DNA of 46,259 nt from a virus. Below the pieces are notes generated by a model that saw nothing but the letters and a program-made list of their open reading frames with translations, ran no database searches and was not told the origin of the DNA. The stretch is from the IMG/VR virus record IMGVR_UViG_3300023223_001411, positions 1-46,259 of that record, one strand, 5' to 3'. Made by a program: the position numbers and the translations under genes. Shown here one piece after another: positions 1 through 46,259 of the stretch. Positions within the stretch are counted from its first letter, which is position 1. The number at the start of each line of letters is the position of its first letter.

Positions 1-144
1 TATCAGCATTATTTATATTACTGTACATCATATCTATTCTGTACATATTTCTAGGTCAATACCCCTATTTGCTAGGCGGAATGCACATATTCATACACAT
101 GTACTTTTAAATGTCTATAATTGTGTTGTACACAAAGGGGTTTC
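1..144. repeat. 144-bp terminal direct repeat, left copy
   Basis: This segment is identical to 46116-46259. It means either an assembled circle with overlapping ends or a true direct terminal repeat of a linear virion genome; the sequence alone cannot separate the two. It is intergenic and AT-rich. It holds two TGTACA hexamers (22-27 and 40-45) and the inverted repeat TTGTGT-TGT-ACACAA (121-135), so it is also part of the divergent control region between the leftward and rightward operons. Confidence 0.95.
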
Positions 145-285
145 ACTGTCTGCGGAGTGCCTAAAGTTGGCATAGTATGCACCATAGTGTTAATAATGCT
201 ATACTATACAAATACTGTAGTACTTGTCAAGCTTTATATTGCATCAATAGCACTAATTTAAGAAGAAAAGATATTATCCTTAATT
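1..285. promoter_or_regulatory. Divergent control region upstream of the rightward early genes
   Basis: No convincing gene is seen here. Together with 46000-46115 it separates the leftward late block from the rightward early genes. Operator-like elements are TGTACA at 22-27 and 40-45, TGTACT at 100-105 and the inverted repeat at 121-135. An extended -10 of the TGnTATACT type lies at 197-205, but no good -35 is visible at the right distance. The region probably holds an early promoter and binding sites for a phage or host regulator; no regulator can be assigned. Confidence 0.5.
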
Positions 286-606
286 ATGCTTATAATGCTT
301 GTAGTGTGTATAATGCTGTTATTGGTGGTTATATGGCTATTTGAGGTGTTTTATAGTGTTGTATGGGATTGTGGTCTTGTGTGTCTTATATGGGCTGTAT
401 GGCTCTTCTTGGAGGTATTATGTAAACTTGTATTATGTAAACCTGATATATTAGAATATACTTATATTTGTAGTATCTATAATAGTGCTTTTAGTGATGT
501 AAGTTGTAGTATTTATGGGTTTTATGGTTATTATAGGAAAATATACTTGACAACGTGGGACAGGTGTCGTATTCTTGGTTGTCTGTGCTCACCGCTTACT
601 CTATAG
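286..606 (+). CDS. Hypothetical hydrophobic protein
   Basis: Open frame of 106 codons whose first 50 residues are very hydrophobic (one or two membrane helices rich in Leu, Val and Trp), followed by a Cys/Tyr-rich tail. It is the first frame after the control region. A weak purine run (AAGAAGAAAAG) lies about 14 nt before the ATG. The tail overlaps the next frame by about 50 nt, and the low-complexity TGTAGTATT-like DNA makes chance openness possible. No family recognised. Confidence 0.35.
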   Translation: MLIMLVVCIMLLLVVIWLFEVFYSVVWDCGLVCLIWAVWLFLEVLCKLVLCKPDILEYTYICSIYNSAFSDVSCSIYGFYGYYRKIYLTTWDRCRILGCLCSPLTL

Positions 607-755
607 CTGGCTTTTCCTTTGCCTCTGCCTTTTGGATAGCTTCATACTTTGTACCCCTTATCTATAAGAGGATATGTAATATTATGGGTATGTCGTGGCA
701 TGCTGTTGGCTGTATATGTGCTGGACTTAACTTTCTTTACTGGATTTGGAGGTAA
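555..755 (+). CDS. Small membrane protein, GTG start
   Basis: A 66-residue protein with two predicted membrane helices (about residues 8-30 and 45-64) and a short polar loop between them. It would start at GTG; the only purine-rich site (AGGAAA) is about 13 nt upstream. It sits at the head of a cluster of tiny membrane proteins at the left end of the genome and is followed after 7 nt by the next gene. No family recognised; it could act on the host envelope. Confidence 0.45.
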   Translation: MGQVSYSWLSVLTAYSIAGFSFASAFWIASYFVPLIYKRICNIMGMSWHAVGCICAGLNFLYWIWR

Positions 756-762
756 TTGCTAA

Positions 763-957
763 ATGAAAAAGAGCTATCACAATATCATACGCAGGCTTAA
801 TCATGGGACAGCTGAGGAAATGTATGACTTTTTATGTCACTTTGTAGTTGAAACCTATAGCGAGGATAAGTACAGCGGTGAAGCCTATGGGCTCAGCACA
901 ATGATAGCTCGTATTGAAGATGTCTATTATGAAACCAAAGGAATTACACCTATTTAA
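763..957 (+). CDS. Hypothetical protein, 64 aa
   Basis: Soluble, mixed-charge protein preceded by a strong Shine-Dalgarno sequence, GGAGGT, ten bases before the ATG. It begins MKKSYHN and has no cysteine pairs or membrane segments. It is probably co-transcribed with the genes on both sides. No family recognised. Confidence 0.6.
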   Translation: MKKSYHNIIRRLNHGTAEEMYDFLCHFVVETYSEDKYSGEAYGLSTMIARIEDVYYETKGITPI

Positions 958-959
958 TA

Positions 960-1166
960 ATGCCTAAATCCAAGCATATTAAGGTCAAGGTGTCATACAG
1001 GCTCAATCAAAATACATATGATGGTATTATCAAGCATTCTGATGATAGCGGTATTACTGAGACTGCCAGTGCTGAGCAAATATTGAATGCTGGCTTACTG
1101 GTTATCAATGATAAGGCGTTTATGACAGCTATGGATGCCATGAAGCGCCTAAAGGATGGTAAGTAA
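960..1166 (+). CDS. Hypothetical small basic protein, 68 aa
   Basis: Starts two bases after the previous stop and ends in TAATG, overlapping the start of the next small gene. The N-terminus is Lys-rich (MPKSKHIKVKV), with a strand and then two helices, a size and outline that recall ribbon-helix-helix DNA-binding proteins. I do not see a diagnostic motif, so that is only a suggestion. Confidence 0.5.
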   Translation: MPKSKHIKVKVSYRLNQNTYDGIIKHSDDSGITETASAEQILNAGLLVINDKAFMTAMDAMKRLKDGK

Positions 1167-1246
1167 TGCACTGGCTAATAATGATAGTAATATTTATATT
1201 TGGTTACTTTTACTTGCAGTATTTAGATGAGAATGATGAGAGCTAA
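1166..1246 (+). CDS. 26-aa membrane peptide
   Basis: The start overlaps the previous stop as TAATG. AAAGGA lies 11 nt upstream. The peptide starts MHWLIMIVIF, has one membrane-spanning stretch (residues 3-18) and ends in an acidic tail (DENDES). Translational coupling and the neighbouring membrane peptides support a real gene. Confidence 0.5.
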   Translation: MHWLIMIVIFIFGYFYLQYLDENDES

Positions 1247-1310
1247 CCCATTGCCTACCTTACACTTCTAGGTTATTTCAATATTTATGTACGTTTATTG
1301 CATTATTTGC

Positions 1311-1339
1311 TTGACACTGTCCCCCACTTGTCCTACATT
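1311..1339 (+). promoter_or_regulatory. Sigma70-type promoter, TTGACA-17-TACATT
   Basis: A consensus -35 (1311-1316), an exact 17-base spacer and a -10 at 1334-1339 with five of six consensus bases. It lies in the only sizeable gap of the left cluster and would start transcription near 1346, about 45 bases before the next Shine-Dalgarno-led gene. It probably drives the block from 1391 to 3978. Confidence 0.6.
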
Positions 1340-1390
1340 AAGGATATAAGCAAAACAACTTATTTACCTTTTCATCTCTGGAGACTTGAA

Positions 1391-1591
1391 ATGGAAATCT
1401 TAACCGACGCAATAAACAACAAATACGCGGGGCTCATACTTGCCTCAGCTGTATACGTTGGCTTCCGTTTAATCTGTGCACAGCAATTGTATATCAATTG
1501 GAGTGCCGTCCGCATTATCGCCACCGTTACCGGCTCACTTGCCAGCTTTACCGGTGTAATGGTTTATTCATTAATTCAATTAGGAGTATAG
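1391..1591 (+). CDS. Small membrane protein, 66 aa
   Basis: The frame is open from 1298, but the ATG at 1391 (MEILTDA) is the better start: it follows TGGAGA at 9 nt and lies downstream of the promoter at 1311-1339. Two hydrophobic helices (about residues 12-30 and 42-62) predict a hairpin membrane protein. First gene of its transcript; its size would suit a holin or an exclusion protein, but nothing specific shows this. Confidence 0.55.
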   Translation: MEILTDAINNKYAGLILASAVYVGFRLICAQQLYINWSAVRIIATVTGSLASFTGVMVYSLIQLGV

Positions 1592-1594
1592 GCT

Positions 1595-1777
1595 ATGAAA
1601 ATTACAAAAAAAGCCTTTAAAGAACTACTGAATGACAAATATAGTGCTAAAGGCACCGGATGGAATAGACAGAGCGGAGCACGAACAAGGCCCTATGGTG
1701 ATTGGCTCTATAGTGCTGATAAAGTAAGGTTTGATATGGATTATAATGAATTTCTTAAAACTAATATTTTACCATAA
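1595..1777 (+). CDS. Hypothetical protein, 60 aa
   Basis: Short basic soluble protein with a clear TTAGGAG ribosome site. The middle (GDWLYSADKVRFDMDYNEF) is rich in Asp and aromatic residues, typical of small phage early proteins that bind host enzymes, but no family is recognised. Confidence 0.6.
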   Translation: MKITKKAFKELLNDKYSAKGTGWNRQSGARTRPYGDWLYSADKVRFDMDYNEFLKTNILP

Positions 1778-1789
1778 AGGAAGTATAAA

Positions 1790-2287
1790 ATGAGTACTAA
1801 AATAGATTATAACAGCAGTATCAATCAGGACATTAAAGGCAAATTCATCGCAAGGGAAGTATTTTGCAATGTCAATTCCTTGGTACAGGCTATTATTGAT
1901 AAAGATGAAAATGCGGAAATGTGGGAAGAGTGGGAAAATTACGAATGTTATACTTGCCCATTGTGTGGGGATCAGCAAAGCCAACACGGACACTTTGGCA
2001 ATGAAACAGAATCAGACCATGAATTCCATTGTAACGCATGTGATGGACTTTTTAACAACCCCGAACCAGAGCCAGAATACAGAGAAATAATGGAATATTG
2101 GGCAGTCGACAACCACTTATACGAAAAGCTCAAAGAAATGGGTCACCCTGTATGGGATTCAGGCTCTACCAAAGTATGGGGACGCTGTACCAGTGGACAA
2201 GCCATTTTGCTTGATCTTGCTATTAGTGAAATATGCGAAAGTATGGAAATATTAGACGGTCAAATCAATTCATGGAAGGATAAATAG
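1790..2287 (+). CDS. Conserved phage protein with zinc-ribbon centre
   Basis: A 165-residue protein. A CPLC pair (residues about 56-59) and a CNAC pair (about 81-84), with His residues between, form a likely zinc knuckle. The C-terminal part has a pattern I recognise from many phage and plasmid early proteins: EYWAVDNHLYEKL, then VWGR.TSGQAI and a terminal helix. The function of that family is not known to me. AAGGAAG precedes the ATG. A DNA-associated or antirestriction-type role would be speculation. Confidence 0.65.
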   Translation: MSTKIDYNSSINQDIKGKFIAREVFCNVNSLVQAIIDKDENAEMWEEWENYECYTCPLCGDQQSQHGHFGNETESDHEFHCNACDGLFNNPEPEPEYREIMEYWAVDNHLYEKLKEMGHPVWDSGSTKVWGRCTSGQAILLDLAISEICESMEILDGQINSWKDK

Positions 2288-2288
2288 C

Positions 2289-2612
2289 ATGGCAAGCTTA
2301 ACAGTATGTAATAATTATTCAAAATGTCCCAAGTATAAAAGCTGTGAACGAGCAAAGCCCCAAGTCAAAGGGAATACATACTCTAATTTTTGGGATGATT
2401 ACGGGGATAAATGCACGCATTATATTGAAGTTAAAATGTATTACATGCGATCAAATAAAATACGCATACAAGAATTAGAGGCGAATTTAAAAGTGGGATT
2501 ACAGCGGTTCAATGACGGTAACCTTACCCCTGAAGGCTGGAGACTCGCAAGAATGGACGGGCACAAAAGAATCAAAGAACTGAAAGAGGAAATTAAAAGA
2601 GGGATAAAATGA
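2289..2612 (+). CDS. Cys-rich conserved phage protein, 107 aa
   Basis: The N-terminal 50 residues carry the spacing C-x5-CP-x4-C-x-RA ... SNFWDDYGDKC-x2-YIEV, which also occurs in the protein at 42401-42667 of this genome. The rest is a charged helical tail. The four cysteines suggest metal binding. This short Cys pattern recurs in many phage hypothetical proteins; function unknown. It ends in an ATGA overlap with the next gene. Confidence 0.6.
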   Translation: MASLTVCNNYSKCPKYKSCERAKPQVKGNTYSNFWDDYGDKCTHYIEVKMYYMRSNKIRIQELEANLKVGLQRFNDGNLTPEGWRLARMDGHKRIKELKEEIKRGIK

Positions 2613-2794
2613 AATATAAATCTATCCTTAAGCGAGTAAATATAAACGGGTATAAATGGATATACTTTGAAAAGGGGCTCTATGCTTTCCAGCGGTACGA
2701 TCAAGGCAAAGGGTACAGCCTTATAAGATGCAGTGAGGAACAATTGTTTAATGGTGACATTGAATTTATGACAGAGAATGGATGGACAAAATGA
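2609..2794 (+). CDS. Hypothetical protein, 61 aa
   Basis: Coupled to the previous gene by ATGA, with AGAGGGA as ribosome site. Mostly beta-strand, aromatic-rich (YKWIYFEKGLYAF) and without cysteine. No family recognised. Confidence 0.55.
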   Translation: MKYKSILKRVNINGYKWIYFEKGLYAFQRYDQGKGYSLIRCSEEQLFNGDIEFMTENGWTK

Positions 2795-2979
2795 ATAAAA
2801 TAAAGTTTGAAATACCCAAGGATAAAGATAAAAGAATATATGATTCTCCAAGTGTGTCCAAAAGCGGGAAATTATATAATAAGAAGTTGAATTTTATCGA
2901 GCTTATGGTACACCTTGAAAAGCAGTTGATAAATTTCAAGCGCACATACGGCAATGAATTTGTTGAGTATACTTATTAA
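2791..2979 (+). CDS. Hypothetical basic protein, about 62 aa
   Basis: Two starts are possible. 2791 gives an ATGA overlap with the previous stop and is preferred; 2782 would add three residues. The protein is Lys-rich with a C-terminal helix. No family recognised. Confidence 0.5.
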   Translation: MNKIKFEIPKDKDKRIYDSPSVSKSGKLYNKKLNFIELMVHLEKQLINFKRTYGNEFVEYTY

Positions 2980-2996
2980 TAAAAGGATAGAATAAA

Positions 2997-3422
2997 ATGA
3001 GTACAGAAAATAATAAATTAATAGCTGAGTTTATGGGGCTACCTAAAAAAAACGGAAGGATTGCAATAAGGCCAGACTCACAGCCCATGCTATTGCAAAT
3101 TTTAAGCTATGCAAATAAAATTAATCCTAACGATAGACAGCTTACTGATAGGGTAATATTCGGCGATAAAATGGAACCTATTCTTTTCTATTTAAATCCA
3201 GATGAATTATTATACGACACCTCATGGGACTGGCTTATGCCTGTAGTGGAGAAAATAACCGTATTAAGTACTCAGGATTACGAAAGCGATATTTACGGAG
3301 AATATATGGGCCGTTTTGAGATAATAGACGATTGTTTTATGAGTGCAAATATTGAAGTAATCTACAAAACAATAATTGAATTTATTAAATGGTATAATAA
3401 AAATAAAAAAGGGGAAAAATGA
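2997..3422 (+). CDS. Hypothetical protein, 141 aa
   Basis: Good AAGGAT ribosome site. An acidic to neutral soluble protein: the first 35 residues include a basic patch (MGLPKKNGRIAIRP), the centre is rich in Asp and Trp (YDTSWDWLMPVVEKI), and a helix ends in a Lys run. The shape recalls small phage proteins of unknown function whose N-terminus begins 'LIAEFMGL'. It overlaps the next start by four bases. Confidence 0.55.
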   Translation: MSTENNKLIAEFMGLPKKNGRIAIRPDSQPMLLQILSYANKINPNDRQLTDRVIFGDKMEPILFYLNPDELLYDTSWDWLMPVVEKITVLSTQDYESDIYGEYMGRFEIIDDCFMSANIEVIYKTIIEFIKWYNKNKKGEK

Positions 3423-3586
3423 ACAGAACAGAGATAATTGATATTTTATACTGGCTGGAAAGCGTAAGAGGACTAACTATCGCCAAAGTTGAAAGCAGCT
3501 TTAAATTTAGTCACAGAGATTATAGTACAGATACTAATGGCAAATTAGCCGACGCATATATTAAATATAAAAAGGGGGAAGAATGA
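3419..3586 (+). CDS. Hypothetical protein, 55 aa
   Basis: Coupled to both neighbours by ATGA overlaps (3419-3422 and 3583-3586) and preceded by AAGGGGAAAA. Starts MNRTEIIDIL and ends in a Lys/Gly/Glu tail. No family recognised. Confidence 0.5.
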   Translation: MNRTEIIDILYWLESVRGLTIAKVESSFKFSHRDYSTDTNGKLADAYIKYKKGEE

Positions 3587-3768
3587 AAACATATAAAATC
3601 AATTCCAGTGTGGAAACTCTCTACATTGAAGCGGAAAACCGTAATAGAGCCAATATAATTGCAATCCAGCAATTACGGCAAGGTTACGGAAATGAATTCA
3701 CTATCGGGCGAATTAAGGACGTTACACCGCGAAATAGGAGCGGTGTATTCATGCGGAAAGTAGCTTAA
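3583..3768 (+). CDS. Hypothetical protein, 61 aa
   Basis: Very strong ribosome site AAGGGGGAAG with ATGA coupling. A predicted beta-alpha-beta fold of about 60 residues with a basic C-terminus. No family recognised. Confidence 0.55.
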   Translation: MKTYKINSSVETLYIEAENRNRANIIAIQQLRQGYGNEFTIGRIKDVTPRNRSGVFMRKVA

Positions 3769-3822
3769 CTTTTTTTTGCTCATGCTGTCCCACTCTAGAC
3801 CGACAGAAGGGAGGTTAAATTA

Positions 3823-3978
3823 ATGAAATACGAAAAAATGATACAAGGATTACAGGAGGCGCAAGCCATTGTGAAAGGCGAAGTAAAAGAGGCCAACGTG
3901 GAAAAAACACGCAAGCCAGCATTGGAGGCGCTGACGAAGGCAATAGATCATTTCTTGGCACTTGCCAAAATGATATAA
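3823..3978 (+). CDS. Short helical protein, 51 aa
   Basis: A GGGAGGT ribosome site lies seven bases before the ATG. The peptide starts MKYEKMIQGL, is almost entirely helical with Ala/Glu/Lys heptads and has no cysteine. It is the last gene before the terminator at 3984. No family recognised. Confidence 0.55.
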   Translation: MKYEKMIQGLQEAQAIVKGEVKEANVEKTRKPALEALTKAIDHFLALAKMI

Positions 3979-3983
3979 ACTAT

Positions 3984-4025
3984 AAATACAGTCGGTACGC
4001 AATACGTTGTATGCCGACTGTATTT
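3984..4025. terminator. Strong hairpin terminator, 12-bp stem
   Basis: AAATACAGTCGG at 3984-3995 pairs perfectly with CCGACTGTATTT at 4014-4025 across an 18-base loop, just after the stop at 3978. An A-rich 5' side and T-rich 3' side make it usable on both strands. It ends the left-end operon and isolates the DUF3800 gene downstream. Confidence 0.75.
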
Positions 4026-4114
4026 ATTTGCTACATATTGTTTTTATAAATAAATGAACAATTATATATGGATTTAGTAATTAAAGGAAAGGCAATAATA
4101 GGCCGAATAATATT

Positions 4115-4786
4115 ATGATAATGAGTACTTATTTTGGATTTATAGACGATGTGGGGAACCCATCGGATAAAAACCAGCGGTTTTATGGCACCGGATTATT
4201 GACGCTGGAAAATCCCACAAAATTACACGAAATAATTAGCAAGCGGTTGCGGATTGGTGGATATGGCAGACAAGAAATAAAATTCCAAAATATAACCCAC
4301 TCAAGCCACAGCATGTACCGTATAATTATAAAAGAGCTATCAATATATTTTAAAACCAATCAGGCCGGATTTTCCTGTATAATTGTCGATAGCTGGGCAA
4401 GATCAGAAAAATCAACCCAATATGAGCAATATATAAAACTATCTGAGCAGTTAATAAGCGAAAGTAAAATCGATAGATTCACAATTCTTGCCGACGCTAT
4501 GACAGCGCCAGCACATGAAGATATAAAATTTACAGATGCTTTAGAAAAAATTGACAGCGTACAAAACGCTATGATGCTGGATTCTCGCTCTACCCTCTCG
4601 CTTCAATTGGTTGACGTCTTGTTAGGATGTGTAATTGCTGGGATAGCGTGGGAAAATGGATTAAAATATAAAAACATTCATAAACATATGGTCAGCAACC
4701 AATTAAAAAACGAAATAAATTTGGAAAGTTATACACATGGAAAAACGAATTTACCTTTTTCAATAAAGTTTCTCGTCGGTGGATGA
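4115..4786 (+). CDS. DUF3800-family protein
   Basis: A 223-residue protein with the DUF3800 layout: N-terminal FIDDVGNP (the family's FIDESG motif, with a second Asp), a central strand-rich half, a mid-protein Asp (LADAM) and the C-terminal LQLVDVLLG helix that matches the family's LQLADLIAG. DUF3800 proteins are predicted to have an RNase H-like fold with acidic active residues; the reaction is not known. The gene stands alone between a terminator and the promoter at 4804, is AT-rich and looks like an accessory gene. A second ATG at 4121 is equally possible as start. Confidence 0.75.
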   Translation: MIMSTYFGFIDDVGNPSDKNQRFYGTGLLTLENPTKLHEIISKRLRIGGYGRQEIKFQNITHSSHSMYRIIIKELSIYFKTNQAGFSCIIVDSWARSEKSTQYEQYIKLSEQLISESKIDRFTILADAMTAPAHEDIKFTDALEKIDSVQNAMMLDSRSTLSLQLVDVLLGCVIAGIAWENGLKYKNIHKHMVSNQLKNEINLESYTHGKTNLPFSIKFLVGG

Positions 4787-4803
4787 CAGCATAAAAAATA
4801 AAG

Positions 4804-4832
4804 TTGACAAATGCTATGCCATATTTTATAAT
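4804..4832 (+). promoter_or_regulatory. Perfect sigma70 promoter, TTGACA-17-TATAAT
   Basis: Both hexamers are exact consensus and the spacer is exactly 17 bases (4810-4826). Transcription should start near 4839, at the first arm of the folded leader. It is the strongest promoter I can find in the window and faces the 62-aa gene and the replication/recombination operon. Confidence 0.9.
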
Positions 4833-4838
4833 CACTTG

Positions 4839-5010
4839 CCGGAGACTGAGTGTTAAATACAAAAAATAATCAGAAATATAATAGGGAGCGTGAGATACGG
4901 GAATCGGAATGTCTCGTCGGGGCATTCGGGGTCGGCAATCCGTTGTCGAACTCAGTCTCCAGCTCAGTACTGTACTCACCTCCCTATTTTCCTAATAGAC
5001 TGGAGACTAT
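4839..5010 (+). ncRNA. Structured 5' leader with mutually exclusive pairings (candidate RNA switch)
   Basis: The leader contains three long complementarities. (A) 4841-4851 pairs with 4950-4960, 11 of 11. (B) 4881-4894 pairs with 4975-4987, 13 bp with one bulged C. (C) 4954-4962 pairs with 5000-5008, 9 of 9. Pairing C buries the GGAG ribosome site (5002-5005) of the gene at 5011. A and C share bases 4954-4960 and cannot coexist. B crosses both, so it could form only as a pseudoknot or an alternative state. A G-rich stretch (4900-4945) fills the middle. This is a layout expected of a translational switch; the ligand or trigger is unknown. The repeated GGAGACT could instead be protein operators. 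Confidence 0.55.
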
Positions 5011-5199
5011 ATGGGAAGCATACCACTTAAAGAGGCACTGTCAGAATTTGGCATCCCTCATGCAGTTATCGAACTGCATAAAGCAATTAAGTCATGCAAG
5101 AAAAATAAAAGTGCACGAATTCAATTCGAAATTTATGATAATAAGCTGAAAGGATGTAAGGCTGAAATTGATAGCGATATAAAAGATATTCTTAAGTAA
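5011..5199 (+). CDS. Small basic protein after the structured leader, 62 aa
   Basis: Begins MGSIPLKEAL with GGAG six bases before the ATG; that ribosome site is inside the leader's pairing C. The protein is helical at the start, then has a basic patch (KSCKKNKSAR) and an acidic end. It lies between a perfect promoter and two tandem terminators, a position like that of an antiterminator or early regulator. No family recognised; the role is inference from position only. Confidence 0.6.
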   Translation: MGSIPLKEALSEFGIPHAVIELHKAIKSCKKNKSARIQFEIYDNKLKGCKAEIDSDIKDILK

Positions 5200-5200
5200 T

Positions 5201-5222
5201 ACCTGAACATACAGGTTTTTTT
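5201..5222 (+). terminator. Intrinsic terminator 1 after the 62-aa gene
   Basis: ACCTG (5201-5205) pairs with CAGGT (5212-5216) around a six-base loop and runs directly into seven T residues. Short stem but classic form. It begins two bases after the stop codon. Confidence 0.65.
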
Positions 5223-5225
5223 AAC

Positions 5226-5282
5226 AAAGCCGATTGTTCGCAAAATCCAACAAGGGAAATGCGAATAATCGGCTTTTTTTTT
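5226..5282 (+). terminator. Intrinsic terminator 2, about 16-bp stem with long T-run
   Basis: Bases 5226-5241 pair with 5261-5276 (AAAGCCGATT ... AATCGGCTTT, with one mismatch in the middle), followed by a T-run to 5282. It stands directly before the nuclease gene at 5301, with no room for a promoter between. Transcripts from 4804 therefore reach the replication operon only by read-through or antitermination. Confidence 0.8.
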
Positions 5283-5300
5283 GGTCAAAACGGAGGCTGA

Positions 5301-6272
5301 ATGGAAGAGCGGAAGATGTTACTCACAAACTCAAGGCGTAATGTCTATGGGGATTGCCAGCGAAAACACTATTACAGGTATGAGTTAGGATACCAATCCG
5401 TAAGAACCGCGCACGCCCTTTACTTTGGGCGGATGATACATGAGGCATTAGAGGCGTGGTATCTGTCTGACTTGGGTAAAGCCCTCAATTATTTAGATAA
5501 AATTATAGTAACTGAATGGAATGTATACGACATCGTGACATGTATCGAACTGATAAAAGGATATGATATTAAATATAGAAATCAAGATTTGGAAGTTATC
5601 GGTATTGAAAAAGAGTTTCGTGTTCCGTTGGTTAATCCTGAAACCAATCGAGCATCACAGAACTTTGACATGGCAGGAAAACTTGACCTGCTACTTGCTA
5701 ACGGGATTCTTGAACATAAAAGCACTACCAAGGATATTTCTGAGGGTAGCGAATATTGGGCTAACCTTTTTCTTGATCCACAGATTAGCCAGTATGTTAT
5801 CGGCGGTGAATCTTTAAACGTAAATATTGAAACCATTATTTATGATGTTATCAGAAAGCCATCCATTAGACCATTCAAAGCCACACCACAAGAAAAGCGA
5901 AAATATTTAAAAGATGGTGTCACCCTCATTGCCAGCCAGCATGAACATGATGAAGAGCCAGAGGCATTTGGTCAACGCATAAAATATATCCTAGATAATG
6001 ACATGGACGGGTATTACGTCCGCAAAGAAATCCCACGCATACAATCGCAGCTTGAAGATTTCAAGCATGATATGTGGGCAGTCTCTCAAAATATCCGTCA
6101 AAGCCAGTTACATAAACGCTGGCCTAAAAATCCACGGGAGTGCTTACGATTCGGCAAGTGTCCGTATTGGGGTGTCTGTACACATTCTGAAGAGTTAACG
6201 GACACTGATGTATTTGAAAAATTAGAATTCAAACATCCTGAATTATCGGAGGCCATAAATGAGAAACTTTAA
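5301..6272 (+). CDS. Cas4/RecB-like PD-(D/E)XK nuclease
   Basis: A 323-residue protein with the full motif series of the PDDEXK_1 family: H47 in GRMIHEALEAW, D129 in GKLDLL, the E-x-K of LEHKST (E138, K140) and a QY motif in DPQISQYVIG. Cys19 plus three cysteines in CLRFGKCPYWGVC near the C-terminus would bind a 4Fe-4S cluster, as in Cas4 and AddB. Such nucleases trim DNA ends for phage recombination. GGAGG precedes the ATG, and the 3' end overlaps the ATPase gene by 14 bases. Paired with the Sak4-like gene it forms a recombination module. Confidence 0.85.
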   Translation: MEERKMLLTNSRRNVYGDCQRKHYYRYELGYQSVRTAHALYFGRMIHEALEAWYLSDLGKALNYLDKIIVTEWNVYDIVTCIELIKGYDIKYRNQDLEVIGIEKEFRVPLVNPETNRASQNFDMAGKLDLLLANGILEHKSTTKDISEGSEYWANLFLDPQISQYVIGGESLNVNIETIIYDVIRKPSIRPFKATPQEKRKYLKDGVTLIASQHEHDEEPEAFGQRIKYILDNDMDGYYVRKEIPRIQSQLEDFKHDMWAVSQNIRQSQLHKRWPKNPRECLRFGKCPYWGVCTHSEELTDTDVFEKLEFKHPELSEAINEKL

Positions 6273-7164
6273 AGATGAAATAAAGCAAAGCGGCTCAGAC
6301 CTCCCTCCCAAAATTGTAATAATGGGTCAGGAAGGTGTAGGTAAATCCACATGTGCAAATGGCGCTCCCTCCCCTATCTTTCTATGCGCTGAAAACGGAT
6401 TGACCGGACCGGAATTTAGAAATACAAAAAACTGGGAGCCGGTTGCTTGGTCTGAGACATTAGATTTTCTTGAATGGCTTTCAAAAGGCGATCACCAATA
6501 CCAAACGCTGGTAATTGATACTGTTGACTGGCTTGAGTCCATGCTTTTTGAAAGTATGTGTATTGACCACAGCTTTACAGCCATGTCAGATTTCGGCTGG
6601 CGAAATGGCTACCAAGCCGCCGCTATGGAATTCCTTCGCTTTCTCCAGAGAATTGAAACCGTACAAAGCCAGACCGGAATGTTGGTTGTAATAAATTCCC
6701 ATGTGGATATACGGCTCTTTAAAAATCCGGTAGGTGATGATTACGATAAATACCAGATGAAAATCTGCAAGGAAATATCTGGTAAGCTGAGAGAATGGGC
6801 GGACGCTGTATTGTTTGCACACTTTGAATCTGTTGTAGTTAAAAAGGGCAATGATCAGCGACCAAAAGGTATTGGTGGTTCAAAACGTGTATTCCATACC
6901 ACTCACTGCGATGCATGGCAGGCAAAAAATAGATACGGAATGCCAGAGACCTTTGACTTCAAAAAGGAAAGCGGAATGAAAGATATTCTGGCTTACATCG
7001 ACAATGCCAATATCGATGTGGTAAATCTGAAAAACTCGATTACAACCATGGCAGACAAAAAATATGATAAGAAAAAAGCAAAGGAAATTCTGCAATTTGT
7101 AAAAACTGAATCAGATGTAAATAAATTAATCAAACTTGAAACTAAAATGAAAGAGGAGAAATGA
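6259..7164 (+). CDS. Sak4-like RecA-fold recombination ATPase
   Basis: A 301-residue ATPase with Walker A GQEGVGKST (residues 23-31) and Walker B LVIDTVDW (84-91), followed by the sensor-like VVINSHVDIR and a C-terminal Lys-rich helix. Size and motifs fit the phage AAA_24/Sak4 group, RecA-core ATPases that promote single-strand annealing or exchange together with a phage ssDNA-binding protein. Directly between the Cas4-like nuclease and the likely ssDNA-binding protein; overlaps the latter by four bases. Confidence 0.82.
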   Translation: MRNFKDEIKQSGSDLPPKIVIMGQEGVGKSTCANGAPSPIFLCAENGLTGPEFRNTKNWEPVAWSETLDFLEWLSKGDHQYQTLVIDTVDWLESMLFESMCIDHSFTAMSDFGWRNGYQAAAMEFLRFLQRIETVQSQTGMLVVINSHVDIRLFKNPVGDDYDKYQMKICKEISGKLREWADAVLFAHFESVVVKKGNDQRPKGIGGSKRVFHTTHCDAWQAKNRYGMPETFDFKKESGMKDILAYIDNANIDVVNLKNSITTMADKKYDKKKAKEILQFVKTESDVNKLIKLETKMKEEK

Positions 7165-7625
7165 ACGAAGTAACAATACCGAACGGTCGATACAATGCTG
7201 TGGTTGCGGATCATAGCCTTGCGGAGTCAACAAACACTGGTACACAATCCGTCAAATTAAAAATTGAATTGGTTACAAATTTTGATACTGGCAAGGATGC
7301 TCAGGGAACTTTATGGCACGATCTCTGGCTCAGTGAAAAGGCCATGAAATTTACGCTTGATACTCTGTACAAGGTTCTGGACTGGGAAGGTTTCGATATT
7401 AAGGAACTGAATAACGGTGAGGTGTTACAGGAGCGACCCGTTGTCATTGAAGTGAAAAATGAGGTTTGGGAGAAAAAATCACGCCCGAAAATAAAATACC
7501 TCGGAAAAACTTTCGGCATGACACGCAAAAGTGATGATGAACTGGATGAAATGGAACTGGTAAACCGCGATATTATGAATTACCGGCAAGATAATAACAT
7601 GCCAGAGCCGGGGCTGCCTATATAA
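7161..7625 (+). CDS. Probable ssDNA-binding protein (DUF669-like)
   Basis: A 154-residue beta-rich protein beginning with IPNGRYNAVVADHS, then VKLKIELVT and VVIEVKNEVW strands, and an acidic C-terminal region ending in a Pro/Gly tail. This is the form of the DUF669/SSB-like proteins that follow Sak4 ATPases in phage recombination modules. Coupled by ATGA with an AGAGGAG ribosome site. Assignment rests on order and fold pattern; I cannot see a diagnostic motif. Confidence 0.6.
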   Translation: MNEVTIPNGRYNAVVADHSLAESTNTGTQSVKLKIELVTNFDTGKDAQGTLWHDLWLSEKAMKFTLDTLYKVLDWEGFDIKELNNGEVLQERPVVIEVKNEVWEKKSRPKIKYLGKTFGMTRKSDDELDEMELVNRDIMNYRQDNNMPEPGLPI

Positions 7626-8177
7626 ATGCAATACCTGACTATCAAAAACCTTGAAAAATATCATCCCGGCTATAAAGACCGATCATTGATATGGTGTAAA
7701 ATCTATTTCTCTATGCTGAACTCTGATTATGAATTTGAAATGCTGGATGAAATTGCTTCATGGCGATACGTCAAATTCATAATGCTTCAGATTCAAACCA
7801 AAAAGCCAGTACCGCTTAACGAGTCATGGCTGAAGAAAAAAGGATTTGACTTCAAAAAACAGCCTATGTCCGTGACACTAAAAATGTTACATAAATTCAT
7901 CGATCTTGTAACAGAATGTAACGAAACCGTAACGCAGAGTAGAGTAGAGAAGAGTAGAGAAGAAGAAGAGAAGAAACCGTTACGCCTGCATGACTTCGTT
8001 CTGATTTCAGAAAAGGAGGCCAAACGATTGGCTGTGGACTATGGCCCGGAGAACTGCAAGGACTATACCAGAAGGCTCAATGAATACATAGGTAGTAAGG
8101 GCGATAAATACAAATCACATTATCATACGCTAAGGATGTGGATGGATAGAGATGGAAAACGAAGACCAAAAGTGTAA
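7626..8177 (+). CDS. Replisome organiser / replication initiation protein
   Basis: A 183-residue protein. The first 95 residues look like a winged helix (DRSLIWCKIYFSML ... WLKKKGFD). A charged linker (SREEEEKK) follows. The C-terminal 60 residues carry the pattern RRLNEYIGSKGDKYKSHYHT, ending in RMWM, which matches the C-terminal domain of phage replisome organisers that recruit the host helicase. The origin may lie inside or near this gene, as in lambda O, but no iterons are obvious. It overlaps the next gene by 26 bases. Confidence 0.72.
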   Translation: MQYLTIKNLEKYHPGYKDRSLIWCKIYFSMLNSDYEFEMLDEIASWRYVKFIMLQIQTKKPVPLNESWLKKKGFDFKKQPMSVTLKMLHKFIDLVTECNETVTQSRVEKSREEEEKKPLRLHDFVLISEKEAKRLAVDYGPENCKDYTRRLNEYIGSKGDKYKSHYHTLRMWMDRDGKRRPKV

Positions 8178-8565
8178 TCAGGACATATGCGATGGGCTGG
8201 GATGGGCGGTAATCCTGTTGGTAGCAGTGGGTGATACCAAGCGGGAGTTGGTGCCTAAATGCCACCTGAACCTACTACAGTCCTCTCTCTCCTCCATTGT
8301 GGCGAAGGGATACAGTATCAGGGATCAGGTCGTGAGGTGCGACTGTGAGCGCCACAAAGTGCTGAAACTGGCCTCAAACGTGAACCCTGAGAACGCATCC
8401 GTATTTGACATACCTGACTATGAGGGGAAATTAGACCTCCCTTTATTCTACAAGGATATTATTAAGCGTTCGCATCAATTCAAGTATGATGAAACAGCAG
8501 GCCGTTATGATATTCAAATGATGTGTAACTATCATGAGTTTTTAAATAAAATGGAGGAGAAGTGA
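8152..8565 (+). CDS. Hypothetical protein, 137 aa
   Basis: Start inside the end of the replication gene (MENEDQK). Contains a hydrophobic patch (GWAVILLVAVGD), a CDC-x2-H motif that may bind metal, and a conserved-looking acidic C-terminus. No family recognised. It ends in a GTGA overlap with the next gene. Confidence 0.55.
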   Translation: MENEDQKCNQDICDGLGWAVILLVAVGDTKRELVPKCHLNLLQSSLSSIVAKGYSIRDQVVRCDCERHKVLKLASNVNPENASVFDIPDYEGKLDLPLFYKDIIKRSHQFKYDETAGRYDIQMMCNYHEFLNKMEEK

Positions 8566-8822
8566 TATATCACCCTGACTTGTTTGGAGGCGAAACGCCC
8601 ATACTGCGACACATAAATCTGAGTCCATTCCAGCAATTCAGGATTCAAAATGACTACCGCAAAGGCGATAAGTCCAGCAATCATTGTGGTACTTGCAGAT
8701 ATTATACGATCCGCGAAGTTGCAAACAGGTATCATAAATGCCGTTTAATGGGCGTTACTGCCTCTGTAGCCACTGATATCAGAAAGTTTGGCGTATGTGA
8801 TAGGTGGCTTGGAAATGATTAA
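8562..8822 (+). CDS. Small zinc-binding phage protein, GTG start
   Basis: An 86-residue protein starting at GTG, with GGAGGAG seven bases upstream. Its second half shows CGTCRYY ... YHKCRL ... ATDIR ... CDRW, a four-cysteine pattern I recognise from many phage genes placed just before VRR-NUC nucleases. Likely a zinc protein of the replication operon; biochemical role unknown. Confidence 0.65.
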   Translation: MIYHPDLFGGETPILRHINLSPFQQFRIQNDYRKGDKSSNHCGTCRYYTIREVANRYHKCRLMGVTASVATDIRKFGVCDRWLGND

Positions 8823-9243
8823 ACGCAAGCCACCCAAAAAAGCAAAAACACTAGAAAAGGAGATTCAGGCATATGTCGATTGGAAAATCAAGAATGAGGG
8901 CTGGCCTTGTATACGTATTCCAGATGCTCTTTACAAAGCTGTTTTCCGTGCTGGCAATAACATTCCACCTCACGTGGGTAATATTATTAGTCAGTATCTT
9001 ACTGGTCTACCGGATAATATTGTCTGTCTTGGAATGGGTACGAGATTCTTTTTGGGCTGTTCTGTTGAAAATAAGTCCGATGTCGGAAAGCTACATGGAA
9101 AGCAGAAAGAGTGGGCGCGAAAACTCAATACAAATCTGGTACGAACCAGACCGGAAATCGACAGAATATTAAAACAAATGGAGAAATTACACGCTCTATT
9201 GGAAGTTGAGGTGATTAAATTTGAGGAAGAAAATGGACCCTGA
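8815..9243 (+). CDS. VRR-NUC domain nuclease
   Basis: A 142-residue protein, taking the ATG at 8815 that overlaps the previous stop. It shows the VRR-NUC motifs in order: an N-terminal helix (LEKEIQAYVDWK), GLPDNIVCL (the Asp), ENKSD (the E-x-K) and GKQKEWARKL (the family's Q-x2-W helix). VRR-NUC proteins are PD-(D/E)XK nucleases related to FAN1 and to phage Holliday-junction or flap nucleases. It probably resolves replication or recombination intermediates. Confidence 0.8.
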   Translation: MIKRKPPKKAKTLEKEIQAYVDWKIKNEGWPCIRIPDALYKAVFRAGNNIPPHVGNIISQYLTGLPDNIVCLGMGTRFFLGCSVENKSDVGKLHGKQKEWARKLNTNLVRTRPEIDRILKQMEKLHALLEVEVIKFEEENGP

Positions 9244-9319
9244 TCACGAGATGTATCTATTTTTGGGTGCAATAGTTATACTGGCGGTAATTTTAAAGGC
9301 AATCGGAGTGATACCATGA
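9233..9319 (+). CDS. 28-aa membrane peptide
   Basis: Starts inside the end of the nuclease gene, with GAGGAAG just upstream, and overlaps the next start as ATGA. The peptide is a short acidic lead (MDPDHEMY) followed by one membrane helix (LFLGAIVILAVIL). Coupling on both sides supports translation; function unknown. Confidence 0.5.
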   Translation: MDPDHEMYLFLGAIVILAVILKAIGVIP

Positions 9320-9570
9320 GGATTAACAGAGACAGTTTTTACTTTACCATATTGAAATCAGCTATCAATGATTCCACTGGCCCGTTTGATATGGAGGACA
9401 TTGACATATATGTGCTGGAAGCCTGTAAAAAATCGAGCGACTTCCCTCACCGGATGCAAGCAATAAAGGAATTAGCGGTGGATGCCAAGCAACCTATCAA
9501 CAAAGACAATCTAATTACTATAATGAATCAAATAATTGATATAGTGGATGAATCAACGGGAAGAAATTAA
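9316..9570 (+). CDS. Hypothetical protein, 84 aa
   Basis: ATGA-coupled, ribosome site TCGGAGTG. All-helical acidic protein starting MRINRDSFYF, without cysteines in pairs. No family recognised. It overlaps the next gene by 23 bases. Confidence 0.55.
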   Translation: MRINRDSFYFTILKSAINDSTGPFDMEDIDIYVLEACKKSSDFPHRMQAIKELAVDAKQPINKDNLITIMNQIIDIVDESTGRN

Positions 9571-9826
9571 ATTAGCCGTACTGGACGCTTTGCAGGAATT
9601 CCAGCCAGAGAGTCAGGATGACACTTGGGTTGGACTAGAAGGGGCGGCACAGCGCTTAGGCATCACTAAAAAGACTGTCATAAATCGAATATATGAATGG
9701 AAACGCGGGAACCTTGACTTGGCAAAGCCATTCTTTACAAAGGTTCGTGTGTACAAGCCAAAGGGCTGTGATTATAGATTCAGGAAGAATGATATTGATA
9801 AGTATATAGTGCAGTCAAAACTTTAA
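9548..9826 (+). CDS. Small HTH protein (MerR/excisionase-like)
   Basis: A 92-residue protein with a helix-turn-helix of the HTH_17 type (LEGAAQRLGITKKTVINRI), followed by a basic wing ending in DYRFRKNDIDKYI, the usual end of AlpA/Xis-like proteins. Last gene of the rightward operon; its stop overlaps the stop of the convergent gene at 9823. It could be the excisionase partner of the integrase or a late switch protein. The distance from int makes either only a suggestion. Confidence 0.65.
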   Translation: MNQREEIKLAVLDALQEFQPESQDDTWVGLEGAAQRLGITKKTVINRIYEWKRGNLDLAKPFFTKVRVYKPKGCDYRFRKNDIDKYIVQSKL

Positions 9827-9987
9827 TCAAATGTCTCATTTAATAATGTCATAAATTTAGTCCAATCGCAATTGCATTTAAGTGGATTGTGCGCTCCATC
9901 AGTCATAGTTATATGCTCACACCAGCTTGCATGCCCCACGTGAGCTGCCATCGTTTCAAGGAGCAACTTTAGTTTTTTTTCATTCAT
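9823..9987 (-). CDS. Small Cys/His protein, 54 aa
   Basis: Starts MNEKKLKLLL and has His and Cys spaced as H-x3-SWCEH ... KCNCDW, a pattern seen in short phage zinc proteins (HASWCEHITM, then a Cys-x-Cys-DW). It overlaps the upstream gene by eight bases and is the last gene of the leftward operon. Function unknown. Confidence 0.6.
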   Translation of the reverse strand: MNEKKLKLLLETMAAHVGHASWCEHITMTDGAHNPLKCNCDWTKFMTLLNETFD

Positions 9988-10177
9988 TTGGCACTAATGG
10001 TATCGGTCCATACCACCACCATTTGGAATACTTCTCTGTTATTTTTACTATTGCTTCATTAATCATATACGGCTGTCCTTCTATAATTATAACCTGTTCT
10101 CTAACTACGGATTTAACAACTGGATTATTTCTCAGATAAAGACCTTCCTCGGTCGGTATATTATGCGTCCATTTCAC
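9980..10177 (-). CDS. Hypothetical small phage protein, 65 aa
   Basis: Starts MKWTHNIPTEEGLYL, the opening of a widespread type of short phage protein of unknown function (W-x-x-x-x-P-x-x-x-G-x-Y). The rest is strand-rich and ends in WWWYGPIP. It overlaps the TIGR02147 gene by four bases. Confidence 0.6.
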   Translation of the reverse strand: MKWTHNIPTEEGLYLRNNPVVKSVVREQVIIIEGQPYMINEAIVKITEKYSKWWWYGPIPLVPNE

Positions 10178-11004
10178 TTAAAATCCTTTGTAGCTTGGCA
10201 AAACTGCATAGTCAAAACGGACACCCTGTCTACCTTTTCATAATCAGCAAGGGCAATGGCCTCCACGCTTTTTTTAAATTTTAACACCTCTCTGCTTACG
10301 TCATTCAGCGCATTTTCCGATAGCGACATTGCTACGTGTATCGTGGACACTTTCTCCATATTGTCAATAATATTGGCTCTTTTCAGAAAAGCACCCACGG
10401 CTGATTTATGTAAATTATTTCTACCTATTGAACCACTTTTATATGCCAGTTCGAAAGCTTTTTTTACCGGCTTCCAAAATCCCTCTTTGTTTTTTCTGAT
10501 TAATTTTAATCTCTTAAATAATTTAATAGAAGCCCTTGCCTCATAGTTCCTGATTGCGGGCCGGAGCAATGACGCCAAACTATCGTAATCGTTTTTAACA
10601 TTGCGGATTCTTAGCAGGTTCAATATAACAGGATTGTACCAATCCCTATAAACCTCAGATAAATAGTATTCCTCTGTGCGCCCAAATTTTCTATTACTAT
10701 CAACTAAATTTTTATAAGCTATGTTTTTTTTATCATACGTTTTAGCCTTGCTGAACGCAACCAAGCATCTGAAGTATATCTCCCTATATTTCAGAAGGCC
10801 CATGACTTTCAGAAATTTTTCCACCCAATCTTTTGATAAGTGGCGCCTGCCAGCCATTAATTCATTCAAAAATCCAGTTGAATTAAACCCTGCTCTCCTT
10901 GCGAATTCCCTTACAGTAAATCTTCTTCTTGTTCTTTTCTCATGCCGGAACCAATCCTTTATAAATTCCCTGTAGTCCATATACTCATATATTTCTACTG
11001 CCAT
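10174..11004 (-). CDS. TIGR02147-family putative regulator
   Basis: A 276-residue protein with the TIGR02147/DUF4423 layout: N-terminal EYMDYREFIKDW, then FARRAGFNSTGFLNELM and GRRHLS (an HTH-like helix pair), EIYFRCLVAFSKAKT, and a long helical C-terminal half. The family is expanded in Fibrobacter succinogenes and occurs in Chitinivibrionia and Bdellovibrio relatives, where it is thought to be a DNA-binding regulator. GGAGG lies nine bases before the ATG. In this phage it could be the lysogeny regulator or a copy taken from the host; which is not shown. Confidence 0.82.
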   Translation of the reverse strand: MAVEIYEYMDYREFIKDWFRHEKRTRRRFTVREFARRAGFNSTGFLNELMAGRRHLSKDWVEKFLKVMGLLKYREIYFRCLVAFSKAKTYDKKNIAYKNLVDSNRKFGRTEEYYLSEVYRDWYNPVILNLLRIRNVKNDYDSLASLLRPAIRNYEARASIKLFKRLKLIRKNKEGFWKPVKKAFELAYKSGSIGRNNLHKSAVGAFLKRANIIDNMEKVSTIHVAMSLSENALNDVSREVLKFKKSVEAIALADYEKVDRVSVLTMQFCQATKDFK

Positions 11005-11019
11005 TTTCGCTTGCCTCCT

Positions 11020-11574
11020 TCAGTTTTTGTCCTTCTTTATTTTTAAAGCAGCCCTGACTCGTTTGACCATTTTCTTATGACCGGCTTCTGCTTCTTCATA
11101 TGTTGAATAACGATCCATTTCCGAATCCATTGGACCTTGAAATACCATTGTCTCGAAGAGCAAAGGACATCCCTTGTCGAATAACGAATGATCCAGTCCC
11201 AAAAAAACTGTTGATATATATATGCGGCCTATTCTTGTTTCTGATACATGCCTCTGCGCTTCCTCAAACCATTTAGCCCAAGCAAGCACGGTGTCCACAT
11301 TGACGGTCTCACGTCCGACCAATATATAGTAATTAGTTGCAAATCTGTCAAGCGCATCATACGCTCTTAAATTTTGAATATCAGTATATATTATTTTTTG
11401 ACCACAACCCACGCAATTATCTTTTTCAGACAATTTGCCAAATCCGTTAACTCTTGCAACCAACAACAATCCATCCTCACATTTGGGACATTTGGATTTG
11501 AACTTAGAATATTCGGAATCACGAACAAGCTCACTGTGGGGGATCTTTAATACAGGTTTATCTATGTTTTCCAT
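11020..11574 (-). CDS. Conserved phage protein with zinc ribbon, 184 aa
   Basis: CPKC (residues about 29-32) and CVGC (about 54-57) form a zinc ribbon. The C-terminal third, with STVFLGLDHSLFDKG, then PLLFETMVFQGP and YEEAEAGH, matches a frequent phage protein of unknown function (pattern VFLGLDH ... LFETMVFGG ... T.EEA..GH). It starts two bases after the upstream gene's stop. Confidence 0.65.
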   Translation of the reverse strand: MENIDKPVLKIPHSELVRDSEYSKFKSKCPKCEDGLLLVARVNGFGKLSEKDNCVGCGQKIIYTDIQNLRAYDALDRFATNYYILVGRETVNVDTVLAWAKWFEEAQRHVSETRIGRIYISTVFLGLDHSLFDKGCPLLFETMVFQGPMDSEMDRYSTYEEAEAGHKKMVKRVRAALKIKKDKN

Positions 11575-11576
11575 TT

Positions 11577-12080
11577 TTAGTCCTCAAACATTGTGGCTAA
11601 TCTGCCAGCAATTTTTTCAGCCGCACTCCAGTCTGTCTCGTCATCTTCAAATGCGATGTCACCATTTCCTATCTTTTTATAAGGAAATAAGCGGAAATTT
11701 TTATCACCGGACTTATGAACAAGGGCTACCGTTATGGCGTCTTGCCTGTTATAAAAGGGCTGGTCACTGGGCATGTGGTTGCTGGCAAACTCCTCCGCTT
11801 CCGCTTCGCTCATTTCTTTTCTGTCAAATTTCGATACCCACACATCATTAATGAATATATAGGCATCTGGCTTAGCTTCTTTCACCATAAATTTAAGCAT
11901 CCGAAATTTCTCGCTCTTTTCGTCATGGGTATCCCATTCATACGGTATTAGACCTACGTTAATCCGCGTATATAAATCATGGAGCATAACAAACAGCGGC
12001 CGCACTTCCCCTGTTTCAAGTAACTCCTCTTTAGCTGTAGCGATCATCGATTCCATTATGTGTGTGAATTTTCTATGCAT
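11577..12080 (-). CDS. Conserved phage hypothetical protein
   Basis: I take the ATG at 12080 (MHRKFTH), which overlaps the previous stop by eight bases. An earlier ATG at 12158 has a fine AAGGAAAGG site but would overlap the upstream gene by 86 bases, so the start is uncertain. The middle pattern, AYIFINDVWVSKF ... MPSDQPFYNRQDAITV, then FRLFPYKKIGNG, corresponds to a common phage and plasmid protein (EAWM ... PS..P.R.E.L) of unknown function. Confidence 0.6.
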   Translation of the reverse strand: MHRKFTHIMESMIATAKEELLETGEVRPLFVMLHDLYTRINVGLIPYEWDTHDEKSEKFRMLKFMVKEAKPDAYIFINDVWVSKFDRKEMSEAEAEEFASNHMPSDQPFYNRQDAITVALVHKSGDKNFRLFPYKKIGNGDIAFEDDETDWSAAEKIAGRLATMFED

Positions 12081-12381
12081 CAAAAATCTCTTGAATCTCA
12101 TGCTCATAAGCAAGCTCACTATGTCTCTGGCCTTTTTCATCTTTAATTTGCCCACCATACACCCTTTCCTTCCAGTCCATATGATGCCCTTCGTCTGTTA
12201 CTCTTTTTTCAAACAACATGTTCGCCATGTTATCCCGCAGATTATACCAGCGCTTGCCATGGAACAGGTCAACATCCTCTCCATCAATAGTTATAATCGG
12301 AGTGCTCGTACCGTATTTCTTTTTAAAATACGGGGAAAAACCCAGTATTTGATAATCCTTACCTTTTATAATTTTCCTCAC
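12073..12381 (-). CDS. Hypothetical protein, about 102 aa, GTG start
   Basis: Best start is GTG at 12381, which overlaps the previous stop as GTGA; TTG at 12384 is an alternative. A basic, aromatic-rich protein (FSPYFKKKYG) with a conserved-looking GKRWYNLRDNM centre. No family recognised. Confidence 0.5.
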   Translation of the reverse strand: MRKIIKGKDYQILGFSPYFKKKYGTSTPIITIDGEDVDLFHGKRWYNLRDNMANMLFEKRVTDEGHHMDWKERVYGGQIKDEKGQRHSELAYEHEIQEIFDA

Positions 12382-12770
12382 CAATCCTGCCCTTCCATTA
12401 ATTCAATAATTTCCAGCTCATCTTCAATGTCAATGTTGTGAATTTTTACCTTGAAATACGCCTTGTCCTCATCCTCTAAATGATACTTTTTCCATATTTT
12501 ATCTACGAACGGTAGTACCTTCTCCCATGTGCGGTCTTTATTATATGCAAAACCGCCTCCACCCATAACCGATAAGCTACCGGTTTGAGGCATCTGAATT
12601 CTAATCACATCCTCTATCGTTTCGCCGCACTTCCCTTCTTTATGCCGCTTCCTTACATGTATTATATTATCAACATAAACATGAGGACTTTTCTGTAATT
12701 CTGCCAGCTTTTCATCTGCATCTGGACAGTCGCACCACCTGAGATTCTTTTTACATATTAAACAGGTCAT
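12378..12770 (-). CDS. Zinc-knuckle conserved phage protein, 130 aa
   Basis: The ATG at 12770 follows GAAGGA and overlaps the previous stop as ATGA, so it is preferred over an upstream in-frame start at 12872. The N-terminus CLICKKNLRWCDCPD gives C-x2-C plus C-x-C, then the helix ADEKLAELQKSPHVYVD. That combination is frequent in phage and plasmid small proteins with no known function. Confidence 0.6.
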   Translation of the reverse strand: MTCLICKKNLRWCDCPDADEKLAELQKSPHVYVDNIIHVRKRHKEGKCGETIEDVIRIQMPQTGSLSVMGGGGFAYNKDRTWEKVLPFVDKIWKKYHLEDEDKAYFKVKIHNIDIEDELEIIELMEGQDW

Positions 12771-13162
12771 TCCTTCGCCCTTGTTAATACGTCCCGAACC
12801 GTTTCCAATATACTTTCTGACTTTGCCAATATGCGTGCAATGTCGATTGAGTTGAACGGGCCTTCCTGACATATCTCCACAATATCAATCAGATTGGTTT
12901 CGCAATACTCCAATCCATTCTTGTCATTGGGAAACACTATTGCTTTTTTGGGGTGAAGGACTTTTCTCAAAAGGCCAACCAACTCAACCTTGGGCCACTT
13001 CATCATCTCTACATGCCATTCAATACTGAAGGGCTCGCCCTTATCCTTAGCCATTTCAGCTTCTTTCAATGACGCGGTGATAACTCGGTGCAAAGATGAG
13101 GTTGGTATCTTACCATCCGGTCCCCAAATACTATCTATCATTTCCTGTGTAATTAGATTCAT
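12767..13162 (-). CDS. Hypothetical protein, 131 aa, first gene of leftward operon
   Basis: The frame is open to 13201, but AAAGGAG sits eight bases before the ATG at 13162 (MNLITQEM), and the extra N-terminal codons only translate two ATTTGTGCAT attP repeats. Helical, with EEMID-like and DIARILAKSESILETV segments resembling an HTH at the C-terminus. A regulatory role is possible but not shown. Confidence 0.55.
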   Translation of the reverse strand: MNLITQEMIDSIWGPDGKIPTSSLHRVITASLKEAEMAKDKGEPFSIEWHVEMMKWPKVELVGLLRKVLHPKKAIVFPNDKNGLEYCETNLIDIVEICQEGPFNSIDIARILAKSESILETVRDVLTRAKE

Positions 13163-13179
13163 ACCCATATCTCCTTTAT

Positions 13180-13202
13180 ATTTGTGCATGTATTTGTGCA
13201 TA
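13180..13202. repeat. attP arm repeats, left pair
   Basis: Two copies of ATTTGTGCAT (from 13180 and 13192) at 12-base spacing, on the left side of the tRNA-like core. Together with the pair at 13392-13418 they have the arrangement of integrase or excisionase arm-binding sites. They also lie over the start of the leftward operon, so binding could affect its expression. Confidence 0.55.
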
Positions 13203-13242
13203 CAGTTCGGGATCGCTCGGGATCGGACGGGCTTATTAAAAA

Positions 13243-13272
13243 ATTTTAGCGCGCCCGATCACCGACGGTAAA
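13243..13272 (-). promoter_or_regulatory. Possible leftward promoter TTTACC-18-TAAAAT
   Basis: On the minus strand, TTTACC (13272-13267) and TAAAAT (13248-13243) are 18 bases apart. It lies between the attP core and the leftward operon. The -10 region is flanked by a bulged inverted repeat, GATCGGGC ... GCCCGTCCGATC, and by two direct copies of TCGGGATCG (13207-13215 and 13217-13225), which could be operators. Moderate match only. Confidence 0.35.
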
Positions 13273-13284
13273 CCCGAAAAAAGC

Positions 13285-13332
13285 TGGTGAGCCAGATAGG
13301 ATTTGAACCTATGACAAATGCCTTAAAAGGGC
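13285..13332 (-). other. attP core: 3' half of tRNA-Lys(UUU)
   Basis: Read on the minus strand, 13332 to 13285 gives an anticodon loop CTTTTAA (anticodon TTT), the 3' anticodon arm GGCAT, a variable loop, a perfect T-arm ATAGG-TTCAAAT-CCTAT, the acceptor strand CTGGCTC, discriminator A and CCA. The 5' half of the tRNA (acceptor, D-arm) is missing, so it is not a functional tRNA gene. This is the expected form of an attP that recombines within a host tRNA-Lys gene and restores its 3' end. Integrase lies 100 bases away. Confidence 0.85.
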
Positions 13333-13355
13333 CTTTGATTCGGAAGCTCACCACC

Positions 13356-13384
13356 GAAAAAGCGTTATCCCGCAAGGCTTTTTC
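13356..13384 (-). terminator. Hairpin between int and attP core
   Basis: GAAAAAGC (13356-13363) and GCTTTTTC (13377-13384) form an 8-bp stem with a 13-base loop. On the minus strand, the direction of int transcription, the 3' arm is T-rich, so it would act as a terminator between int and the attP core. Confidence 0.55.
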
Positions 13385-13391
13385 GCAAACC

Positions 13392-13418
13392 ATTTGTGTA
13401 TGTACATATTTGTGCATA
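13392..13418. repeat. attP arm repeats, right pair
   Basis: ATTTGTGTAT (13392) and ATTTGTGCAT (13408) on the int side of the core, 16 bases apart. They have the same orientation and nearly the same sequence as the left pair at 13180-13202. Confidence 0.55.
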
Positions 13419-13431
13419 AATTTGGCTATAT

Positions 13432-14547
13432 TTATTTCGTTAAATTTTCAAAGTCATCGGCAAGGGAAAGACGCTTCCCATGGATGTATTGTTTGGTTGA
13501 TTCGATTGTCGCGTGCCCAAGCCATGATTGCAATGCGAAAAGGTCTCCACCTTCCTCCATGTACCGGGTACCTATAGTATGCCTTGATCCGTGGAGTGGC
13601 TTGATTCCTTTCAAGCCGAGGTGATGGTAATATATCTTATGGAAGCGCCTACTCACCTTGTCATGGTCCAACGGAATTCCGTCCTCCTGAAATATATACT
13701 CACCTTCCCCTGCTTGATCATATACCGCCATCAACATGCCCCTAATATCATCAAAGATTGGCGCCGATATTGGCTCCCCAGTTTTCCAGTTCTTCATTCT
13801 GATAATCCCTTTGCGATCCTTCCCTGCTTCCCAGTCGATTTGATTTTTTCTGAGATTCATAATTTCAGATCGGCGCGCGCCATATTTATATGCCATCCAC
13901 CATATCAAACGCATCACCAGCCCTTCCCTTGTAGCCATATGGTTTTTAATTTTAACTACGTTTTGAGCCGTGAGAATCCCGACCTCTAGCTTAACTGGCT
14001 TTGAAATCATCACACCCTTATCTGCAAAAGGATTAACTCTCAGGAATTCAAGCGGACCATTGTTTGCCATGCCCCATTTGAAAATGGTTTTTAATTTGGT
14101 TAACGTCTTATTTATAGTGGTGTCCGTATTCTGTCGCTTTATCTCCTTGTCTTTATTTTCGTAAGTCAATTCCTGCATATGCTTCTTCAATGAATCAATT
14201 TGGACGTTGCCTAAATCTGTCACCCGAACATTGCCAACCTTTTTCCTTAGCTTATCGAACGCCAGCTTTTTCTGATAAAGCGTTTGGCCTTTGTCAGAAG
14301 TGTTTCTAAAGAACACTTTAGCAAATTCATCAAGTCTGATATTCCGATTATCGCGGCTTTTGAGCTTGCCATTTATATAGTCATCAAGAATAACTGCGGC
14401 ACGATTTCTGGCTTGGGCTATGAGACTTGCACTGGCATCAACCTTTACGCTAACGCCAGTAGCAATGCGCTTCCCACCTTCATCGTAATCGATAATATTG
14501 AATAGAATACTTTTATCTGTTTTTCTTGTAGTTATATTACAACTCAT
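13432..14547 (-). CDS. int: Tyrosine site-specific integrase
   Basis: A 371-residue integrase. The start at 14547 follows AAAGGAGG; an upstream in-frame ATG at 14583 lacks such a site. The N-terminal ~65 residues form an AP2-like arm-binding domain, then a core-binding SAM-like helical domain, then the catalytic domain with Arg225/226 (ARRSEI), H319-G-S-R322, H345 in WLGHA and the nucleophile Tyr354 in QYIHG. It would integrate the phage at the tRNA-Lys attP next to its 3' end. Last gene of a three-gene leftward operon from 15449. Confidence 0.92.
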   Translation of the reverse strand: MSCNITTRKTDKSILFNIIDYDEGGKRIATGVSVKVDASASLIAQARNRAAVILDDYINGKLKSRDNRNIRLDEFAKVFFRNTSDKGQTLYQKKLAFDKLRKKVGNVRVTDLGNVQIDSLKKHMQELTYENKDKEIKRQNTDTTINKTLTKLKTIFKWGMANNGPLEFLRVNPFADKGVMISKPVKLEVGILTAQNVVKIKNHMATREGLVMRLIWWMAYKYGARRSEIMNLRKNQIDWEAGKDRKGIIRMKNWKTGEPISAPIFDDIRGMLMAVYDQAGEGEYIFQEDGIPLDHDKVSRRFHKIYYHHLGLKGIKPLHGSRHTIGTRYMEEGGDLFALQSWLGHATIESTKQYIHGKRLSLADDFENLTK

Positions 14548-14560
14548 AAAGCCTCCTTTG

Positions 14561-15163
14561 TTATAATGCGACTCCCAATTCATTTCCTTTCATCTCTAAT
14601 AACAATTGCCTATATGCATGTTTAACTTTATTCAACTGATCATCCTTATATTTTAGTAAAGAATTTTCATCACCACCGGATTTCAATTCATTCATACCCA
14701 TTTGCCCATACACAAGATGTCCTCTTGCCTGTAATTCCTTTGACCATCTTGATATGTATATCTTTGGAACGTTATACCGCTGACTGATCATTTCTGGCTT
14801 TACACCTTGAATATATTCTATGGCACATCTAAGTTTGAGCTTAGAGTCTACCTGACCCCTATCTTCTGGAGCCATTGCGTCATTAGTAATTTCAAGCAAT
14901 TCCGTCTGTTCTTTGTCACTATCCACTTTAACATCTTCCTTTAACTGCAAACTGGTTGGAGGCATCGCGGCCCATTTCTCTATTAATTTCTTTTTATTAT
15001 TAGCAAGCCATTTCTCTGCTTTCTTGTGCGCAAAACTTCTAGCAGATGGTGACTTAGGTACCTTAATTCCCGTAGAACACATCCTGCCACCAGTACCTGT
15101 TTGGTATGCATAATAGGCGGTTGTATTATTAGGATTCTTCTTTGTCCTGATCGCAATCTCCAT
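14561..15163 (-). CDS. Integrase-arm-like domain fused to HTH
   Basis: A 200-residue protein; ATG at 15163 comes directly after the previous stop with GAGGGA upstream. The first ~65 residues (MEIAIRTKKNP, AYYAYQTGT, STGIKVPKS, then a Lys-rich helix) look like the beta-sheet arm-binding domain of tyrosine integrases. There is no catalytic domain. The second half has a helix-turn-helix (CAIEYIQGVKPEMISQRYNV ... ISRWSKELQ) of the transposase/homeo-like type. It lies directly upstream of int and could compete for or cooperate at the arm sites. No exact family recognised. Confidence 0.6.
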   Translation of the reverse strand: MEIAIRTKKNPNNTTAYYAYQTGTGGRMCSTGIKVPKSPSARSFAHKKAEKWLANNKKKLIEKWAAMPPTSLQLKEDVKVDSDKEQTELLEITNDAMAPEDRGQVDSKLKLRCAIEYIQGVKPEMISQRYNVPKIYISRWSKELQARGHLVYGQMGMNELKSGGDENSLLKYKDDQLNKVKHAYRQLLLEMKGNELGVAL

Positions 15164-15164
15164 A

Positions 15165-15449
15165 TCAGTCCCTCGCCAATCTGGTTTCAATATAAAGCTC
15201 TGCACACAAAGCCCTCAGCTTGGCGTTTTCCTCGGCTAGGCCTTTGTAAATTTTGCGGTCACCATTGCGGCCAGTGGTTTTATCGAAGGCATACATCATT
15301 TTACTTTTAGCCTCTGCGATAACTGTCTGCACCTGACTGGTGGTTAATTTGTATTTTTTAGCGGCGGAACCTTGGCTCATTCTCATGGGCCAGACATCCA
15401 GAACGATGGCCGCCTTTTCCTCGGAAGTCAGCTTGAGTTGTTTAGACAC
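15165..15449 (-). CDS. Small transposase-type HTH protein, GTG start
   Basis: About 94 residues. AAAGGAG abuts the ATG at 15455 (zero spacing), while the GTG at 15449 has six-base spacing, so GTG is preferred. The N-terminal half (KLTSEEKAAIVLDV ... GSAAKKYKLTTSQVQTVI) is a helix-turn-helix like those of IS3-type OrfA or CENP-B-like proteins. A coiled C-terminus follows. First gene after the leftward promoter at 15536; candidate regulator of the int operon. No sign of transposase or insertion ends. Confidence 0.6.
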   Translation of the reverse strand: MSKQLKLTSEEKAAIVLDVWPMRMSQGSAAKKYKLTTSQVQTVIAEAKSKMMYAFDKTTGRNGDRKIYKGLAEENAKLRALCAELYIETRLARD

Positions 15450-15507
15450 ACTCATCTCCTTTCCCAATGTTTGGTATTAGGTTGTTTATATGTATTTGAT
15501 ATATATA

Positions 15508-15536
15508 AGATTACATGCGTTTCTAGCTCTTGTCAA
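15508..15536 (-). promoter_or_regulatory. Leftward int-operon promoter TTGACA-17-TAATCT
   Basis: On the minus strand, TTGACA (15536-15531) and TAATCT (15513-15508) are exactly 17 bases apart. Transcription would start near 15500, 50 bases before the HTH gene. Perfect -35 and fair -10. Confidence 0.65.
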
Positions 15537-15557
15537 ATGTATTTTTAATATTTTTGC

Positions 15558-15586
15558 TTGACATGAAGTAGCATTATTTGTATTTC
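15558..15586 (+). promoter_or_regulatory. Rightward divergent promoter TTGACA-17-TATTTC
   Basis: TTGACA at 15558-15563, 17 bases, then TATTTC at 15581-15586 (four of six). It is back-to-back with the int-operon promoter, with the two -35 boxes only 21 bases apart, an arrangement suited to one regulator controlling both. A start near 15593 would coincide with the ATG of the next gene. Confidence 0.5.
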
Positions 15587-15592
15587 TCTGTC

Positions 15593-16135
15593 ATGGGAAA
15601 AGAAGAAAATCTATTCATGGAGAGCAAAGAGATTTCCAACACCCACATCAAAACCGTTGGCCGCGAACTCAAGAAGTGGTGGTCATGCAAGTTCCCTTAC
15701 TTTGGTACACACATCCCCGGCTCAGGTGGTCGGCTTGAGTATGTGTATCCGGGGGACTTTCCATTTTATATATTACCCAAATACAAGTCTAACACTTTTA
15801 ATCTAGCCTTCCACATCAATCGTGGTAAGAAGGGAGAAATCTATCAGCTATGGCTTGAGACATCAGTTCGGGCAAGAGAGGCAAATCGCTGGCCGTTGTT
15901 GCTACTCAAGGTACACTATCAACCTATGTGGGCAATTTTACCTGAAGAAATTCTTTCAAAAATTGTACAGAACTGGATTTCGCCAAATGATAAATGGTCT
16001 ATGACAATTAATACTGGGAAGAATGATGAACTACGGTTCGTGTTTTTTGATGATCTAAAAAAAATATCTAGAAGGACATTCAATTCTAAAGTAATTACTT
16101 TGGTTGATAGAATGCCAAAATTTATAAATAAGTGA
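15593..16135 (+). CDS. Nuclease-like phage protein with degenerate active site
   Basis: About 180 residues from ATG 15593 (MGKEENL); 15617 is an alternative start. The layout IPGSGGRLEYVYPGDFPFYI, then an aromatic WLETSVRAREANRWPLLLLKV and an exposed WAIL strand, resembles predicted phage PD-(D/E)XK nucleases (SG.....GD.....E.K ... Q...A......PLL). The Asp of PGD is present, but the expected E-x-K is replaced by ILPKYK. It may be inactive or use another residue. If transcription begins at 15593 the message would be nearly leaderless. Confidence 0.45.
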   Translation: MGKEENLFMESKEISNTHIKTVGRELKKWWSCKFPYFGTHIPGSGGRLEYVYPGDFPFYILPKYKSNTFNLAFHINRGKKGEIYQLWLETSVRAREANRWPLLLLKVHYQPMWAILPEEILSKIVQNWISPNDKWSMTINTGKNDELRFVFFDDLKKISRRTFNSKVITLVDRMPKFINK

Positions 16136-16157
16136 CACTCTATCCAAAGGAGAGAAG

Positions 16158-16922
16158 ATGAAAGCAAGTGATTTAAAAATTTATGTCGGCAAACCTGAAG
16201 ACTACAAAAGAGTTAAGTATTTGCCTTACAATCGCCAAACCGATCCAAACCATGTAAAGGATATGAAAGCCGCCCTCGCAACCAGAGGATGGGTAAAGCC
16301 TATTACCTTAAACAAAAAATGGTATTTGATCGATGGTCAACATACCTTCAAAGCCTGTCAAGAACTGGAAATGACATTCCCTTATATTATTCTAGATGAT
16401 ACCGATGCGGCTATTGTTATTGAGATAAATAGCCTAGCTAAAAACTGGAAGATGTCCGACTATCTCCACTACTTCGTCACGCTAGATAACAAGCCCTATG
16501 TAAGGTTTGACAAATTTATTAAATCATACAACATTAATATAAGCAAGGGATTGGCCGCATGCCTTATTAGAGAAGCGAGCGACAATAAGACACCCGGTGG
16601 GTATGACGGCAGGATATTTAGGTTTGGTGAATTTACCTTCGACAATTATGATAGGGCTTGCCAAATTGTAGAATATATAATTGACTGGCAGAACGCTCAT
16701 GTGGATGTTGACGTATGGAACCAAGATTTCTTTTTCCGTTCCGCTTGCAAATTTGTGAGTCATCCAGCTTATAAGCATTCGATTATGGTAAAGCAATTGA
16801 AGACAGGGCTATTCAAAACCATTGTCAGAGCGGCAGATACCGTGACCTACTTAAAGAACTTTATGAGCATCTACAATAGAGGTGTCACAGAATCAAGTGA
16901 CAAGCTATGGCTCCAAGTATAA
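16158..16922 (+). CDS. ParB/Srx-like nuclease-domain protein
   Basis: A 254-residue protein; AAAGGAGAG precedes the ATG. The first 95 residues carry the ParB-like fold: PYNRQTDPNHVKDMKAAL, RGWVKPITL, then LIDGQHTFKACQELE, the family's DGxHR-type motif with His retained and Thr for Arg. The remainder is helical and has no HTH that I can see. Phage ParB-like proteins of this kind may modify, cut or bind DNA, and some act as CTP-dependent clamps. Which applies here is open. Confidence 0.75.
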   Translation: MKASDLKIYVGKPEDYKRVKYLPYNRQTDPNHVKDMKAALATRGWVKPITLNKKWYLIDGQHTFKACQELEMTFPYIILDDTDAAIVIEINSLAKNWKMSDYLHYFVTLDNKPYVRFDKFIKSYNINISKGLAACLIREASDNKTPGGYDGRIFRFGEFTFDNYDRACQIVEYIIDWQNAHVDVDVWNQDFFFRSACKFVSHPAYKHSIMVKQLKTGLFKTIVRAADTVTYLKNFMSIYNRGVTESSDKLWLQV

Positions 16923-17308
16923 TCATACTTAGGGGCATTGAGTTAGGTGTTCTAAGTATATTGATTATCGTTTTAATTCGGCATATAAGACAACTCAATA
17001 AAGTCCTTTCCGAAAATGCCAAGCTACATTTGGCATATAAGAAAAATCTTTTTGTCCTTAACGAGGCCAAAGAATCAGTACAGCAATATGCCTTAGATCT
17101 TGTCTCAAATGCCAAGGAACAAACCTCTCGAGTATTACGTGAAGCAGAAAGCAATCTGGACGAAAAGAAAGCGCGCGATACTGGTTCTAAATGCTTGGGA
17201 TGTCCCACAATCTTTAGTAAGCCACATGGTGAGCGGGTCTATTGCGTTCCCTGCTTTGCTGAGTTAGATTTCGAGCAACAGCAACGTAGTAAGGGGGCAT
17301 ACTTCTGA
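16907..17308 (+). CDS. Membrane-anchored zinc-ribbon protein
   Basis: A 133-residue protein with a single N-terminal membrane helix (residues 4-25), a coiled-coil stretch (about 30-85) and a C-terminal zinc ribbon CLGC ... CVPC. It starts inside the end of the ParB-like gene. A domain combination typical of small phage proteins; no known family. Confidence 0.6.
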   Translation: MAPSIIILRGIELGVLSILIIVLIRHIRQLNKVLSENAKLHLAYKKNLFVLNEAKESVQQYALDLVSNAKEQTSRVLREAESNLDEKKARDTGSKCLGCPTIFSKPHGERVYCVPCFAELDFEQQQRSKGAYF

Positions 17309-17493
17309 AAGAGATCATAGTAAATAACACCTATCGCCTCGCGACCACCAAGCAACTTTGTAAGGTAATACGTATCAGGGATGAGTCTTGCGATATAATC
17401 CCCATGGTTTATGAGGATGGTAAGATAGAGCCACTGCTGGACGTGCCCATAATACGGGGCATACCGCTTTCAGATATTGAAGAGGTGAAGTAA
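17305..17493 (+). CDS. Small protein, apparent CTG start, 62 aa
   Basis: The frame is closed by TAA five codons upstream and has no ATG, GTG or TTG before its interior. CTG at 17305 overlaps the previous stop as CTGA, and AAGGGGG lies seven bases upstream, an ideal distance. The protein is a mixed beta-rich sequence (KEIIVNNTYRL ... DIIPMVYEDGK ... IRGIPLSDIEEVK). The same CTGA arrangement occurs at 42286. Confidence 0.55.
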   Translation: MKEIIVNNTYRLATTKQLCKVIRIRDESCDIIPMVYEDGKIEPLLDVPIIRGIPLSDIEEVK

Positions 17494-17496
17494 AAA

Positions 17497-17793
17497 ATGA
17501 AATTTAAGGATTACCATATTGCTCCCTCAGAATGCCCTATCTGTGAAAAAAAAATGGATGGTGCAACGGCAGTTGACCACACCCATAAGCCAACGCCCGG
17601 AGATGGAACCGTATGTAGCTACTGTGCGTCCATGCTCGTTTATGGATCCAATCTTAAATTGCACGAAATAACACTCGAGGAAATAGCAGGCTTCAAAGAG
17701 CAACCGGAAATGTGGAAGCTTCTCCAGAACGTACAGTATGCCATACATAAGGTAATGATGGAAAGGAACCATGGACTTCCCAATCGTAACTGA
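17497..17793 (+). CDS. Zinc-ribbon protein, 98 aa
   Basis: CPIC (14-17) and CSYC (about 41-44), with His residues between (VDHTHKP), make a zinc ribbon; a helical C-terminus follows. GAGGTG precedes the ATG. It overlaps the next gene by 23 bases. A common form among phage early proteins; function unknown. Confidence 0.65.
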   Translation: MKFKDYHIAPSECPICEKKMDGATAVDHTHKPTPGDGTVCSYCASMLVYGSNLKLHEITLEEIAGFKEQPEMWKLLQNVQYAIHKVMMERNHGLPNRN

Positions 17794-17941
17794 GCTTAAA
17801 GCGGGTACATTAAAAGACCCTCATCATACTATCCTTGTAGAGCCATACTTATTTGGCCAATATCGCATTCGGATTACTGATCTACGAATACCAGACCCAT
17901 TCGCTCCACCCGGACATGCCAGTATTGTTCGTGAGATGTGA
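17771..17941 (+). CDS. Hypothetical protein, 56 aa, in-frame open beyond its TGA
   Basis: Starts at ATG 17771 with AAAGGA close upstream. A beta-rich sequence (MDFPIVTELK ... FGQYRIRITDL). After the TGA at 17939 the same frame stays open for another 53 codons. The gene may have been shortened by a nonsense change, or the second part may be a separate gene (see 17960). Confidence 0.5.
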   Translation: MDFPIVTELKAGTLKDPHHTILVEPYLFGQYRIRITDLRIPDPFAPPGHASIVREM

Positions 17942-17959
17942 ACATACAAATACGAAACC

Positions 17960-18103
17960 TTGGTCAAGGTTTTAGCCGAACTGAAGGACGCAGATGATAT
18001 TTTAGAAAAGCATGAATCATACCGGCGCCCATGGAATTCAAGTGGTCCGGGTGACAGGGTCAGGCTTGATAATGCTAAAAGAAGTCCAACACCCCACAGT
18101 TAA
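17960..18103 (+). CDS. Possible small protein, TTG start, 47 aa
   Basis: Continues the frame of the previous gene after its TGA. The only possible start near the beginning is TTG at 17960, without a good ribosome site. The sequence is helical and acidic (VKVLAELKDADDILEKHES) with a basic end. It could be the lost C-terminal half of the protein at 17771. Low support as an independent gene. Confidence 0.25.
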   Translation: MVKVLAELKDADDILEKHESYRRPWNSSGPGDRVRLDNAKRSPTPHS

Positions 18104-18413
18104 AACAATCGAATCCAGAGAAGATGGATTCGCATATCGTATGGGAAATGGCCTGCTTATTATACAGTCCATTTACAAGTATGGTGATAAAAAGCTATGG
18201 ATTCATACATCCTTTTCAAGGAAATCCAGAATGCCCGAGTACAAAGACATGCAACTTGTAAAGAAAATATTTATCGGCTCAGATCGGGAAGCCATAATGA
18301 TTTTGCCTAAAGAGGAAATGCATGTAAATATCGCAACATTTTGTATAAACTTTTATACACCGGTAGAGCATTCTCCCCTGCCAGACTTTACCATGGGGTC
18401 AGGAAGTATATAA
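18072..18413 (+). CDS. Conserved phage protein (DUF7694-like)
   Basis: I prefer ATG 18072 (MLKEVQHP) over the in-frame 18012. The 113-residue protein shows LWIHTSFSRKSRMPEYKDM, then VKKIFIGSDREAIMILP and a final HSPLPDFTMGSG, the pattern of a frequent phage/plasmid domain (W.HvSvS...P.y.el..vk..fig.d..a.qv.P ... LPDF). Function unknown; the domain name is from memory and less certain than the pattern. Confidence 0.65.
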   Translation: MLKEVQHPTVKTIESREDGFAYRMGNGLLIIQSIYKYGDKKLWIHTSFSRKSRMPEYKDMQLVKKIFIGSDREAIMILPKEEMHVNIATFCINFYTPVEHSPLPDFTMGSGSI

Positions 18414-18415
18414 AA

Positions 18416-18778
18416 ATGCCAGAATATAAACGCCGCGAAGGAATTAGTGATAAAGAATTCCTTAACCATAAATGGTTTAAATCCAGACCTAAACACATAA
18501 AAAAAGCAATCCTCGCTCACCCACCGTGGTTCTGGTATCATCTGACAGACGGTCCTACAGGCGCTGAATATCATATCCATTCCTATGAAGAGCCAGAAGA
18601 GGAAGGTGGTAAAGTAACGGTGAAAGTTAATAGGATGTCTCGTCTGACTGATCAGTTTATTATGTGGCAAAAAGGCGCTATTGATAGGCCAGACAGACAG
18701 GTTATTGTTCAAGTATTCGGAGTTGACCCGGATAAACTGCGATGCATCAAGTTAAATTCAAACGCTTCCGAATCTTAA
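18416..18778 (+). CDS. Hypothetical basic protein, 120 aa
   Basis: AGGAAG precedes ATG 18416 (MPEYKRR). Rich in His, Trp and Pro (ILAHPPWFWYHLTDG). Last rightward gene; its 3' end overlaps the convergent endolysin gene by 32 bases, and no terminator is seen at this junction. No family recognised. Confidence 0.6.
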   Translation: MPEYKRREGISDKEFLNHKWFKSRPKHIKKAILAHPPWFWYHLTDGPTGAEYHIHSYEEPEEEGGKVTVKVNRMSRLTDQFIMWQKGAIDRPDRQVIVQVFGVDPDKLRCIKLNSNASES

Positions 18779-19238
18779 GTCCCCAGTCCTCATGCCCTGT
18801 ATCCGGTAACTTCCCGATACGCAAACTCACCAGCCGCATTCCAAACGACTCCTGAAAATGCGGATAGTCTTTAAATGACTTCCAATCCCCGCCCCATTCA
18901 TAGCCCAAATCCTTCATCATGCCAGCCACAGCATACCAGCTGGGCTTCCAGTACTTCCAGTGATCAACGCCCCATGTCTTCGTATCATAGTCCCACATCC
19001 AGCGCTTCTTGCTTTCGCTCCAGCGCACTATATCAAGTGCCAGCTGGAATGAGTGGTAACCAAGGGTTTTGATCCTGCTGGACCCTATAGTATGCAGGTA
19101 AGCTTGTCGCTCTGGAGTACGATCAGTTTCATATATCCTGAACCCAAGGTTGTGTAGCTTTGGTACTACGGTGAGCAGGTCTTTTTGAATCAGTGGATGC
19201 AGTTGTTTTGTGCTACGGATTATACTGGTAACGCTCAC
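18747..19238 (-). CDS. M15-family peptidase endolysin
   Basis: A 163-residue peptidoglycan peptidase of the M15C type (L-Ala-D-Glu / D-Ala-D-Ala peptidase). Zinc and catalytic residues are visible as GYHSFQLALDI (His62, Asp69) and DYPHFQ (His127) after EWGGDW. It begins at GTG in a GTGA overlap with the preceding gene. No signal peptide is visible, so it needs a holin. Last gene of the 27-kb leftward block, the usual late position. Confidence 0.88.
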   Translation of the reverse strand: MSVTSIIRSTKQLHPLIQKDLLTVVPKLHNLGFRIYETDRTPERQAYLHTIGSSRIKTLGYHSFQLALDIVRWSESKKRWMWDYDTKTWGVDHWKYWKPSWYAVAGMMKDLGYEWGGDWKSFKDYPHFQESFGMRLVSLRIGKLPDTGHEDWGLKIRKRLNLT

Positions 19239-20701
19239 TGGCTCTGAGATTGCCTACGTTGTTCTATTTGCTGTTGGATGTCTTGAAGCAATGGGCCCGC
19301 TCCGGTCTCGCTTTGTACCTGACCCGCAGTTGCGGCACGCTGCACAAACCCACCGGGTTCGGCGACCCTTTTCCCAAACCTGCTAAGACCGGCACCGACT
19401 GTCGGGCTTTTAAGTCCACGTATACCGGCAAGAAAGACCGCGCCCAATCCCAATCCAGCTGCCATTTGTCCCGCCGCAGCACCACCACCACCACCCACCG
19501 TCAAAGTGAAAAATGCCTCACGTGCAAGCTGGGCTAAATCACGCCTCGATTGAGTAGAAATTGCCGCTTCAGTAAACCGTTGTATCGGTTTTATTTGGCT
19601 GAATAATTGGTTTGGCCCTGCAATTTTCGGAACCACCTCTTCTATTTTATCCCTCAATACACTGCCAAGTATCACGGCCGCGTCTTTATTAGCCGTTCCC
19701 TCATCGCGGGTAAAGGCAGGAATTTTTTGCGTACTGGTCTTTAATTTTTGTGCAGTATTAAGCGAAACGGTTCCGGTAGCACTCATCCGCTTGAACCAAT
19801 CGTCCGCAAATTCATTAAACGCTTTTCGAACCTTGTCGGCACTGCCGGAAAATTCACCGGATGCAATTCGGGTTTCCAGTTTGTCTTCAGCCAAATCAAG
19901 CAAGTCAAACAAATTTACCGGGGCGTCCGACTTTGTATCAATTATCGCTTGTTGTTCTTTCAAAAGCTGGTCAAGCCGCTTGTTTGCATTGGTATTTATC
20001 TGTTTCAATCCGCTGCCGCCGCCAAAGACACGCTTTAAAAAAGTAGGATTCAATTGCAAATCAACCACATCTTCAGCTCTGAATCTGCTGGTAACTTTCT
20101 GTGTTTCCTTAAAGGGAACTTTCAGTTGTGGCTCAAGAATTCCCTTCTCACCAAATTTTCTAAGCCCCTTGCCAGCTATGCCGAATGCACCGCTGGTTGC
20201 AGCGCCGGTCGCACCGCCCGCTCCCGTGGCTGACAGAATATCGCCCACATCTCCACCGGCAGCGGTTTCTCGCACCCCGGCCTCGAGGCCGCCAGCACCG
20301 GCGCCAGCCCCCAAAAGTTCTGTTGCCCCCTTCATGACTTTAGGCAACTTGCGTGCTAAAAATCCTGCGCCCTTTATTCCGAGACCGGCGCCGAATTTTC
20401 CCACTCCCATTACCGATCCCAAAATTTTTCCACCGGTAGCACTGACAGGAAATCTCTGAAATTGGAGTTGCCTCAATTCTTCACTTTCTTCAGGTGGTCC
20501 GGCCAAGCCGCCGGTAAATCCTTCGACAACACCTCCGAGCAGGGCGCCGACACCGCCTTGGATTCCTTTGCCTCGGGGGTCAGCTTGCAATTCAAATTCA
20601 GCCCGGAGCGTGGGATCGGTCGCCATGCGGATTAATTGTGGCGTGCTGAGTTTTTGTGCTTGCGCTATTAATTCTTTCGTACTTGTTTTCCTGTTTGCCA
20701 T
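19235..20701 (-). CDS. Internal virion / DNA ejection protein
   Basis: A 488-residue protein with very Gly/Ala-rich segments (residues about 45-175 and 395-425) that could insert in membranes, separated by charged helical stretches and ending in a Gln-rich tail. Size, composition and place in a run of four such genes suggest a P22 gp16/gp20-like ejection protein. No motif proves it. Confidence 0.55.
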   Translation of the reverse strand: MANRKTSTKELIAQAQKLSTPQLIRMATDPTLRAEFELQADPRGKGIQGGVGALLGGVVEGFTGGLAGPPEESEELRQLQFQRFPVSATGGKILGSVMGVGKFGAGLGIKGAGFLARKLPKVMKGATELLGAGAGAGGLEAGVRETAAGGDVGDILSATGAGGATGAATSGAFGIAGKGLRKFGEKGILEPQLKVPFKETQKVTSRFRAEDVVDLQLNPTFLKRVFGGGSGLKQINTNANKRLDQLLKEQQAIIDTKSDAPVNLFDLLDLAEDKLETRIASGEFSGSADKVRKAFNEFADDWFKRMSATGTVSLNTAQKLKTSTQKIPAFTRDEGTANKDAAVILGSVLRDKIEEVVPKIAGPNQLFSQIKPIQRFTEAAISTQSRRDLAQLAREAFFTLTVGGGGGAAAGQMAAGLGLGAVFLAGIRGLKSPTVGAGLSRFGKRVAEPGGFVQRAATAGQVQSETGAGPLLQDIQQQIEQRRQSQSQ

Positions 20702-21855
20702 TAGAAATCTACCCCCCGACTCTCTAAGAAATCTGCCGCTTCTACATCGCCTGCTTTCGCCTTGTCAATCAGGTCTTTCATTACGTTGGAAGGCGTTATT
20801 TTCGCACCCATATCCTCAGAGCCGAACAATAATCCCCGCCCGGCATACGACGCAGCTACCTTTTTAACCGCCTCATCAAGTGCTGCGGCCTGTTCTTCCG
20901 ACGAGAAGCTATCGTCTGATAATATTTCAAGTGTCCGGTCTTTCAGTGCCCGCTCTTCAATGGTATCAAATTGAGATGCAAGCATATTGATTGCACGTGC
21001 TATATCAAGATCCGTCAACCGTCCGGCTTCACCAAGTTCTTTTGAAAGCTGCGCCGCGAATCCTTTTCTTTGGGTACGCAACGATTGTACCATTGGTGCC
21101 AATCCTATTATTGCCAATCCTGTTTTAACAGCACCTTTCAATCTCGCTTCTGGCCCGCGACTTTCCGCCGGGACTGATGTGGATAATGCAAGTATGGAAG
21201 CAATCGCACCTTTGACCCCTTTCTTTTTTCTTTTTTCCTTATCTTTTGCCTTTTTCTCTGCTTCCTTGATTCGTAATGCAGATTTGAATAGTTCCCGTTC
21301 CTGAAATTTTTTCTCATCTGTCAAATCATCTAATATTTTTTGTTTCAACTTATCTGCTGACAGTCCACGTTGCTGCAATGCTGCCAATCCTTTTTCAGGA
21401 AACAGGTCTAAAATTATCTGCAACACCAAGCCCTCTTCGGTATCAGGATTGATACCAACACTTTGCGGATCAGTAGCCGCCCGATTGCGTAAATTTTCTA
21501 TTCTATCACGCTGCAACTCTGCCTGATTTAACTCTATTTGTCCAGTTTCTATGTCTTGTTCTCTGCCAACTATTCCCTGCTGCGCTTTTGCCTGCTGGGA
21601 AACATCTGCCAGACCCCCAAAGCGCGCCCCTATCTGAGGCACTAACTCAGATGGCGACTGACCGCCGAGAATCCCCTGTGAAAATTCTGTTTCAGCCTCT
21701 GCCTGTAGGCGTTTGTTGCGCTGCTCCTCACGAAGCTTCCGTATTACATTTTCAGCCTCTACACCTTTTAAAACCGAGGTGCCTAATTGCCCAACGCCTT
21801 TACTCAATCCGCCAAGAAACCCTGCTATTGGACTTGTATCAATTCCGGTTGCCAT
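20701..21855 (-). CDS. Internal virion / ejection protein
   Basis: A 384-residue, mostly helical, Gln/Glu/Ala-rich protein with a Gly-rich start (GFLGGLSKGVGQLG), a long coiled-coil-like stretch (about 35-210) and a basic Lys cluster (KEKRKKKGVKG). Overlaps the upstream and downstream genes by one or a few bases. Likely part of the ejectosome by position. Confidence 0.5.
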   Translation of the reverse strand: MATGIDTSPIAGFLGGLSKGVGQLGTSVLKGVEAENVIRKLREEQRNKRLQAEAETEFSQGILGGQSPSELVPQIGARFGGLADVSQQAKAQQGIVGREQDIETGQIELNQAELQRDRIENLRNRAATDPQSVGINPDTEEGLVLQIILDLFPEKGLAALQQRGLSADKLKQKILDDLTDEKKFQERELFKSALRIKEAEKKAKDKEKRKKKGVKGAIASILALSTSVPAESRGPEARLKGAVKTGLAIIGLAPMVQSLRTQRKGFAAQLSKELGEAGRLTDLDIARAINMLASQFDTIEERALKDRTLEILSDDSFSSEEQAAALDEAVKKVAASYAGRGLLFGSEDMGAKITPSNVMKDLIDKAKAGDVEAADFLESRGVDF

Positions 21856-22326
21856 TTAGATTCTCCTCCCCTGCAATAAGCTACGAGCACCTTGGAGGCG
21901 TTGCTGTGACAATCCCAAGGCACCGCGAGAAAGTTCTTGCTGCCTGAATGGTGACTGTTGGGAACTCTGCAAATTAAATTGCCGTGTACTTTCCCCAAAT
22001 TGGGATTCTGCAAAAGACTGTTGCCTCAATGCTAACTTTTCATTGAATGCTTGAACGCGTTCCTGAAATTTTCGTGCTAACGCCGCTTGCCGCGCCGATG
22101 ACCTATTCGAAAAGAATTGACCTATTCCATCAATTACAGACGAGATTGGACCCCCAAAGGCTGTTGCAAATGGCGCGATCTTTTGCAGAAACGTGGACGC
22201 CGGTAATGCGCTGTTTATTGCGCCACCGCCGAAACTGGAATTAAAGCCTAAAGGCCCCTGTCTAAATTGTAGTCCCGGTAAATTGCCTAATCTTAGTCCA
22301 ACGTTTGGATCACCTATAGTTGCCAT
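21856..22326 (-). CDS. Internal virion protein, P22 gp7-like by position
   Basis: A 156-residue protein with a Gly/Pro-rich N-terminal half and a Gln/Arg/Ser-rich helical tail (LQSSQQSPFRQQELS). It lies between two larger virion-type proteins. Small size and order resemble P22 gene 7; similarity is compositional only. Confidence 0.45.
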   Translation of the reverse strand: MATIGDPNVGLRLGNLPGLQFRQGPLGFNSSFGGGAINSALPASTFLQKIAPFATAFGGPISSVIDGIGQFFSNRSSARQAALARKFQERVQAFNEKLALRQQSFAESQFGESTRQFNLQSSQQSPFRQQELSRGALGLSQQRLQGARSLLQGRRI

Positions 22327-22335
22327 AATGTCTCC

Positions 22336-24033
22336 TTATAATTTTTCTAATCTCTGAAACTCAGTACCGTCTTCCGATCTAAACGTGACAAGGATTCCGC
22401 GACCGGCGACCCTACTTTCTTGTCGGCCAAAGGGCTCCGTACCGAGGGTAACGCGTTCAACGCTAACGACCGTAGCTATTTTGTTGTCGTTGCTAACGTC
22501 CTTAACCTTATCTCCCTCCACCAAATTCCTCAATTCGAAGCCTCTTGCGATTACAGTTGTCGTAGTTCCTTCCGGCCTCCCGCTGCGATCTGTTGTAAGC
22601 TGAATAAGCGTTTGCCCCTCGGGGAAGGATACAGACTTTGCCCCTGCTTCATTGGCTAATTTTGCCGCTGCATCTATTTCTAACTGCTCTGCCTCAGGAT
22701 CAAATCCACCCGCAAGGAATACCTGCTGTGCTTCGTTGTGTGCCCGCTGCAAGTTGATAACCATTTCGCTTATCTGTCCCCCGGTCATGGTCTGTTCAAT
22801 CTGAGGATCAAGAGCGAGTATCGCCGCCTTGATTTTTTTAGGGTCGGCCAACCTCAGCGGTTCAGCTAAATTTTCGTCTAAAATATTAAGATTAATTTCG
22901 GTACCATCAGGTAAGGTGAAATCAATATTTCCACTTGACAAATCAAAGACAATCTCCCTGCCGTCGCCTAAATCAGTGATATCAAAGTTCCCCTCATCTG
23001 CTGTCAATCCTCTTGCCGCATCCCTGAAGCCCTCTAATTCGTTTCGTCTTGGATCATCATCCGGTATTTGGGCAAGAAACTGGTCCATATCTGCCAACAG
23101 ATCGCCGTATTTTTCAATCTCAGATTTTACCTCAGTACTGACTGGATCAAGACCTTGCTCTTCGCGCAACACATTTATATCATCTCGAGCTTGTAGTGCC
23201 CCTTCTATATTCCCATCGGCGTTCATGCGTTGCAATTCGGATAGGGCAAAGGAATAAGCGTCAGCTAGGTCTGCGCGCCCCTCTTGCCGGAAGGCCAAAT
23301 CAACTTTGTCCTGATCATTTACAGCATTTGCTAATGCTATTTGTGAATCAGCAAGAGCGATGCGTTCATTCAAATCTTCGGCTACATCAAATTGCCGGGC
23401 ATCTTCAGCCTGAGCGGCCTGATCGAGTAAGTTTTCCTTGTCCCTCTGCACTGTTTCCAACCCGACTTCTGCCGCTTTCTGTGCTTGGCGCCGCTGATTT
23501 ATTTCCTGTGTATTTAATGCGCGTCCACGCTGAGCAAGCAAACCTGACTCAAGCTCACGAGCGCCCGCCTGAGCCACTGTTGAGCTCACGCCACCAAACG
23601 CCCCTTGCGCTGTCTGACTGGCTAGTAGACGGCGCTGTGACTCACTGGCGGCTCCCAGATCACCCGCAAGCCTATTCCTTTGCTCTTGGTTAAATGGCGA
23701 GGTTAAATCAGCCAATGAAGTAATGGTCCTACGCGAAACGTCCTCCAATGGCGACCGACCGCTCAAGTCCGCACCTTGGAATTCTGGGTCGGGACCCTGA
23801 GGGGCAAGCGAAATCCCTTCGGTAATCTCCCTGTTTCGTGCCTGACGTGCTTTTTCAGCATCAAATACAGTGCTTGTCCCGAGGCTAGGCGGGCCTTTGG
23901 CAGTCACCTGTTGCGGGTCAGCCTGCGGAGCAAAGTCACTAGGCGCCGTCAACGCACCTGCTTGTTTAAAGCCCTCCGCAGCACGTGACGTTACTCTAGT
24001 AGCAGACTCTCTAATGTCATCGAATATACCCAT
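22336..24033 (-). CDS. Large internal virion / structural protein
   Basis: A 565-residue protein starting MGIFDDIRES. An Ala/Gln-rich helical first half with coiled coils (about 150-290), then a beta-rich C-terminal domain (TVVSVERVTLG ... RGILVTFRSEDG). First of the four internal-type proteins in transcription order. Could be an ejection protein or a tail-associated protein. Confidence 0.5.
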   Translation of the reverse strand: MGIFDDIRESATRVTSRAAEGFKQAGALTAPSDFAPQADPQQVTAKGPPSLGTSTVFDAEKARQARNREITEGISLAPQGPDPEFQGADLSGRSPLEDVSRRTITSLADLTSPFNQEQRNRLAGDLGAASESQRRLLASQTAQGAFGGVSSTVAQAGARELESGLLAQRGRALNTQEINQRRQAQKAAEVGLETVQRDKENLLDQAAQAEDARQFDVAEDLNERIALADSQIALANAVNDQDKVDLAFRQEGRADLADAYSFALSELQRMNADGNIEGALQARDDINVLREEQGLDPVSTEVKSEIEKYGDLLADMDQFLAQIPDDDPRRNELEGFRDAARGLTADEGNFDITDLGDGREIVFDLSSGNIDFTLPDGTEINLNILDENLAEPLRLADPKKIKAAILALDPQIEQTMTGGQISEMVINLQRAHNEAQQVFLAGGFDPEAEQLEIDAAAKLANEAGAKSVSFPEGQTLIQLTTDRSGRPEGTTTTVIARGFELRNLVEGDKVKDVSNDNKIATVVSVERVTLGTEPFGRQESRVAGRGILVTFRSEDGTEFQRLEKL

Positions 24034-24173
24034 TAAGTTCTCCGTTTCATTATGTCTTCAATTTTACTTCTTATTAACAAGGCCCGATCTACAATGAACG
24101 CATCGACACCTGTTGCTGTTTCAATGTCATCCAAATCAGCCAGAATATTTCTCAACATGATTGGCTCTACCAT
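24033..24173 (-). CDS. Small helical protein, 46 aa
   Basis: Starts MVEPIMLRNI and ends TAATG, coupled to the next gene. An acidic helix (LADLDDIETATG) followed by a basic one. No family recognised; coupling supports it. Confidence 0.5.
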   Translation of the reverse strand: MVEPIMLRNILADLDDIETATGVDAFIVDRALLIRSKIEDIMKRRT

Positions 24174-24183
24174 AATTATCTTT

Positions 24184-24555
24184 TCAGCCAAACCCAATCT
24201 CCGATGCTTTATTTTTCCCGTCCCAAAAAGCAGATGCTCCGAATTTATTCACTGCCCAGTAATACTTATGCGCACGCCTTTTACGTAGCTTCCGCAACCA
24301 TCTCCATTTTGTTTTAGCATCAATGATCCTGATCATATTATTCAGCATTGCCCGATCAGCCGCTTCCTTATCCTCAATGGCTTTGCCTTCTCCATACATG
24401 TAGTCATGGATATTACAAGCGGCGCTGATCCGTAATCCCCAAATGGTGTCAGGCACAAAGTCAAAGCAGGCATTGGCCGCGCCACACCCATTACAGCGTT
24501 TCTTACGCTCTTTAGCGGTTAATTCCCAATAGCTACTCGGGCCGTACAGTTTCAT
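24184..24555 (-). CDS. Phospholipase A2-like protein
   Basis: A 123-residue protein. CNGCG (21-25), FVPDTIWGL and CNIHDYMYG (Cys47, His50, Asp51) match the PLA2 catalytic segment, in which His and Asp form the active dyad. An AD-x3-ML-x-NM helix and a basic C-terminal region follow. Proteins of this type occur in several phages and may attack membrane phospholipids during entry or lysis. It sits beside a possible lysis group and overlaps the next upstream gene by 23 bases. Confidence 0.65.
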   Translation of the reverse strand: MKLYGPSSYWELTAKERKKRCNGCGAANACFDFVPDTIWGLRISAACNIHDYMYGEGKAIEDKEAADRAMLNNMIRIIDAKTKWRWLRKLRKRRAHKYYWAVNKFGASAFWDGKNKASEIGFG

Positions 24556-24838
24556 TTTTTGCCATCCTTATTCCATAATTTCGTAAGGTGTCACAGAATG
24601 CCTCTTTCTGCTCAACGGTCACGCTATCTGAATCATAATATTCCTGTGTATATTTTTTCAGTTGCTCTTCGTCCGGGGCTTGTTTTGCCATATAAACCTG
24701 TCGGTATTTCAAATAATTATTTGCGTGTATCTTCCTAACGATTTTCTTTATCACTGGCTCTCCGGCCGGGATGGTTTTCGGGATGAAAAAACTCACCGCC
24801 AGAAGGCAACCACAGCTTAGCAATTTCAAGCCTGTCAT
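24533..24838 (-). CDS. Membrane-anchored protein overlapping the MscS-like gene
   Basis: The frame is open from 25033, but the part up to 24838 lies fully inside the gene on another frame. From ATG 24838 (MTGLKLL) it begins with a short hydrophobic segment (LSCGCLLAVSFFI) that could be a membrane anchor or signal, followed by a charged helical domain (about 75 residues). The nested start in another frame recalls Rz/Rz1 spanin pairs, but no true lipobox is present. The start has a weak ribosome site. Confidence 0.45.
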   Translation of the reverse strand: MTGLKLLSCGCLLAVSFFIPKTIPAGEPVIKKIVRKIHANNYLKYRQVYMAKQAPDEEQLKKYTQEYYDSDSVTVEQKEAFCDTLRNYGIRMAKNETVRPE

Positions 24839-25100
24839 TCTTAATCGGAAACGAGATGTATCCGGGCTTGTCCAGACTATAGAACTCAGTTTTGAAAAAA
24901 GAAATGCGCTTAACCTTACAACGTTCTCCATCATAAAGTACCTCCACCCCTTCCCTGAGTCCGCCTTCCTGCAAGCGCTTTCCGGCTGACCAGTTTTTTC
25001 CAAGATATTGAGCCCACTGATAACCAGCCGCACCGATAATTATGGACGTTATTAATATTACCTTCTCGCTTATAAATAATTCCCACGGTATTAAATCCAT
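24735..25100 (-). CDS. Mini MscS-like membrane protein
   Basis: A 121-residue protein with one membrane helix (about 12-32, VILITSIIIGAAGYQW) and a beta-domain (GVEVLYDGERCKVKRISFF, then YISFPIKNDRLE) resembling the beta domain of MscS channels, which carries 'G.V..I' and a final IPN. A full MscS pore is absent. GGAAAGGTG lies nine bases upstream. It may serve as a holin-like or channel-blocking protein; the identification is by motif likeness only. Confidence 0.5.
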   Translation of the reverse strand: MDLIPWELFISEKVILITSIIIGAAGYQWAQYLGKNWSAGKRLQEGGLREGVEVLYDGERCKVKRISFFKTEFYSLDKPGYISFPIKNDRLEIAKLWLPSGGEFFHPENHPGRRASDKENR

Positions 25101-25484
25101 TCACAATGACACCTTTCCTGTAGAGTCGATCCGTGCCAATGTCTTTTCCGATAGATCACGATCAATTCTGACGAATTCATAATTTGGAGAATTCGGTCCG
25201 GTTAAATTAAACTTGATATACGCCTGCAATGATTTCTTAAATACCACCGGTTCCACATCAATAAACCGACTTGTCACTGAATCGTTCATATCGATGAATG
25301 CCCGCTTAACGCTATTGATAGAAAATTCAAATGTTGATTTTACTTCATTATAAAACACAAATATATTCTCATTGAAATAATGCCCGCCGTGTTTGTTGCC
25401 ATGCTCTACACCGTGACCTTGTAATATCAGCGTTGCGCTCGGAATCGCACCCGGCATGTTCCCTAAATACCCCGGATCGCTCAT
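25101..25484 (-). CDS. Hypothetical virion-region protein, 127 aa
   Basis: Beta-rich protein with His/Gly-rich segment (GHGVEHGNKHGGHYF) that could bind metal, starting MSDPGYLGN. It lies between the spike gene and the possible lysis group and overlaps the spike gene by four bases. No family recognised. Confidence 0.55.
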   Translation of the reverse strand: MSDPGYLGNMPGAIPSATLILQGHGVEHGNKHGGHYFNENIFVFYNEVKSTFEFSINSVKRAFIDMNDSVTSRFIDVEPVVFKKSLQAYIKFNLTGPNSPNYEFVRIDRDLSEKTLARIDSTGKVSL

Positions 25485-26359
25485 CGCCCCCCCGGTGCCG
25501 CCATTGAGCGGAATGGTGTAGTAGTTACATCCGCCGCGCCAGCCAACGGACTGTCTTTACGTGGCCGGTACAATATCTCGTCCCGCAAAACCATTGCGGC
25601 TATCGTTGCGAAATTTTCATCCCCATTCTTGTCGAAAATGGCACTCGATGGGTCTTGATACAGGTTGGTTACCGACATTTTGTTGAAACGGCTCCGTATA
25701 GCCGCTCCGTTTACACTTCGAATTCCGGTAAGCCCAATAAAAATATTACTATTCACGCGCATGACCATATCGGTATTCGGGCCCTCGTGGGTAAACGCTA
25801 TTCCAGTCGTCGGGTCAACCCGTATAGTAGAAAACACAAAAAAGCTTTCCGCACCGCCATTACCCTCCATAGCCATTCCAGCCGTTGCTTTAGGAAGATC
25901 AATCAGAATATTATCCAGCAGAATATGTGGAGGGTTGTTGTCAATAGCTAAACCGGCATTTGTATTGGTAGGATGCTGTATACGTATATCGGTTATTGTA
26001 ACCACTCCAGTAACGTCTTGTATATCTACATACTTCCCGCCAAAAACAGGCGCGGCAAAATCCACTTCGCGAATGGTCAGTAGTCCCGCACCCGGCGCGC
26101 CAGAACAAAGGAATCCTCCCAGTATCGGACTGTGGCTATGCAGTATTGGCTGAATTATCATATCATTAGTAAATGGCAATCCAGTATATGTATTTCCACC
26201 CGAACTGTAATCCCCATCATCAATCAGACAACGACCAGCCTCCGCATCCAGATTTGCCTTTGCGAAATCCAATGCCGTTTCGGGATCATTCGCCGCCACA
26301 CCCCAGTTGTCATAAGGAACCGTATTCGATCCATTTTTACTTACCCAAACATCTGCCAT
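25481..26359 (-). CDS. Tailspike-like protein with beta-helix repeats
   Basis: A 292-residue protein. It opens ADVWVSKNGSNTVPYDNW, a common opening of right-handed beta-helix proteins, followed by short strand-turn repeats with Asn and Gly at turns (DIQDVTGVVTITDIRI ...). Expected to be a host-recognition or glycan-cleaving spike. The catalytic residues cannot be placed by eye. Confidence 0.6.
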   Translation of the reverse strand: MADVWVSKNGSNTVPYDNWGVAANDPETALDFAKANLDAEAGRCLIDDGDYSSGGNTYTGLPFTNDMIIQPILHSHSPILGGFLCSGAPGAGLLTIREVDFAAPVFGGKYVDIQDVTGVVTITDIRIQHPTNTNAGLAIDNNPPHILLDNILIDLPKATAGMAMEGNGGAESFFVFSTIRVDPTTGIAFTHEGPNTDMVMRVNSNIFIGLTGIRSVNGAAIRSRFNKMSVTNLYQDPSSAIFDKNGDENFATIAAMVLRDEILYRPRKDSPLAGAADVTTTPFRSMAAPGGR

Positions 26360-26569
26360 TTATTTTTTCTCTGTCTTTCGTTTCAATTCATTTACCTGTT
26401 CTTGCAAAGCCGCACATTCCGCTTGCGATTTCTCAAGCTCTGTTGTTAAGCTGGAAACCAACAAATTGATCTGGCCAATCCAGTGAGTTTGATCCGTATT
26501 GAATTGAACCAAAATCTTATGAGGCTCAACCCTCTGTGGTTCAATATCTTTTCCAAGTGTTCCGCTCAT
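26360..26569 (-). CDS. Coiled-coil protein, 69 aa
   Basis: The second half is one clean heptad helix (LEKSQAECAALQEQVNELK). Placed between fibre and spike genes, it could be a trimerisation or attachment piece. No family recognised. Confidence 0.5.
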   Translation of the reverse strand: MSGTLGKDIEPQRVEPHKILVQFNTDQTHWIGQINLLVSSLTTELEKSQAECAALQEQVNELKRKTEKK

Positions 26570-26578
26570 TATTTCCCC

Positions 26579-27535
26579 TTATCCAAGCTCGCTTAATATG
26601 ACCCATTCAGTTGAAGCGGCTAAAATGATGATAGCCTTACCTGCGGCTACAGCCACAGTTGCCGCACCATCAATTGTGTCTCCAGCATCCCCATCGACAG
26701 TTAGCGTGTTTGCTCCGCCTGCATTTTTTATAAAATAAATTCTCTCAAACGTGGCCGCCGCTAATGACGGTAGAAATAATGAATAACTCCCAAGCGTTGT
26801 ATCCTCTATAAGGACAATTTCTGCACCCGCAGTGTGTGTCGCAGAGCTTTCAAGCTTCTTTAAACTTAAATTGGTGCCAAGAAAAAGCGAACCTAGCGAC
26901 TCGAAATACGACGCCGCAATGCCGAAGGATAATCGACTGTTAGTATCTCCGATTCCGGTCAGTATCACCCCGTCGTCACCATTCCTCTTGAAAGTCACGC
27001 GCTCGTTTTCGTCGCTTTCTGGCTTGATCGTTACGAATGAAGTGGCTGGCGATCCACCACGCAATTCAAGTTGCTCGAGCCCACCAATAGGCTCAATACT
27101 TTCTATGAGTCCACTCTCTAACAATCTCAGACTATTGAGCCTGATTTCTTTCACGGAGGTAACTATATCAAACACCGTACCGACGGTTAGCGTAGTACGG
27201 CCAGCAACAACGGCATATGTAGATACAGACCCACCACCAGTTGTTCCGCTGGGCGCAATGGTTATTGTTCCGGTATTTTGAATCTCATTGACGTCGAGAT
27301 TGTTAAATGAGGATGTATTGGGTGATAGATAATCGAACCCTGTACCACTATTTATTGCCTGATGAGCGTAGGTAGTGTTGTCCGCTGTTACGAGCCTTCC
27401 ATTAAGCCCTACAACAAAGTTCAGGTCTTTCAGAAGGGTATCAATATCATCCCAGTTCAGCCCGTATTCAGTCTGGTAATCGTCAAAACGCTCCAGCTTA
27501 CGCAAGCTGAAATTGGTAGTTAGTGTTACCGCCAT
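26579..27535 (-). CDS. Tail fibre-like protein
   Basis: About 318 residues from ATG 27535 (MAVTLTT), which overlaps the previous stop as TAATG and follows GGAGGGTGG. The N-terminus FSLRKLERFDDYQTEYGLNW may attach to the tail. The rest is repetitive beta structure (TITIAPSGTTGGG, LEQLELRGG) as in trimeric fibres, ending in a strand-rich tip. First 20 residues recall short fibre adaptors. Confidence 0.55.
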   Translation of the reverse strand: MAVTLTTNFSLRKLERFDDYQTEYGLNWDDIDTLLKDLNFVVGLNGRLVTADNTTYAHQAINSGTGFDYLSPNTSSFNNLDVNEIQNTGTITIAPSGTTGGGSVSTYAVVAGRTTLTVGTVFDIVTSVKEIRLNSLRLLESGLIESIEPIGGLEQLELRGGSPATSFVTIKPESDENERVTFKRNGDDGVILTGIGDTNSRLSFGIAASYFESLGSLFLGTNLSLKKLESSATHTAGAEIVLIEDTTLGSYSLFLPSLAAATFERIYFIKNAGGANTLTVDGDAGDTIDGAATVAVAAGKAIIILAASTEWVILSELG

Positions 27536-27912
27536 TATGTCCACCCTCCTAATGTGACGGATGTCTCTAAAACTCCGCTAATATAAAAATCCAATTGTAA
27601 ATCGGGAAAATTTGCCTCTATCCGGTTACTTGCATTCAACTGAAGGCTGACTAAATTAGTACCGTCAAACGTATTGAATGACAGATCACCGAATTCATTA
27701 TGCTCTACTATTTTGTTCGGTCCGCCATTTGAACTGACTTCAGTACGCTTTAATAATGCCGTATCAAAGTCAGCATCGTCCAAGCCCTGATCCTTAAAGT
27801 TTCGGGCTTCTAGTCCATTCAAGCAGTCTTCTATAAGCTTCAGGTTCTTGTTCCAGCGCCGGGCATCAAACGGCTCACCGCCGTACATTCGTATGGGAGA
27901 AAACAGGCTCAT
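27535..27912 (-). CDS. Minor fibre or tail protein, 125 aa
   Basis: N-terminal helix (PFDARRWNKNLKLIEDCLNGL) and a beta-rich C-terminus (LQLDFYISGVLETSVTLGG). Tightly coupled on both sides. Likely a structural protein by position. Confidence 0.5.
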   Translation of the reverse strand: MSLFSPIRMYGGEPFDARRWNKNLKLIEDCLNGLEARNFKDQGLDDADFDTALLKRTEVSSNGGPNKIVEHNEFGDLSFNTFDGTNLVSLQLNASNRIEANFPDLQLDFYISGVLETSVTLGGWT

Positions 27913-28193
27913 CAGTCAGTAAATTGGAAAAAGAGTTTCGCGCCATCTATCATTATCAGATCGCCGGTAGCGTTTCGTTTAGCTATCTTGTTTGCCGCGC
28001 CTAGCGCATCGACATCGGTTTGTGGAACTGCACCATCTTTTACTTTCAATACGGTTAATGTGCCATCTACTACATTTGCACCGGTCAATGAATTCAGCTC
28101 TTCCTCAATAGTGTGGAATGCCAGATTGATAGTCTGAGCTATCAATTCCTCACTTGAATTCTCCGGTATAAAAAATGGGCTTAAATCTGCCAT
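27912..28193 (-). CDS. Small tail/fibre-associated protein, 93 aa
   Basis: Helical start (SEELIAQTINLAFHTIEEELNS) followed by beta strands ending ATGDLIMIDGAKLFF, a tail-fibre-like tip motif. Coupled to the fibre genes. Confidence 0.45.
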   Translation of the reverse strand: MADLSPFFIPENSSEELIAQTINLAFHTIEEELNSLTGANVVDGTLTVLKVKDGAVPQTDVDALGAANKIAKRNATGDLIMIDGAKLFFQFTD

Positions 28194-28195
28194 AC

Positions 28196-30211
28196 TTACC
28201 TCAGCTTCCTTAACGTTCCCTGAATTTCAAGACCCTTGAAGCGCCACTGCGCCGCATCCTGTTTGTTTAGGACCAATACGTGCTTAAATCCCGTTGCCTC
28301 AGATGAGAACTGGAAAGGAAATATCTCTGCCAGCCGTTGCTTAAAGAATCCACTTGCCGCATCTATCGGGTCATATACATTCCAATTTGAATTGCCGAAT
28401 AGAGTAAAGCCGCCATCATCTGGTAGTAGCTCAACAGTCAGCCCTCCGCCGATCTTCTGGTCAGTTAAGTCTCGTATCTCAAAGAAAAAATCCTGATCTA
28501 TATCCAGAAAGCCGTTTATGAGCGTCACGATGTCCCGTCGATTCTCGCCCTTGATAGGAACGAAAGTCATGCTTGTTTTAATTGCCTTACCATCGTCAGT
28601 AAAGCCATCATTCTGCTTAAAAAAGAACCGGGTCTTAGCATCAAAGGTAACCACAGTCCCGTCTGAAAGTGTGACGCCAAACTCCATTGCTATTGAATGG
28701 CGAAAAAATGCCCAATCGTTATCAATGTTTTTAAAAGCCAGTACCTTATTATTGGAGTCTGCCGCTTGATTTACACCCAGCCAGACTTGATCCCTGAATT
28801 GAATCATTCTCGTTTTTGTGAAATCAGTAATCGCTTCCATATCCTTCTCATGGCGAAAATCTGAAATATCGCCGCTATAACCATTGCCATCTATAAACCG
28901 TACTGCATGAGTCTGTGGCTCATTAGTATTCACTATTAATAGTGCGCCGATTTGTGCAATTCCGTCTTTGGATAAAACGCCAATCTCACCCGGCAGTTCT
29001 TCCATCCTCCTAAGCTCACCCGTGGCCGCATTACGAAGCCGATATGTTTTCAGCGCTGTCCATATATATAGATCACGTTCATTAACCTTAAGCGCAGTTA
29101 TGGGAAGTCCATTAGGCGTAACAAATATGCCTGATTGACTGACAACACTACCGCGAGTCCGAGTCTGTTGCCCAGTCTCTGGATTTACTTCAACAATAAT
29201 TTCCCTGATAAGTTGTCCCGCAGGGGCAAATATCGAGCTTATATCACGCCCGGCATTATGTGTAAATGCCAAGTTAGACGGTCGATCCGGGTCTACAGAG
29301 AACGTGCGCTGGTCAATTTTTTCAATAATACCAGACGCAGGCAATGGCTGAAATCCAAACGTTTCCACAAGATCATTCTCTTGCGCAGTGATTCCATCAG
29401 GCAACGTATCGGTGAAAACCTGATTTATATTTGTCAGTTCTGCTATAAAGAAAAAGTCAATTTCGACGGCGCCCGCCTGCTCTTGTGCGGGATCATAGCT
29501 GAGTGTCTTATAAAGGACTATATGGGTAACCGATGTATTTAAAGAAGCAATAAGCGAGACCTTAACATCGTTGCCTACCGTAGGTGTTGCCGGAACATGG
29601 ACACCCGAGAGTTGGATTGTTCCCTCTTCTGAAACTTTAGGGCGGGTAATCCCGCCGCGATCAACAATTACTGCGCCATCCTTGCGGATGTACTGGGCGG
29701 CATACCGAACCTTTTTACCTTCATTCAGCCACCCTCGCGTATTTGCTCCGCCCTCAGTCAGATTGGTATTAGCGATGATCGGATGTGTAGGCAGACCAAG
29801 GTCAAATAATAAGTTATTTTCAGTGTCTATTTTCCTGTTGCCCACATCCGATCCAAATATTACGTCCTGCTCATCATTCACAATGCTTGCCAGCATTGGT
29901 ATACTAGGTAATACCGGGAAAAAATTTGTGATAGCGGCTGACGTTATCTTCTTTATCAGGTTTCCATCATTTGCCAAAATGAACTCATTGTCTAATGAAT
30001 CCACGTGATGGTTAACCGCCGCTGGTATCGCATCCAAAGCTACAGTATTGAATTTGGTAAATCCTTTGCGGTTTTCCGTATGGCTCTCAAACGGAACTAT
30101 ATTTTCGGCATCGGATAAATACAGGTCGCTTTTCAGGTTGGTAGCATCATCCCTGCGATTTACCCCGCGCTTCGGCGGACGAAGGTTGTATGTAAGTAGT
30201 TTGGGCGGCAT
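28196..30211 (-). CDS. Tail nozzle / packaged-DNA stabilisation-like protein
   Basis: A 671-residue beta-rich protein beginning with LLTYNLRPPKRGVNRRDD, and then repeated blade-like segments (EFILANDGNLIKKI, NERDLYIWTALKTYRL, IAQIGALLIVNTNE). This matches the P22 gp10/T7 gp12 nozzle group, which forms the tail tube below the connector. Family assignment is by architecture and position after the connector. Confidence 0.55.
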   Translation of the reverse strand: MPPKLLTYNLRPPKRGVNRRDDATNLKSDLYLSDAENIVPFESHTENRKGFTKFNTVALDAIPAAVNHHVDSLDNEFILANDGNLIKKITSAAITNFFPVLPSIPMLASIVNDEQDVIFGSDVGNRKIDTENNLLFDLGLPTHPIIANTNLTEGGANTRGWLNEGKKVRYAAQYIRKDGAVIVDRGGITRPKVSEEGTIQLSGVHVPATPTVGNDVKVSLIASLNTSVTHIVLYKTLSYDPAQEQAGAVEIDFFFIAELTNINQVFTDTLPDGITAQENDLVETFGFQPLPASGIIEKIDQRTFSVDPDRPSNLAFTHNAGRDISSIFAPAGQLIREIIVEVNPETGQQTRTRGSVVSQSGIFVTPNGLPITALKVNERDLYIWTALKTYRLRNAATGELRRMEELPGEIGVLSKDGIAQIGALLIVNTNEPQTHAVRFIDGNGYSGDISDFRHEKDMEAITDFTKTRMIQFRDQVWLGVNQAADSNNKVLAFKNIDNDWAFFRHSIAMEFGVTLSDGTVVTFDAKTRFFFKQNDGFTDDGKAIKTSMTFVPIKGENRRDIVTLINGFLDIDQDFFFEIRDLTDQKIGGGLTVELLPDDGGFTLFGNSNWNVYDPIDAASGFFKQRLAEIFPFQFSSEATGFKHVLVLNKQDAAQWRFKGLEIQGTLRKLR

Positions 30212-31473
30212 TAGAATTTCGGCAAGCGCGCTCCTTGATCGGTTAGATTGAATTGGTTTATCTCATGGGCGTTATCATCGTCCTGATTCCGGCCCCTATA
30301 ATCCGCCAGTAGTTGACGTTTCTGATCTGCGAAAAGGGGCGCAATAGGGGAGTCGCCAAATGATTCAATGTCAGCAGTGACTTTCATGCCGCTCGCGATC
30401 ACATCTCTATGAGCAATAGGAATTTCCGGTACATGAGTTTTGATATTTTCCCTAGTGAGCATAAGTGGGAAATGTAATGTTTGGATTTCAAGGGTACCAT
30501 CACCGGGTGCTATGTCGAACGTGAGGATGTCGCCCTTGACATTCCAGCCGGAAATCTGTTGTCCCGGCACAATCAGGTTTGTCAGGTTTATAGTAAATCC
30601 AAATTGCGCATCCTGACTTGCCGTATCGACCGTAGGGGTATCCTTTAGCTGTACCGCAAATACCTTTTTAACCAGATTATTGGTGCCGTCCTGATCGTTA
30701 ATATTGGATAGCAGGAATTTCCTCTGATCCTTGGTACTTAATTTTGCGGAACCTATGGTCGTGGTGGTCAGAGTAAGTTCCCCCGAACCTGCGCTGGTGA
30801 CAATGCTTTCGAGTTCATTGTCAGGATTGGTGGCAAATATAGTCACCGTATCCGTAATGACAGTAGCCGTCAGTCCGCTTACAGCGTCAATAGCCGCCTG
30901 CAAGCTCGCCGCAGTAGTATTGTTATCCACCGCAGCAGTCCAATCCACGCCTTCTGTCAAAACGGTCGTTACGCTGTCAACTTTGACTGTTACAGTGTCA
31001 CCGCCCAGCGTTCCGAATGTCAGGATTTTAATTGTGGCATCGAGGTTTTTTACCGCATTGGTATCCAATGAAAGTATCCGGCATTCATCCCCTCGCCGCA
31101 CCTCCACGAACGCGCCCACATCTTTACATAACACATTGGATACTTCTTTTTGGATAGCATCACAGATCGAACGCGCAGTTTTCTTGTTACTGATTGAAGC
31201 GGTCCATTCGGTGCCTTCCCGCAGAATGGTTTCTACGCCATCCACGGTTACGCCCACTGCCTTGTTTATCATGGTGGCGAATGCCGTAACTTCAAGTTCA
31301 TGCAGAGTACCGCTGGTTAAGTTATCTAGAAACCGCATGAATGAAAAATCAGCCATATTATGTATATCATTGTTGACCCGGTTAAATGTCCGAATCAGAG
31401 TATCAGTATCGGATTTACTTTTCGCATACCGCCTGACCTCTTCTAATATTTCAATTGATGTTTTATAGCTCAT
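30211..31473 (-). CDS. Head-tail connector-like protein with tandem inserted domains
   Basis: A 420-residue protein. N-terminal helices (IEILEEVRRYAKSKSD, then VNNDIHNMADFSF) and the C-terminal region suit a P22 gp4-like head-completion protein, which is normally much shorter. Inserted between are two tandem copies of a beta module: TVDGVETILREGTEWTA and KVDSVTTVLTEGVDWTA, each followed by an N-x2-TA helix. Such repeats may decorate the connector or aid binding. Confidence 0.6.
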   Translation of the reverse strand: MSYKTSIEILEEVRRYAKSKSDTDTLIRTFNRVNNDIHNMADFSFMRFLDNLTSGTLHELEVTAFATMINKAVGVTVDGVETILREGTEWTASISNKKTARSICDAIQKEVSNVLCKDVGAFVEVRRGDECRILSLDTNAVKNLDATIKILTFGTLGGDTVTVKVDSVTTVLTEGVDWTAAVDNNTTAASLQAAIDAVSGLTATVITDTVTIFATNPDNELESIVTSAGSGELTLTTTTIGSAKLSTKDQRKFLLSNINDQDGTNNLVKKVFAVQLKDTPTVDTASQDAQFGFTINLTNLIVPGQQISGWNVKGDILTFDIAPGDGTLEIQTLHFPLMLTRENIKTHVPEIPIAHRDVIASGMKVTADIESFGDSPIAPLFADQKRQLLADYRGRNQDDDNAHEINQFNLTDQGARLPKF

Positions 31474-32936
31474 CGCATCTCCTCCGCACTTATATCAAGT
31501 ATGGCATCAAATCCATTCCAGAAATCAGTCACGACCCATGCCGAATCCCGCGCTACCTGCTGGATACGCACCTCATCGACCAAACCGCGCATTCCTTTAT
31601 CCGGGAACTCGGGACCGAAGCCGCCGATGCGCAAGGTGTCGCCTGTGGGTATGGTATCATCAAGCGTAGTATCCACGTCCAGAATATTATCCGAGTAGCC
31701 GAACCAGTTTGAATCCTGCCGTACCAGCGTGAATAAATGGTGGAAGGTAACTCCGCTGATCCACCCTTCGCCGTCAAAATTTCGATGAGCATTGCCGTTG
31801 CCCCAAAAAAATTCAATATCTGTATTGGCGGTACGGAAAAACCATACCCAGTCCATGGTGCCGAACACTTCTCGTTTGGACATCAGACTCATATCAACCG
31901 CTACCGGATCAAAATCGATCCACATGCTCATGGTAAAATCGCCGGTATTTTCTATGTTTGGTGTGGGCGGAACGCGGATAAAATCATTACTATCAAAAGC
32001 GGCTCCCCGAAAAAACTGTCCCGTAGTATCTTTGGGTGGTCCGAATCCGCCGCCCGTATTGTTGTTATCAGTCTGATCATCAAAGGTATCGTCGCCGCTC
32101 GGCTCATCCAGATGCCAGACTGCGGTATATTTGTTTGTATCCCATAATGCAGATGTATTAGTACAATCTCCGGCGCTGGGATTGCCGTAATACATAAAAA
32201 AGGAATCGCGCCCGGTTGCTTTTATATTCGGGACCATCACCCATACGTACGAGGTTCCGCCGCTGTCCCAGTGTTCAATCTCATGCGCCAGCAAAGTTGT
32301 ATCGTTTTGATCCACAAAACGGATAGAAAAGCCCGAATCACCCAAAGTCGTAAAGTCAACGCGGGAACTATCGATGAACATCATTACCGGGAAACTGTCC
32401 ACATCACCGACAAGGTTGGTCGTGTCAATGCGTACAACACGCCGCGCCGTCCAATTGGTGTCCCACCATACTGCCCGGAAGGTTCGCGCCGTATCAGAAG
32501 CCGCACCGGTAGTATCCGACCAGTTTCCGGCCGAATCCTTCACCATGGCGGCGAAAAAGTATATTGTATTTTCCAGTAATCCCGGAACGGTGTCTACCGA
32601 ATCGGTAAGCCCGAATCCCGGCCGTCGCGCGGCAGTCGGGTCATCAGCGCTGTCCGGGAAATCCACGGTCTTAAACCAGATGCCAACCGAATCACCATCC
32701 GTAATTACACCGGGATTCCATGATATGATAAGGGAATCGGACGTATACGTAATAGCAGTTAATATAAGCGGATTACTCGGTCCAGACGTATCGGGTGTCG
32801 TGCCGGGATTACTATCCCAGCCACTGCCCTCAGAATCCCACGGTCCCTTGTTATCCCATTCGCCCTGTAGTTGCCTCGACAAAAATCCGCAAAACAAGGC
32901 GGTAACAGCGATAACTGCATACCACCGCATTCTCAC
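31470..32936 (-). CDS. Secreted FN3-DUF2341-LamG protein
   Basis: A 488-residue protein with an N-terminal signal-like segment (MRMRW plus YAVIAVTALFCGFL), an FN3-like domain (about 53-150, DSLIISWNPGV), a DUF2341 domain (about 155-245, RRVVRIDTTNL ... SFFMYYGNPSAG) and a LamG/concanavalin-like domain (about 265-485, YTAVWHLDEPSGDD, VDEVRI near the end). Such chains are typical of surface proteins in Fibrobacterota-like bacteria. GTG start in a GTGA overlap; ATG 32930 is an alternative. It lies in the virion block, so it may be a glycan-binding fibre or a lysogenic surface factor. Confidence 0.75.
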   Translation of the reverse strand: MRMRWYAVIAVTALFCGFLSRQLQGEWDNKGPWDSEGSGWDSNPGTTPDTSGPSNPLILTAITYTSDSLIISWNPGVITDGDSVGIWFKTVDFPDSADDPTAARRPGFGLTDSVDTVPGLLENTIYFFAAMVKDSAGNWSDTTGAASDTARTFRAVWWDTNWTARRVVRIDTTNLVGDVDSFPVMMFIDSSRVDFTTLGDSGFSIRFVDQNDTTLLAHEIEHWDSGGTSYVWVMVPNIKATGRDSFFMYYGNPSAGDCTNTSALWDTNKYTAVWHLDEPSGDDTFDDQTDNNNTGGGFGPPKDTTGQFFRGAAFDSNDFIRVPPTPNIENTGDFTMSMWIDFDPVAVDMSLMSKREVFGTMDWVWFFRTANTDIEFFWGNGNAHRNFDGEGWISGVTFHHLFTLVRQDSNWFGYSDNILDVDTTLDDTIPTGDTLRIGGFGPEFPDKGMRGLVDEVRIQQVARDSAWVVTDFWNGFDAILDISAEEMR

Positions 32937-33382
32937 GGGAATTTACCAACGGAAATCGTAACCGTTCCGTCAGCCGATGCTGTTGATCCCGAAAAAACCC
33001 GGAATCGGATATACTGTGAGGGAACTGCCGCGATTGTCGCCATGTGAAATGCTGTCGTAGTCAGATCAGAAAGAACCCGCGCCCAAACATTTGATTTACT
33101 CGCATCAATCGCACGAATGAATGTCCCTGCGGCGCTCTCATGTGACGACTCTACTACTATGGAATCAATGTCTACGGTTGTTCCGGTGGTTTGTACTTGT
33201 ATACTGAAGAACGAGTATTCACCAATCAAGGACGTTGCAGATACAAATTCCGTACTTGCAGTGACAATCGCAATTTGTGTAAGTTTCTGTATCTGATAGC
33301 CCTTTTTCAGCATTACATCCCGTGAACCGAACAGCAAAGTCGGAACCAACAGACCAAGCGCTATTAATTTTAACAATTTCAT
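32933..33382 (-). CDS. Signal-peptide protein next to coat genes, 149 aa
   Basis: Begins with a clear signal sequence (MKLLKLIALGLLVPTLLFGS), then a beta-rich domain (FFSIQVQTTGTTVDIDSIVV ... YIRFRVFSGS) like those of tail or baseplate accessory modules. CCGGAG precedes the ATG. It overlaps the FN3-DUF2341-LamG gene. Two exported proteins side by side within the structural genes is unusual. Confidence 0.6.
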   Translation of the reverse strand: MKLLKLIALGLLVPTLLFGSRDVMLKKGYQIQKLTQIAIVTASTEFVSATSLIGEYSFFSIQVQTTGTTVDIDSIVVESSHESAAGTFIRAIDASKSNVWARVLSDLTTTAFHMATIAAVPSQYIRFRVFSGSTASADGTVTISVGKFP

Positions 33383-33405
33383 TTTATCTCCGGTATCAAT
33401 GGATA

Positions 33406-33429
33406 GGTCGGAACCCGAAGGTTCCGACC
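33406..33429 (-). promoter_or_regulatory. 9-bp hairpin downstream of the coat genes
   Basis: GGTCGGAAC (33406-33414) pairs perfectly with GTTCCGACC (33421-33429) around a six-base loop. On the minus strand there is no T-run after it, so it more likely protects or processes the coat mRNA than ends it. It sits in the 60-base gap between the gene at 33443 and the next gene. Confidence 0.6.
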
Positions 33430-33442
33430 AAATCCGTTGTAG

Positions 33443-33742
33443 TTAAGGCTCGTCTACTACAGTAACCTTACCCCAAACTTTACCACCACCGTCATTTTTG
33501 TTACGAACAAAAACTTCACCGATAGTTGCGGTTTGAAGGAAGAAAATACTGCATCGAGGAGCCGTATCATACGTGGTTACACCCTGCGGAGTAACAGTAC
33601 CATAAATCTTATGGAATTCTGTTTTCGGCGCTCCGCTCAGAATGACACGCTCAAAGTTTGTATATCCAAACAAACCGAACTTATCATCCTGAAACTCCGC
33701 AAGGTTTTCTTCACGACTTACTATCTCTGTATTATCAGCCAT
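33443..33742 (-). CDS. Capsid-associated (decoration-like) protein, 99 aa
   Basis: Beta-rich 99-residue protein directly after the coat gene, starting MADNTEIVSR. Mid pattern FERVILSGAPKTEFHKIYG. By size and place a head decoration or minor head protein; no family recognised. Confidence 0.5.
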   Translation of the reverse strand: MADNTEIVSREENLAEFQDDKFGLFGYTNFERVILSGAPKTEFHKIYGTVTPQGVTTYDTAPRCSIFFLQTATIGEVFVRNKNDGGGKVWGKVTVVDEP

Positions 33743-33752
33743 GATTCACTCC

Positions 33753-35000
33753 TTACGATGAGGTGAAATTCGCCAGACCACTGTGAGTACAGAATACCAG
33801 TGAACTGATATTTTTCCCCTGCCGTCCTGTAGGCGCAAGACCCACTGGTTCATGTGACTTCCAATCCGCACGTGCAGTTCCCCATATTTCATGAGCCTGC
33901 ACACCTTGGAAGTTACCGTAATCAATGGTCTCTTCGTTAAACTGTAATTCCTCACCCATAGCCATGTTCACCGCACCCCGACCGAGAATCAGGTTTGCTT
34001 TGATATCTTTAGTATCAAAGACACTGTGGCGAGTGGTGGTTCCGTAGACCGGAGTTGTAGAAGGTCTGGTCACACCATGAACATGAGGAGAAACGTGAAT
34101 TATAAACTGCCCCTTGTAGATTCCCTTGGCTCCGGTAAAAATGGGATTTTCATCCCCACGGACACCAATGGTTTCCAGCAATTTCCACCACTGTGCATCA
34201 GCTTCTGCGGCCTGTTGCCAAGTGTTGGTGTGAAGCAGCGCAACGTACATACGGTCATTACCCACGTTGATAGGCTCAATTTCATTGTTTTCAATGAAAG
34301 GGATGAGACGATCAAGTGCTTGCAAACTGAATGCATTTGCGGCACCCGCTCCGGCTACGATCATATCGTTGACAGCTGTACCTACGTTGGTTTCGTAAGT
34401 GGCAGGTGTGTCATCGAAAAGAACTTCACCTTGGGGTGCGTTTGCGTTATCGATTCCCAACACATAAAAATTCGGATGGGAAGTGTAATCCTGAGTGAAT
34501 CCCAAACCGCCATCTACCTTTGCGGCAGATACATTCCGAGAAACGCCTTCATAAAGGGCGCCATATACCTCGAAATCGGTTTCCAACCCGTACCACTGTC
34601 CTAGCTGTGGCCGGGCCTGTTGGAACAACTTCAGTTTCTTAGAACGCTGACGTGAAGCACGTCCGGGTGAACGAACAGCATGTTTGGTAACGTTGATACG
34701 CACTTCCGTTGTTTCGGTTTTCTGCGTCTCTTCAGAACCAAGCATCTGCTTGTCACCAATAGTGGCTTCATTTTTCAACCGGCGCATAAGCGGCATGATC
34801 ATACTGTCACGTCCCTCACTTACGAACTCAGTTTTTTTCATTATAACGTTCTCAGGAACATCGTCGCCGGGAGCCAATTCAGTTGTCATTTTAAAGAAAT
34901 AAGTATTCTTATTTCTCTCCATTTTGAGGGACTCATCCAGTAATTGCGGATTCAACGCCGCATTAAAGGCAGACCCCTCGGTATCTACAAAAGATGACAT
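33753..35000 (-). CDS. Major capsid protein (DUF4043/N4 gp56-like)
   Basis: A 415-residue protein starting MSSFVDTEGSA. Motifs of the DUF4043/P22-N4 coat group: an N-terminal KNTYFFKMTTELAPGDD, EGRDSMIMPLMRRLKNEA, TKHAVRSPGR, LGQWYGLETDFEVYGAL, and the strand NDRMYVALLHTNTW. It follows scaffold and portal in gene order. It should form the HK97-fold shell. Confidence 0.8.
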   Translation of the reverse strand: MSSFVDTEGSAFNAALNPQLLDESLKMERNKNTYFFKMTTELAPGDDVPENVIMKKTEFVSEGRDSMIMPLMRRLKNEATIGDKQMLGSEETQKTETTEVRINVTKHAVRSPGRASRQRSKKLKLFQQARPQLGQWYGLETDFEVYGALYEGVSRNVSAAKVDGGLGFTQDYTSHPNFYVLGIDNANAPQGEVLFDDTPATYETNVGTAVNDMIVAGAGAANAFSLQALDRLIPFIENNEIEPINVGNDRMYVALLHTNTWQQAAEADAQWWKLLETIGVRGDENPIFTGAKGIYKGQFIIHVSPHVHGVTRPSTTPVYGTTTRHSVFDTKDIKANLILGRGAVNMAMGEELQFNEETIDYGNFQGVQAHEIWGTARADWKSHEPVGLAPTGRQGKNISSLVFCTHSGLANFTSS

Positions 35001-35018
35001 TTGTTAGCTCCTATTGGT

Positions 35019-35915
35019 TTATAATGCCAATCGGGTATTACCCAGCCTGTCTTGCTCCAAGATGTGGGCCTCGTATTCCTTGCCAGCGGTCAGTCTGTCT
35101 GCTGGCGATAGATTGTCGAAGTCAGCTTGGGTTTTTAGCCGATCAATTATACGCTCGCCGGGCTGTACATTACTTGCTGTACTTCCCAATGTCGCTGGAG
35201 CCTCGGACTGATTATTCAAAGCAGTCACCATATCCTGTCTTCCCTTCATGCGCGCATCTACACCACCGCCGACCTCTACTGTCCGGTGGCGCTGTAGGGC
35301 GAAATAATCTGGAAGACTGAGGTTTTTTAGTCCCTCCTCTGCACGGCGGTTATCAATGTCTACCATAGTTTGAAACTTCTGGTATTCAGGGTGAATTTTC
35401 CCGGCAGTGGCGATTGCCTGTATATCAGCCTTGGTCTGCAATTCGGGGACTTGCAGCTGGAGTGCCCGTGCTTCATTAAACACGTTTGTTCTTTCAAGCT
35501 GAAACTTCATATCAGAAACTTCCTGACGTAATCCCGTATCAGCGGCTTGTTGCTGATAGGCGCCAGTCTGTTCCCGATCTTGAAGATCGCGCTCCAGTTG
35601 TCGTACCCGTCCTGCATCTCCAGCGAATCGGTCATACACTTTTGCCAGACCATCGACCTGACGTTGCATGGCTTGACCCTCGGGCGTGTTAAGGAAGTCA
35701 GCAGGTGTACTGCGCAATTGCTCTTGAATGCCGCGTGCATTACCGGCAACTGCATCAATGGTTTGCTGATTTACTGACTGGTCACTCTGTTGTTCCCCGG
35801 CGGTTTTTTCTGCCGCCTGATTTGTTCCTTGCGGACCAGACGATGTTGCAGATTGCGAGGCATCCTGTGCTGTCTTTTGGGCGGCTTCCTGACCGCCAGT
35901 ATTTTCTTCTGCCAT
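35019..35915 (-). CDS. Scaffolding protein
   Basis: A 298-residue protein. The first 60 residues are low-complexity Gln/Ala/Ser/Thr, followed by coiled coil (RQLERDLQDREQTGAYQQQ ... EVSDMKFQLER) and a short C-terminal domain. Composition, absence of cysteine and the place between portal and coat fit a scaffold. Confidence 0.72.
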   Translation of the reverse strand: MAEENTGGQEAAQKTAQDASQSATSSGPQGTNQAAEKTAGEQQSDQSVNQQTIDAVAGNARGIQEQLRSTPADFLNTPEGQAMQRQVDGLAKVYDRFAGDAGRVRQLERDLQDREQTGAYQQQAADTGLRQEVSDMKFQLERTNVFNEARALQLQVPELQTKADIQAIATAGKIHPEYQKFQTMVDIDNRRAEEGLKNLSLPDYFALQRHRTVEVGGGVDARMKGRQDMVTALNNQSEAPATLGSTASNVQPGERIIDRLKTQADFDNLSPADRLTAGKEYEAHILEQDRLGNTRLAL

Positions 35916-35990
35916 TTTTACTCCTTATGTGGCCTGCTTTTTACTGTCGGGAAACACAGCTTTTTACAGGGATGATAAAAAACAAGACGG

Positions 35991-37811
35991 CTATCCCACT
36001 GCCGCCGCACCTTGAGGTTGCGCTTGGACCGGAGCAATAGCTCCGGGTCCACCGGCTCCGGGCTGTTGTCCTTGCTGTTGGCCTTGTCCCAGCCCCTGTT
36101 GTAAAATCTGAGAAATCTCATCCTTTTTGGGGAGATCACTATTTTCTACAACGAAGTGCCAAGGCAAGACTTGCGCAGGAACGCCACCCTCGACCATTAC
36201 ACGAAACATCTCGGTGAGTAACTGATTATTAAATTCGCGGTTGGTGGTCGTTTTCGCGCCTTCATCAATGCGCATGTCAAAGCGACCGGTTGTTATATCA
36301 TTAAAGGTTTCTGTATTTATTTCTATGAACTCGATTGAGTCCTTTTCGCCAAGAATTCTGAGTCGGCGTGGTTCTTTCATAACTTGCTGTGCCGCCTCTA
36401 ACACATCCTGATTAAGGATTCTGGATGCCAGCCGCCAGTTATCAAAGAAACCCTGCTGTTTGAGAGCGGCTTGCTGGACTCGTTGCTGAAATAGTCTACC
36501 CGATTCGTTGGCGGCCTCCTTGAAACCGCGCGCCGAACGCGAGACGCCGACTTCTTGCATATCTTCATTGAGGTATTGGTCATACGCAAAAATCCCATTA
36601 GGCATCTGAGCGCCCCCCAATTCCTTAACGTTGCTCAGGTCTCCCGTCACGTAACGGATGTCAGGATTTTGTCTCCACTGCTCCTCATCAATAGTCCCTT
36701 CTTTAGCCAGCCAGCCATTGTTGACTTGCTTGTTGAGAGATGCCAATATCTGAGAGCGACGCTTGTTTATTTCCCGGTTGTAATCTTTCAGATTTTCCAC
36801 GATGCCGAATACTTCCCGGTCCTTTTTGTAGAAGAAAATAGGAACGAACGGCAAGTGTTTGTTTTGGATCGGTGCGTCCTGATCTACCAGCAGAAAATCT
36901 TGTGCAGTAGTCGTAATTCGGACGCGCTTTTCTGCGGATTGGAAAAACTGAATTTCGGGAAATTCAAGCTCCAGCTGTTCGCGCTCCTCCTTTTTAGCAG
37001 GAGCAATCGCTACTTGCTGGCTTATGGGATCAAATACGAATGTTTTAATTCTGGTTACTAAATGCCATTTTTCGACAACTCTTACGGTCCTGTTGACTCT
37101 ATCCACAAAGTCAGGGTCGCGGCGAGAATTAATAAGGAGGTTATTAATAGTTGAATTTTCATCGAAATCATGTCTCCTCGACTCATCCGGCTTTGATTCA
37201 TCTGCCCCGGCAAAAAGCCTTTTCATTATGAGCGCTTTTTTCTTGGGGTAATGCTGTATAAGCTGTGATTGAGTTAGCCAGACGGATTTGATAACAAACT
37301 GTGCGTCCCGTACATCCATTCGCTGGGAATTGGGATCGAGCAGTATATTAAGATTGTTTTCGTGATTAATTTTAAGGACACCTTCGGAGCCGCCCTCTAC
37401 ATCAGATAGGTCAAGCTCATAACTTCTCCAGCCAACTCCAGTAATTGCGGCGTCCTCAAACGCCATGGACTCGGAAAAGTCGTAATCATTGGTGTAATGG
37501 ATGTGGTCAAGTACCTTTTGCATAAGCGGTACTTTCTCGACATCTTCTGGTCCAACCGGTCGTACTATAACGCCGAATCGGTTTTGACGCTGACTACCAG
37601 TAACGGCATCTACATGCTGGAGTACTTTATTGAAGACAAGTGTCGGACGGCTTTTACTTCTGAGAAAGTTTCCTTCCTCTTCCGTCCATTGAACACCGCG
37701 CCAGAACTGTATAGATTCCTTCGCGCGTTGGCGCCATTCGCGCCAAAAATCAAAGGCAAAGCGAAAATCCTGTTGATTTCCAGCCGCTATGCGGTTGTCA
37801 TTTCTAGCCAT
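35991..37811 (-). CDS. P22-like portal protein
   Basis: A 606-residue protein with the P22-portal pattern: DFRFAFDFWREWRQRAKESI, FWRGVQWTEEE, RPTLVFNKVLQHVDAVTGSQRQNRFG, AAITGVGWRSYELD, and a Gln/Gly-rich tail (GQGQQQGQQPGAGG). It forms the dodecameric DNA gate at the head vertex. Adjacent to terminase on one side and scaffold on the other. Confidence 0.88.
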   Translation of the reverse strand: MARNDNRIAAGNQQDFRFAFDFWREWRQRAKESIQFWRGVQWTEEEGNFLRSKSRPTLVFNKVLQHVDAVTGSQRQNRFGVIVRPVGPEDVEKVPLMQKVLDHIHYTNDYDFSESMAFEDAAITGVGWRSYELDLSDVEGGSEGVLKINHENNLNILLDPNSQRMDVRDAQFVIKSVWLTQSQLIQHYPKKKALIMKRLFAGADESKPDESRRHDFDENSTINNLLINSRRDPDFVDRVNRTVRVVEKWHLVTRIKTFVFDPISQQVAIAPAKKEEREQLELEFPEIQFFQSAEKRVRITTTAQDFLLVDQDAPIQNKHLPFVPIFFYKKDREVFGIVENLKDYNREINKRRSQILASLNKQVNNGWLAKEGTIDEEQWRQNPDIRYVTGDLSNVKELGGAQMPNGIFAYDQYLNEDMQEVGVSRSARGFKEAANESGRLFQQRVQQAALKQQGFFDNWRLASRILNQDVLEAAQQVMKEPRRLRILGEKDSIEFIEINTETFNDITTGRFDMRIDEGAKTTTNREFNNQLLTEMFRVMVEGGVPAQVLPWHFVVENSDLPKKDEISQILQQGLGQGQQQGQQPGAGGPGAIAPVQAQPQGAAAVG

Positions 37812-37949
37812 GTAGCCTTATGGTACATAGCTAAAAACACTTAAAAAACGATAATTATGATAAAAGTATGGTTTCTTGTAGAAATAGGATTAACTACAAA
37901 ACCTCTAGAGGGCACATCTCGTTACATACGAAAAGAATGGAATCGACAA
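37812..37949 (-). other. 138-base gap between terminase and portal
   Basis: No gene on either strand. AT-rich with a few T-runs. On the minus strand I see TATCAT/TATAAT-like strings but no matching -35, so an internal late promoter here is possible but not supported. Nothing else recognised. Confidence 0.4.
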
Positions 37950-39635
37950 CTATCCCATCATTAAGTTATTATTGCCGCTTCCGTAGATAAACCCAGTATT
38001 ATTCCGGGTCTTATATCGTTTTTGGTATGCCTGCATCCATTGGTTCTTGACAACGCTTGGCACAGTGGGATACCCATATACGCGAATTAGGTCAAGCATA
38101 TAGGCCAAAGCGTCTAAGAAATCATCATGTTTAGCACGTGGATACCTAAACATCTCTAATTCCAATATCGGCAAGACGTCTTTGTGAAACTGAATCATGC
38201 CCTTTTCGTAGAAGTACTGAAGCGCCCGGATACGAGAGTCCTTACTTCGGCCATGGTGTTTTAATTCCTCAATATTCACAAAAGTTTGCTGAAGTTGCAT
38301 TTCGCGCTGGAAAGCTTCATATATGTTTTTCTGGAATCCCTGAGTCTCGAATCCTACCGCATGAGGCGGCATTGGACCGGTATGGTACAGGTCAAAGATT
38401 TTCGCAACAATCTGCGGCTCATTCAGGCGCGCGTACACGGCATTTTCCACATACCAGTTCTCCGCCCAATCTACCCGGACATCAATAATGCTGGTCATAT
38501 CTGAGCGATCGCTTTCGCCTACAGATGGATCGACGGTTATATACCTACGACAACCGCTTGGTATTTCATTGAAGAAAGTACATTTCTCCCTCTTGAAGAC
38601 TTGCTCCTCCGGGTCAATGGGGAAGTTCATCATCTGATTATAGAAATTGGTCGTACCCGCACCAATTATGTACCGTTTTAGCTCTTTTTTCGACCAACGT
38701 GTGGGGAATATGGGCTGATCCCTCCAAATCACGTCCTTGTCTACCGAAACCCGCTTTTCCGTGCTTTGCCCGGTTACCATGATTGACTTCACGAACCGGT
38801 CAACATTTGGCCCCTCAAGCGCGCGCCGCTCAATCATCTCGAATCTCATATCTGCGTTTCTAGCTTTAACGTACTTTTCAATGATGTAATGATAGAAGTC
38901 TACAAAGTGATACCGGGTACCAATGACTCGCAATTCTCCACCGGGATTCAAGAGGAACAAGGACATCTGAAACCACTTTAATACATCCTCCATAAGCTTT
39001 GCGGACCTAACAGTTGCATCATCTATAATATCATCATATATCTGGATATTATAGTGGGAGCCTACAGTCTTGGTATCTGTACCCGCTACCTCATAAGTGG
39101 CCGTTCCCGATTGCCGCGAACGCAAAAGCGTTAATGCTTCATTGGTCCACCGCTCACTTTGCTTTGTATCAATCGGAACGATATCAGGAAATAGCGCACG
39201 CAAGGCAGTATTGGTTTCAAAATGTCCCCGGATTTCGTGAAGGAACTTTTTCGCCTTATCATGGGTGATGTTGGATATCTGTATTTTAACGTCAGGGTTT
39301 TTGAGCCCATCCTGAACAGATGCACCGATAGTATCAATACTGGATTTGAAATGCCCACGAGGGAGCAGGCTTATATAGCTTTTCTTATTCTCGTGGTTTT
39401 TCTGAATCCAATCGCACCATGGCCCATGTAGCGGCTCATACATGTCATTATAGCCCAGCACATACTTATTAAACTTATACAGGTCGTTAAGACAAATGTG
39501 ACGAAGCGCATTGAACTTGATTTCCTGATCCGTGATAGGATTCTTAATTTTGCCTTCATATTGCGGGCTTTTCTGATAATCAATTAAGAAATCCCAAAAC
39601 TCACTTTCCGGTATCTTTGTTTTGTTCGTAGGCAT
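37950..39635 (-). CDS. terL: Terminase large subunit
   Basis: A 561-residue packaging motor. The ATPase has a deviant Walker A (LLPRGHFKSS, residues 90-99) and Walker B IYDDIIDD (about 200). The nuclease has VDPSVGESD (about 370) and a C-terminal KHDDFLDALAY, supplying the acidic residues. It starts inside the end of the upstream gene. Confidence 0.92.
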   Translation of the reverse strand: MPTNKTKIPESEFWDFLIDYQKSPQYEGKIKNPITDQEIKFNALRHICLNDLYKFNKYVLGYNDMYEPLHGPWCDWIQKNHENKKSYISLLPRGHFKSSIDTIGASVQDGLKNPDVKIQISNITHDKAKKFLHEIRGHFETNTALRALFPDIVPIDTKQSERWTNEALTLLRSRQSGTATYEVAGTDTKTVGSHYNIQIYDDIIDDATVRSAKLMEDVLKWFQMSLFLLNPGGELRVIGTRYHFVDFYHYIIEKYVKARNADMRFEMIERRALEGPNVDRFVKSIMVTGQSTEKRVSVDKDVIWRDQPIFPTRWSKKELKRYIIGAGTTNFYNQMMNFPIDPEEQVFKREKCTFFNEIPSGCRRYITVDPSVGESDRSDMTSIIDVRVDWAENWYVENAVYARLNEPQIVAKIFDLYHTGPMPPHAVGFETQGFQKNIYEAFQREMQLQQTFVNIEELKHHGRSKDSRIRALQYFYEKGMIQFHKDVLPILELEMFRYPRAKHDDFLDALAYMLDLIRVYGYPTVPSVVKNQWMQAYQKRYKTRNNTGFIYGSGNNNLMMG

Positions 39636-40023
39636 TATTTAATGCGTCCTTGAACAAATCTTTATTTATTTCGGCGTCGTTAATCGGCTCACCGTTGCGC
39701 ACCCGTTCCGCACGAACGCGCGCTGACTCTTTCCGGGCCATGGCAAGCATTCTGAATCGTTGCTGAATATTCAGCTTCAGTTTGGGCAGAAAGCCTTTTG
39801 CATACATCATTTCCAGTGCAGGGATAACAATCATGTCAACCCGGCTACACTCGAAATTTTTACAGGCCAGAAATGCATCCCGCATATTCTGTATGGAATC
39901 AGCTATTTGAACTCCTTTGTCGAATTCAGCGATTCCTGCATCTTCAAATTCTTTTGCTTTACGCTCTATAGCCGCTTTCTTTTTTATAAGCGGTTCTGTT
40001 TTTGTTACAGTTTCTCCAGACAT
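39601..40023 (-). CDS. Hypothetical helical protein upstream of terL, 140 aa
   Basis: Lys/Glu-rich helical protein with a hydrophobic centre (VDMIVIPALEMMYAKGF). Shares 35 bases with terL. Position next to terL and TerS-like gene suggests a packaging role; no family recognised. Confidence 0.55.
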   Translation of the reverse strand: MSGETVTKTEPLIKKKAAIERKAKEFEDAGIAEFDKGVQIADSIQNMRDAFLACKNFECSRVDMIVIPALEMMYAKGFLPKLKLNIQQRFRMLAMARKESARVRAERVRNGEPINDAEINKDLFKDALNNAYEQNKDTGK

Positions 40024-40268
40024 TACTCCTCCTTTTCGGCATCAGCTATCCAGCTTGCCCGGCGCGGATCACCATACATCCGCTGTTGCAAAGCCAAATA
40101 GCGATCTAACACCGCGTTTTGAATTCTGATCGCATTGTTTGAAATCTTGCGCTGTTTTTTCAGTGCATACTCGAGCATGAGATTTTCATGCTTCACCTGC
40201 GCTGATTGTTTGATCAGATTATGTCTGGACCTAAACCAATCGGTGAATATAAACCAAAATCGAGTCAA
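40023..40268 (-). CDS. Basic helical protein, 81 aa
   Basis: Starts MTRFWFIFTDWF, an amphipathic, aromatic start that may touch the membrane, then a long basic helix. Overlaps the next gene as TAATG-type contact. No family recognised. Confidence 0.5.
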   Translation of the reverse strand: MTRFWFIFTDWFRSRHNLIKQSAQVKHENLMLEYALKKQRKISNNAIRIQNAVLDRYLALQQRMYGDPRRASWIADAEKEE

Positions 40269-40348
40269 TACTTTATCTGCCCTGATTTCGGTGGCTTGGG
40301 TTTGGGTTTCGGTTTGGGCTTTTTCTTACCCGGTTTACCTTTCGCCAT
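40265..40348 (-). CDS. 27-aa Lys-Pro repeat peptide
   Basis: Starts MAKGKPGKKK with AGGAAAA before the ATG, then KPKPKPKP and a short tail SGQIKY. It overlaps the next gene by four bases and the upstream gene by 14. The repeat and coupling support it; a nucleic-acid-binding role is possible. Confidence 0.5.
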   Translation of the reverse strand: MAKGKPGKKKPKPKPKPKPPKSGQIKY

Positions 40349-40781
40349 TTTTCCTCTTTTCAATCATCGTCTCTAACAGATTATCAACTGCCGCGTCATC
40401 CTTCTCTGTTATAGTACGATTTAAATTTAAATTTACATTTTTGGACGTAACTTCTGACTTGCTGATATGGGTAAGCTTCTTAATGAACATGGCCGCACCA
40501 AGAGCTATTTTTTCGTTTTCTGAATCCATTGACTTGTCAATTACATTATCTGCTTTATGGTCCTTCTTAGCCTCTGCCAAGTCCCTCATATACTTCACCA
40601 CATCACCTAAGCCATTGTACTTTTTCATCCAGCTATAACAAGCTACAGGAGTAACGCCCATTTTTTGTGCTGTAAGACTTATCTTATGATTGCACATAGG
40701 TAAGTACTGAAGGAAGGCGCGTATCTTGACTTCCATTTCTGGATTCTCGCTAAACGGCTCCTGCGGTATAAGACTATTCAT
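40335..40781 (-). CDS. Probable small terminase subunit
   Basis: A 148-residue protein with an HTH (KISLTAQKMGVTPVACYSWM), central oligomerisation helices (AEAKKDHKADNVIDKSM ... ALGAAMFIKKL) and an acidic C-terminus (TEKDDAAVDNLLETM). The form and place upstream of terL suit a TerS. It overlaps the next gene by four bases. Confidence 0.65.
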   Translation of the reverse strand: MNSLIPQEPFSENPEMEVKIRAFLQYLPMCNHKISLTAQKMGVTPVACYSWMKKYNGLGDVVKYMRDLAEAKKDHKADNVIDKSMDSENEKIALGAAMFIKKLTHISKSEVTSKNVNLNLNRTITEKDDAAVDNLLETMIEKRKNGER

Positions 40782-41047
40782 GCAGGCAAATGTGAATTAA
40801 GATAAATTTTTCTCTGCGCATTCCCCTTGTATTCCGGGTCACGAAATTTAACGGTGTCCTGCACAGTGACAAACTCATCGTTGGTTGCAACCATAATTTC
40901 ATTCTTATCAATGGGAATCATGCATTCCTTTTCTTTCCACGAGCCAATGTCTTCCCACATATTATGATGTCTGTATTTTACGACAATGAATCGGCCCTCG
41001 TTGGCCTTGCCTTCTTTAGTGGTAATACTTTTAATCTCCTTTGCCAT
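40778..41047 (-). CDS. Hypothetical protein, 89 aa
   Basis: Basic to neutral, beta-rich protein (RFIVVKYRHHNMWEDIG). Starts inside the end of the co-chaperonin gene. No family recognised. Confidence 0.55.
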   Translation of the reverse strand: MAKEIKSITTKEGKANEGRFIVVKYRHHNMWEDIGSWKEKECMIPIDKNEIMVATNDEFVTVQDTVKFRDPEYKGNAQRKIYLNSHLPA

Positions 41048-41507
41048 TGTCTACCCCCGCTGTTGCCAGAGTTTCGGCTGGACCACTTGCTAAGTCCGCG
41101 TCCTGTTGCTCCAGATTTTTACGTTGCTGTTCCATTAACTCTTCATACTCCCTATCTGAATAGTAATTGACACGACAGACAATATCAGCTGGGTCAATCA
41201 TCCTATAGGTATTCCCGCCGTCACGAACATCAAACCCGGCGTTGCGAGCAAACATGATTCGGTCCCCACTGAAGATATCAGGGATATGGATTATTCCGTG
41301 CTCATTTGCGAGGCTGGACCCGACCGCGACCACAACTCCCATTTCTGGCGTGCGCTTTAGTACATCACCATTAACAATGATACCGCCTTTTGTCTTCTCC
41401 ACATCGGTAACTGGTTTAACCAGAATACGCGGACCAATGGGTTCTAATATTACAATACGTTTCTGATCTTTCTGTTTATCAGAGATCAATGGTTTCCTTG
41501 GTGGCAT
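41031..41507 (-). CDS. GroES-like co-chaperonin with C-terminal extension
   Basis: A 158-residue protein. Residues 23-113 have the Cpn10 pattern: IGPRILVKPV, the mobile-loop part KTKGGIIVNGDV, GVVVAVGSS, HIPDIFSGDRIMFARNAG and YRMIDPADIVCRV. Host GroES is about 95 residues; here a 22-residue basic N-terminal addition and a 45-residue Gln/Glu-rich C-terminal helix are added. AAAGGAG precedes the ATG. Probably redirects host GroEL to phage coat or other virion proteins, as T4 gp31 does. Confidence 0.82.
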   Translation of the reverse strand: MPPRKPLISDKQKDQKRIVILEPIGPRILVKPVTDVEKTKGGIIVNGDVLKRTPEMGVVVAVGSSLANEHGIIHIPDIFSGDRIMFARNAGFDVRDGGNTYRMIDPADIVCRVNYYSDREYEELMEQQRKNLEQQDADLASGPAETLATAGVDNGKGD

Positions 41508-41524
41508 ATAGCTCCTTTAAGTGG

Positions 41525-41582
41525 ATTTGCGGGGACGTCCAAATTTCAGAGGCTCCTTGCGGTTCACCCCGTCCCCGCAAAT
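41525..41582 (-). promoter_or_regulatory. 13-bp perfect hairpin before the co-chaperonin gene
   Basis: ATTTGCGGGGACG at 41525-41537 and its exact complement at 41570-41582, separated by 32 bases. It ends eight bases before the AAAGGAG of the co-chaperonin gene on the minus strand. No T-run follows in that direction. The loop contains its own AAGGAG-like string (GCAAGGAGCC). Possible translational control or RNA stabiliser; on the plus strand it could act as a terminator. Confidence 0.65.
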
Positions 41583-41585
41583 ATT

Positions 41586-41780
41586 TTATTTGTTATTAAA
41601 TGCGTTACCCGGACCAGAGATGTTATTCTGCCGGATAGTTTTCGCATCAGTTTCAGCTTTCGGATTCCTTACTCCCATTGCACCAGTTGCTTTTATGGTG
41701 GCTTTCTGAACATCCATTACCTGATGAGTTGTTTTATCCAGATGGGAACTGGACACCTTTTTGATTTTATCTGTTGCCAT
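41586..41780 (-). CDS. Small protein, 64 aa
   Basis: Lys/Thr/Ala-rich, low complexity and without cysteine; starts MATDKIKKVS. No membrane segment. No family recognised. Confidence 0.5.
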   Translation of the reverse strand: MATDKIKKVSSSHLDKTTHQVMDVQKATIKATGAMGVRNPKAETDAKTIRQNNISGPGNAFNNK

Positions 41781-41781
41781 T

Positions 41782-42084
41782 TTATTTCTCCTCTGCTTTA
41801 ATCTGGGTTTTTACGTCTGCAATGACTTCGAGCCATTCTTTACTGTGGGCGTTTACGTGGTGCTTTGCTAAATACATCGCTACAATCCTGCGATGATTTG
41901 TTTCAATAAATTCCCAATCGACAGCGGTCATACCGCCATCAAAAAATACTCCCTTTAGCGCCTGCAAATGCGGATCGCTATATTCATCTATCATATATAT
42001 TCCTCCAAATGGGTTAATTTCTAATCGCTCAATGTAAGCAACTATTTCATCCAACTTTGCCAGCGTGAATTTGTCATTGCTCAT
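41782..42084 (-). CDS. Hypothetical protein, 100 aa
   Basis: Soluble helical protein, starts MSNDKFTLAK; mid pattern GGMTAVDWEFIETNHRRIVAM. Its start lies 11 bases inside the previous gene. No family recognised. Confidence 0.55.
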   Translation of the reverse strand: MSNDKFTLAKLDEIVAYIERLEINPFGGIYMIDEYSDPHLQALKGVFFDGGMTAVDWEFIETNHRRIVAMYLAKHHVNAHSKEWLEVIADVKTQIKAEEK

Positions 42085-42286
42085 TCGCCAATATTCGTTC
42101 CAACTTATCTAATGATTCCGCCTTTATATGGTCGCGCTCCACTCCACGTTTGAATGCTTCTCTCAACTGGGAATGGATACGCTGTTTTCCAAGGCCAGTC
42201 ATAATTACCCGTGAATGAAAATCAATCCAGTATTCCTGCGATCCACGTTCCCACGTTTCACGTGAAACACTATCCGCAGTATTCAG
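42074..42286 (-). CDS. Small protein, apparent CTG start, 70 aa
   Basis: The frame is closed by TAA six codons upstream of CTG 42286. No ATG, GTG or TTG lies before residue 29. CTG overlaps the previous stop as CTGA, and AAAGGA is about eight bases upstream. The helical protein contains WERGSQEYWIDF and REAFKRGVERDHIKAE. Same start geometry as the gene at 17305. Confidence 0.5.
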   Translation of the reverse strand: MNTADSVSRETWERGSQEYWIDFHSRVIMTGLGKQRIHSQLREAFKRGVERDHIKAESLDKLERILANEQ

Positions 42287-42423
42287 CGCTTTTTCCTTTT
42301 TTTAGATTTTCCAGCTTTATTCAATGCGGCTCCGACAGCTACATCATGCGGCTTGCCGGTGCGCTTCAACTCACGAATATTAGCGGAAATCGTTTTTTTG
42401 CTACTTCCCTTTTTTAATGGCAC
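42283..42423 (-). CDS. Small basic conserved phage peptide, GTG start
   Basis: A 46-residue peptide: MPLKKGSSKKTISANI, then RTGKPHDVAVGAAL and a Lys/Arg tail. I recognise this as a very common short phage peptide (MPLKKGSS..TISANI.E....GKP..QAVAIAL). It starts at GTG inside the end of the upstream gene. Function unknown. Confidence 0.65.
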   Translation of the reverse strand: MPLKKGSSKKTISANIRELKRTGKPHDVAVGAALNKAGKSKKRKKR

Positions 42424-42667
42424 GCTTTTTCGCCGTCTTTTTAATTTTGGAAGGAATCATGCTCTCCCGCTCATCTTTGATTGGTCCCCTGTCTTCAGCG
42501 ACGGGTTCCGCCACTTCAATGTGATTGTCGCATCTTGTGCCGAAGTTGGCAAAGAAGGATAGAGCTACCATGTTTTCTTGGTTCTCCGGGTAACCAGCCC
42601 GTTTACAGGTTTTACTACGCGGACACTTTACGAAGTCCACACAATAGGTCATTTCAGTTGATAACAT
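42401..42667 (-). CDS. Cys-rich protein, paralogue of 2289-2612
   Basis: An 88-residue protein with CVDFVKCPRSKTCKRAGYP, then SFFANFGTRCDNHIEV, the same order as the early protein at 2289. A basic Lys-rich tail replaces the helical tail of that protein. GAAAGG precedes the ATG. Probably zinc-binding. Confidence 0.6.
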   Translation of the reverse strand: MLSTEMTYCVDFVKCPRSKTCKRAGYPENQENMVALSFFANFGTRCDNHIEVAEPVAEDRGPIKDERESMIPSKIKKTAKKRAIKKGK

Positions 42668-42822
42668 TATGATTTACCTTTCTTCTTTTTCTTGTCTACT
42701 GACGCTGTTTTACCCCGGCGGCCCATTGAACCACCACCTAATTTATCTGCCAGTGAGCCAGTTTTAAGTGCTTTTTGAATTATCTTCTCCTTTTTGGTCA
42801 ACTTCTTTTTTGGTCCTGCCAT
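42667..42822 (-). CDS. Small Lys/Gly-rich peptide, 51 aa
   Basis: Starts MAGPKKKLTKKEKII with GGAGTAATT before it. Basic ends around a Gly-rich middle (LGGGSMGRRGKT). It is TAATG-coupled to the next gene. Nucleic-acid binding is possible; no family recognised. Confidence 0.55.
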   Translation of the reverse strand: MAGPKKKLTKKEKIIQKALKTGSLADKLGGGSMGRRGKTASVDKKKKKGKS

Positions 42823-42834
42823 AATTACTCCTTT

Positions 42835-43242
42835 TTATGATCCAAATATCCCATCCAGAAATTCAGTCCTGTCAGGGAACATTAATTTAATTTTAGTTTG
42901 TAGGTCCGAAGAAATATTCTTATTATCCCCGGCTTTAATTTTATCGAAATCATCTTGATACCCGCTGGGCACTGCGAACACGAATGTTGCGTATTCTGGG
43001 TCTTGCGTATCGTCGTAGTCCGCAGTGTAGCCAGATCGGGTTTTAAGGGCGTCGATTTCCGTGGCATATACAGCCCGGTTCGCACCGCCCGCGCGCGCGT
43101 ATATCTGAATTTGATCGTCGTGTTCAGGTTTATATTCATCTGCTATGTATACATCCTGATATGCCGGGATATCCGACCGGTTGATTCCCAGCATAGGAAG
43201 TAACCATATGTTATGTGCATCCATTCCATCTCTATGTGGCAT
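42835..43242 (-). CDS. Hypothetical protein, 135 aa
   Basis: Acidic, Asp/Tyr-rich soluble protein starting MPHRDGMDAHNIW; ends DRTEFLDGIFGS. No family recognised. It overlaps the next upstream gene by 11 bases. Confidence 0.55.
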   Translation of the reverse strand: MPHRDGMDAHNIWLLPMLGINRSDIPAYQDVYIADEYKPEHDDQIQIYARAGGANRAVYATEIDALKTRSGYTADYDDTQDPEYATFVFAVPSGYQDDFDKIKAGDNKNISSDLQTKIKLMFPDRTEFLDGIFGS

Positions 43243-43405
43243 TTTTGGGCTCCATTTTTATCATAAAAGGTGAATTAGTTTGTAACCAAAAGTTCAATAT
43301 TTTCTCCAGCATATCGCATTCATATTGATTCTCTCCATCCAGAGTATAAACTTTGTATTCGTAATCCTTTTGTATATTGGGCAATGCGTGTATACTAAGT
43401 TCCAT
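43232..43405 (-). CDS. Hypothetical small protein, 57 aa
   Basis: Starts MELSIHALPN and includes VYTLDGENQYECDMLEKI. No clear ribosome site beyond an AATGAAA string; the 11-base overlap with the next gene supports it. Confidence 0.45.
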   Translation of the reverse strand: MELSIHALPNIQKDYEYKVYTLDGENQYECDMLEKILNFWLQTNSPFMIKMEPKNAT

Positions 43406-43462
43406 TTTTCATTTCATTGGTCAGAGCATTCTGTGTCGGGTAGCTTTTCCGCTCGGTGATAA

Positions 43463-43615
43463 CTACCCTAATCCGGGTTCACTTTGTTTTTCAGTCCGTC
43501 GCTCTGACAAGCAATTATTCTTTATTTTCATGCATCCACGGCAGAACCAGCCTATGTTATGCAATACCATCATTGTTCTACATTCCGGGCATTTCAGCGT
43601 ATCCTTGAATTCCAT
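43463..43615 (-). CDS. Mini zinc-ribbon protein, 50 aa
   Basis: CPECRTMMVLHNIGWFCRGC gives C-x2-C-x13-C-x2-C, a standard zinc ribbon. TAATG-coupled to the upstream gene. The 57-base gap after it holds one arm of an 8-bp inverted repeat (43420-43427 with 43501-43508). Confidence 0.6.
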   Translation of the reverse strand: MEFKDTLKCPECRTMMVLHNIGWFCRGCMKIKNNCLSERRTEKQSEPGLG

Positions 43616-43950
43616 TATAGCCGCTCATCCAGTGCTTTATGGGTAACCAGTATAGTTTCCCAGTCATCCAGCATTTCAAGGTGTGGATCGCAGAAACAGT
43701 CAGAACCGTCTTTATCCAGTCTATGCGGCCGCTTATCATTCACCGGGTATACATGGCGATATTTGACTAAATTATCATCGTCAGCATCTTCCCACTGTCC
43801 TTCAATCAGTATCAGGTTTTCCCAACGCTCAGGATTCTTACCTCGGTCCACATATACGCCATTAACGAATTTCACCATGGCATCTTGGCAAACGCACAAT
43901 TCCACTGGTAAGTCGCAATCGTTATGTACCGGGTAGCTATCAGGTATCAT
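43615..43950 (-). CDS. Cys/His conserved phage protein, 111 aa
   Basis: The C-terminal half, RHVYPVNDKRPHRLDKD, then CFCDP and VTHKALDERL, fits a common short phage protein (HviPinDlreH ... CWC.P ... vvHnalDgRE). The N-terminal part has two extra Cys (ELCVCQDA) in an ASP-rich context. A second copy of the motif lies at 44588. Function unknown; metal binding likely. Confidence 0.62.
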   Translation of the reverse strand: MIPDSYPVHNDCDLPVELCVCQDAMVKFVNGVYVDRGKNPERWENLILIEGQWEDADDDNLVKYRHVYPVNDKRPHRLDKDGSDCFCDPHLEMLDDWETILVTHKALDERL

Positions 43951-44236
43951 ATTCTTCCATTTTCCGTTTTATATTTTTAAGTGTTTGAAATTGGCCCAAC
44001 AACCACGCTCTGCTCTCCACATTTTCCGAATTAAGCTTATCTGCACATTCATTTAAACATTTATTGATATAGCTCTCTAATTTCACACGTTTACGGATAT
44101 ATGGTCGTACACTGTCTAAATGGGCATTCAGGTCTGGTTCTGGCATGGGTACAGCCTTTTGACCAAATATCTCAGGAACTTCATTAAAGGGTATATTGCT
44201 AAAAGCAATCTTACCTATTTGCATGTCCTTATCCAT
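43940..44236 (-). CDS. Hypothetical helical protein, 98 aa
   Basis: Starts MDKDMQIGKI. A helical C-terminal half with RVKLESYINKCLNEC and QTLKNIKRKMEE. Overlaps both neighbours by 8-11 bases. No family recognised. Confidence 0.55.
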   Translation of the reverse strand: MDKDMQIGKIAFSNIPFNEVPEIFGQKAVPMPEPDLNAHLDSVRPYIRKRVKLESYINKCLNECADKLNSENVESRAWLLGQFQTLKNIKRKMEEYDT

Positions 44237-44375
44237 TTATACCATACCCAGACTTATCAGCTTCTACCTGTATCCATATAGCAACAGTTTCATGTCGTGC
44301 TGAACGCCAATCCAGCTTATGTACCACAAATGAGCACCTAACAAAGAATTCCAATACTTCACCGAATAATGCCAT
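44229..44375 (-). CDS. Small protein, 48 aa
   Basis: GAGGGA nine bases before the ATG; MALFGEVLEFF then WIQVEADKSGYGING. No family recognised. Coupled by an eight-base overlap. Confidence 0.5.
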   Translation of the reverse strand: MALFGEVLEFFVRCSFVVHKLDWRSARHETVAIWIQVEADKSGYGING

Positions 44376-44387
44376 TACTGTGGTCCC

Positions 44388-44588
44388 TCATTTGACAGCC
44401 TCTAATTTCTCAGCCAATATCACTGAACAGGCCTCATTTGGTCCTATACGCCTATTAAGTGAATTTTCCACGTATTTAACCGCTATATCTATAGCATCGT
44501 CCTTACGACGCAATGTTGACTCCGAGCCTATTGCGTCGTCCCATGGGGATATTACCACTACTAAGGTCAAGGTTATGGTTGCTGGCAT
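44388..44588 (-). CDS. Small protein, 66 aa
   Basis: Starts MPATITLTLVVVIS, then ESTLRRKDDAIDIAVKYVE, with TAATG coupling to the upstream gene. Probably a soluble alpha/beta protein. No family recognised. Confidence 0.5.
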   Translation of the reverse strand: MPATITLTLVVVISPWDDAIGSESTLRRKDDAIDIAVKYVENSLNRRIGPNEACSVILAEKLEAVK

Positions 44589-44776
44589 TATTTCTCCTTA
44601 TGATGAACCACAATAGAGCCATTACCCTTATGAGTGTGATTTGGGTCACATGAACAGGCTGTACCATCATCAGTGTTATGTTGGCCTATTTCCTTGTCAG
44701 GCACTATATGGACATAATGAATAGTCATAGTACTAAAGTTCATATGTACCGGAGCTATGGCACGGACTTTCACCAT
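44588..44776 (-). CDS. Cys/His short phage protein, paralogue of 43615-43950
   Basis: Contains YVHIVPDKEIGQHNTDD, then CSCDP and IVVHHKEK, the same motif order as the protein at 43615. Start uncertain: ATG 44776, 44743 or 44728 are all possible. The last would follow the stop of the small frame at 44733. Confidence 0.55.
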   Translation of the reverse strand: MVKVRAIAPVHMNFSTMTIHYVHIVPDKEIGQHNTDDGTACSCDPNHTHKGNGSIVVHHKEK

Positions 44777-44852
44777 ATTTTAGGTAGTTGGCTTCACCCT
44801 TGAGATACACCGTACGGGCAATCTTACCTCCCTTTTCATAGTTCCGGTACAT
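44733..44852 (-). CDS. Possible 39-aa protein
   Basis: ATG 44852 overlaps the previous stop as TGATG; MYRNYEKGGKIARTVYL, ending in SSGTYEL. If it is real, its neighbour at 44588 probably starts at 44728. Support is translational coupling only. Confidence 0.35.
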   Translation of the reverse strand: MYRNYEKGGKIARTVYLKGEANYLKYGESPCHSSGTYEL

Positions 44853-45205
44853 CATTTCTTTTGTGCTGTTATATGTCTCAGTGCATCCAATATATCGTCT
44901 CCCAATTCTCGATCTGGTGTCATTTGCGCATATTCTTCTAAAAGCGGTGTAGCTAAAGCGTCATGAAAACTAAACACTATCTTATCCGGTCCTATATCCG
45001 GATATTTATCACTCTGAAACTGACCTTTATCGTTAATGTGGTGTCCTATTACTTCACACTTCTTACAATACCAGCCCATACCAGTGTTTTTAAGCTCTGT
45101 ACGGCATTTATCACAATACTTGATATCATCCGTCTCTAAGGTTGTAAGCACTATCTGCCCATACGTCCTGCCGTCACAATCAGTATCAAGAACTATTTTA
45201 CTCAT
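44852..45205 (-). CDS. Zinc-ribbon protein, 117 aa
   Basis: CDKC and CKKC (17 bases of protein apart, with YC between) form a zinc ribbon in the first third. The acidic rest includes IVFSFHDALATP and ELGDDILDAL. Overlaps the upstream gene by eight bases. Confidence 0.6.
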   Translation of the reverse strand: MSKIVLDTDCDGRTYGQIVLTTLETDDIKYCDKCRTELKNTGMGWYCKKCEVIGHHINDKGQFQSDKYPDIGPDKIVFSFHDALATPLLEEYAQMTPDRELGDDILDALRHITAQKK

Positions 45206-45347
45206 TGAGAAACTTATCTATAAATTCTTTAATTATTGGTCCATCCTTAATGCAGTCCGGGCACAGTATTGAATTAATCTTTCGATCATTCTTGCTTATT
45301 GGCTTGAAGCAACTCTGACATATTCCCTTAATTACTGATTTTGGCAC
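45198..45347 (-). CDS. Mini zinc-ribbon protein, GTG start, 49 aa
   Basis: GTG at 45347 with AAGGGG ten bases upstream. CQSC and CPDC pairs in MPKSVIKGICQSCFKPI, then LCPDCIKDG. Overlaps the next gene by eight bases. Confidence 0.55.
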   Translation of the reverse strand: MPKSVIKGICQSCFKPISKNDRKINSILCPDCIKDGPIIKEFIDKFLNE

Positions 45348-45407
45348 TTATCAAAAACCCCTTATTTTAAACAACTAAATGAACTTTGCTCACTACGGAT
45401 ATAAGGA

Positions 45408-45734
45408 CTATAATGTCCTTAAGCCTCCACGAGACATTTTATCCAAGAAATCCATCATATTGTCCCAAAGACCCTCTTCAATTGGCGTCAAATCCTCTGT
45501 ATTTTCAAATAGATCCATATCACGCTTTACACCATGAAGAGCTATTTCAGCCTTACGTAACAATATTACCGCCTCCTGCAAGTCATCTGTAGCAATATCA
45601 AACTTCTCATAAGCCTTTTCATACCCCTCTACATACGACTGCCTATACGAGAGCAAATCCTCTTCAGACGTTACGGTGTTATGCCTAAGCTCATTTACGT
45701 GAGCATCTGCATGGCCATCTGTACTTTCAAACAT
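45408..45734 (-). CDS. Hypothetical helical protein, 108 aa
   Basis: Acidic helical protein with repeated EGYEKAYEKFDIA and ILLRKAEIAL segments and a basic end (RGGLRTL). A short hairpin (AAGGAC-TATAAT-GTCCTT) overlaps its 3' end near 45411-45428. No family recognised. Confidence 0.55.
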   Translation of the reverse strand: MFESTDGHADAHVNELRHNTVTSEEDLLSYRQSYVEGYEKAYEKFDIATDDLQEAVILLRKAEIALHGVKRDMDLFENTEDLTPIEEGLWDNMMDFLDKMSRGGLRTL

Positions 45735-45753
45735 TCAAGTCTCCATTTCGGGC

Positions 45754-45999
45754 TTATATAAACCTACCACAGTTAAAACAATGCAGTAGCCTTCCCTCAT
45801 GCGGTTCTGCTATATCCTTAACATTCCTATGTCCAAATAACCAACAACCAATAAACCTATTAAAATAACCATAAAACGTATCCTGCATGAAATAACTACC
45901 CAACCATACTTTATACCTAAAGAAATGGCTGATATTCTTATGTTTATTAAAACTAAACAGGTACTGCCAAAAGTTCATCGATTCTCTACTTGCTGACAT
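45754..45999 (-). CDS. First gene of the leftward block, 81 aa
   Basis: Starts MSASRESMNFW; rich in aromatic residues; the end CWLFGHRNVKD ... LHCFNCGRF looks like a zinc finger (C/H plus C-x2-C). GGAGCC precedes the ATG. No family recognised. Confidence 0.55.
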   Translation of the reverse strand: MSASRESMNFWQYLFSFNKHKNISHFFRYKVWLGSYFMQDTFYGYFNRFIGCWLFGHRNVKDIAEPHEGRLLHCFNCGRFI

Positions 46000-46115
46000 A
46001 TACGGCTCCTATTATAAATATTTTACTAAAAATAATTTATGAGTACACCTCCTGACCCCCAGTGCCGGGGTGGCTGAATCGAAAAAGGGGGACCGGGGGG
46101 TGTCGGTATTGAGGG
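46000..46115. promoter_or_regulatory. GC-rich gap before the terminal repeat
   Basis: No gene. An AT-rich part next to the leftward gene has TATAAT at about 46009-46014 (minus strand), but no good -35 lies 17 bases away. Bases 46050-46105 are G/C-rich with runs of C and G (CCCCC, GGGGG, GGGGGG), unlike the surrounding DNA. This island could be a packaging or regulatory site; a partial tRNA-like string in it (GGGGTGGCTGAA) does not extend to a full tRNA. Confidence 0.4.
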
Positions 46116-46259
46116 TATCAGCATTATTTATATTACTGTACATCATATCTATTCTGTACATATTTCTAGGTCAATACCCCTATTTGCTAGGCGGAATGCA
46201 CATATTCATACACATGTACTTTTAAATGTCTATAATTGTGTTGTACACAAAGGGGTTTC
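46116..46259. repeat. 144-bp terminal direct repeat, right copy
   Basis: Exact copy of 1-144; see that entry. Its left border abuts the GC-rich island at 46050-46115. Confidence 0.95.

Follow-up and report, generated by a model that had tools for sequence, protein, structure and literature searches.

The leader region re-examined here (positions 4839-5010) lies in the 46,259-nt IMG/VR record IMGVR_UViG_3300023223_001411, which was analysed over its full length and is referred to below as the window. The two ends of the record (1-145 and 46115-46259) repeat each other directly over about 145 bp, which makes a complete phage genome, circular or circularly permuted, probable. The preceding operon is closed by a terminator at about 3985-4030, and between this strong terminator and the leader there is a DUF3800 gene (4115-4786, plus strand), possibly an independent cargo unit. 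Elsewhere, the window encodes a phage Cpn10 (GroES-like) protein (41031-41507, minus strand), and its most stable fold for its GC content is located at 33541-33755 (minus strand), adjoining a putative major capsid gene. The leader starts near 4839, downstream of a constitutive-looking promoter that the initial annotation had rightly described as perfect and that turned out to be the sole perfect one among all promoter-like sites of the window. Following this promoter are, in order, a target copy, a multibranched RNA with an antisense segment, a target on the ribosome site, and a gene for a 62-aa protein (Table 1).

Table 1. Positions of the features of the leader and of the adjoining early region in the window.
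Feature	Position	Strand	Remarks
Sigma-70 type promoter TTGACA-17-TATAAT	4804..4832	+	Sole 12/12 match in window
Upstream target A1, at transcript 5' end	4841..4851	+	11/11 complementary to 4950-4960
C4-like antisense RNA (putative)	4880..4988	+	MFE -45.9, z -4.65, 0/200 shuffles as stable
Antisense segment S, 13 nt	4950..4962	+	Complementary to both flanking targets
Downstream target A2, over Shine-Dalgarno GGAG 5002-5005	5000..5008	+	9/9 complementary to 4954-4962
62-aa first gene, without known family	5011..5199	+	Codon score 0.318
Intrinsic terminator t1	5201..5222	+	Short stem and T-run; one base past stop codon of the 62-aa gene
Strong intrinsic terminator t2	5223..5282	+	Arms 5223-5242/5260-5279, 90% complementary, T-run, -28.8 kcal/mol
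Early recombination/replication genes (exonuclease, Sak4, replisome organizer)	5301..9826	+	

The codon use of the 62-aa frame is phage-like, as judged from a median score of 0.24 for phage genes and a 95th percentile of 0.18 for wrong frames. A search for homologues of the encoded protein found none, and its predicted structure is all-helical, with low confidence (pLDDT 69, pTM 0.36). Another open frame, of 99 codons (4850-5149, plus strand; GTG start after a GGAG at 4841), overlaps both the leader and the 62-aa frame; it was considered as a leader peptide and rejected, its codon score of 0.057 being like that of wrong frames. Terminator t2 precedes the exonuclease-Sak4 operon. The promoter at 4804-4832 is the only strong one close upstream of this early operon and, because no sigma-70-like promoter was found between t2 and the first gene of the operon, the latter would probably be reached by read-through from 4804. 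Such read-through would fit a CI-like gating of the replication genes.

Three long pairings had been reported in the leader, and recomputation reproduced all of them exactly. Pairing 1 joins 4841-4851 with 4950-4960 (11/11, or 13/14 if extended to 4838-4851/4950-4963). Pairing 2 joins 4880-4888 with 4980-4988 (9/9) and, past a bulged C, 4890-4894 with 4975-4979 (5/5), and lengthens into a 19-bp stem with two 1-nt bulges. Pairing 3, between 4954-4962 and 5000-5008 (9/9), does include in its second arm, as claimed, the GGAG of the gene at 5011. These pairings are real and above chance: of 1000 shuffles of 4839-5010 that preserved the dinucleotides, one contained a perfect helix of 11 bp or longer and none contained three of 9 bp or longer, nor were three such helices found in any other 172-nt slide of the window. 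The description of the pairings as mutually exclusive holds for pairings 1 and 3, which have the bases 4954-4960 in common, and fails for pairing 2, which indeed crosses both of the others, as had been noted, and could coexist with either of them as a pseudoknot.

Compared to shuffled sequences, the full 192-nt leader shows only a moderate excess of folding (z -2.39, as against -4.65 for 4880-4988), indicating that the structure sits in the middle of the leader and is closed by pairing 2. In this core RNA, the closing stem (4880-4900/4970-4988; 19 bp, two bulges) encompasses two hairpins, 4904-4929 and 4932-4949 (9 and 7 bp), which are followed by a 20-nt junction; the third hairpin is weak, and the inner stem has predicted pair probabilities near 1. 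The topology alone is not rare, inasmuch as a multiloop closed by a stem of at least 15 bp appeared, under a lenient rule, in 27 of 1000 shuffles. Segment S is located in the junction between the second hairpin and the 3' strand of the closing stem.

With context included, the duplexes of A1 with 4950-4960 and of A2 with 4954-4962 are predicted at -23.9 and -16.3 kcal/mol, respectively, which is stronger than the duplexes predicted for P1 (-8.4 to -11.2) and P4 (-12.6 and -14.3). Folding of the arms under constraint, proposed in the initial annotation as a check, yielded no support for burial of the ribosome site in cis: in a model that leaves out pseudoknots, forcing pairing 1 or pairing 3 (the one that buries the ribosome site) gave folds 7.8 and 12.6 kcal/mol above the free fold, respectively. 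In the free ensemble, the GGAG at 5002-5005 is predicted to be 92% unpaired, within a hairpin loop, and segment S to be roughly half open. Given the cost of the pairing-3 fold and the predicted exposure of the GGAG, an "off" state in which the leader closes its own ribosome site is not favoured by the model; as this site is predicted to be open in the leader itself, repression would most likely need a second, antisense copy acting in trans.

A covariance search against Rfam, also suggested at the outset, matched none of the 4227 families, including riboswitches and cis-regulatory RNAs. The C4 model (RF01695; gathering score 45 bits) had no match in the window even at an E value of 10, the scores in the same search being 74.9 bits for P4 and 68.8 bits for P1, and the c4-a1b1 model (RF03163) had none in the window at its gathering score. 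The opinion that no named counterpart of this layout exists is nonetheless not supported, since the layout matches that of the C4/CI antisense leaders of P1 and P4 (see below). A strict descriptor required perfect matches of 9 nt or longer on each side together with an enclosing stem no shorter than 9 bp; from 2.5 Mb, on both strands, it retrieved only the window and one other locus (L064). The latter was rejected as a second triple-segment locus, being a GGGACGAAG repeat array inside a coding region; in this IMG/VR contig, GGGACGAAG-like direct and inverted repeats occupy L064:7102-7240. A 7-mer triple descriptor produced 30 matches and, hence, is not specific; the evidential weight rests on the combination of the triple segments with the enclosing stem. 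Relatives of the region were sought by blastn in phages and plasmids and by exact DNA patterns, and close relatives by protein scans (Sak4, the 62-aa protein, exonuclease, terminase, capsid), with none found by any of these routes. A Sak4 alignment found 160 distant loci, and the leader was absent from three of the best-conserved Sak4 neighbourhoods. Of 27 records, a single-sequence covariance model (R1) recovered only the window, and 297 genomes gave no match to it. As the collections searched contained no relative, the pairings draw no support from covariation.

Taken together, the above data support the view that the leader is genuinely built to regulate, as RNA, the gene at 5011. To this extent, the earlier notion of a built RNA switch stands; a ligand-type switch in cis is not supported, its off state being disfavoured by the predicted energies. 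Here we argue that the leader is probably of the C4/CI antisense type, a single-segment variant that heads the early replication genes. The main rival to this reading, in our judgement an unlikely one, is a switch or attenuator acting in cis only, in which the nascent RNA would form the 4841-4851/4950-4960 pairing and then refold to the 4880-4988 stem or to the ribosome-site pairing, under the control of a ligand, of translation, or of the speed of transcription. Step-wise folding would suit such a course, with the 5' pairing being best for transcripts that end at 4960-4980 and the stem dominant by 4990. However, the ribosome-burying fold is costly, the GGAG is predicted to be mostly open, Rfam contains no matching riboswitch, and the likeness to the C4/CI leader arrangement would be left unexplained.

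Much less probable still is the alternative put forward in the initial annotation, namely that GGAGACT/CTGGAGACT is a protein operator present in three copies, with the RNA pairing a by-product of oppositely oriented repeats. There are three copies, and one of them is directly at the transcription start, but another coincides exactly with the ribosome site, the 13-mer has no further copy within two mismatches elsewhere in the window, the surroundings of the integrase and regulator genes included, and neither the 19-bp stem nor the strongly stabilized core fold is related to the motif, all of which weakens this alternative. A put-type antitermination RNA, with the folded leader modifying RNA polymerase in cis for read-through of t1 and t2 into the early operon, would account for a structured RNA after a strong promoter, for two terminators, and for an operon without an evident promoter of its own. 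It would not explain why there are two target copies, one of them on the ribosome site, and Rfam gave no match, in sequence or in structure, to any known antitermination RNA; we deem it as improbable as the operator. Finally, the 14-bp inverted repeats 4838-4851/4950-4963 might be the ends of a small insertion or of an invertible segment. Although the 13/14 inverted repeat that flanks 98 nt would suit a mobile or recombination element, this has a close to negligible probability: no second copy was found in the window and no target duplication beside the repeats, and the closing stem runs, with 4970-4988, beyond the segment bounded by them.

If the leader is of the C4/CI antisense type, the promoter at 4804 would make one transcript containing a target, the RNA that displays the antisense segment, the target on the ribosome site, and the 62-aa gene. 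Processing would release the 4880-4988 RNA, which could then act in trans, targeting the ribosome site on transcripts like its own and blocking the translation of the 62-aa gene, be it in prophage maintenance, superinfection immunity, or copy control. With less assurance, the block can be envisaged also to let less transcription through t1 and t2 to the exonuclease-Sak4 operon, in analogy to the effect of CI RNA on the replication genes of P4. The 5' target copy might bind the antisense segment during transcription of the latter, or else be a sponge or a second target.

Antisense immunity of the C4/CI kind has been described from Proteobacteria and their phages. The window encodes a regulator of the TIGR02147/DUF4423 family (10174-11004, minus strand; E 7e-53), a family named for Fibrobacter, without a match in annotated phage records; this family hints at a host outside Proteobacteria, as a lead rather than an identification. 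At its cut-off, the Rfam C4 model matched 33 of 249 genomes sampled from the phylum to which a Burkholderiales genome belongs, and none of 241 and none of 284 from the phyla of a Chthoniobacterales and a Myxococcales genome, respectively, in counts from which filters lose some weak matches. We tentatively suggest, as a possibility rather than a probability, that the locus represents RNA-based phage immunity like that of P1 and P4, either built independently or too diverged to be recognized, in a host that may lie outside Proteobacteria, with one fused antisense segment blocking the ribosome site and gating the replication operon. A module of C4/CI anatomy that is invisible to the Rfam model would imply that this strategy is wider than annotated, and the layout rule of target, antisense, and target on the ribosome site provides a way to find further cases.

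The C4/CI layout of P1 and P4 belongs to experimentally known phage RNAs that are used for staying dormant. C4 is a three-stemmed RNA that RNase P cleaves at the 5' end of its closing stem, and one of its loops covers the ribosome site (PMC5320573). The CI RNA of P4, whose pairing sites are seqA upstream and seqC downstream, blocks the expression of the replication genes via early termination (PMC4825925). For comparison, the Rfam C4 was located in P4, P1, and four further loci (L174, L175, L176, and L177), and core segments of at least 7 nt with a complement both before and after the core were recorded. In P4, the partners of a segment of 8-9 nt are at -144 and at +35, and ten bases separate the downstream one from the 65-aa ORF. 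In P1, b' has its partners at -68 and at +29, the downstream one being ten bases ahead of a 73-aa ORF, and a' has its own at -82 and +0. The proteobacterial Rfam-C4 locus L175 is similar, with b' partners at -62 and at +33, the second of them ten bases ahead of a 52-aa ORF, and a' partners at -77 and +6. Jointly, P4, P1, and L175 have upstream partners at -62 to -160 and a Shine-Dalgarno target about 10 nt before an ORF of 52-73 aa. In L176 and L177 only the a' pair was evident, and L174 gave no clear case of flanking complementary segments. In the window, the partners of the 11-nt and 9-nt matches are at -39 and at +11, respectively, the second of them ending two bases ahead of the 62-aa ORF, and the core contains only one segment of at least 7 nt with both partners.

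The window and the C4 of P1/P7 (RF01695; targets c4-a1b1, RF03163) share the order of promoter, targets, structured RNA, targets including the ribosome site, and small gene; the P1 record is annotated with a1,b1 targets, C4 (48343-48419), a2,b2 targets, and icd. In both, a long stem closes two strong hairpins and the antisense segment is in the 3' junction, S being placed where a' sits in P1 C4, after the second hairpin, and in both the core is complementary to an upstream stretch and to a downstream one at the ribosome site of the first gene. Unlike P1 C4, the window has a single long antisense segment where C4 has a' and b' apart, a weak third hairpin, a bulged closing stem and, in place of an antirepressor gene overlapping or following icd, two terminators and then the exonuclease gene. 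Because of the single antisense segment, the missing antirepressor gene, and the lack of a match to RF01695 or any other Rfam model, we do not file the window RNA as a C4 member; it is C4/CI-like by anatomy, with homology to C4 unproven, and the likeness is compatible with both shared descent and convergent design. The HK022-type put RNA resembles the window in being a structured leader straight after an early promoter with terminators downstream, and it is not known to have target repeats or a role at a ribosome site.

The arrangement seqA - cI/seqB - seqC - kil of P4 recurs in the window as one segment complementary to a site on each side, the downstream one at the Shine-Dalgarno sequence of a small gene (65 aa in P4), with early replication genes downstream. 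In P4, these genes are controlled by CI RNA, whereas in the window their position would suggest such control. The segment lies in the loop of the second hairpin in P4 and in the junction in the window, P4 has an isrK-like RNA around seqA, and termination is Rho-dependent in P4, as opposed to the intrinsic terminators of the window. The 62-aa gene is positioned like kil of P4 (65 aa) and icd of P1 (73 aa), its product resembling neither Kil nor Icd. By anatomy, A1 would be the counterpart of seqA in P4 and of a1/b1 in P1, and A2 that of seqC in P4 and of b2 in P1, and relative to shuffles the core of the window (z -4.65) folds much like P1 C4 (-4.69) and P4 CI (-5.17).
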